Part shown: positions 1 to 35,111 of the stretch, piece after piece | Position numbering within the stretch: position 1 is the first letter of the stretch | How the letters are laid out: each line of letters starts with the position of its first letter | Origin: Acidimicrobiia bacterium | GTDB lineage: Bacteria; Actinomycetota; Acidimicrobiia; Spongiisociales; UBA5794 | Direction: 5' to 3' | Assembly (NCBI GenBank): GCA_036396535.1 | Contig: DASWKR010000012.1 | Location: forward strand, 1-35,111 | DNA: 35,111 nucleotides | Program-made: the position numbers and the translations under genes | Notes under the pieces: model-generated | What the model saw: only the letters and a program-made list of their open reading frames with translations | Databases searched by the model: none | What the model was told of the DNA's origin: nothing

Positions 1-55
1 GGGTCGCACAGCGACCGCTCGCCGGTCCCCCGCAAAGCGGGAAACAGCGTGGAGA
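1..55. repeat. Repeat family A, copy 0 (cut by window edge)
   Basis: This copy carries the family A core, with the hairpin GGTCGC-ACA-GCGACC followed by the hairpin CCCGC-AAA-GCGGG, then the trailer 'acagcgtgga'. It is nearly identical to the copies at 1001, 1200, 1311 and 1503. It lies on the left of the toxin-antitoxin pair, while the other copies lie on the right. Its left end is cut by the window. Confidence 0.85.
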
Positions 56-183
56 GGACAGCTCTCGAACCACCCTCGCGACGATCGCCAACCAAGCATC
101 ACCCGGGTGGCGTCGCGCCAGCCAGAACCCATCGAGCGGCCATCGGCAACGGATCTGCATTGACCCGCCTCGCAGCGGAGCCA

Positions 184-228
184 TACGGCCTTCCCTCGCG
201 GAGTCTCGTGATATAGCATGCGCGCTAT
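184..228 (+). promoter_or_regulatory. Candidate promoter/operator of the toxin-antitoxin locus
   Basis: The hexamer TATAGC at 212-217 resembles a -10 box. It lies inside an inverted repeat with arms ATAGC (213-217) and GCTAT (224-228). The arms flank the first possible ATG (218), and a second ATG is at 227. HTH antitoxins usually repress their own promoter through such short palindromes, so this is a reasonable operator candidate. No convincing -35 box is at the right distance; a TTGACC at 160-165 with TACGGC at 184-189 is an alternative. No Shine-Dalgarno sequence precedes the ATGs. Confidence 0.3.
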
Positions 229-570
229 GCCCTGGGGCGAGGTCGAGCTCGATCCAGAAGTCCGGACTGGTACCTCTCCCTGGGCGAGGACGATCAAGGA
301 CGGGTGCGATTCCACATCGACCGGCTGGCCGAACGGGGCCCGCTGCTCGATGAACCGCACACCCGGCAACTGGCCGGCAAGCTGCGAGAGCTCCGGTTCT
401 TTCTGAAGGGCCGACCGACTCGGGTGACGTTTTGGATCGCGCCGGAGCGGCGAATCGTGCTCTTGACGGTCTTCGAGAAGACACGCCGACGAGAACGACG
501 GGAGATCGAGCGGGCGCGACGGGCCATGGAGCGATGCATCGCCGAACAGCACGGAGTCGACGAGGAGTGA
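218..570 (+). pseudogene. HigB-like (Gp49 family) toxin, frame broken near codon 16
   Basis: This reads as a RelE/HigB-superfamily mRNA-interferase toxin of the phage Gp49-like family. The main frame from GTG 304 gives 88 residues with the family core: LRELRFFLKG, then PTRVTFWIAP, then VLLTVFEKT and a basic C-terminal helix. The family normally starts about 30 residues earlier with a 'WEVELTPEV..WL.SL' strand-helix segment. That segment is present but split between two frames. From ATG 218/227 one frame reads MPWGEVELDPEVR, and from about 266 the other frame continues DWYLSLGEDDQGRV into the core. One missing base around 262-267 explains the break. Either the toxin is inactivated, or this is a sequence error, or a short form starts at GTG 304. 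The antitoxin follows after 5 nt. Confidence 0.65.
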
Positions 571-575
571 ACGAG

Positions 576-929
576 ATGACCAGGCGCACCAGCTGGGAGC
601 AGCTCAAAAGAGACCACCCGCTCACCCCATCAGGAGAGGCGGCCTACGAGGACGAGGGTCGGATCACCGCCTTCCGTGAGCTCGTGTTCCGGCTGAGGAC
701 CGAGGCGGGACTCACCCAGGCGGAGCTCGCCGCTCGCATGGGCACGACCCAATCAGCCATTGCGCGGGTCGAAGGGGGCGGCACGCGTCCCACCCTCGAC
801 ACACTCGAGAAGCTCGCCACAGCAGTCGGTCACGAGCTCGTTGTCGGCGTCGGTGAGCGACTCTCGGAGGATCCCACGATCGCCAAGCTCGTGCGCGACG
901 GCCATGCCGTCGTGTCACGGGGACACTGA
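576..929 (+). CDS. XRE-family antitoxin (HigA-like)
   Basis: This is a 117-residue DNA-binding protein. Residues about 30-85 form an XRE/Cro helix-turn-helix, with the recognition part reading LTQAELAARMGTTQSAIARV and then TLDTLEKLATAVG. In HigBA-type modules this protein neutralises the toxin encoded just upstream and represses the operon. The ATG at 576 is chosen because GAGGAG lies a few bases upstream, overlapping the toxin stop at 568-570. A longer reading in this frame from 432 would run through the toxin gene and has no support. The toxin-first order matches higBA. Because the toxin frame appears broken, the protein may now act only as an autoregulator. The operon partner supports the family call; target specificity is unknown. 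Confidence 0.8.
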   Translation: MTRRTSWEQLKRDHPLTPSGEAAYEDEGRITAFRELVFRLRTEAGLTQAELAARMGTTQSAIARVEGGGTRPTLDTLEKLATAVGHELVVGVGERLSEDPTIAKLVRDGHAVVSRGH

Positions 930-1000
930 GGACCAGGAGCAGGCCCGCCTGGTCATTCCGGGAAGTACCGATCCATGCCCCCCGCCAACCCAAGCCACCC

Positions 1001-1061
1001 CCTCGGCTCGGGTCGCAGGGCGACCGCTCGCCGGTCCCCCGCAAAGCGGGAGACAGCGTGG
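1001..1061. repeat. Repeat family A, copy 1
   Basis: This 61-nt unit starts CCTCGGCTCGGGTCGCAGGG and ends GAGACAGCGTGG. It contains two perfect hairpins: GGTCGC-AGG-GCGACC at 1011-1025 and CCCGC-AAA-GCGGG at 1038-1050. It is followed by GGAGCGCCACCCGTACCCCGC, which also follows copy 4. Confidence 0.9.
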
Positions 1062-1110
1062 GGAGCGCCACCCGTACCCCGCCCAACACCTCACCCCGCC
1101 ATACCCAAGC

Positions 1111-1182
1111 CGCCCCAACACGCAATCTCCCGGCGCCAGCCGGGGGATCGACGAGAGCCACAGGCCGAGTCGAGGGGGCCCC
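1111..1182. repeat. Repeat family B, copy 1
   Basis: This is a second repeat type of about 72 nt. It contains the palindrome CCCGGC-GCCA-GCCGGG, then GGATCGACGAGAGCCACAGG and a tail CCGAGTCGAGGGGGCCCC. A second full copy is at 1415-1487, and the tail alone recurs at 1377-1402. Confidence 0.85.
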
Positions 1183-1199
1183 ACAACCCCCAAGCACCC

Positions 1200-1260
1200 C
1201 CTCGGCTCGGGTCGCAGGGCGACCGCTCGCCGGTCCCCCGCAAAGCGGGAGACAGCGTGG
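1200..1260. repeat. Repeat family A, copy 2
   Basis: This copy is identical over the 61-nt core to copies 1 and 3, including both hairpins. It is preceded by the sequence after B copy 1 and followed by unique sequence. Confidence 0.9.
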
Positions 1261-1310
1261 ATAGGCAGCGCTCCGAGACACCCCGAGCCGCCCCCAACCC
1301 CAAGCCGCCC

Positions 1311-1371
1311 CCTCGGCTCGGGTCGCAGGGCGACCGCTCGCCGGTCCCCCGCAAAGCGGGAGACAGCGTGG
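1311..1371. repeat. Repeat family A, copy 3
   Basis: This is a full 61-nt family A core with both hairpins. It runs directly into a fragment of family B (1377-1402), so the two families are joined as a mosaic here. Confidence 0.9.
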
Positions 1372-1376
1372 AGAGC

Positions 1377-1402
1377 GCCACAGGCCGAGTCGAGGGGGCC
1401 CC
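1377..1402. repeat. Repeat family B, tail fragment
   Basis: Only the B tail (GCCACAGGCCGAGTCGAGGG plus GGCCCC) is present, fused to the end of A copy 3. It lacks the central B palindrome. Confidence 0.75.
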
Positions 1403-1414
1403 GCCAACCCGAGC

Positions 1415-1487
1415 CGCCCCAACACGCAATCCCCCGGCACCAGCCGGGGGATCGACGAGCGCCACAGGCCGAGTCGAGGGGGGCCCC
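1415..1487. repeat. Repeat family B, copy 2
   Basis: This is a full family B unit. Its palindrome CCCCCGGC-ACCA-GCCGGGGG has a longer stem than in copy 1. The differences from copy 1 keep or extend base pairing, which favours a structural role for the hairpin. Confidence 0.85.
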
Positions 1488-1502
1488 AAATCCAAGCCGC
1501 CC

Positions 1503-1563
1503 CCTCGGCTCGGGTCGCACAGCGACCACTCGCCGGTCCCCCGCAAAGCGGGAGACAGCGTGG
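1503..1563. repeat. Repeat family A, copy 4, with a partial copy after it
   Basis: This is a family A core with the loop variant ACA instead of AGG in the first hairpin, the same variant as copy 0 at 1-55. A degenerate A fragment (CAGCAGGAGACAGCGTGG) follows at about 1586-1603. The flank after it (tggacaggacggctcgaagg) resembles the flank after copy 0 at the window's left edge. Confidence 0.85.
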
Positions 1564-1639
1564 GGAGCGCCACCCGTACCCCGCACAGCAGGAGACAGCG
1601 TGGACAGGACGGCTCGAAGGACCCTTGCGATCGGTGAGG

Positions 1640-1682
1640 CAGTTCCGAAGGAACTGGAGACGGACCTGCCGCCGGCAGGTCC
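1640..1682 (-). terminator. Twin hairpins after tRNA-Ala (putative terminator/processing site)
   Basis: There are two adjacent perfect stems: CAGTTCC-GAA-GGAACTG (1640-1656) and GGACCTGCC-GCC-GGCAGGTCC (1662-1682). They lie just 3' of tRNA-Ala on the minus strand, at the end of the long rne-to-rsfS gene block. No clear T-run follows on either strand, so a canonical intrinsic terminator is not proven. They could instead stabilise or help process the 3' end. Confidence 0.4.
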
Positions 1683-1685
1683 GCG

Positions 1686-1758
<73 letters not shown>

Positions 1759-1785
1759 TCGCCGAACGGCGGGACGGCGATTGTA

Positions 1786-2160
1786 TCAGGCGTCCGCCGA
1801 GGCCGGTTCGTAGTCGATCGAGGGTGCGTCCGCCCAGAGGCGCTCCAGCTCGTAGTAGTCGCGGGTCTCCTGATCGAACACGTGGACGACGATGTCGCCG
1901 TAGTCGAGGAGCACCCACCGGGCATGCTCCTTGCCTTCACGACGGAGCGGCTTGCGGCTCAGGTGCCGCGCCAGTTGCGCCTCGACCTCGTCCACGAGCG
2001 ATTTGACGTGACGATTCGACGTGCCGGTCGCGATGACGAACACATCCGTCACGACGACGAGCTCCGATACGTCCAGCAGGGACATGTCGAGCCCTCGCTT
2101 GTCGTCGATCGCGGCAGCCGCATGCAGAGCTGCGGTCCTGGCTTCGATATCGGCGGCGAT
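1786..2160 (-). CDS. rsfS: Ribosomal silencing factor RsfS; start codon non-canonical
   Basis: RsfS (Iojap/RsfA family) binds ribosomal protein uL14 and blocks 30S-50S joining when nutrients are scarce. The family core is clear: DVSELVVVTDVFVIATGTSN, then RREGKEHARWVLLDYGDIVV, then YYELERLW near the C-terminus. The first ATG in frame (2085) would start inside the first conserved strand and drop the expected N-terminal helix. Conserved-looking sequence (AADIEARTAALHAAAAIDD, then KRGLD) continues upstream to an in-frame TAG at 2166-2164, which ends the previous gene. No ATG, GTG or TTG lies between. I set the start at ATC 2160, which has AGAGGA 7 nt before it and gives 124 residues, the normal family length. 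CTG 2127 and ATG 2085 are alternatives. The gene follows nadD and the LytR_C gene, as usual in Actinomycetota. Confidence 0.85.
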   Translation of the reverse strand: MAADIEARTAALHAAAAIDDKRGLDMSLLDVSELVVVTDVFVIATGTSNRHVKSLVDEVEAQLARHLSRKPLRREGKEHARWVLLDYGDIVVHVFDQETRDYYELERLWADAPSIDYEPASADA

Positions 2161-2163
2161 GCG

Positions 2164-3351
2164 CTAGTCCTCTGCCTCGGGAACGTCGTATCCCACGATG
2201 ATAGAGAGGTCGACGACACTCGACGGCGCACGGAGCTCGAGCTCGACGGCGCCGAGTCCCAGGAGCGCAACCACCTCCTGGGCCGGGAGGATGTTGTCGC
2301 GTCCTTGCGCGATGACGAGCGTCGTGTCGTAGTCGAACGTCACCGCATTGTCGGTGCGCACGACGCGAAAGCCGCTGCCAATGAGCACCTCGGCGACGCC
2401 GCGCGCCCCCTGAAGCCGGCCGTTCCCGTTGAGGAGCTCGAGGCGCGGCCGTGGTTCTGCCGCAACGAGGCGCCCGCCGAGCCTCGCTGCCATGAATGAG
2501 TCTGCCTCGGCGGTGTCGAGTACGAAGCCATCGGCGTCCCCGCCTGCGCCCGTGCGATCGACCGGGATGAGCGTGACGCTCGCACCCAACGCGGCGGCGA
2601 CCGCCGCCTTCCCCTCCGCCGGGTCGGCCGCCACGGACGCCAGGCGCTCGGCGATCTGGGGCGCCGCAACCGCAGCCCCGAGCACCGCATCCCACACCGC
2701 CGCCTGCCGCTCCACCCACCCCAGTACGTCGCTGCCACCTGGATCGATCAGCATCATCGTGGCCGTGGCGGCGTCTACTCGGGACGAGCCGGCCGCAGCC
2801 ACGAGTGTCTCCCCTGTGTCTCCCATGATGACGTAATCCGACCGCAGGCCGACGCCGAGCTCGCCCCCGATCACTGCGGTCATCTCGTCGGGACCGACGA
2901 GTGCGACGGTATCGAATCGAAGGCCGGTCGCATTCGTGAGCACGAGGCCGGCGAACGAGGCGTCCTCGAAGAGCGGGGCATCGGCGAGCTGGAACTCGCC
3001 GTAGCCCGGCAGCGTGACGAAGAGCGGGGCCGGGACGAGCAGGGCCAATGGGGCGCCTGCCTCGTCTGCCGTGAGAATGGCGAACGACGCCCCCCTCCCC
3101 GACTCGTCTGTGACGACGACGAGAAGAGCCGCGGCTTCGTCGCCGTTCTGTCCGGTGCCGAGAACCGACTCGACGTCGACCGCCTCGGCATCCGCTCGCA
3201 ACGAGGTCGTCCACTCCGACCAGCGTCCACGCAACCAGGGAGACGCCAGCAGACCCCCGACCAGCACGGTGACGAGCGCGATGCCGCTCCATGAGCGCCG
3301 ACCGGCGCGCCTGATGGGTGCGTCAGGCCGGGAGCGACGTCGCGTCACCAT
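2164..3351 (-). CDS. Membrane-anchored LytR_C-domain protein (degenerate LCP-like)
   Basis: The protein has 395 residues. A basic N-terminus is followed by one membrane segment at about residues 20-40 (GIALVTVLVGGLLASPWL), so most of the protein should be extracytoplasmic. The last 90 residues form a LytR_C domain (RLELLNGNGR, then GVAEVLIGSGF and a short repeat of that fold). The middle resembles an LCP (LytR-CpsA-Psr) domain only in outline (GELGVGLRSDYVIM). I do not see the usual LCP arginine/aspartate active-site pattern, so phosphotransferase activity is doubtful. The start is ATG 3351, which overlaps the nadD stop by 1 nt (TGATG). A longer reading to 3684 would overlap nadD and encodes nothing recognisable. 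A gene of this type between nadD and rsfS is common in Actinomycetota. It probably works in cell-envelope assembly. Confidence 0.75.
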   Translation of the reverse strand: MVTRRRSRPDAPIRRAGRRSWSGIALVTVLVGGLLASPWLRGRWSEWTTSLRADAEAVDVESVLGTGQNGDEAAALLVVVTDESGRGASFAILTADEAGAPLALLVPAPLFVTLPGYGEFQLADAPLFEDASFAGLVLTNATGLRFDTVALVGPDEMTAVIGGELGVGLRSDYVIMGDTGETLVAAAGSSRVDAATATMMLIDPGGSDVLGWVERQAAVWDAVLGAAVAAPQIAERLASVAADPAEGKAAVAAALGASVTLIPVDRTGAGGDADGFVLDTAEADSFMAARLGGRLVAAEPRPRLELLNGNGRLQGARGVAEVLIGSGFRVVRTDNAVTFDYDTTLVIAQGRDNILPAQEVVALLGLGAVELELRAPSSVVDLSIIVGYDVPEAED

Positions 3352-3923
3352 CAGCCATACACGCCCTCGGCCACGATGTAGCGCCACACCGGCTCGGCCA
3401 CGAGGAACCGAAGGCTGTGCCCCGCCCTCGCCATGGCCCGCAGCTCGGTGCCCGAGACGTGGAGCAGCGGCATCGTGAGCCACTCCCAGCGGCGCCCCTC
3501 CAGCACGGAGGCGACCCGTTGGGACTCGACACCCGGCCGGGGTGCCACCGCGATGGCAGCCCGCGCCATGACCTCCTCGCCACGTTGCCAAGTCGGCAGC
3601 CGCGCCGCGGCGTCGGCGCCGAGGATCAGCGTCAACTCCTCGTCGTCCGGGAACGACTCGAGGGTCTCGATCGTGTACGTCCACCCGTCGCGGCGCACCT
3701 CGCGGTCGTCTGCGTCGAAGTAGTCGACGCCCTCGACAGCGAGCTTGGTCATCGCCCAGCGGGCACTCGACCCGGTGACCGACTCCGCCGCCTTCTGCCA
3801 GGGGGAGCCTGCCGGGATCAAGGTGACGACGTCGAGGCCCAACGACCTGTAAGCCGCCTCACCGGCATACAGATGGGCCAAATGGGGTGGGTCGAAGGTT
3901 CCGCCGAGCAGGCCGCGTCGCAC
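3351..3923 (-). CDS. nadD: Nicotinate-nucleotide adenylyltransferase
   Basis: NadD converts nicotinate mononucleotide and ATP to deamido-NAD in NAD biosynthesis. The 190-residue protein begins with the nucleotidyltransferase signature GGTFDPPHLAHL, the (H/T)xGH-type site. It has VTLIPAGSPWQK for substrate binding and, near the end, VSGTELRA, which corresponds to the ISSTxIR motif. Length is normal. The start is GTG 3923, giving MRRGLLGGTFD, which places the motif at the usual distance from the N-terminus. The gene lies 22 nt after the M23-like gene and overlaps the LytR_C gene by 1 nt, so it is part of a co-transcribed block ending in rsfS. Confidence 0.95.
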   Translation of the reverse strand: MRRGLLGGTFDPPHLAHLYAGEAAYRSLGLDVVTLIPAGSPWQKAAESVTGSSARWAMTKLAVEGVDYFDADDREVRRDGWTYTIETLESFPDDEELTLILGADAAARLPTWQRGEEVMARAAIAVAPRPGVESQRVASVLEGRRWEWLTMPLLHVSGTELRAMARAGHSLRFLVAEPVWRYIVAEGVYG

Positions 3924-3945
3924 GGCGGGAGCATAGGCGCGGCCG

Positions 3946-4443
3946 TCACGGACCCCTCTGCCGACCGGGGGCGCTCACGGGCACCGGCATCGGCTGTCTG
4001 GGCAGGAGAGCCAGGCCGTCCCGTGGGTCTTCGAGGCATCCGAGCCAGGCAAGCGGATCCTGGTACACGTCGCGGAGGCGGACCGAGAAATGGAGTGCTT
4101 GGCGGCCGTGGTCGAGCCCGGAGAGCCCCACCACGTCACCTTGCGCGACCCGATCCCCGCGGGTGACGTCGATCCTCGACAAGTAGCTGTACGAGGTCTT
4201 CACCCCTCCTCCGTGGTCGACGGTCACGGAGCGCATCCCGGCCACGGACCCCGCGAAGGTCACCGACCCGGGTGAAGCGGCGGTGACCGGCGAGCCGACG
4301 GGCGCCGCCAGGTCGACTCCCCAGTGACCGGAGTATGCGCCGGTCGGCTCGAAGTACCTGACGACCGGTCCGGGCACAGGGGCGACGAGGCCGGGGCAGG
4401 AGAGCAGGACCGCAACCGCGGCTGCAGCCGGCGCGAGGGACAT
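3946..4443 (-). CDS. M23-family (LytM-like) protein, exported, catalytic histidines replaced
   Basis: The 165-residue protein has a signal-peptide-like start (MSLAPAAAAVAVLLSC...) and one M23/LytM domain. The first zinc-ligand motif is intact (GHWGVDLAAP, the HxxxD pattern). The last zinc-ligand histidine is present in QALHFSVR. The residue two before it, normally the catalytic His of HxH, is Ala, and the family YxH histidine is Tyr (TSYSYL). The protein may therefore bind zinc and peptidoglycan without cutting, as EnvC- and NlpD-type activators do. It may also belong to an actinobacterial subfamily with altered residues. ATG 4443 is preferred over the upstream ATG 4464 because GGAGGT lies 6 nt before it. 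The gene sits between a receiver-only regulator and nadD. Confidence 0.8.
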   Translation of the reverse strand: MSLAPAAAAVAVLLSCPGLVAPVPGPVVRYFEPTGAYSGHWGVDLAAPVGSPVTAASPGSVTFAGSVAGMRSVTVDHGGGVKTSYSYLSRIDVTRGDRVAQGDVVGLSGLDHGRQALHFSVRLRDVYQDPLAWLGCLEDPRDGLALLPRQPMPVPVSAPGRQRGP

Positions 4444-4537
4444 GAGAGCACCTCCGGCAGCCACCGCAGCGTGCCACAGGCTATCGCCGCGGGATGACAG
4501 AGAGAAGGGCGTCCGCCGCCCGTGCCGCCCGGGATTC

Positions 4538-4939
4538 CTAGACCGCCGACGAGGCGGAAGCGAGCTCCTGCGGGGGGCCGGCGAGCTTCGTGGCCAGCTC
4601 CCGAAGGTCCGTTGGGCGGAAAGGCTTCGTCAGGAATCCGTCGGCGCCGTCGCGATCGGCACGCTCCCGCTGCTCGTCCTGGGCGTGTGCCGTCAGCACG
4701 AGGACCTGCAGGGCCCTCGTGGCCTCGTTGGCACGCAACGCCTCGAGAACCTCCCAGCCGCTCATGCCGGGGAGTCCGACGTCGAGGATGACGAGGTCGG
4801 GCAGCAGCTCGGTCGCCGCGGCGAGGCCGCTCGGGCCGTCGGCACGCATCTCGACCTCGAAACCGGCCGGGCGCAGGCAGACCTCGATCAGGCGCTGAAT
4901 CACCTGAGAGTCTTCAACTACAAGCACTCGCCTGCTCAC
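4538..4939 (-). CDS. Single-domain response regulator (CheY-like receiver)
   Basis: This 133-residue protein is one receiver domain with no output domain. The key residues are present: acidic pair E9/D10, phospho-acceptor D53 (LVILDVGLPG), T83 (VLVLTAHA) and K105 (GFLTKPF). A short Ala/Ser-rich tail follows. The start is GTG 4939, with GGAGGA 5 nt upstream. No histidine kinase is encoded nearby, so the phosphodonor is unknown. Single receivers act by binding partner proteins, for example in motility, division or phosphorelays. It lies between the VWA gene (82 nt upstream) and the M23-like gene (94 nt downstream), on the same strand. Confidence 0.92.
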   Translation of the reverse strand: MSRRVLVVEDSQVIQRLIEVCLRPAGFEVEMRADGPSGLAAATELLPDLVILDVGLPGMSGWEVLEALRANEATRALQVLVLTAHAQDEQRERADRDGADGFLTKPFRPTDLRELATKLAGPPQELASASSAV

Positions 4940-5021
4940 GAGTTCCTCCTGTTTACCGGCACCACTGTGCTTCTCCTCATCTCCAGCTATCGGTTCTGCC
5001 CCACGGAAACTTGAGGAAGGT

Positions 5022-6440
5022 TCAGGCGCGGCGAGCGAATCGTCTGTGGAGAGCGACCCGCTCGACGAAGCGCTCCAACTGCCGCAACGTCCTCACTTCG
5101 ACGACATCGGCGCAGTGTGGCCCGTACAGCGACATGACCGAGTCTCCCGTGTCCCAGTAGCGGTGCGACTCGGGGTTCAGCCAGAAGAGCGCACGCGCCC
5201 GGCGTGCCAACTCCTCGACCAGCTCAGGCCGCGCATCCCGATAGTTCGACCTCGCATCGCCGGTGATGATCACGGTCGAGCGGGCAGTCACGACGTCTCC
5301 GTAGCGGTCGAGGAACGAGTCGAGCGCCGCCCCGTAGTCCGAGTGTCCGTCGCGCCACACGAGAGTGGCACCGGCCGACATGTCGACCACGGCGTCCGCG
5401 AAGTCGACACCGGGACCGAAGTACCGGGTGACCTCGTCGATCCCGTCGACGAAGGCAAACGAGCGAACCCTCGAGAAGTGGTGCGAGATGGCGTACGTCA
5501 GCTGCAACGTGAATCGGGCGAACGTCGCCATCGAGCCGGACACGTCACACAAGAGGATGAGCTCCGGTTTCGAGACGCGAGGCGGCTTGAACTTGGGGGC
5601 AACGAGGGCGCCACCGTGCTCGAGAGATCGCCTGATCGTGCGGCGCACATCGAGCCTGCCCCTCCTCCCCCGGCGGAGGCGATCGGCCAGACGAGTCGCC
5701 AACTTCCTCGCCAGCGGGGCGATGACGGCGTCGAGCCGGGCGAGCTCTTCACGGGTGGCGTGCATCAGGTCGACATCCTCGACGAGAGGTGACCTAAGAG
5801 TCTGGGCGACGGCCTCGGGCCCCCGATCCTCGACGAGACGCCTGATGATCTCCTGCCTGACCTCGGAGCGGAACGACTCTGCTGCCACCTGAGCCCGCTC
5901 TGCTCGCAGGCGGGCGTCGAGCGGATCGTCGCCATCGTCGCCGGTAGCCCCGAGCAGCCTGTCGACGAGCGACTCGGCGCCGAGCCGGCGCATCACCCTG
6001 TAGTAGTAGTACCGCCCTCCGACGGGCCTCCCGGGCTGGATTCCCGAGAGCTCGGAGACGGCTCGGCGTGCCAGGGTCCTGACGGCGTCTCGATCGCCGG
6101 AGGCGAGCGCGGCGACGATGGCGTCGAACAGCTCGCCGGCGTCCGGACCGCCGCCACCGCCCCCGGTGGGCTCCGCGCCGACGTCGTCTCCCGCCGTCAC
6201 CGCCTCGTCTCCCGAAGAATCGGCGGCGCGCATGCCGAAGAACACGTCGAAGGTGGCATCGAAGGTCGCAACGTGCCTGGCGTTCTTCACGAGCGTGGCG
6301 GCGAGTGACGCCCTGAAGGCCTCGCGGTCGCCGAGGTCGGTGTGCTCCAGCGCCGAGGCCGCATCGAGCGCCTCGACCATCGACACGGGCACGCCGACCT
6401 GGCGCAGCTCGTCGACGAATGAGACGAGTGTCCCGATCAT
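5022..6440 (-). CDS. VWA-domain protein, CoxE-like, partner of MoxR ATPase
   Basis: The protein has 472 residues. The C-terminal half is a von Willebrand factor A domain of the CoxE type with a complete MIDAS start (CDVSGSM, Asp at about residue 299) and later a TVIITGDARSN strand. The N-terminal half is helical, with a Gly/acidic linker at about residues 75-105. Such proteins pair with MoxR AAA+ ATPases and act as metal-dependent adaptors that help remodel or activate client enzymes; CoxE with CoxD matures CO dehydrogenase. The gene overlaps the MoxR stop by 1 nt (TGATG), so the two are translationally coupled. No cox or other obvious client gene is present, so the client is unknown. Confidence 0.9.
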   Translation of the reverse strand: MIGTLVSFVDELRQVGVPVSMVEALDAASALEHTDLGDREAFRASLAATLVKNARHVATFDATFDVFFGMRAADSSGDEAVTAGDDVGAEPTGGGGGGPDAGELFDAIVAALASGDRDAVRTLARRAVSELSGIQPGRPVGGRYYYYRVMRRLGAESLVDRLLGATGDDGDDPLDARLRAERAQVAAESFRSEVRQEIIRRLVEDRGPEAVAQTLRSPLVEDVDLMHATREELARLDAVIAPLARKLATRLADRLRRGRRGRLDVRRTIRRSLEHGGALVAPKFKPPRVSKPELILLCDVSGSMATFARFTLQLTYAISHHFSRVRSFAFVDGIDEVTRYFGPGVDFADAVVDMSAGATLVWRDGHSDYGAALDSFLDRYGDVVTARSTVIITGDARSNYRDARPELVEELARRARALFWLNPESHRYWDTGDSVMSLYGPHCADVVEVRTLRQLERFVERVALHRRFARRA

Positions 6441-7303
6441 CAGCCCGGCGGTGCCCCGAGCGTCACCAATGCCTTGTCGATGTCCGTCTGGTACTTCAAG
6501 AGAACGTTGATCGTGTCGGCGGTCACACCGGCGTCCACGTCCTCGATGCCGAGGGCGAGCAGCGTGCGAGCCCAGTCGATCGACTCGCTCACGGACGGCG
6601 CCTTGCGCACCGGCAGCTCTCTGAGGCTGCGGACCACCTCGGCGATCCGGGTCGCCAAGCGCTCCGGGAGCCCGGGAACCCTCGCCAGCAGGATGTCCCT
6701 CTCCCGCTCCGCCGTCGGGTAGGTGATGTGCAGGAAGAGGCAGCGCCGCTTGAGCGCCTCCGACAGCTCCCTGGTGTTGTTCGAGGTGAGCACGACGATG
6801 GGCCGCGACCGGGCCTCCATCGTGCCGAGCTCCGGGATCGTGATCTGGAAGGCGTCGAGCACCTCCAGGAGGAGAGCCTCGGTCTCCATCTCGACCCTGT
6901 CGACCTCGTCGATGAGCAAGACCACCGGATCATCCGACGAGATCGCCTCGAGGAGAGGCCGGGTGAGTAGGAAGTCCCGGGTGAAGATGTCGCCCTCGAG
7001 CGTGTCCCACGCCCGACCCTCGTCAGCCTGGATCCGCAGGAGCTGCTTGTGGTAGTTCCACTCGTACAGGGCCTTTGCCTCGTCGAGACCCTCGTAACAC
7101 TGGAGACGCACGAGACGGCGTCCCCCCGCAGTTGCGATCGCCACCGCCAGGGCCGTCTTGCCGACCCCGGCAGGGCCCTCGGCGAGGATCGGCTTCTCGA
7201 GCCGGTCGGCGAGGTACACGACCTGCGCGATCTTCGGATCGGCGAGATAGCCGGCGCGCTCGAGCGCGGTCGCCACCTCGCTGGGGCTCTCCCACAAGGA
7301 CAC
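6440..7303 (-). CDS. MoxR-family AAA+ ATPase
   Basis: This is a 287-residue AAA+ ATPase. Walker A is GPAGVGKT (about residues 43-50), Walker B is VVLLIDEVDR, and the sensor region is VLTSNNTRELSEAL with the arginine-rich end KRRCLF. MoxR ATPases form rings and work with VWA proteins as chaperones for enzyme complexes. The start is GTG 7303, which directly abuts the proA stop (TGAGTG) and makes proA and this gene one transcriptional and probably translational unit. The downstream neighbour is its VWA partner. The ring type and client cannot be read from sequence. It resembles the CoxD-like branch in length and pairing. Confidence 0.92.
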   Translation of the reverse strand: MSLWESPSEVATALERAGYLADPKIAQVVYLADRLEKPILAEGPAGVGKTALAVAIATAGGRRLVRLQCYEGLDEAKALYEWNYHKQLLRIQADEGRAWDTLEGDIFTRDFLLTRPLLEAISSDDPVVLLIDEVDRVEMETEALLLEVLDAFQITIPELGTMEARSRPIVVLTSNNTRELSEALKRRCLFLHITYPTAERERDILLARVPGLPERLATRIAEVVRSLRELPVRKAPSVSESIDWARTLLALGIEDVDAGVTADTINVLLKYQTDIDKALVTLGAPPG

Positions 7304-8557
7304 TCAGCGAACCTGGCCCGAGCCCGTGAGCACGTATCGTTCACACGTGAGCGCTTCGAGGCCCATCGGCCCCCGCACGTGGAGCTTCTGGGTCGAGATG
7401 CCGATCTCCGCGCCGTAGCCGAACTCCTCGCCGTCGGTGAAACGGCTCGAGACGTTGACCGCGGTTACCGCGGCGTCGACCCCGCCGACGAAGGCGTCTG
7501 CCGCCGCAAGGTCCTCGGTGACGATCACCTCGGTGTGGCCCGTCCCGTAGCGGCGTATGTGCTCGATCGCCTCGCCGATGCCGTCGACCACCTTGACCGC
7601 CATCACGAGATCGAGGAACTCGGTCGCCCAGTCGACGTCGCTCGCAGGCGCCATGTCGCCGTCGAGAGCGCGGGCCGCCTCGTCGCCGCGCAGCTCGACG
7701 CCCTCTCCACGCAACGCGGCCGCCACCTTCGGGATGAACTCCGCGGCGACGTCGCGGTGCACGAGGAGCGTCTCGGCGGCATTGCAGACCCCGGGCCGCT
7801 GAACCTTGGCGTTGAGCGTGATGGCCTCTGCCTTGCCGAGGTCGGCTGCGGCATCGACGTAGACGTGGCAATTGCCCGCCCCGTCGATGACGAACGGGAC
7901 CTTGGCTTCGGCGGCGACGGCGGAGATCAGGCCCTGGCCTCCCCTCGGCACGAGCAGATCGACCCATCCGGTGGCCTGCATCAGGGCGGTGGCGCCCTCC
8001 CTGCTCGTGTCGTCGAGCACTTGGACGGTATCGACGGGAAGGTCTCGGGCGACGAGGGCGGCCCGCAAAGCGTCGCCGATCGCCCTGTTCGAACGAAGCG
8101 CATACGAAGAGCCGCGCAGCAGCACTGCGTTCCCGGCCTTCACACAGAGTCCGGCGGCATCAGCCGTGACGTTCGGCCGTGCCTCGTAGATGACCGCAAC
8201 GACGCCGAGCGGCACCCGCACCCGCTTCACGTCGACGCCGTTGTCCATCCGCCAGCCCTTCGTGACGACACCGACGGGGTCGGCGAGGCCGGCGACCTTC
8301 CCGAGTCCCGCGACGATGGCGTCGATGCGAGCTTCGGTGAGGCGCAGCCGGTCGAGCAAGGCACCCGAGATCCCCTCGGCGTCTGCGAGTTCCATGTCGG
8401 CGGAGTTGGCGGCCAGGATCTGGGCTCTCGCCGCGTCGACGTGGTCGGCCATCGACTCGAGGAGGGCCGACTTGATGGCGGGGCTCAACCCGCCGATGAC
8501 CCGGGCGGCCGCCTTGGCGCGCGCGCCGATCTCCTCGATCGATGGACTCACCCTCAT
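7304..8557 (-). CDS. proA: Glutamate-5-semialdehyde dehydrogenase (gamma-glutamyl phosphate reductase)
   Basis: ProA reduces gamma-glutamyl phosphate with NADPH to glutamate-5-semialdehyde, the second step of proline synthesis. The 417-residue protein has normal length. It shows the ALDH-fold catalytic cysteine in VQRPGVCNAAETL (C258), the YEARPNVTADAA segment after PLGVVAVI, and the conserved end SSRFTDGEEFGYGAEIGIST. ATG 8557 gives a standard N-terminus. It is separated from proB by a small membrane-protein gene and is fused in transcription to the MoxR-VWA pair downstream. Confidence 0.97.
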   Translation of the reverse strand: MRVSPSIEEIGARAKAAARVIGGLSPAIKSALLESMADHVDAARAQILAANSADMELADAEGISGALLDRLRLTEARIDAIVAGLGKVAGLADPVGVVTKGWRMDNGVDVKRVRVPLGVVAVIYEARPNVTADAAGLCVKAGNAVLLRGSSYALRSNRAIGDALRAALVARDLPVDTVQVLDDTSREGATALMQATGWVDLLVPRGGQGLISAVAAEAKVPFVIDGAGNCHVYVDAAADLGKAEAITLNAKVQRPGVCNAAETLLVHRDVAAEFIPKVAAALRGEGVELRGDEAARALDGDMAPASDVDWATEFLDLVMAVKVVDGIGEAIEHIRRYGTGHTEVIVTEDLAAADAFVGGVDAAVTAVNVSSRFTDGEEFGYGAEIGISTQKLHVRGPMGLEALTCERYVLTGSGQVR

Positions 8558-8595
8558 GCGCCGAGTCTATCGGCGGCAGGTGCCCCGGGCGCCGA

Positions 8596-8955
8596 TCAGT
8601 CGGAGGCCCTGGCTGCCTCGTCGAGTATGAGATCGATCTCCCTCATGAGCAGCGCCTCGAGGCGAGCCACCTCGGCGGGCTCGTACGTGCGCCTGCCGTC
8701 GGCGAGGTCGATGATCGCATCGTCGACGTCACCTCTCGTCGCCTTCCTCAGATCGATGACGGTGCGCACCGACTCCGCTCCGTCATCTGCCTTGCGGAGG
8801 CGCGCCAGAGACAGCTCTCGCCGTAGCTCGCGATTGGCGTTCTCGAGCTCCATGCGCGAGGACTTGGCGAGCTGATCGCGTCTTCGGGCGAGGGCGAAGC
8901 CGATCACAGTCGCCACGACGGCTACTACGAGCAACGCCACCAGTTCTTCCACCAT
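8596..8955 (-). CDS. Small membrane-anchored coiled-coil protein, unknown function
   Basis: I do not recognise this 119-residue protein. It begins with one membrane helix (about residues 5-23, ELVALLVVAVVATVIGFALA) ending in RRR, which suggests a short outside N-terminus and a cytoplasmic C-terminus. A charged helical stretch follows (ELENANRELRRELSLARL), likely a coiled coil, then an acidic, Leu-rich tail. ATG 8955 is chosen because AGGAGG lies 8 nt upstream. It lies between proB and proA, 38 nt before proA, and probably shares its promoter. Confidence 0.75.
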   Translation of the reverse strand: MVEELVALLVVAVVATVIGFALARRRDQLAKSSRMELENANRELRRELSLARLRKADDGAESVRTVIDLRKATRGDVDDAIIDLADGRRTYEPAEVARLEALLMREIDLILDEAARASD

Positions 8956-9208
8956 GTTCCTACCTCCTGTCGCGTCGACCTCTTCACGATGTCGCCAATC
9001 GGTATTCGGCTCTCCCGTTCTCTGCCTGACCGAGCACCGGCTACGGAGCAAGGCACTCCGACGACAACGGTGAGTGGCGGCGCGGCAACGGCGAGGACGG
9101 GCCAGGCGTGGTCGCTCTGCAGGCGCGACTGCGCTCGCATGACGAGATGCTGATACTCCGTCGGCTTCACCGCAGCCCCCACTAAGCCCTGACCACCCTA
9201 CGACATCA

Positions 9209-9236
9209 AGGCTACCAGTCGCTCGGGCACAGTCAA
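9209..9236 (-). promoter_or_regulatory. Candidate sigma-70-type promoter for the small membrane protein and proA
   Basis: On the minus strand, TTGACT (9236-9231) is followed after 16 nt by TAGCCT (9214-9209), close to -35 and -10 consensus. It lies in the 312-nt gap between proB and the small membrane-protein gene and would give a leader of about 245 nt. I saw no strong hairpin or other known element in the rest of this gap (8956-9208). Confidence 0.4.
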
Positions 9237-9267
9237 TGGGGGCGTCGCGGAACGCTCGGCGCCTCGA

Positions 9268-10365
9268 TCAGCCGAACACGACGAGGTCGTCGCGATGGAT
9301 CACTGCCCCACCGGCCACCGAAGTGTGAGTCCCACGGAGAGTGGTCACGTCGGCTGATCCGATTCGGGTCAACCCCTTGGCAATGATCCGCCCATCGGCG
9401 GTGACCTCGACGGCGGCGCCCGCCTCGAACGATCCGGCGTGGGAGGCGATCCCGGCGGGCAGCAGCGAGGCACCGGACCGCACTATGGCGGCGGCGGCGC
9501 CGGCGTCGACCGCGAGCGATCCTTCCGTTCGGAGGCCGAATGCGATCCAGAGCTTGCGCGCCGTCAGCCGCGACGAGTGCGGTTCGACCCAGGTCCCCAC
9601 GTCGCCACCCTGCACTGCGACGAGCGCGGCGTCTGCCCTGCCGGCCTCGGCGATCACGGTCGGGATGCCCGACCATGCGGCCATCCTGGCTGCGCTGACC
9701 TTGGTGGCGACCCCCCCCGATCCGAAGCCACTGGCGCGACTCGACCTGTGGAGCTCGTCGAGGATCTCGTCCGTGTGGCGGACGGCGGTCAGCAGCTCCG
9801 CTTCGTCGCTGAGGCGGGGATCATCGGAGAAAAGCCCCTGCGTATCCGTCAGGATGACGAGCATGCCCGCCGAGACGAGGTGGGAGACGATTGCGGCAAG
9901 TCGGTCGTTGTCGCCGAGGCGGAGCTCGTCGACGACGACGGTGTCGTTCTCGTTCACCACCGGGACGACGCCGAGGCTCAGCATCCGCTCGAGGGCCTCC
10001 CGGGCGTGCAGGTACTGGCCCCGATTGGCGAGCACGTCGCGAGTGAGCAGCACCTGGCCGGCGACCCGGCCGCGCACGCCGAGCTCTCGCGTGTAGATCT
10101 CCATGAGCTTTCCCTGCCCGACGGCGGCGGCCACCTGGAGAGCTGGGAGATCGGTCGGGCGCCGCTGCAGCCCGAGCGCCGGGAGACCGGCAGCCACCGC
10201 CCCGGAGCTGACGAGGATCGTGGGATGTCCTGCGCCCCACAGGGCATCGACCTGCTCCACGATGGCGACGACTCGTTGGGGATCGATCCCGCCCTTGGGG
10301 CCGGTGAGCGAGGAGGAGCCGACCTTGACGACGACGGCGCTCCCGCCTGACGCGGGGCGTCTCAT
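9268..10365 (-). CDS. proB: Glutamate 5-kinase with PUA domain
   Basis: ProB phosphorylates glutamate to start proline synthesis. The 365-residue protein has an amino-acid kinase domain (about residues 10-255): VVVKVGSSSLTG at the N-terminus, ILVSSGAVAAG, VPVVNENDTV, and the nucleotide loop ILTDTQGLFSDDPR. A C-terminal PUA domain (about 270-350) is typical of full-length bacterial ProB. ATG 10365 overlaps the obg stop (ATGA), so the two genes are translationally coupled. The obg-proB-proA order is usual in Actinomycetota. Confidence 0.97.
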   Translation of the reverse strand: MRRPASGGSAVVVKVGSSSLTGPKGGIDPQRVVAIVEQVDALWGAGHPTILVSSGAVAAGLPALGLQRRPTDLPALQVAAAVGQGKLMEIYTRELGVRGRVAGQVLLTRDVLANRGQYLHAREALERMLSLGVVPVVNENDTVVVDELRLGDNDRLAAIVSHLVSAGMLVILTDTQGLFSDDPRLSDEAELLTAVRHTDEILDELHRSSRASGFGSGGVATKVSAARMAAWSGIPTVIAEAGRADAALVAVQGGDVGTWVEPHSSRLTARKLWIAFGLRTEGSLAVDAGAAAAIVRSGASLLPAGIASHAGSFEAGAAVEVTADGRIIAKGLTRIGSADVTTLRGTHTSVAGGAVIHRDDLVVFG

Positions 10366-11633
10366 TCCGTGCCGACCGCCTCTGGGTCGAACGTGAAGAC
10401 GAGATCCCCGATCTGGACGTCGTCACCGGGTTCGGCGCCCGCCGCCCGCAGCGCTTCTGCGACCCCGATCCTGGCAAGTCGCCTGGAGGCGAGGTCGGCG
10501 GCCTCCGGGACCGTGAGGTCGGCGAGGCGGATCGCCCGTTGCGCAGCGCGGCCTTCCACCAGCCACACCCCCCCGCTTCTCGTGACGCTGAAGTCCGACT
10601 CGAGTGGTCGATGGAGCACGAAGCCTGGTCGCTCGGGAGCGGCACGTCTCGCCGTATCGACCATGTCGGCGATGGCGTGCGCCAGCGCTTCGAGCCCTTC
10701 GCCGGTGGCGGCGGAGATCATGTGGACGTGGACGGCGCGCTGTTCGGCCCAGTCCGCCAGGAGGCGCGGGTCCTCGTGAGCGTCGATCTTGTTGACCGCG
10801 ATGACCCTCGGGAGGCGTGCCAGGGCAGCCGAGTGGTGGGCGAGCTCCCGCTCGAGCACCGCCAGCTGCTCCGGGAAGGGCGTCTCCTGCATGTCGGTCG
10901 GGTCGAGGAGGACGACGAGGGCCCGCGCCCGCTCGACGTGCCTCAGGAACTCGTGGCCGAGCCCCCTTCCCTCGGCGGCCCCCTCGACGAGGCCCGGGAT
11001 GTCCGCCAGGACGAACTGCCTCTCGTCGACGGTCACGACTCCCAGGTTCGGCTCGAGGGTGGTGAAGGGGTAGTCGGCGATCTTGGGCCGGGCGGCCGAG
11101 AGCCGTGACACGAGCGTGCTCTTGCCGGCATTCGGAAAGCCGACGAGGGCGGCGTCGGCGAGCAACCTCAGCTCGAGGACGACCGTGACCTCTTGTCCGT
11201 ACTCTCCCTGCTCGGAGAGACTCGGGGCCTTCCTCGCCTTCGTGACGAAAGCGGCGTTGCCCCGGCCACCCTTTCCTCCCCTGGCGACGACGAGCTGCTG
11301 GCCTTCCTCGACGAGGTCGGCGAGCAGTGTGCCGGATGCGTCGCTGACGAGGGTGCCGAGCGGCACCCCGAGCACCGTGACCCTGCCGCCTCTGCCGTGG
11401 CGGAGGTCACCCTCACCGTGGGTGCCGTCCTCGCCGGCCCAGTGGCTCTGCCTGTCGTACTCGAGCAGCGAGGTCTTGTCCGCGGTGGCCCGGAGGACAA
11501 CGTCACCCCCGGCGCCTCCCGACCCGCCGGTCGGCTTGCCGCGGGGCCTGCCCTTCTGGCGCAGGAAACTGGCGACGCCGGCGCCTCCGTTTCCCCCTTT
11601 GATCCGGACCGTTGCCCGGTCGACGAAGCTCAT
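10362..11633 (-). CDS. obgE: Obg-family GTPase (ObgE/CgtA)
   Basis: Obg is a GTPase linked to 50S ribosome assembly and stress control. The 423-residue protein has the three expected parts. The Gly-rich Obg fold spans residues 1-158 (VRIKGGNGGAGVASFLRQKG, HGRGG). The G domain has the P-loop GFPNAGKST (165-173), DIPGLVEGAAEGRGLG, NKID and SAATGEG. A C-terminal OCT domain spans about 345-420. The ATG is 31 nt after rpmA. The stop overlaps the proB start by 4 nt. Confidence 0.98.
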   Translation of the reverse strand: MSFVDRATVRIKGGNGGAGVASFLRQKGRPRGKPTGGSGGAGGDVVLRATADKTSLLEYDRQSHWAGEDGTHGEGDLRHGRGGRVTVLGVPLGTLVSDASGTLLADLVEEGQQLVVARGGKGGRGNAAFVTKARKAPSLSEQGEYGQEVTVVLELRLLADAALVGFPNAGKSTLVSRLSAARPKIADYPFTTLEPNLGVVTVDERQFVLADIPGLVEGAAEGRGLGHEFLRHVERARALVVLLDPTDMQETPFPEQLAVLERELAHHSAALARLPRVIAVNKIDAHEDPRLLADWAEQRAVHVHMISAATGEGLEALAHAIADMVDTARRAAPERPGFVLHRPLESDFSVTRSGGVWLVEGRAAQRAIRLADLTVPEAADLASRRLARIGVAEALRAAGAEPGDDVQIGDLVFTFDPEAVGTE

Positions 11634-11664
11634 GGTGGCTAGGGCGTGCGGGACGCCCCTTCGC

Positions 11665-11916
11665 TCAGTCGTCGAGGATCGAGACGAGGCGCCTCCCGCG
11701 ACGCTCGCCGTACTTCACGACGCCGCTCGTCATGGCGAAAAGGGTGTCGTCACCGCCGCGCCCGACGTTGTCGCCGGGATGGATCCTCGTGCCGCGCTGG
11801 CGTACGAGAACAGATCCGGCGCTGACCCGTTGCCCGTCGAAGACCTTCGGACCGAGGCGCTTGGCGGCAGAGTCGCGGCCGTTCTTGCTGGAGCCGCTGG
11901 CTTTCGTCTTCGACAT
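11665..11916 (-). CDS. rpmA: 50S ribosomal protein bL27
   Basis: This 83-residue protein has the bL27 signature: the flexible N-terminus [16 protein letters not shown], then [20 protein letters not shown] and GVVKYG. bL27 reaches the peptidyl-transferase centre. The start is 2 nt after the rplU TAA, and its Shine-Dalgarno (GAGGAG) is inside the end of rplU. The rplU-rpmA-obg order is nearly universal. Confidence 0.98.
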
Positions 11917-11918
11917 GG

Positions 11919-12332
11919 TTACGCCTCCTCGTCGGTCTGCGCTTCGGAGGACTTCTCCTCCTCGGCCTCGGCTGGCTTGGTCGCCTTGGCGGTCGACTTC
12001 TTCGACGCTGCCTTCTTCTTGGCGCCGGTTTCGATCTTCGTCACCTGCAGCCGGGTGTACGTCTGGCGGTGGCCGGCGTTCTTGCGGTACCCGCTCTTCG
12101 GCTTGTACTTGAAGACCTGGATCTTCTCTCCCCTGCTCTCGCCGATCACGGCGGCCGTGACGGTGGCCTTCTCGAGCTCACCCCGGTCCGAGACGATGCT
12201 GCCATCGTCGCCCACGACGAGCAGCGGCTGGAATGTGACCTCGTCCCCGGCGTCCTTGATGCGCTCGACGTCGATGACGTCGCCCTCACGGACCTTCGCC
12301 TGCTTCCCGCCGGCGCGGATGATGGCGTACAT
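11919..12332 (-). CDS. rplU: 50S ribosomal protein bL21 with a charged C-terminal extension
   Basis: This 137-residue protein begins [18 protein letters not shown], the standard bL21 start, and carries the bL21 end signature [19 protein letters not shown]. The usual protein is about 100 residues. Here about 35 extra residues follow, first Lys/Ala-rich ([15 protein letters not shown]) and then Glu-rich ([16 protein letters not shown]). Such low-complexity tails occur on ribosomal proteins of several actinobacteria and probably extend from the surface. ATG 12332 is chosen for GGAGG 7 nt upstream and the family start; a longer open reading exists but is not supported. Confidence 0.97.
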
Positions 12333-12420
12333 CTTCAATCCTCCGAGATTCATGGAACGGCGAGCGGGCTGCGGCTCGCGTTCGGAGCGCCACATGCTAC
12401 TACGGGTCGCCGAGGGCGGA

Positions 12421-14049
12421 TCAGTCCTCGGTGACGTCCTCGACCTCCAGAGCGGGAGGGAGGGGGGCGCCGACCGTGGCGGCGTCCTCGTAGAGCAGCA
12501 CTCCTCGCCCCGCACAATGGGGGCACACCTCGGAGAACGATTCGAGGAGCCCTGCCGAGACGTTCTTGCGGGTCATCTCGACGAGTCCGAGGTTCGAAAC
12601 GTCGAACACCTGGGTCCTCCGCTTGTCCTTGGCGAGCTGCTCACGGAACTTGAGCAGCACCTGGTCGCGGTTGCGCTCGATCTCCATGTCTATGAAGTCG
12701 ATGACGATGATCCCGCCGATGTCGCGCAGGCGGAGCTGCCGGGCGATCTCCTCCGCGGCTTCGAGGTTGTTCTGGAGGACGGTCTCCTCGAGGTTGCTGT
12801 GCCCGACGAACCGGCCGGTGTTCACGTCGATGACGGTGAGGGCCTCCGTCCTGTCGACGACGATGTGCCCACCGGACGGCAGCCACACCTTCCTGTCGAG
12901 CGCCTTCCGGAGCTGATCCTCGACGTGGAACCGCTCGAACAGCGGCATCTCGTCCTCGTACATCTTGACCTTGCCGACGAGCTCCGGCTCGGTCTTCTCG
13001 AGGTAGGAGACGACCATGTCGAGCGTCTCCTTGTCGTCGACGAGGAGACGCTTGAAGTCCTTGGTGAAGTGCTCGCGGATCACCCGCAGCACGAGCTGTG
13101 GCTCCTCGTAGATGAGGGCGGGTGGAGCAGCGTCCGTTTTCGCCTCGATGTCCTCCCATATCGACTCGAGGCGCTCGATGTCCGCCTCGAGGTCTTCTCG
13201 CGATGCTCCTTCGGCGGCCGTCCTGACGATGACACCCATCCCCTTGGGGCGGATGTCGGCGACGATGTCGCGCAGCCGGCGGCGCTCGTCCTCTGGAAGG
13301 CGTCGCGAGATGCCGCGCACATCCGGATCCGAGGACAGCACGAGATAGCGGCCCGACAGGCTGACGTCGTTCGCCAGCCGGGCGCCCTTGTGACCCATTG
13401 CGTCCTTGACGACTCGGACGACGACCGAGTCGCCCGGTTTGAGGACCATCTCGATGCGGCGCTTGCCGTTCTCGACGTCGGCATCGTCGTAGTTCACGTC
13501 GCCCGAGTAGAGGACTCCGTTCTTGCCGGCCCCGAAATCGATGAAGGCCGCCTCCATCCCGGGCAGGACGTTGCGCACCTTCCCGACGTACACGTTGCCG
13601 ACGAGCGACTGCTTGTCGGACCTGGCGACGTAGTGCTCCACGAGGACGGGTCCCTCGAGGACGACGATCTGGGTCTGGTGGGGGCTGGAGCGCACCAGCA
13701 TCTGCTTGCGGGCCGTCTCGGGAGGCGGCAGCACCTCGAGGTGGGGTCGCGCCGACGACCGCTCCCTCGACGTCGCCCGACTCGTCGAGCTGCGCGACCG
13801 GGTGCGACTGGACGAGCGGCCGCTACGCGAGTCCGAGTCGGGGTGCGAACCGGGCGCCGGGGCGCGGCTCGATCGGCTGTTGCGCCGAGACGTCCTACTC
13901 GTGTCTTGTTTGTCCGGGGCAGTCACCTGCTCCGGCTCTTTGAAGCGGCGAATCGTGGCGGTCTTTCCGCCGAGGTCCTCCAGTTTGCGTTCCTCCTCGA
14001 GTGCACCTCTTCTGATGACTCGGGGAGTCTTCTTGCGAAACAAAGGCAT
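12421..14049 (-). CDS. rne: Ribonuclease E/G family protein
   Basis: This endoribonuclease processes rRNA and degrades mRNA. The 542-residue protein has a Ser/Arg-rich disordered N-terminus (about 35-105). An S1-like RNA-binding domain follows (GNVYVGKVRNVLPGMEAAFI), then the catalytic DNase-I-like part with the Mg-binding aspartates in TVIDVNTGRFVG and VIDFIDME. Near the end is a Zn-link motif CPHCAGRG. The long C-terminal scaffold of proteobacterial RNase E is absent; instead the extension is N-terminal, as in actinobacterial RNase E/G. ATG 14049 follows AAGGAG at good spacing. It lies 88 nt upstream of rplU on the same strand. Confidence 0.93.
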   Translation of the reverse strand: MPLFRKKTPRVIRRGALEEERKLEDLGGKTATIRRFKEPEQVTAPDKQDTSRTSRRNSRSSRAPAPGSHPDSDSRSGRSSSRTRSRSSTSRATSRERSSARPHLEVLPPPETARKQMLVRSSPHQTQIVVLEGPVLVEHYVARSDKQSLVGNVYVGKVRNVLPGMEAAFIDFGAGKNGVLYSGDVNYDDADVENGKRRIEMVLKPGDSVVVRVVKDAMGHKGARLANDVSLSGRYLVLSSDPDVRGISRRLPEDERRRLRDIVADIRPKGMGVIVRTAAEGASREDLEADIERLESIWEDIEAKTDAAPPALIYEEPQLVLRVIREHFTKDFKRLLVDDKETLDMVVSYLEKTEPELVGKVKMYEDEMPLFERFHVEDQLRKALDRKVWLPSGGHIVVDRTEALTVIDVNTGRFVGHSNLEETVLQNNLEAAEEIARQLRLRDIGGIIVIDFIDMEIERNRDQVLLKFREQLAKDKRRTQVFDVSNLGLVEMTRKNVSAGLLESFSEVCPHCAGRGVLLYEDAATVGAPLPPALEVEDVTED

Positions 14050-14317
14050 GCAAGCTCTCCTTGAAGCCCATTGCTGGGCGATGAACTGACCAGCTCGAGC
14101 GGCCCTCGGCGTGCGGCATCCGGCGCAGATGCTCGGGAAGGAGCACGACTCGTGCAGTGCGGCCCACGAAGCAGCATGTGGGCGTGAGGACGAGCACGGT
14201 CGACATGTCCTAGCGATCCCCTGACGGGTCCTTGGCCGGAAACTGGCCACCGCACGCAGTGGCTCGAGCCCGCACGAGGGTAGCAGGCATCTTCGCGCTC
14301 TCGGCGCACCGGCCGGT

Positions 14318-14365
14318 CACCGTATCCATCGTGGCGGCGGCCACCGTATCCATCGTGGCGGCGCC
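14318..14365. repeat. Two-copy 24-bp tandem repeat upstream of tdk
   Basis: The unit CACCGTATCCATCGTGGCGG plus CGGC/CGCC is present twice head to tail (14318-14341 and 14342-14365), differing only at the last bases. It lies in the 341-nt gap between the divergent genes rne and tdk, 25 nt before the tdk start. In the rest of that gap (14050-14317) I see no other clear signal. Confidence 0.9.
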
Positions 14366-14376
14366 AACCGCGGTGC

Positions 14377-14391
14377 TACGCTCCGGCGCCA
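14377..14391 (+). promoter_or_regulatory. Candidate -10 box of a leaderless tdk transcript
   Basis: TACGCT (14377-14382, pattern TAnnnT) ends 8 nt before the tdk ATG. No Shine-Dalgarno precedes the ATG. This geometry would place the transcription start on the A of ATG, as in leaderless mRNAs that are common in Actinomycetota. No good -35 box is visible. Confidence 0.3.
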
Positions 14392-14978
14392 TGCAGCGAA
14401 GGGCCGAGCAGGGCTGGATCGAAGTCATCTGCGGGCCGATGTTCTCAGGCAAGAGCGAAGAGCTGATCAGGCGCATCACCCGTTATCACCTCGCCCGGGT
14501 CCCGACGCAAACCTTCAAGCCGACCGTCGACATCCGTTACGCCGTCGCAGAGGTCGTCTCGCACAGCAGGCTTTCGACCCAGGCGATTCCCGTCACCGAC
14601 TCCGACGAGCTGCTGAGGTCGGTGGAGGACAGAACCGTGGTCGTAGGAATCGACGAAGGCCAGTTCTTCGACGGCGGCCTGGTCGAGGTGGCGACCCTCC
14701 TGGCCGGGGCGGGCAAGCGCGTGATCGTGGCCGGCCTCGATACCGACTTTCTGGGGCGCCCGTTCGAGCCGATCCCGTCGCTCATGCTGCGCGCCGAGTA
14801 CGTCACCAAGGCTCTCGCCGTCTGCCACCGCTGCGGAGGGCCGGGACTGTTCACCCAGCGGGTCGTCCAGTCGGACGAGCTCGTCGTCCTGGGGGCCACC
14901 GACGCATACGAAGCCCGCTGCCGCCGCTGCTACGACCCCACGGAAGCCCAGCAGCCGAAGCTGGCGATAGAGGCCTGA
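14391..14978 (+). CDS. tdk: Thymidine kinase (type II)
   Basis: Tdk phosphorylates thymidine in nucleotide salvage. The 195-residue protein matches the type II family: P-loop CGPMFSGKSEEL (about residues 14-25), catalytic-site region GIDEGQFF, VAGLDTDFLG, and zinc-binding cysteines in CHRCGG and CRRCYD. The length is normal. ATG 14391 gives the P-loop the usual distance from the N-terminus; a longer open reading starts at 14232 but adds only repeat-derived sequence. It is divergent from rne and converges on rodA with 7 nt between the stops. Confidence 0.96.
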   Translation: MQRRAEQGWIEVICGPMFSGKSEELIRRITRYHLARVPTQTFKPTVDIRYAVAEVVSHSRLSTQAIPVTDSDELLRSVEDRTVVVGIDEGQFFDGGLVEVATLLAGAGKRVIVAGLDTDFLGRPFEPIPSLMLRAEYVTKALAVCHRCGGPGLFTQRVVQSDELVVLGATDAYEARCRRCYDPTEAQQPKLAIEA

Positions 14979-14985
14979 CCGGCGC

Positions 14986-16137
14986 TCAGCCGCGTTCGCC
15001 GGGGACCGGGGAGCGACGCATCCAAATCGAGTGGGCGAAACCGAGGGCGATGCTCATGGCCAGAAAGGCCGACCCGCCGGCGCTCAGGAATGGCAACGGC
15101 AAGCCGGTGACCGGCATGAGCCGCATGGTCATCCCGATGTTGACGAACACGTGGAAGACCAGCAGGGCGGCGATGCCGACTGCGGTGAGCTGGGAGAAGC
15201 GATCTCTCCCGACCGCGGCTGCCATCATCACCCGCCACACGATCACGGTGTAGAGGGCGATGACGATGCTGCCCCCCACGAAGCCGAGCTGTTCGCCGAC
15301 CGCGGTGAAGATGAAGTCCGTCGACTGCTCGGGAACGAAGCGCAGGTTCGTCTGGGTGCCCTCGAAGAGCCCCGCCCCGAAGAATCCCCCGGAGCCGATG
15401 GCGATCTCACTCTGCCGCTGGTTGTAGAGCGAGGTCGCCGCCAGGTCCTCCGTCGGATCGAGGAAAGCGGTGATCCGCTCGAGCTGGAAGTCGAGCAGCG
15501 CGTCCGTCTGGAAGATGATCACCGTGGCGAACACCGCCACCAGCACGAGGAACACGAGCTGGCGCCACGTCGTGCCTGCCGCGAACAGGACGACGACGGC
15601 TATGAAGCCGAAGACGAGCATCGTCCCGAGGTCCGGCTGCTTGAAGATGAGGATCGATGGGATGCCGACGAGCACGAACGACCTGGCGACGTGGTACCAC
15701 TTGAGGTTCCCTTCGGCCGCAGACGCCAGCAGAGCGGCGAGCCCGAGGATCACCGCCACCTTGGCGAACTCCGACGGCTGGAACTGGAAGGTCCCTATCG
15801 GGATCCAGCGGCTTGTCCCGGCGCGTAACGGTGCGAAGAGCACGGCGACCAGCGTCCCGAGGCTGATGATGTACGCCAGCGGGGCCAGGGCGCGTAGCGA
15901 CCGAAGATCGACGAGAGACACCGCCAGAAAGGCGGCGAGCCCGATCACCACGAAGATCGTGTGCCTGCGTACCAACGCCGTCGGGTCCTCGAGCCGGGCA
16001 GTCGCCACGGTCCAGACCATGACTATCCCCAGCGCCGAGACCGCCATGTATGCCATCAGGAGGACGAGGTCGGGCCGCAGCGGCAGCTCGCGTTGGAGGA
16101 TGGTGACCGGCTCGGAGCGACGGGAGGCGAGCGCCAT
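14986..16137 (-). CDS. rodA: Peptidoglycan glycosyltransferase RodA (SEDS family)
   Basis: RodA polymerises lipid II during lateral wall growth with PBP2. The 383-residue protein has about ten membrane segments and the SEDS signatures: FQPSEFAKVAVILGLA, FKQPDLGTMLVFGF, and the C-terminal NIGMTMRLMPVTGLPLPFLS. An extracellular loop carries TDFIFTAVGEQLGFVG. ATG 16137 overlaps the PBP2 stop by 1 nt (TGATG), so the pair is translationally coupled. It is the last gene of the mre operon. Confidence 0.96.
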   Translation of the reverse strand: MALASRRSEPVTILQRELPLRPDLVLLMAYMAVSALGIVMVWTVATARLEDPTALVRRHTIFVVIGLAAFLAVSLVDLRSLRALAPLAYIISLGTLVAVLFAPLRAGTSRWIPIGTFQFQPSEFAKVAVILGLAALLASAAEGNLKWYHVARSFVLVGIPSILIFKQPDLGTMLVFGFIAVVVLFAAGTTWRQLVFLVLVAVFATVIIFQTDALLDFQLERITAFLDPTEDLAATSLYNQRQSEIAIGSGGFFGAGLFEGTQTNLRFVPEQSTDFIFTAVGEQLGFVGGSIVIALYTVIVWRVMMAAAVGRDRFSQLTAVGIAALLVFHVFVNIGMTMRLMPVTGLPLPFLSAGGSAFLAMSIALGFAHSIWMRRSPVPGERG

Positions 16138-18113
16138 CAGTCGGTCTCCTCGCCGACGGCCACGGGGGTCATGCCGTCCAGGCCGTTGAGCAGGTATTGG
16201 AACACGCGGCGAGCCGTCGGGGCGGCGAGCTCCCCGCCGCTGCCGCCACGCTCGATGACGACGACGACCACGTACTCCGGATCGTTGATCGGCGCCACCC
16301 CGGCGAACACGGCGGTCGTGATCGACGGGAGCACGGTGCCGTCCTCGAGGGTCTGGGCCTTGCGAACCTCTGCCGTCCCGGTCTTGCCGCCGATCATCTC
16401 GACGTTGGGCCCGAAGTCGGCGAAGGCGCTGCGGGCAGTGCCCCCGGCCCCGTTGACGACGCTCTGCATGTCGCGTCGCAGCGAGAGCCACGTCGTTGCC
16501 GAGATGTCGAGCGAGCGAGTGACGACCGGCGTGTGCTCGAACACGACGTCGTCGTTGCCGTCGACCGCACGATCGAGCACGTACGGCTGGTACAGGGTTC
16601 CTCCGTTAGCCATGGCGGCGTAGGCGGCGGCGAGCTGGAGGGGAGTCACCACGAGTGATCCCTGACCGACGGCGACCTGAAGCAGGTCTCCCCCGAGCCA
16701 CGGGCTCGCCAGGTCGAGCCGGGCGGCGTCGAGGCGTTGTGGCTGCTCGGCGGCCCACCGCACGAACAGCTCCCTGTCCGGGACGATGCCCTCCTGCTCG
16801 AACGGCAGATCGATCCCGGTCTGCTCACCGAAACCGAGCTGCCTCGCCCAGTCCTGCAGCATGTTCTCGCGCTCGGTGAGCTTGTTCTCCTCCCAGATGC
16901 GCAGTGCCAGCTCCCAGAAGTAGACGTTGCACGAGCGGGTGAACGCCGCGTGGATGTTCTGCAGCCCATCGTCTCGCGGGAACGTCCAGTTCGACCAGAC
17001 CCGCTGGCTGGCGTCCGTGAAGGGGGCGTTGAGCTGGGCGGTGCACTCGATGAGGTCTTCGACGGAGAACGTGCTGATCGGGGCGATGCCCTCCTCCATG
17101 GCGGTCACGTACGTGATCGCCTTGAACGTGGAAGCCGGGGCGTATTGACCCTGGATGACATTGTCGTTGAACGCCCCGTCCGGGAACGCCTCGAACTCGC
17201 GCTGGGTCAGCCCGCCGATGAAGATGTTGGGGTCGTACCCCGGCACCGAGTCGAGGGCCACCACTGCGCCGTCCTTGGCGCGCAGCACGACCCCGACTGC
17301 GCGCACCGGGCACCCCTGGTCCTCGTCACTCGGCTCGCAGCCGCCCTCGGCGTGCTGTTCTCGGGCGAGAGTCAGCGCCTCGAGGAGCGACTCGTGGAGG
17401 ACTTGTTGGGTTTCGAGCTCGAGCGTCAGGTAGAGAGTCGACCCCGGCCGCGGCACCTGCTCGCCGAGGATGTCCTGGATCGTCTCCGCGTCGACGAGGT
17501 ACTTGATGGCTCCGGGCGTTCCGCGGAGGAGATCGTCGTACTGTCGCTCGATGCCGTCCTTGCCGAGCACATCGGACGGGCCGACGCCCGGCTTCTCGAG
17601 GTCGTGCTCGTCTGGGCGGCCGATGTACCCGATGACGTGCGCCCCGAGCTCGCCGTTCGGGTAGAGCCGCACCGGCTGCGGCACGATGGAAACCCCGGGG
17701 AACTCGTCGAGTCGCTCGGAGAGGAAGACCTCCTGCCGGCGCGTGAGGTCGCCGAGGACCGTCAGGCGGTCACCCCGCTGCTTCGCCTCGTCGACGATCT
17801 CCTGCACTTCGCCCGCGGTGCGCCCCGAGAAGGCGGCCAGGCGCTGGACCAACTCCTCCTCGACCGCCGAGGGCACGAGGGCGCCCTCGATCACGGCAGC
17901 CAGCGAGGGCCGGTTCCCGGCGAGCAGCTCCCCGTTGGCGTCCCGGATCTCCCCGCGGGGGGCGGGCGTCTCCACGACCTTCACCAGGTTCTCGTCGGCT
18001 TGGCGGCGGTACTCCTCGGCAGACGTGACCTGCATCGACCACAGACGCAGCGTCAGCACGGAGAACATCGCGAGGAACACGAGCGACAGGACCCCGATCC
18101 GGACTCCCGACAT
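16137..18113 (-). CDS. mrdA: Penicillin-binding protein 2 (elongation-specific transpeptidase)
   Basis: This class B PBP cross-links peptidoglycan in the elongation complex. The 658-residue protein has an N-terminal membrane anchor (about 5-27), a pedestal domain with APRGEIRDANGELLAGNRPS, and a transpeptidase domain with all three motifs: PASTFK (Ser328), SCN, and GKTGTAE. An insert at about residues 255-270 carries two cysteines (EGGCEPSDEDQGCPVRA) that could form a disulfide outside the membrane. ATG 18113 lies 10 nt after mreD. Confidence 0.96.
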   Translation of the reverse strand: MSGVRIGVLSLVFLAMFSVLTLRLWSMQVTSAEEYRRQADENLVKVVETPAPRGEIRDANGELLAGNRPSLAAVIEGALVPSAVEEELVQRLAAFSGRTAGEVQEIVDEAKQRGDRLTVLGDLTRRQEVFLSERLDEFPGVSIVPQPVRLYPNGELGAHVIGYIGRPDEHDLEKPGVGPSDVLGKDGIERQYDDLLRGTPGAIKYLVDAETIQDILGEQVPRPGSTLYLTLELETQQVLHESLLEALTLAREQHAEGGCEPSDEDQGCPVRAVGVVLRAKDGAVVALDSVPGYDPNIFIGGLTQREFEAFPDGAFNDNVIQGQYAPASTFKAITYVTAMEEGIAPISTFSVEDLIECTAQLNAPFTDASQRVWSNWTFPRDDGLQNIHAAFTRSCNVYFWELALRIWEENKLTERENMLQDWARQLGFGEQTGIDLPFEQEGIVPDRELFVRWAAEQPQRLDAARLDLASPWLGGDLLQVAVGQGSLVVTPLQLAAAYAAMANGGTLYQPYVLDRAVDGNDDVVFEHTPVVTRSLDISATTWLSLRRDMQSVVNGAGGTARSAFADFGPNVEMIGGKTGTAEVRKAQTLEDGTVLPSITTAVFAGVAPINDPEYVVVVVIERGGSGGELAAPTARRVFQYLLNGLDGMTPVAVGEETD

Positions 18114-18123
18114 CAGATGTGCC

Positions 18124-18636
18124 TCACGGTCGCCAACTCCTCGTCCGGTCCCTGGCGAGCACCTTGCTGATCGGCGGGAGGACGGCGCCGGCCAGGGCGA
18201 CGTTCCACACCGCCGGGAGGAAGATCAGCCTCAGCACTCCCGCGCTCATCAAGAGGCGCTGGCCGAACAGGGTACCGGTGAGCGCGAACAACGCCTCTCC
18301 GATGGCAGTCAGCGCCAAGACCCCGACACCGATCGCCACGAGGCCGTGGTCCGACCGGGCTCTGAGGCGAACGGTCACGTAGGCGACGACCGTGAGGGCG
18401 ATCGCCCACAGGCCGAGCGGGGCGCCGCCGAGCAGGTCGGCGAAGAGACCGGACGTGAACCCGACGAGGAGGGCCGGCTCAGGTTCGAGATGCCTCGCCG
18501 TTGCGATGACCGCCAGGATCGTCAGGTCGGGAGAGGCGCCGAAGAGCTCGATCCTGCCCTCGGCGAACACGGTCGATTGGAGGACGAGGGCGAAGATCGC
18601 CACGGTCAGCGCGAAGACGACGTCGCGGCCTCTCAC
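18124..18636 (-). CDS. mreD: Rod shape-determining protein MreD
   Basis: MreD is a polytopic membrane protein of the elongasome. The 170-residue sequence is nearly all hydrophobic helices, about five to six segments, with the family-like start VFALTVAIFALVLQST and the motif GFTSGLFADLLGGAPLGLWA. The identification rests on this pattern and on the position between mreC and PBP2. The start overlaps the mreC stop by 4 nt (ATGA). Confidence 0.92.
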   Translation of the reverse strand: MRGRDVVFALTVAIFALVLQSTVFAEGRIELFGASPDLTILAVIATARHLEPEPALLVGFTSGLFADLLGGAPLGLWAIALTVVAYVTVRLRARSDHGLVAIGVGVLALTAIGEALFALTGTLFGQRLLMSAGVLRLIFLPAVWNVALAGAVLPPISKVLARDRTRSWRP

Positions 18637-19517
18637 TGGCCGATCACGGGGGCATTCGGAGCCGGCTGGGGCTCGTCGTCCTCACCGACGGCGTCGAGCG
18701 GCGACCACCCGACGATCACCTTGACGAACTCGATCTCCGAGACCCGGATCGCAGGCGAGACGGTCGTCTCGAGCAGGAAGCCTGCCGCCGTCTCGGCCGA
18801 CGCAACGATCGTGCCGACGGCGATGCCCGCCGGGAACCTCGTCCCGTCGGTCACGAGCAACTGACCTCTGGCGACCGGCTTCTCGGCGTTGAACATCCGC
18901 AGCTGCAGGTCGGCGTCTCCTCGCCCGGAGATCGTCCCCAGCTCGTTCGTCTCCAGGTTGCGAACGCCCACCCCGAACCGCACGTCCGTGATGAGGCGCA
19001 CCCTGGCGCTCGACTCGGTGACGAAGTCGATGCTCCCGACCAACCCGTCCTCGTCGATCACCGTCTGGTTGAGGGCGATGCCGTCGGCGGTTCCGCGATT
19101 GATCCACCTGATGTGGTTGAACTCGCTTGTGCCGAGGGAGAAGATCTGGGCGGTGATCGCCGAGAGCTGCCCGGGGGGCTCGAGGTCGTTGATCGCTTCC
19201 AGCTCCTCGAGACGGTTCTGCAGGCTCTGCTGTTCCTGGATCTGGCTCTCCAACTCGTCCACCCTGTCCTGGAGGCGGGCGTTCTCGTCGCGCAGCCCTG
19301 CGATGTCCGAGAGGCCGTCGATGAAGCCGACCACGGGGCGGGTCGCCGCGGTAGCGGCGCGCTGCAGCGGCGCGAACAGCACCTGGGCTCCCTCCCTCAT
19401 CGTCTCACCGAGGCCGACACCGTGTGACCGGACGTCGAACGTGGCGACGAGGAAAGCCACCGTCAACAGCCCGACGAACAGGGTCGTCGAACGGTCGAAT
19501 CGCCGGAACGAGAACAT
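18633..19517 (-). CDS. mreC: Rod shape-determining protein MreC
   Basis: MreC is a periplasm-side scaffold linking MreB and PBP2. The 294-residue protein has an N-terminal membrane helix (TTLFVGLLTVAFLVATF), a coiled coil at about residues 65-110 (LRDENARLQDRVDELESQI), and the paired beta domains with TVIDEDGLVGSIDFVTESSA and VTDGTRFPAGIAVG. The acidic, Pro-rich C-terminus is likely flexible. GAGGAG lies 8 nt before ATG 19517. It is 179 nt downstream of mreB; that gap shows no obvious structure. Confidence 0.95.
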   Translation of the reverse strand: MFSFRRFDRSTTLFVGLLTVAFLVATFDVRSHGVGLGETMREGAQVLFAPLQRAATAATRPVVGFIDGLSDIAGLRDENARLQDRVDELESQIQEQQSLQNRLEELEAINDLEPPGQLSAITAQIFSLGTSEFNHIRWINRGTADGIALNQTVIDEDGLVGSIDFVTESSARVRLITDVRFGVGVRNLETNELGTISGRGDADLQLRMFNAEKPVARGQLLVTDGTRFPAGIAVGTIVASAETAAGFLLETTVSPAIRVSEIEFVKVIVGWSPLDAVGEDDEPQPAPNAPVIGQ

Positions 19518-19696
19518 GCCGTCAGCTCCTCACGGCCGGCGAGGCTCGAGGCCGCAGTGGGTGGTGGTCGAGGGCTCGACCGGTACGTCGAGCAAGCGAT
19601 CGCCTGCCCGGTCCCGTCTTCCCCACCCCGCCGATCGACTCCTGCCGTCCTGTGCCTCGCGGTCGGGCTACGAGGCCGGCAGACACACGACGGGCG

Positions 19697-20731
19697 TCAA
19701 CTGCGCCCACTCGACTGCAGCACGACATGGAGCACCTCGAACTCCTCGAGGCAGGCGCCCGATCCGAGCACGACGGACTGCAGTGGGCGATCGGCGGTCA
19801 CGATCGGCATGCCTGTCTCGTTCGCCAGTCGCACGTCGAGCCCCCTCAGCAGAGCTCCCCCTCCGGTGAGCACGATGCCGCGCTCCATGATGTCGGCCGC
19901 CAGCTCCGGCGGGGTCTTGTCGAGCGTCAACTTCACGGCGTCGACGATCGCCTGGACCGGCTCCTCGATCGCTTCGCGCACCTCGGGGCTGCTGAGGAGC
20001 ACGGTCTTCGGGAGTCCGCTGATGAGGTCGCGGCCCCTGACCTCGGCCGCCGGCTCGTCCGGGTATGGCCAGGCGGATCCGATCGCCATCTTCACCTGCT
20101 CGGCGGTGCGCTCGCCGAGCATGAGGTTGTACTCCTTCTTGACCCACGAGATGATCGCCTCGTCGAGCTCGTCTCCGCCGATCCTGATCGACTTCGACAC
20201 CACGATGCCCCCGAGCGAGATGACGGCCACCTCGGTAGTCCCGCCTCCCATGTCGACGACCATCGAGCCGGACGGCTCGTGGACCGGGAGGCCGACACCG
20301 ATCGCCGCGGCCATGGGCTCTTCGATCGTGTACGCCCTGCGGGCCCCGGCGTGGTACGCGGCCTCTTCCACCGCCCTGCGCTCGACGGCGGTGATCCCCG
20401 AAGGCACGCAGATGACGATGCGAGGCCTGGCGGCGAAGCGCCGGTTGTGGACCTTGTCGATGAAGTAGCGGAGCATCTTCTCGGTGATGTCGAAGTCGGC
20501 GATGACGCCGTTGCGGAGCGGCCGGATGGCCTGGATGTAGGACGGCGTCCGCCCGATCATCCGCTTCGCCTCCATGCCGACCTCCAACGGCCGGTTGTCC
20601 CTGGTGTTGATGGCGACGACCGAAGGCTCGTTGAGGACGATGCCCATCCCGCGGACGAAGACCAGCGTGTTCGCCGTTCCGAGATCGATCGCCATGTCCC
20701 TGCCGGCAACGGCAAACAAGTTGTTCAGCAT
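19697..20731 (-). CDS. mreB: Rod shape-determining protein MreB (bacterial actin)
   Basis: MreB forms filaments that guide wall synthesis. The 344-residue protein shows the actin-fold phosphate loops [13 protein letters not shown] near the N-terminus and [20 protein letters not shown], the adenosine motif [13 protein letters not shown], and [19 protein letters not shown]. Length is standard. ATG 20731 ([18 protein letters not shown]) follows AGAGGG at 6 nt; a longer reading upstream is not supported. It is the first gene of the mreB-mreC-mreD-mrdA-rodA operon and is divergent from ndk. Confidence 0.98.
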
Positions 20732-20854
20732 GGAACCCTCTCGCCCTTCATATGCCGATACTCGCGCACCATGGAGACTACCGATGGTGGGGTCGCGAGC
20801 GCTGACAGTGTAGACCGGGTGAGGACGGCGATTTCTGGCGTGCCCTCCACCACG

Positions 20855-20860
20855 TAGTAT
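20855..20860 (+). promoter_or_regulatory. Candidate -10 box for ndk
   Basis: TAGTAT fits the -10 consensus (TAnnaT) and lies 34 nt before the ndk ATG in the 163-nt divergent gap with mreB. No good -35 is seen (TTTCTG at 17 nt is the closest). The mreB promoter must lie in the same gap; TACACT on the minus strand at about 20811-20816 is a weak candidate. Confidence 0.3.
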
Positions 20861-20894
20861 CCGCCACCGTCTCGCGAGGGAGCAGTGGGAGGCG

Positions 20895-21314
20895 ATGGCA
20901 GTCGAGCACACGTTCGTGATGGTCAAGCCGGACGGGGTGGCGCGCAGTCTCGTCGGCGAGGTCGTCTCCAGGTTCGAGCGCAAGGGCTTGAAGCTCGAGA
21001 GGATGCGCATGCTGCAGATCGACGACGATCTGGCTGCCCGCCACTACGCCGAGCACGTCGCCAAACCCTTCTTCGGCGAGCTCACGGCGTTCATCACGAG
21101 CGGGCCGGTGGTCGCCATGGAGTGGTCGGGCGAGTCGGCGGTCGCCGTGTCCCGCACGCTGATGGGCCCGACGAACCCTGTCGACGCACCCCCCGGAACG
21201 ATCCGCGGCGACTACGGCCTCGTCATCACGAACAACATCGTCCACGGGAGCGACTCGGCAGCGAGCGCAGAACGCGAGCTCGGATTGTTCTTTCCCGACT
21301 CGGCAGACGCCTGA
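20895..21314 (+). CDS. ndk: Nucleoside diphosphate kinase
   Basis: Ndk transfers the gamma phosphate of ATP to nucleoside diphosphates. The 139-residue protein has [17 protein letters not shown] at the start, RTLMGPTNP, and the active-site histidine in NNIVHGSDS (H117). Length is normal. ATG 20895 fits family alignments; GGGAGG is only 2 nt before it, and GAGGGAG is about 13 nt before it, so ribosome-site spacing is unusual. In relatives ndk often follows folC on the same strand; here it faces folC tail to tail with 42 nt between. Confidence 0.97.
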
Positions 21315-21356
21315 GCGAGGTCGTTGCCCTGCTCCGCCGCCACCTCGAGCGGCCGA

Positions 21357-22730
21357 TCAGTCCTCGTCGTCGACGTCTGGGTCCACGTGGTCTTGCGCAT
21401 CGAATCGGCGATGGACGCGCGACTGCTCTGCTGCCGGGAGCCCGAGGGCGGCGCGCGCCTCGCCGGCGACGTACAGGGATCCGGCAACCACGATCGCTCC
21501 GGCGGTGCCCGCCAGCCGTCTCGCCACGGCGACGGCGCCGGCGACGTCGGGCACGGTCTCGATGAGTGGACGCGGCTCGAGGGTCGCAGCCGCCAAGGCG
21601 ACCTCGGCGGCGTCGACCGCCTCGCCGTCCGCCGCACTGGTGGCGACGACCGTCCGCACGATTCCCGCCAGCGGGGCGAGAAGTGCTGCCACGTCCCGGT
21701 CGCCGCGCCACCCGGTGACGAGTACCCAGTCGGCTCGCGGGAACTCGGACTCGAGGCTGGCGGCGAGGCCCGCGATCCCCTGCTCGTTGTGGGCGCCGTC
21801 GACGACCATGAGCGGGTTCCTCGACACGACCTCGATTCGACCAGGCGACGTGACGCCGGCGACTGCCTCGTGAACGGCCGCCGCGTCGAGGGGGCGCCCG
21901 AAGAACAGCTCGGTCGCCGCGATGGCGAGCGCCAGATGGTCGACCTGATGCCTCCCGTGGAGGCGTAGCTCCATCTCCTCGTACCGTCCGTGAACACCCT
22001 CGATGCTGGTCAGCCAAGCGTCCCCCGACCAGGCCGCTTCGAGGGTCTCGTATGCGTCGCCGTACCTGAACCAGCGCGATCCGGTGGCGGCCACCCGCGC
22101 CGTCACCGGCCCCTCCGCCGCCGGGTCGAGCGGCCCGGTGACGAGGATCCCTCCGTCGTCGAGGATCGCCGCCTTCTCGCCTGCGATCGCCGAGATCGAG
22201 CTCCCGAGATAGGCCATGTGATCCATGGCGATGCCGGTGATGACCGACACGTCTGCCGAGACGACGTTCGTGGCGTCGAGGCGGCCCCCCAGACCGACCT
22301 CGACCACTGCGACGTCGACCGCGGCGGTGGCCATCAGCGAGAAGGCGAGTACCGTCGTGACCTCGAAGTATGTCAGCATCTCGCCGCGGCGGGCCTCGTA
22401 CATCTCGACGAACGGGGCGATGTCGGCGACCGCCTGCACGAGCTCGTCGGCGCGCAACGTCCGCCCGCCCAAGGTGAATCGCTCCTCCAACTCCTGGAGG
22501 TGGGGTGAGATGAACGTACCGACGAACAGGCCGTGGGCGCCGAGCAGGTCGCCGATCATCCGCACCGTCGTCGTCTTGCCGTTGGTGCCCGCCACGTGCA
22601 CTACGGGGAACGAGCGGTGCGGGTTGCCGAGCAGCTCCAGAGCGCCGGCGATCCGCTCGATCCCCGGCTTGACGCCCTGACCGATGCGGTCGTCGAGGAA
22701 GCGCAAGGCCTCGTCCCTGCTGGTGACCAC
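21357..22730 (-). CDS. folC: Bifunctional folylpolyglutamate synthase / dihydrofolate synthase
   Basis: FolC adds glutamate to dihydropteroate and to folates. The 457-residue Mur-ligase-fold protein has the P-loop VVHVAGTNGKTTTVRMI, the TFISPHLQELEERF segment, VVEVGLGGRLDATNVV, ITGIAMDHM for the ligase site, and SPGRIEVVSRNP followed by VVDGAHNEQG in the C-terminal domain. It is full length. I place the start at GTG 22730, 4 nt after the valS stop, giving MVTSRDEALRFLDD. A longer reading into valS is not supported. Coupling to valS is the normal actinobacterial order. Confidence 0.95.
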   Translation of the reverse strand: MVTSRDEALRFLDDRIGQGVKPGIERIAGALELLGNPHRSFPVVHVAGTNGKTTTVRMIGDLLGAHGLFVGTFISPHLQELEERFTLGGRTLRADELVQAVADIAPFVEMYEARRGEMLTYFEVTTVLAFSLMATAAVDVAVVEVGLGGRLDATNVVSADVSVITGIAMDHMAYLGSSISAIAGEKAAILDDGGILVTGPLDPAAEGPVTARVAATGSRWFRYGDAYETLEAAWSGDAWLTSIEGVHGRYEEMELRLHGRHQVDHLALAIAATELFFGRPLDAAAVHEAVAGVTSPGRIEVVSRNPLMVVDGAHNEQGIAGLAASLESEFPRADWVLVTGWRGDRDVAALLAPLAGIVRTVVATSAADGEAVDAAEVALAAATLEPRPLIETVPDVAGAVAVARRLAGTAGAIVVAGSLYVAGEARAALGLPAAEQSRVHRRFDAQDHVDPDVDDED

Positions 22731-22734
22731 GACG

Positions 22735-25326
22735 TCAGCCCAGCTCCGCGAGCTGCTCCCGCAATCGCGAGAGCTTCTCCTCGAACTCGACGGCCTTGGC
22801 CTCTTCCTTGGCCACGATGTCCACCGGAGCCCGCTCCCGGAAACTGGGGTTGCCCAGCTTCCTCGTGGAGGCGTCGAGGAGCGACTCGGCCTGGGCGATC
22901 GCCTTGGCGAGCCTGGGGCGCTCCTGGTCGACATCGACGAGCCCTGCGAGGGGGATGTACCCGTCGATGGATCCGGCCGTGATCCTCGTGTGGCCGCTCG
23001 GATCGGGCGGGACGCTAGTGAACTCGGCGTGTGCCCTCGCCAGGGAGGAGAGCTGCTCGCTCCACCACGGCGCCGCGATGCCGCCGGGGTCGGATACGAG
23101 CAGTGGGACCGAGTCGGCCGCGATCTGGTGCTCCGAACGGAAGCGCCGCACCCCCACCACGAGCTCGCGAAGCTCGTCGACACCCGGCGGGATCTCCCCG
23201 GCGGGCGGTGCAGGCCAGCTCGACGTGATGACCAGCCCTTCGCCGACGAGCTCGCCCCACAGCTCCTCGGTGACGAACGGGACCACAGGATGGAAGAGCT
23301 TGAGGAGGTCGCGCAGCACCACACCCAGAGTCGCCTTCGTCACCTCGGCCCGGCCGGCGTCCCGCAAGATCGGCTTGGCCATCTCCAGGTACCAGTCGAA
23401 CACCTCAGACCAAGCGAAGTTGTAGAGAATGCCCACCGCGTCAGAGAACCGGTACTCGTCCATCAAGCGGTCGTATTCCGCAGTCGTCTCCGCCAGACGG
23501 CCGAGAATCCAGCTCGCAACGGGATCGACGCCGGACGGATACCCGCCGTCTGCAGGAACCGCGGTGACGCCAACGTGCTCGACGGCGAAGCGAACCGCGT
23601 TCCACAGCTTGTTGCCGAAGCGCCGCGCCGCGTCGATCCACTCCTCGTTGAGCGGGATGTCGTGGCCCGGGGCGGCAGACTGGATCAACGTGAGCCGCAC
23701 CGCGTCGGCGCCGTACTGGGCGATCAGGTCGAGCGGGTCCATCGTGTTCCCGAGGCTCTTCGACATCTTCCTGCCGTCGACGTCGCGCACGAGGCCGTGG
23801 ATGACGACATCGTCGAATGGCCGGTCGTCCATGAAGCGCAGACCCATCATGATCATGCGCGCCACCCAGAAGTAGATGATGTCGAACCCGGTCACCAGGA
23901 CGCTCGTCGGATAGAACGTCGCCAGCTCTTCGGTCTCGTCGGGCCATCCGAGCGTCGAGAACGGCCACAAGGCGGACGAGAACCAGGTGTCGAGCACGTC
24001 TTCGTCTGCTGTGACCGTCCCCCCGCACTTGTCGCACTCGGTGACGTCCTCCCTCGAGACGATGATCCCGTCGCCGTTGTCGCAGTACCACGCCGGGATC
24101 CGGTGCCCCCACCACAGTTGGCGCGAGATCGTCCAGTCGCGCAGGTTCTCCATCCAATGGAAGTAGTTGTTCTCCCACCGTTTCGGCACGAAATGGATGG
24201 CACCGTCCTTGACCGCTTCGATGGCAGGTCCGACGAGCGGCCCAACCTTTACGAACCACTGGAGGGAGAGCAAGGGCTCGATGACGGAGTCGCAGCGCGA
24301 GCAGTGGCCGACCGAGTGGTGGTGTTCGACCACGTCGACGATCCGGCCTTCCTCTGCGAGAGCCTCCTTGACCGCCCGGCGTGCGTCGTACCTGTCGAGC
24401 CCCGCGAACCGACCGCCGGCAGCTGTGATCCTGGCGTCGGTGTCGATGACGACGACGGGCTCGAGCCCGTGGCGCTCCGCGATCTCGAAGTCGAGTGCGT
24501 CGTGGGCCGGGGTCACCTTGACAGCCCCCGTCCCGAACTCCATGTCGACGGCCTCGTCTGCCACGATCGGGATCTGCCGGTTCATGAGCGGCAGGGTGAC
24601 CGACTTGCCGACGACGTCGGCGTAGCGAGGGTCGGCAGGGTGCACCGCCACCCCCGTGTCGCCGAGCATCGTCTCGACCCGGGTCGTGGCCACCACGATC
24701 TCGCCGCTGCCGTCGGTGAACGGGTAAGCGATCGTCACCAGCTCGCCGACCTCGTCCTCGTGTTCGACTTCGATGTCCGAGAGTGCCGTATGGCATCGCG
24801 GGCACCAGTTGATGATCCGGTTGCCGCGGTAGATGAGACCGGCCTCGTACAGCGACACGAACACCTCGCGCACTGCTCTCGACAGGCCGTCGTCGAGGGT
24901 GAAACGCTCGCGGGACCAGTCACAGGACGTGCCGAGGGCACGGAGCTGCTTGGTGATCAGTCCGCCGGACTTCGCCTTCCAAGCCCAGACCTGCTCCAGG
25001 AAGGCTTCCCGCCCGAGGTCGTGTCGCGTGAGACCCTCGGCGGCCAGCTCTCTCTCGACGACGTTCTGGGTGGCGATACCGGCGTGGTCCATGCCCGGCA
25101 GCCACAAGGCCGCGTAGCCCTGCATGCGCTTCCGGCGGACGATGACGTCCTGCATGGCGTTGTTGAGAGCGTGGCCCATGTGGAGGACGCCGGTGACGTT
25201 GGGCGGCGGAATGACGATGGAGAACGGCTCGCCCTCCGGGTTGACCTCAGGCCGGAATGCGCCCGATCGCTCCCAGACGTCGTACCAGCGCGCCTCTATC
25301 TCGCGCGGCTCGTACGTTGGCTTCAT
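22735..25326 (-). CDS. valS: Valyl-tRNA synthetase
   Basis: This class I synthetase charges tRNA-Val. The 863-residue protein shows PPPNVTGVLHMGHALNNA (HIGH motif), editing-domain sequence (TTRVETMLGDTGVAVHP), CysX2Cys zinc knuckles (CPRC, CSRC, CDKC), GRKMSKSLGNTMDP (KMSKS motif), the anticodon-binding domain, and a C-terminal coiled-coil arm (about 800-863). It is complete. ATG 25326 is preceded by only a weak GAGAG. It is followed by folC. The 156-nt gap upstream (25327-25482) holds a two-copy 13-nt repeat (CCTGATCTGCTGG / CCTGATCTGCGGG) and nothing else I can name. Confidence 0.98.
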   Translation of the reverse strand: MKPTYEPREIEARWYDVWERSGAFRPEVNPEGEPFSIVIPPPNVTGVLHMGHALNNAMQDVIVRRKRMQGYAALWLPGMDHAGIATQNVVERELAAEGLTRHDLGREAFLEQVWAWKAKSGGLITKQLRALGTSCDWSRERFTLDDGLSRAVREVFVSLYEAGLIYRGNRIINWCPRCHTALSDIEVEHEDEVGELVTIAYPFTDGSGEIVVATTRVETMLGDTGVAVHPADPRYADVVGKSVTLPLMNRQIPIVADEAVDMEFGTGAVKVTPAHDALDFEIAERHGLEPVVVIDTDARITAAGGRFAGLDRYDARRAVKEALAEEGRIVDVVEHHHSVGHCSRCDSVIEPLLSLQWFVKVGPLVGPAIEAVKDGAIHFVPKRWENNYFHWMENLRDWTISRQLWWGHRIPAWYCDNGDGIIVSREDVTECDKCGGTVTADEDVLDTWFSSALWPFSTLGWPDETEELATFYPTSVLVTGFDIIYFWVARMIMMGLRFMDDRPFDDVVIHGLVRDVDGRKMSKSLGNTMDPLDLIAQYGADAVRLTLIQSAAPGHDIPLNEEWIDAARRFGNKLWNAVRFAVEHVGVTAVPADGGYPSGVDPVASWILGRLAETTAEYDRLMDEYRFSDAVGILYNFAWSEVFDWYLEMAKPILRDAGRAEVTKATLGVVLRDLLKLFHPVVPFVTEELWGELVGEGLVITSSWPAPPAGEIPPGVDELRELVVGVRRFRSEHQIAADSVPLLVSDPGGIAAPWWSEQLSSLARAHAEFTSVPPDPSGHTRITAGSIDGYIPLAGLVDVDQERPRLAKAIAQAESLLDASTRKLGNPSFRERAPVDIVAKEEAKAVEFEEKLSRLREQLAELG

Positions 25327-25482
25327 CGGTTCTCTCGCTCATAGTCGCTGTCCCTCACGAGGCCCGAGGATGGTAGTAGCCCGACAAGTCCACCCCGGAG
25401 CGCCGCCACCGATCACCGCTCGCCCCCTACGCCCGGCAATCCCGCCCGCGTCCTGATCTGCTGGCCTGATCTGCGGGCGAGA

Positions 25483-26268
25483 TCATGCCGAAGCGCCGCT
25501 GTAGTAGCGAAGACCGACCCTCCAGACGATCCGGGTCACGATGAGCAACGCCGCCGTGAACGACGATGCGAGCACGAACGTGCCGGGGGTGAGCCTGCTG
25601 GTCAGCGACTCGGCCGGGACCGTGATCGCGAAGGCGAGCGGTACCAGGAAGGTCAGGCTCGTCCGCAGCCAGAACGGATAGATGGCGACCGGCCAGCGAC
25701 CCGCCTGGTACACGCCTTGGAACAGCTCGAGGATGTTCTCGACACGAACGAGGCGGAAGGCGGTGGTGGTCAGGATCAGCCAGAAGCAGTAGATCATGAT
25801 GGCGCCGAGGAGCAAGGCGGCCGCGAAACCGGCGGCATCGATCCAGCCGACGCTGCGCTCGAGGTTGACGACTGCCACCCCGAGCACGATGGCACCGACG
25901 ACGACGTCGACGAAGCTCCAGATCCGCACTTCCCTCATGGACACGAGCGCCTGGGAATCCGCCGGCTTCGTCAAGACGTAGTCGAGTGTCCCCCTCCGCA
26001 CGTCGTCCATGAGCTTCGCCATGTTCGGCTCGATCACCATCTGGATCACGCCTCCCATGGCGATGTGCACTCCCATCACGGCGAGCAGCTCAGGGGCTCC
26101 CCACCCGACCAGGTCGTCCGTCTGGCTGAACACGAGCCACAGCCCGACCAGGCCGGTGGCCACCGCCAGCGCCGATTGGAAGACCTGGACGACGAGGTTC
26201 ACCCGATACTGGAGCTCGTTCATCGCTCCGATCCTGAAATGAGCCCACGCCAGGCGAAACAGGCTCAC
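25483..26268 (-). CDS. ABC-2 type exporter permease (second permease)
   Basis: This is a protein of about 261 residues with six predicted membrane segments and the look of the ABC-2 permease group PF06182. It has ELQYRVNLVVQVFQSALA near the start, then EPNMAKLMDDVRRGTLDYVL and KPADSQALVSMRE, the coupling-helix region typical of this group. GTG 26268 lies 1 nt after the preceding permease stop; TTG 26280 is an alternative that would overlap it. With the ATPase and the other permease it forms one exporter. The substrate is unknown. The one-ATPase-two-permease layout is like the viologen-exporter (VepABC) type and several antibiotic exporters. Confidence 0.85.
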   Translation of the reverse strand: MSLFRLAWAHFRIGAMNELQYRVNLVVQVFQSALAVATGLVGLWLVFSQTDDLVGWGAPELLAVMGVHIAMGGVIQMVIEPNMAKLMDDVRRGTLDYVLTKPADSQALVSMREVRIWSFVDVVVGAIVLGVAVVNLERSVGWIDAAGFAAALLLGAIMIYCFWLILTTTAFRLVRVENILELFQGVYQAGRWPVAIYPFWLRTSLTFLVPLAFAITVPAESLTSRLTPGTFVLASSFTAALLIVTRIVWRVGLRYYSGASA

Positions 26269-26269
26269 G

Positions 26270-27073
26270 TCAGCCCCCAACCGCCGCGAAACGCCGCGTC
26301 CCTCGACGCCACAGCACTGCGGTCACGCCGATGGCGACGCACGTCCACAGCGCCTGCATGCCGATCCCGAGCCAGATCTCCGCGGTGGAGCGCCTCCCGA
26401 TGAGGGTCTCGATCGGGAACTGGAACGCCCACTGGAACGGCAGGAAGTCTGCCAGTGTCTGCACCCAGGTCGGCATCAGCGAAAGGGGCACGAGCCGCCC
26501 GGAGAGGAGCAGCTCCGCCGTGAAGTAGAGCTCGAAGAGTGCAGAGACCCGCGTCGTCCACAGCGTCACGAGGCCGAGGGCCCACAGGGCGAAGAAGCGC
26601 ACGAAGAAGCCACCCCACAGCGCCACGGCGAAGAGGCCGATCTCGGCGGCAGACGGGTCGAGGCTCGGGCGGAAGATCCAAGTGAGCACCGCTGCGATCG
26701 GGAGCCACATCACGATGACGACGAGCTTCCAGCCGCCGAAGTACGCCAGGTCGCGGTGCACCGGGTGCACCGGTCGCAGCAGGTCCGTGACGAGCTCGCC
26801 CTCCTTGATGCGCTGCTCCCAGGCGTACGGCGTGAGGACGATGTTCATGTTGCGGACGAGCGTCCAGACGATGTAGTAGGCCGCCAGGTCGCCGGCCGTG
26901 AACCCACCGACAGCGCCGCCCCGCTGCTCGGCGACCGTCGACCAGACGACCAGGTAGATGACGGGCTCGGCAACCATGCCGATCATGTAGAAGTAGTTGG
27001 CGACCCGATACTGGAACTGTTCCAGGATCGCCACTCGCGCCCAGCCGGCATACATGCGGGTGTAGGCGATCAT
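26270..27073 (-). CDS. ABC-2 type exporter permease (first permease)
   Basis: The 267-residue protein has six predicted membrane segments. It shares with its neighbour the N-terminal pattern LEQFQYRVANYFYMIGMVAE and the segment RIKEGELVTDLLRPVHPVH, where the neighbour has RRGTLDYVLTKPADSQ, so the two permeases look like a paralogous pair forming a heterodimer. ATG 27073 overlaps the ATPase stop by 4 nt (ATGA). A longer open reading upstream to 27724 overlaps the ATPase and is not real. Confidence 0.85.
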   Translation of the reverse strand: MIAYTRMYAGWARVAILEQFQYRVANYFYMIGMVAEPVIYLVVWSTVAEQRGGAVGGFTAGDLAAYYIVWTLVRNMNIVLTPYAWEQRIKEGELVTDLLRPVHPVHRDLAYFGGWKLVVIVMWLPIAAVLTWIFRPSLDPSAAEIGLFAVALWGGFFVRFFALWALGLVTLWTTRVSALFELYFTAELLLSGRLVPLSLMPTWVQTLADFLPFQWAFQFPIETLIGRRSTAEIWLGIGMQALWTCVAIGVTAVLWRRGTRRFAAVGG

Positions 27074-28053
27074 GCCCAGTCGTCGCCGGGCTCCTCGAAG
27101 ACGCGCTCGATCACGTCCTCGATCGGCGGGTCTTCGATCGTCAGATCCGACACCTCGAAGTCGCGCAGCAGCCTGGCGGCGAGACCGGAAGTCTCCGCCC
27201 GCGACACCTCGAATGTCACCTTGTCCGTCTCGCGTGCGATCACCGGTCCGTACGGAGACAGGTCGGCAGGAGGCGCAGCCATGGTCACCGTGATCTTCTT
27301 GCTCGATGCGAAGCGGGCCGCCAGCCCGCCAAGCCCTCCGTCGTACAGCAGCCTCCCGTGGTGGATGACGATGACCCGCTTGGCGAGCGCCACGACGTCT
27401 GCCATGTAGTGGCTCGTCAACATCACAGTCGCCCCGTACCGTCTGCTGTACTCGGCGACGAACTCGCGCAGCTTGCGCTGCGCGGTCACGTCGAGGCCCA
27501 TCGTGGGCTCGTCGAGGAACAGCACGTCCGGCCGGTGGAGCAACGCCCCGGCGATCTCCACCTTCATGCGCTCGCCGAGCGACAGGTTGCGGACGGGCTT
27601 GTCGACGAGCGTTTCGAGGCCGAGCAGCTCGACGTACTCGTCCCGGGCTTCGACGAACGACTCGGGCTCGAGGCGGTAGATCGACTTGTTCAGCTCGAAC
27701 GAGTCGAGCGCCGGGAGATCCCACGACAGTTGATTGCGGTTGCCCATCACGAGAGTGATGCGGCTGAGGAACTCGCGACGCCGATGCGACGGCGTGTGTC
27801 CGAGGACCTCGACGACCCCCGCATCCGGGTGGAGCAGTCCCGAGAGCATCTTGAGCGTGGTCGTCTTGCCTGCGCCGTTCGGCCCGAGGAACCCGACGAC
27901 TTCGCCGGGCTCGATGTCGAACGAGATGTCATCGACGGCGACCACGTCCCGGAAGCGGCGTTTCACGAGACTTCTCACCGAGGCGCGCAACCCCGCTTGG
28001 CGTACCGGGACGCGGTACAGCTTCGTCAGACCGTCGACGTGGATGGCGGGCAC
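27070..28053 (-). CDS. ABC exporter ATP-binding protein
   Basis: The 327-residue protein has one nucleotide-binding domain with Walker A GPNGAGKTTTLKML, Q-loop region MGNRNQLSWDLPA, signature LSLGERMKVEIAGALL, Walker B DVLFLDEPTMGLD and H-loop MLTSHYMADV. About 90 further residues after the core end in IERVFEEPGDDW, the regulatory tail seen in this exporter group. The start is GTG 28053. It is the first gene of the three-gene operon and is preceded by a structured leader with an intrinsic terminator 63 nt upstream (see 28115-28151). Confidence 0.93.
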   Translation of the reverse strand: MPAIHVDGLTKLYRVPVRQAGLRASVRSLVKRRFRDVVAVDDISFDIEPGEVVGFLGPNGAGKTTTLKMLSGLLHPDAGVVEVLGHTPSHRRREFLSRITLVMGNRNQLSWDLPALDSFELNKSIYRLEPESFVEARDEYVELLGLETLVDKPVRNLSLGERMKVEIAGALLHRPDVLFLDEPTMGLDVTAQRKLREFVAEYSRRYGATVMLTSHYMADVVALAKRVIVIHHGRLLYDGGLGGLAARFASSKKITVTMAAPPADLSPYGPVIARETDKVTFEVSRAETSGLAARLLRDFEVSDLTIEDPPIEDVIERVFEEPGDDWA

Positions 28054-28114
28054 GGCGGGACACTACCGGTGGCGGCCGCCACGCAATCGCACCGGCGATG
28101 CGCCCCCGGGAGGG

Positions 28115-28151
28115 GAAAAACAACCCGGGAGGTCGGAACCCCCCGGGTTGT
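28115..28151 (-). terminator. Intrinsic terminator or attenuator in the ABC-operon leader
   Basis: On the minus strand the stem ACAACCCGGG (28151-28142) pairs with CCCGGGTTGT (28129-28120), with three more pairs inside, and is followed at once by a T-run (TTTTT at 28120-28116, then CCCC). This is a textbook Rho-independent terminator on the coding strand of the ABC operon, about 63 nt before its GTG. It therefore either ends a separate upstream transcript or controls read-through into the operon. Confidence 0.8.
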
Positions 28152-28290
28152 GAGCGCTGATCCCCGGGGACGCACGGGGAACAGCGCGGATGTGTCGATC
28201 CATTGTGATGTTACATCCACGCCGTTGAATCAGAAATGAATCCGTTTCGGAGAGGTGTGACCCGGGAGTCCCCCAACTCCCGGGTGACAC
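28152..28290 (-). ncRNA. Chain of hairpins: putative riboswitch-like leader or small RNA
   Basis: Upstream of the terminator on the minus strand are three further inverted repeats. GTG..ACCCGGGAGT pairs with ACTCCCGGG..CAC around 28254-28290. GGATGT and ACATCC flank a 19-nt loop at about 28188-28218. GCGCTG.TCCCC pairs with GGGGA.CAGCGC at 28154-28187 with one A-A mismatch. Together with the terminator this makes about 170 nt of compact structure with no coding potential I trust. I could not match it to a known riboswitch, tmRNA, RNase P or SRP RNA. The direction is inferred from the T-run. Confidence 0.4.
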
Positions 28291-28437
28291 GCACCCCCAG
28301 TTTCCCCCTGCTTGCCCGTCACCGGGAGACCTGCTGGCCCGCCGTCTGCTGGCGTGCGCATCGACGCCGAACTTGCCATTCGAGCGTCGCTTCGCAGGGT
28401 TACTCTACGACCACTCTCAGTGTTCTCACCAGGCACA

Positions 28438-28465
28438 TTGACAACGAGCGCGAGAGAACTAGTCC
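28438..28465 (+). promoter_or_regulatory. Candidate promoter for the amidohydrolase
   Basis: A perfect -35 TTGACA (28438-28443) is followed after 16 nt by TAGTCC (28460-28465), a weak -10. It is 106 nt before the amidohydrolase ATG. A strong hairpin (CCCGAC-CGACC...GGTCG-GC-GTCGGG, 28525-28550) lies between the promoter and the start and could affect translation. Confidence 0.35.
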
Positions 28466-28571
28466 GCCACGGGCCACCTCCCGGGCAACGTTCGGCCATG
28501 GGTGCCGCCGGGTGCCGGAGGCTGCCCGACCGACCTCGGTCGGCGTCGGGGACCAGCTACTCTTGGTGGTC

Positions 28572-29804
28572 ATGCCCACGAGAATCGACGCCGACCTTCT
28601 CATCCCCGGGGTGGGCGAGCCGGTCAACGACGGCGCTGTCGTGTTCGAGAGCGGAACGATCACCTATGCCGGGGCGGCCGCCGGGGCGACGTCGGCGGCG
28701 ACGACGAAGGTGGCGACGCTCATGCCCGGACTGTGGGATTGCCATGGCCACTTCACCGGCATGGCCATCGGGAATCTCGAGCACGACGCTACCGAGCCGA
28801 TCGCCCGCAAGGCCGCCAGGGCGGTCGGCGACATCGGCCGCACGCTGATGGGTGGGGTGACCTCGATCCGTGAGGTCGGCGGACTCGGCATCGAGCTCCG
28901 CCACGTAGTCGACGAGGGTTCCATCGCCGGCCCGTCCATCTATCCGGCAGGCAGGATCCTGTCGACGACCGGGGGGCACGCCGACGTGCACAGTCTGCCG
29001 ATCGACTGGGTCGACGGCTCGCCGGGAAGGCTCGGGCTCAACTGCGACGGCGTCGCCGACTGCCTCAAGGCGGTTCGGCTTCAGCTCAGACAAGGCGCAT
29101 CGGTCATCAAGGTGTGCGCCTCGGGGGGCGTGATGAGCGAGATCGACCATCCGATCCACCAGCAGTTCTCCGACGAAGAGCTCGAGGCCATCGTCGACGA
29201 GGCGGCCCGGGCGGACCGAGCGGTCGCCGCCCACTGCCATGGCAAACCGGGCATCATGGCGGCGCTGCGCGCCGGAGCGCGGACGATCGAACACGGCAGC
29301 TACCTCGACGACGAGGCCGCCGCCACGATGGTCGAGGCGGACGCCATCCTCGTCCCGACGCGATACATCCTCGCCGAGCTGCTCGACCGCCAAGGCGACA
29401 TCCCGGCGTACGCCTACCGCAAGGCGCTCATGGTCGCCGAGCACCACGAGATGGCGCTGAAGACGGCGATCGCGGCAGGTGTGCGAATCGCGATGGGGAC
29501 CGACATCTTCATGAGCGGGGAGGGCCATGGCACGAACGGGCGTGAGATCCGGCTCCTCGTGGAGGCGGGAATGACGCCGCTCGAAGCCATCGAGGCCGCC
29601 ACGGCCAATGGACCACTCACCCTCGGTCCGCAGGCACCAGCCTCGGGCCGGCTCGTGGAGGGCTACGACGCAGACCTCATCGCCCTCGACTTCGACCCTC
29701 TCGACGACCCGGCCCAATGGGGGGATCCCGACCGGGTGACGCATGTGTGGAAGGCAGGCGAGGCCGTCAAGTCACCCGAGCACACGACTCGAGATCGGCC
29801 CTGA
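28572..29804 (+). CDS. Metal-dependent amidohydrolase (imidazolonepropionase/prolidase-like)
   Basis: The 410-residue protein belongs to the amidohydrolase superfamily (PF01979). The metal and catalytic residues are in order: HxH in LWDCHGHF, the bridging Lys in SVIKVCASGG, His in VAAHCHGKPG, His in RTIEHGSYLDD, and Asp in IAMGTDIF. The C-terminal beta part (SGRLVEGYDADLIALDFDP) closes the composite domain. It resembles the Xaa-Pro dipeptidase / imidazolonepropionase-like group of cytoplasmic enzymes, but the substrate cannot be read from sequence. ATG 28572 gives a normal N-terminus; only a weak TGGTGG ribosome site precedes it. It stands alone, converging on clpX with 22 nt between. Confidence 0.9.
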   Translation: MPTRIDADLLIPGVGEPVNDGAVVFESGTITYAGAAAGATSAATTKVATLMPGLWDCHGHFTGMAIGNLEHDATEPIARKAARAVGDIGRTLMGGVTSIREVGGLGIELRHVVDEGSIAGPSIYPAGRILSTTGGHADVHSLPIDWVDGSPGRLGLNCDGVADCLKAVRLQLRQGASVIKVCASGGVMSEIDHPIHQQFSDEELEAIVDEAARADRAVAAHCHGKPGIMAALRAGARTIEHGSYLDDEAAATMVEADAILVPTRYILAELLDRQGDIPAYAYRKALMVAEHHEMALKTAIAAGVRIAMGTDIFMSGEGHGTNGREIRLLVEAGMTPLEAIEAATANGPLTLGPQAPASGRLVEGYDADLIALDFDPLDDPAQWGDPDRVTHVWKAGEAVKSPEHTTRDRP

Positions 29805-29826
29805 TCTCGCTGGGCGGGGCGACAGG

Positions 29827-31101
29827 CTAGGCGGAGCGCTCGGCCGGGAGATCCTTGGTGAGGTCCTGCACGGGGACCAGGGTCGGGTTGACCCGCTCTC
29901 TGACGACCTGCTCGTCGATGACGACCCTGGCGACGTCCGTTCGCGAGGGCAACTCGTACATCGTGTTGAGGAGCACCTCTTCCATGATCGCTCGCAGCCC
30001 ACGGGCACCCGTACCGCGCTTGAGCGCCTGCTCCGCGATGGCCTCGAGGGCGTCCTCGGTGATGAGCAGCTCGACGCCGTCCATCTCGAAGAACTTGGCG
30101 TACTGGCGGGTGAGGGCGTTGCGCGGCTCGGTCAAGACCCTGATGAGGTCCTCTTTGTCGAGGTCGTCGACCGTGGCGACGACAGGCAGCCGGCCGATGA
30201 ACTCGGGAATGAGGCCGAAGCTCATGAGGTCCTCCGGCATCACCTTGGCGATCGTCTCACCGGAGCGGCCCTGGACCTGGGAGCGCAGCTCGGCCCCGAA
30301 GCCGACCGAGTTCTTCCCGATGCGACTCTTGATCACATGCTCGAGGCCGGCGAAGGCGCCCCCGCAGATGAAGAGCATCGAAGACGTGTCGATCTGGAGG
30401 AACTCCTGGTGCGGGTGCTTCCTCCCGCCCTGGGGCGGAACCGAGGCGACGGTTCCCTCGAGGATCTTGAGAAGCGCCTGCTGCACACCTTCTCCCGACA
30501 CGTCCCGCGTGATGGAAGGGTTCTCGGCCTTGCGGGCGATCTTGTCGATCTCGTCGATGTAGATGATCCCGGTCTCGGCGCGCTTGATGTCGAAGTCCGC
30601 CGCCTGGATCACCTTGAGGAGGATGTTCTCGACGTCCTCGCCGACGTACCCGGCCTCGGTGAGGGCGGTGGCGTCGGCGATGGCGAACGGCACGTTGAGG
30701 AGCCGGGCAAGGGTCTGGGCCATGAGCGTCTTGCCGACCCCGGTCGGGCCGACGAGGAGGATGTTCGACTTCTGGAGCTCGACCTCGTCCTCCTTGGTGG
30801 GACGCTGGCCGGCTCTGACCCGCTTGTAGTGGTTGTAGACCGCGACGGACAGGACCTTCTTGGCTCGCTCCTGGCCGACGACGTAGCTGTCGAGGAAGGC
30901 GTAGATCTCGTGCGGCTTCGGCAGCTCGGTGAACGAGATCTCCTCGGTCTCCGAGAGCTCCTCCTCTATGATCTCGTTGCACAGCTCGATGCACTCGTCA
31001 CAGATGTAGACGCCCGGTCCGGCGATGAGCTTCTTCACCTGCTTCTGCGACTTGCCGCAGAAGCTGCACTTGAGGAGCTCGGATCCCTCGTACTTCGCCA
31101 A
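29827..31101 (-). CDS. clpX: ATP-dependent Clp protease ATP-binding subunit ClpX
   Basis: ClpX unfolds proteins and feeds them to ClpP. The 424-residue protein has the N-terminal zinc domain (CSFCGK...CDECIELC), Walker [10 protein letters not shown], pore loop [10 protein letters not shown], Walker [13 protein letters not shown], the RKH loop [10 protein letters not shown], and sensor-2 [15 protein letters not shown]. It is complete. The start is TTG 31101 (reading [12 protein letters not shown]), with GGGGAG about 6 nt upstream; no ATG is available at the right place. It lies 11 nt after clpP. Confidence 0.97.
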
Positions 31102-31112
31102 CCTGCTCTCCC

Positions 31113-31763
31113 CTACCCGGCTTCGGCGGTCTTCACGGCCGTCAAGGACCTGCTCTCGAGGATCTTGTCGATCACACCGTACTCGTGCGCCTCGTCGGCG
31201 CCCATCCAATAGTCGCGCTCGGTGTCGTCACGCACTCTCTCGATGTCCTGGCCGGTCTGCATGGCGAGGAGCTGATTGATCTCCTCCCGCGTCTTCAGGA
31301 TCTCTCGGGCGTGGATCTCGATGTCGGTCGCCTGGCCTCCGAGCCCCGAGATGTGCGGCTGGTGGAGCATGATCCGGGAATGCGGCAGGGCGAAGCGCTT
31401 GCCCGTGGCGCCACCTGCGAGCAGCACCGCCGCCGCGGAAGCCGCCAAGCCCATGCAATAGGTGGCGACGTCCGGCTTGATGAACTGCATCGTGTCGTAT
31501 ATCGCCATGAGGGCGTACGTCGATCCGCCGGGCGAGTTGATGTACATGGCGATGTCCTTGTCAGGGTCCTCGCCTTCGAGGTGGAGGAGCTGCGCCATGA
31601 TGAGGTTGGAGACCGTGTCGTCGATCGGGGTCCCGAGGAACACGATGCGCTCTTTCAGGAGCCTGCTGTAGATGTCGAACGCCCGCTCCCCTCGCGGTGT
31701 CTGCTCGACGACCGTCGGCACCAGGTAGTTCACGGGCGAGTTCGGTGGGTGATGCTCAATCAT
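31113..31763 (-). CDS. clpP: ATP-dependent Clp protease proteolytic subunit ClpP
   Basis: ClpP is the serine-protease barrel. With ATG 31763 the protein has 216 residues. The catalytic Ser is in [16 protein letters not shown] (S109), the His is in SRIMLHQP (H134), and the Asp is in the [13 protein letters not shown] motif. The glycine loop INSPGG and FLGTPIDD are present. ATG 31763 (GGAG 5 nt before) overlaps the tig stop by 8 nt; ATG 31784 is an alternative that also has GGAG upstream. Only one clpP is seen here, while many actinobacteria have a clpP1-clpP2 pair, so a second copy may lie elsewhere. Confidence 0.96.
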
Positions 31764-33138
31764 CTGGCTCCGTTTCAGATCCATGCTCGTCTCCGTCGTC
31801 TTCGCCCCGCTGGCCTTCTTCGTTTCGTTCGGGGGTCTCGAGGTCGACCGGATCGCCATTGCCGTCGACGGGCGTCGCGGCTTCAACAATGTGTTCGAGC
31901 GCTTTCCTCCGCAGGATATCACCGGCGAGCAGGTCCACTTGACCACTGGCGGCGAGCGTCGCCCGGAGGTCGCCGGCGTCGCGGCCCGTCGCCTGGGACA
32001 TCTCCGTGATGGCCGCATCGATCTCGTCCTCGGTCGCCTCGATGCCTGCTGCCGCGGCGACAGACTCCAGCAGGATCCGGCTGCGCAGGGCGCGCTCCGA
32101 GCGTGCCTCGAGGTCCGCGATCAGCCCGTCCTGGTCCTGTCCCGTGATGCGCAGGTAGTTGTCGAGGTCGAGGCCCTGGTTCTCGAGCGTGTGGAAGAGG
32201 TTGTGCACCGAGGCCTCGGTCTCGGCGTCGATGAGGCCGCGAGGGATCTCGACGTCCAGCTCGTCGATGAGCGCTGTGAGGAGCCCATCGCGGAAGTCCC
32301 GCGCCGCAACGGCTCGCTTCATGCTGCGCGTCCCATCCGCCAGCTGCTCGCGCAACTCGACCACGGTGTCGAACTCCGTCACGTCGGACACCCAGTCGTC
32401 CGTCACGACTGGGAGCTTCTTGCCCCGCACCTCTTTGACCAGCACGCGCAGCCGGACTTCGTCGGGTCCCTCGAAGCCTTCCGGCAGGGTCGCCGGTCCC
32501 TCGCGGATGTCCCCGGCGGAGGCGCCGATCAGGAGATCGTCCAGTCCGGCTATGAACGATCGAGATCCGACCTCGTAGAGCAGGTCGTTGGCTGCCACCT
32601 CCTCGAGCGGCTTCCCGTTCGCCTCCGCCGAGAGGTTGATCATCACGAAGTCGCCTTCGTCGGCGACGCGATTCACGGTCTCGAGCTCGGCGAACTGATC
32701 GCGAAGCCGTTCGATCTGGCGATCGATCTCATCGTCGTCGACCTCGAACGAACCGACATCGATCTTCCGTCCCTCGTAGTCGGGGACGGTGTCGGCGGTC
32801 GGCCACAAGGTCACGCGCACATCGACCTCGACTCCGCCGTTCGCATCGCGGATGCTCACGACGCGAGGAGTGGTGACCGGCGAGAGCGCCGTCTCGCTGA
32901 GCGCCGAGCCCACCAGATCAGGAAGCGCCTCGTCGATCGCCTCGCTTCGCAGCGTCTCGGCTCCAACCATCCTCTCGACAATCGCTCGCGGGGCCTTGCC
33001 GGGACGGAATCCCTTGATCTTCATCGATTTGGACAGCTTGCGAGCCGCGACGCCCTTGGCGCTCTCGAGCTCGGCCTCGTCGACGCGCAGCGTGAGGAGC
33101 CGCTCGAACCTTCCCGCTTCTGTGACGGTCGTCTGCAC
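31756..33138 (-). CDS. tig: Trigger factor
   Basis: Trigger factor is the ribosome-bound chaperone and prolyl isomerase. The 460-residue protein has the ribosome-binding motif GFRPGKAP within the N-terminal domain (about 1-145), an FKBP-like domain (about 150-240, from [18 protein letters not shown]), and the helical C-terminal domain. The tail is very acidic ([17 protein letters not shown]). The start is GTG 33138 with AGGA 6 nt upstream. The tig-clpP-clpX order is standard. Confidence 0.97.
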
Positions 33139-33200
33139 GCATCTTCCTTTCGGCGCCGCGCCGTCGCGGGTCGCTGTTCGCAGCCGGCGCCGCCGACCAT

Positions 33201-33252
33201 GCTGTCGTTCAGGGCTGTCGTTCAGGGCTGTCGTTCAGGTCTGTCGTTCTGG
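33201..33252. repeat. Four-copy 13-bp tandem repeat next to tRNA-His
   Basis: GCTGTCGTTCAGG occurs three times without change (33201-33213, 33214-33226, 33227-33239) and a fourth time as TCTGTCGTTCTGG (33240-33252). The last three bases of the fourth unit are the complement of the CCA end of tRNA-His. The array lies between tRNA-His and tig. Confidence 0.95.
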
Positions 33253-33328
33253 GGTGGCCGACGGGATTCGAACCCGCGACCTCCTGGACCACAACCAGGC
33301 GCTCTAACCGAGCTGAGCTACGGCCACC
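33253..33328 (-). tRNA. tRNA-His (anticodon GTG)
   Basis: The acceptor GTGGCCG pairs with CGGCCAC, with the extra G-1 paired to C73, the hallmark of tRNA-His. The anticodon stem is CCTGG/CCAGG with loop TTGTGGT. The T arm is CGGGTTCGAATCCCG. A CCA triplet follows at 33252-33250. Confidence 0.97.
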
Positions 33329-33343
33329 ATGAGTCGAGACTCG

Positions 33344-33416
33344 CGCCCCCGGAAGGATTCGAACCCTCGACCAAGAGCTTAGAAGGCTCCTGCTCTGTCC
33401 TCTGAGCTACGGGGGC
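33344..33416 (-). tRNA. tRNA-Arg (anticodon TCT)
   Basis: The acceptor GCCCCCG pairs with CGGGGGC, with discriminator G. The anticodon loop CTTCTAA reads AGA/AGG. The T arm is GAGGGTTCGAATCCTTC, with one weak pair. It lies 15 nt upstream of tRNA-His on the same strand. CCA is not encoded. Confidence 0.95.
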
Positions 33417-33486
33417 TCAGTTCTGCATCCCGGGCCGTCATCGGCGGCTCCGCCGATCCTGTACGCGGGAGCCCGGCCGCACCTGG

Positions 33487-33557
33487 AGCGGATGACGGGG
33501 ATCGAACCCGCATAACCAGCTTGGAAGGCTGGGGCTCTGCCATTGAGCTACATCCGC
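33487..33557 (-). tRNA. tRNA-Gly (anticodon TCC)
   Basis: The acceptor GCGGATG pairs with CATCCGC, with discriminator T. The anticodon stem CCAGC/GCTGG has loop CTTCCAA. The T arm is GCGGGTTCGATCCCCGT. A CCA triplet follows at 33486-33484. At 71 nt it has the short D arm usual for tRNA-Gly. Confidence 0.96.
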
Positions 33558-33687
33558 AGGCGGCGGGAAAGTGTAACGGCCCAACCGAAAGCCCAGCCCC
33601 TCGCGCCTGCATGTGGGCAGCTCCAGGACGCCACCTCCACCCAACTCGGGCCGGGCCGCGGGCACGGCGTCTTCAACGTGAGCCTCG

Positions 33688-33761
33688 TCGGGCTGGCCGG
33701 ATTCGAACCGGCGACCCCCTGCTCCCAAAGCAGGTGCGCTACCAAGCTGCGCTACAGCCCG
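33688..33761 (-). tRNA. tRNA-Pro (anticodon TGG)
   Basis: The acceptor CGGGCTG pairs with CAGCCCG, with discriminator A. The anticodon stem CCTGC/GCAGG has loop TTTGGGA. The D arm TAGCGCAGCTTGGTAGCGCA is typical of tRNA-Pro. CCA is not encoded. It lies back to back with the plus-strand gene at 33810. Confidence 0.97.
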
Positions 33762-33770
33762 TTCCTGCAA

Positions 33771-33798
33771 TGACGCATTCTGTCATACGGTCGTGACA
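33771..33798. promoter_or_regulatory. TGAC/GTCA half-site cluster between tRNA-Pro and the HTH gene
   Basis: TGAC (33771), GTCA (33782) and GTGACA (33793) form two overlapping inverted repeats in the 48-nt divergent gap upstream of the HTH-containing gene at 33810. This could be an operator for that protein. It is weak evidence from pattern only. Confidence 0.2.
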
Positions 33799-33809
33799 GC
33801 ATTGCCACC

Positions 33810-34550
33810 GTGCAGCCCATCCCGGTTGAGCTGCGGGCGCGCGCAGCTCGGTGGGAGGACCTCTCCCGCTCGGAACGGGCCGATCTTGGACGCGCTCTGC
33901 GGGGCCATGGGCTCTCGTACGGCGAGATCACGGCTGTCGTCCCTGTCGCCAAGGGGACCCTCGCCTACTGGTGCCGCGACGTGCCGCTCACCGACGAGCA
34001 AAGGGCGGCGATCGTCGAGCGGACCGGGTCCCGCGCCGGAGTCCCGAGAGACACCCAGCGACGCAGGAGGGTAGAGGTCGAGCAGATCAGGTCGGCAGCC
34101 CGGGCCGAGGTCCCCGCCCTCTCGAGAGACCCGCTCTGGGTAGCCGGGGTATGCCTGTACTGGGGAGAAGGCGGGAAATCGGCGCGGCGACTGGAGATGT
34201 CGAACGCTGACCCACGACTGTTGCTCTCCTTCTTGAAGTGGATTCGCCGATACCACGATCCCAGCTGCGACGTTGTGCTATCGCTGAACCTCCACGCCGC
34301 CAATGACGAACTCGAGGCCCGCGCTCACTGGCGTCGGGCTCTCGGGCTACCGATGGCTCCATTCACAAAGTCCTTCATCAAGCCAGAAGGGACCGGGCAT
34401 CGAAAGAACCACCTCGCGTATGGCGTCTGTCGAGTGCGACTCCGGAAGAGTGCAGATCCGTGGATCCGCACCATGGCGTGGGTCGACAGACTCAGCGCGC
34501 AGCTTGTTGCTTCTCCCGAAGCGTCGCTAGCCTCCAACTCGGGTCGCTAG
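33810..34550 (+). CDS. HTH plus LAGLIDADG-like protein, function unknown
   Basis: The protein has 246 residues. Residues about 25-60 look like a helix-turn-helix (SYGEITAVVPVAKGTLAYWC). From about residue 110 the pattern VAGVCLYWGEGGKS, then RRLEMSNADPRLLLSFLKWI, resembles the first helix and following strand of LAGLIDADG-type DNA-binding domains. A related pattern (ARAHWRRALGLP) appears later. Stand-alone proteins of this make-up occur in actinobacteria without known function; they may be domesticated homing-endonuclease relatives. The start is GTG 33810 with no Shine-Dalgarno, possibly leaderless. The stop TAG (34548-34550) lies inside tRNA-Lys, a 10-nt overlap. The family call is from memory of the motif pattern and needs a profile search. 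Confidence 0.6.
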   Translation: MQPIPVELRARAARWEDLSRSERADLGRALRGHGLSYGEITAVVPVAKGTLAYWCRDVPLTDEQRAAIVERTGSRAGVPRDTQRRRRVEVEQIRSAARAEVPALSRDPLWVAGVCLYWGEGGKSARRLEMSNADPRLLLSFLKWIRRYHDPSCDVVLSLNLHAANDELEARAHWRRALGLPMAPFTKSFIKPEGTGHRKNHLAYGVCRVRLRKSADPWIRTMAWVDRLSAQLVASPEASLASNSGR

Positions 34551-34614
34551 CTCAATTTGGCAGAGCATCTGACTCTTAATCAGAGGGTTGTGGGTTCGAG
34601 TCCCACGCGACCCA
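34541..34614 (+). tRNA. tRNA-Lys (anticodon CTT)
   Basis: The acceptor GGGTCGC pairs with GCGACCC, with discriminator A. The anticodon stem TCTGA/TCAGA has loop CTCTTAA. The T arm is GTGGGTTCGAGTCCCAC. CCA is not encoded. Its first 10 nt also encode the end of the upstream gene, with TAG at 34548-34550. Confidence 0.97.
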
Positions 34615-34762
34615 CGAGACACAGGTCCCGAGGCCCCCCTAACGGTCGTGGCGCAAGCGCTCCCAATGGCGGAGGCCATGAAGGCGTGGCAACCCGCCTG
34701 GTGTGACTTCTTCATCGTCCGATCACCCCGGCCGAGTCCAAGCCACGGTCGTCGGTGCGCCT

Positions 34763-34787
34763 CTGGGTTCGAATCCCAGGCGACCCA
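34763..34787 (+). pseudogene. Orphan tRNA 3' end (T arm and acceptor strand)
   Basis: CTGGG-TTCGAAT-CCCAG is a perfect T arm and is followed by GCGACCC-A, the same acceptor 3' strand and discriminator as tRNA-Lys. No matching 5' half (GGGTCGC, D arm, anticodon arm) lies upstream. The T-stem pairs differ from those of tRNA-Lys in a compensated way, so it derives from a related tRNA rather than a direct copy. It could be a deletion remnant or an old attachment-site duplication, 149 nt after tRNA-Lys. Confidence 0.7.
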
Positions 34788-34852
34788 CTCCCCTCGCCGG
34801 CTCGAATGGTGCGGCGCTGCCGTACCCACCCCACCCCTACCATCCTCGGGGC

Positions 34853-34936
34853 GCGGGCGTGGCGAAACTGGTAGACGCGCCAGGTTTAGGTCCTGGTGGG
34901 CGAAAGCCCGTGGGGGTTCGAGTCCCTCCGTCCGCA
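34853..34936 (+). tRNA. tRNA-Leu (anticodon TAG)
   Basis: The acceptor GCGGGCG pairs with CGTCCGC (one G-T pair), with discriminator A. The anticodon stem CCAGG/CCTGG has loop TTTAGGT. It has a long variable arm (TGGGCGAAAGCCCGT), as expected for a class II tRNA. The T arm is GGGGGTTCGAGTCCCTC. CCA is not encoded. The next gene begins 1 nt after it. Confidence 0.97.
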
Positions 34937-34937
34937 C

Positions 34938-35111
34938 TTGACCACGGTCGATCACGTCATCCTCGTCACGCCGGACGCAGCCGTCACGGCGGCTCGACTG
35001 CTGGCGGATCACGGTCTGGCGTCGACGCCGGGCGGGAGGCACCCCGGTCAGGGCACGGCCAACCGGATCGTCCCCCTCGGCAACGCATATCTGGAGGTCG
35101 TGCACGTGCAC
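34938..35111 (+). CDS. Glyoxalase-like domain protein, partial (3' end outside window)
   Basis: The 58 codons in the window read as the start of a glyoxalase-like (PF13468-type, VOC superfamily) protein: TTVDHVILVTPDAAVTAARL, then GGRHPGQGTANRIVPLGNAY and LEVV. The pattern of an early 'DHV' strand and 'GTaNrivpLGnaYLE' is characteristic. The start at TTG 34938 is the best in frame; it lies 1 nt after tRNA-Leu, so no ribosome site is possible outside the tRNA. The frame is open to the window edge. The substrate is unknown. Confidence 0.75.
   Translation, partial: MTTVDHVILVTPDAAVTAARLLADHGLASTPGGRHPGQGTANRIVPLGNAYLEVVHVH

Follow-up and report, generated by a model that had tools for sequence, protein, structure and literature searches.

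The 518-nt gap at 28054–28571 of the window (the whole stretch of DNA analysed, 35,111 nt of contig DASWKR010000012.1 in the Acidimicrobiia bacterium assembly GCA_036396535.1) is likely to encode, on the minus strand, a small regulatory RNA as a stand-alone gene with a predicted promoter and terminator of its own. Judging from its sequence, the gene probably adds a new family to an already known kind of RNA, the regulated, trans-acting sRNAs. The computed support consists of sequence conservation, the fixed spacing of the promoter elements, covariation in the terminator and the re-use of the same promoter before leaderless genes. The gap has the extent given in the initial annotation and lies between divergent flanks, an ABC operon on the minus strand, whose ATPase gene begins with a GTG at 28053, and an amidohydrolase gene on the plus strand, which begins with an ATG at 28572. 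The initial annotation had set the boundaries of the element at 28152–28571; the gene instead occupies about 28465 to about 28116 on the minus strand (Table 1).

Table 1. Predicted features of the small RNA gene and its surroundings in the window
Feature	Positions	Strand	Basis
Upstream promoter box 2, GGACTAGT (family consensus GGTGACTAGTCACC, palindromic)	28458..28465	-	Near-invariant ACTAGT, 30 aligned copies
Upstream promoter box 1, TGTGCCT (consensus TTTGTGTCT)	28431..28437	-	Near-invariant columns, fixed spacing, many genera
-10 element TAGAGT (TAnnnT)	28402..28407	-	Fixed offset from box 1
Predicted small RNA, about 280 nt	28116..28395	-	Start inferred from -10, end from terminator and T run
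5' hairpin CGACGCuCGAA..UUCGgGCGUCG near RNA start	28362..28389	-	Minimum-energy fold
Conserved core CGGTGACGGGCAAGCAGGGGGAAACTGGGGGT (consensus CGGTTCGGGCAAGCAGGGGGAA)	28293..28324	-	Aligned in 10 loci
H1 hairpin (of the initial annotation)	28255..28290	-	Inverted repeat; equivalent GC-rich hairpin after core in several genera
Two mutually exclusive hairpins	28154..28226	-	Inverted repeats; not alignable to relatives
Intrinsic terminator H2, 14-bp stem then TTTTT	28116..28151	-	Inverted repeat; equivalent hairpin covaries in 20 sequences
Putative own -10 of ABC operon, TAGTGT	28060..28065	-	Read from sequence; 6 nt before GTG at 28053

A stack of hairpins upstream of a terminator, one of them interrupted by a symmetric A-A mismatch, had been described in this gap, and our search for inverted repeats shows that these hairpins are real. 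The repeats lie at 28255–28269/28276–28290 (15 nt, 93%), at 28180–28193/28213–28226 (14 nt, 86%) and at 28154–28166/28175–28187 (13 nt, 92%), the last containing the single symmetric A-A mismatch, and the terminator stem at 28120–28133/28138–28151 is followed by a T run on the minus strand, which is the direction of the terminator. Because positions 28180–28187 are common to the 28154–28187 and 28180–28226 repeats, these two hairpins are mutually exclusive. The gap folds far more stably than dinucleotide shuffles: the z-score is -6.8 for the minus and -4.5 for the plus strand, and none of the 200 shuffles was as good on either strand. Among the three hairpins described upstream of the terminator, H1 is conserved in kind among relatives, as is the terminator, whereas the two within 28154–28226 had no recognisable counterpart in relatives among the searched genomes, which held no second genome of the genus; they may be lineage-specific.

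A blastn-type search of 99 related genomes gave short matches, many of which fell on one same stretch, and when read out these matches represent one conserved element located between valS on the minus strand and usually the amidohydrolase gene on the plus strand. A neighbour-blind pattern search, together with inspection upstream of valS, yielded 30 aligned copies from many genera of the same family; these relatives are mostly uncultured metagenome-assembled genomes (MAGs) and are not mutually independent. Within the Acidimicrobiia, the element occurs in one family and in a single genus of another family. The exact core is found in Acidimicrobiia contigs, the titles of the matching contigs are mostly of this class, and no DNA matches were found in plasmids. 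Exact pattern matches in three further genomes (G051, G093 and G109) were set aside because the surrounding features of the other members are missing there. The element lies directly upstream of valS, on the same strand, in about 30 of the family's genomes. An ABC-2 transporter operon (25483–28053) intervenes between the sRNA gene and valS in the window, an arrangement without parallel among the relatives that were read.

The promoter is composed of two boxes, GTGACTAGTC and TTGTGTCT, 19–20 nt apart, and a -10 box TAnnnT; reading toward valS, it has the form GGTGACTAGTC, 19–20 variable bases, TTTGTGTCT and TAnnnT. The distance between the boxes is 20 nt in the window and 19 or 20 nt in relatives. 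TAnnnT is located exactly 29 nt from box 1 in 25 of the 30 copies and 30 nt from it in the window, and at no other offset between 20 and 44. The full pattern has 24 exact matches in 23 of the 395 genomes of the class (reversed control, 0), and all of these 23 genomes belong to the element's own family or to one genus of the second family. When two mismatches were allowed, the patterns gave 27 and 17 matches versus 1 and 0 for the controls, a few of the matches being expected by chance. The copy in the window has diverged: its two boxes hold 3 mismatches, its spacer measures 18 rather than 17 and its GGTTCGGGC is altered, and it could be a weakened one. We read the promoter as a SigA-type one, and the two upstream boxes are probably the sites of a transcription activator. 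The RNA start is placed 6–7 nt after the -10 box, where the ATG stands in leaderless genes behind the same promoter. Just 5' of this start, the minus strand reads ATG TGC CTG GTG AGA ACA CTG AGA GTG GTC GTA GAG TAA; a leader peptide with valine codons was rejected because several relatives have no Val run and because these bases form the promoter. Likewise, an RNA or promoter on the plus strand was rejected, since no fitting -10 was seen there by eye, whereas on the minus strand TAnnnT recurs at a single offset. On the plus-strand side, three loci (L060, L065 and L066) carry further inverted repeats, CGTTTGTGCCTA..TAGACAC..ACG, before the amidohydrolase gene, and these resemble box 1 in both orientations.

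The main rival explanation is that the RNA is a cis-acting leader or attenuator of valS (of an ABC-valS operon in the window), which would sense a signal and gate passage through the terminator. We consider this unlikely, even though its location before valS, the terminator at its end and, in the window, the pair of mutually exclusive hairpins that immediately precedes this terminator are all consistent with such a role. Between the last hairpin and valS, a second TAnnnT is present in 25 of the 27 relatives (8.9 expected by composition), so the RNA appears to form a transcript of its own. The putative -10 box of the ABC operon in the window has the same spacing to its GTG as found in the leaderless genes with the two-box promoter. 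Moreover, in two genomes of another family, f4, the promoter precedes an RNA of roughly 85–120 nt that ends in a terminator, and no valS was seen at these sites; these RNAs lack the GGTTCGGGC core. Taken together, the downstream TAnnnT and the f4 units make a stand-alone sRNA more likely than a leader. Furthermore, no conserved antiterminator was found at the locus. T-box leaders (RF00230) similarly combine a structured RNA and a terminator before a tRNA synthetase gene; the element differs from them in that the T-box model has no match in the window gap and in that valS would have a separate promoter after the terminator, and we do not favour this assignment. A terminator before a synthetase gene thus need not imply a riboswitch. 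The initial annotation had proposed a riboswitch or a small RNA of a class it could not name. The small RNA part agrees with the conserved promoter and core, the covarying terminator and the lack of an Rfam family, while the riboswitch part is disfavoured by the separate TAnnnT and by the f4 sites; as far as can be told, the element is not a riboswitch. Elsewhere, sub-threshold T-box matches occur at G000:C6:21091-21148 and in 38 other genomes of the family, usually one per genome, which suggests that a diverged T-box exists in this lineage, all of these matches being below the Rfam gathering score.

The predicted RNA is shorter in relatives, at about 80–232 nt. Many members have a 5' hairpin, most have the core CGGTTCGGGCAAGCAGGGGGAA or one of its variants, some have H1, and all end in a GC-rich hairpin; apart from these parts and the promoter, the RNAs differ greatly in length and sequence. 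By inspection, 5' hairpins of differing sequence occur in several other genera, with covariation judged by eye, and MAFFT could not align them across genera. The core consensus GGTTCGGGC is partly changed to GGTGACGGGC in the window. A comparison of homologous gaps, suggested in the initial annotation, shows that the terminator hairpin covaries in relatives: among 20 sequences, 94% are paired versus 80% after shuffling (0 of the 500 shuffles reached this level), both sides have changed in 8 of the 10 pairs, double-change cells number 27 versus 7.4 in shuffles, and the pairing is destroyed when the partners are slid. A second alternative is that the DNA sites alone matter, the region being a regulatory region of divergent genes and the hairpins an ordinary terminator plus chance GC-rich repeats. 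The promoter boxes are indeed the strongest conservation, and the hairpins between core and terminator vary between lineages. However, the core (also given as GGTTCGGGCAAGCAGGGGGAA and GGGCAAGCAGGGGGAA) lies within the transcript, past the promoter, and is kept across genera. In 24 members the whole RNAs fold better than shuffles, whereas the promoter stretches mostly do not; in short members, folding without the terminator hairpin is no better than in shuffles. We thus regard an explanation by DNA sites as improbable. It is more improbable still that the locus is a short gene for a small protein: the same promoter does drive leaderless and small-protein genes elsewhere and short frames cross the core in some copies, but these frames differ between members, are absent in many, and include no single shared ORF.

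The stand-alone sRNA was also compared with known families. At the gathering cut-off, Rfam 15 gave no match in the window gap or at the elements of 10 related loci, in line with the earlier impression of a class without a name, and permissive Rfam searches gave chance-level matches only. 6S RNA (RF00013) is likewise a short structured noncoding RNA; it was rejected, as its covariance model has no match in the element's own genome, and many members differ from it in being only 80–90 nt long and not forming one long bulged hairpin. As the review PMC8628891 describes them, actinobacterial sRNAs (mycobacterial ones) are similarly intergenic and short, with their own promoter and a GC-rich terminator hairpin; compared with them, the sequence and structure here match no Rfam family. 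As in bacterial intergenic sRNAs, a promoter and an intrinsic terminator of its own can both be recognised, here by sequence alone.

It is also evident that the same promoter is re-used at other genes. In G034, G025 and G021 (L109, L110 and L144), genes for signal-peptide proteins have it exactly 6 nt ahead of their ATG; these genes are leaderless and encode similar, DUF11-like proteins, one secreted protein resembling DUF11 with a score below the Pfam cut-off. Similarly, it is present before three similar small proteins of 54–66 aa in G005, G011 and G017 (L136, L139 and L142), which end near RIRxMxYG or a variant and for which Pfam has no family. An ATG shortly after TAnnnT is a leaderless arrangement known from actinobacteria, and in PMC3898074, on Mycobacterium tuberculosis, TAnnnT likewise lies a few nucleotides before the start of leaderless genes; relative to the promoters described there, the one here additionally has two upstream boxes at fixed spacing. 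The re-use before leaderless genes provides an independent line of evidence that the boxes serve as a promoter and mark a regulon. The two-box promoter probably marks a small undescribed regulon, to which the leaderless L109, L110 and L144 genes and the sRNA would probably belong together. A fuller picture, which we offer tentatively, is a new sRNA family in an undescribed regulon of one Acidimicrobiia lineage, in which a single activator at GTGACTAGTC..TTGTGTCT would switch on the sRNA, the secreted DUF11-like proteins and the 54–66 aa proteins in a surface or stress response.

According to the mechanism we propose, a SigA-type promoter (a TAnnnT -10 with two activator boxes) would start the RNA near 28395. 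In order, the RNA would contain the 5' hairpin, the G-rich core GGTTCGGGC..AGCAGGGGGAA and then one GC-rich hairpin or two; the final hairpin would end it as the intrinsic terminator at 28120–28151. The ABC operon in the window, or valS in relatives, would then start from its own promoter after the terminator. Transcription, binding of the activator at the boxes and pairing of the core with target mRNAs in trans are the steps that we infer. In a broad, non-exhaustive literature search we found no report of regulatory RNAs in Acidimicrobiia, and GTGACTAGTCAC is not mentioned in the literature searched; little on such RNAs seems to be on record. With its promoter, core and terminator defined, the sRNA family is open to testing, and its promoter motif is specific enough for tracing the regulon through genomes. 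In another part of the window, at 712–1743, overlapping frames are present on both strands with a repeated CLPLCGGPASGRPATRAEG-like motif, and this region looks like repetitive noncoding DNA.
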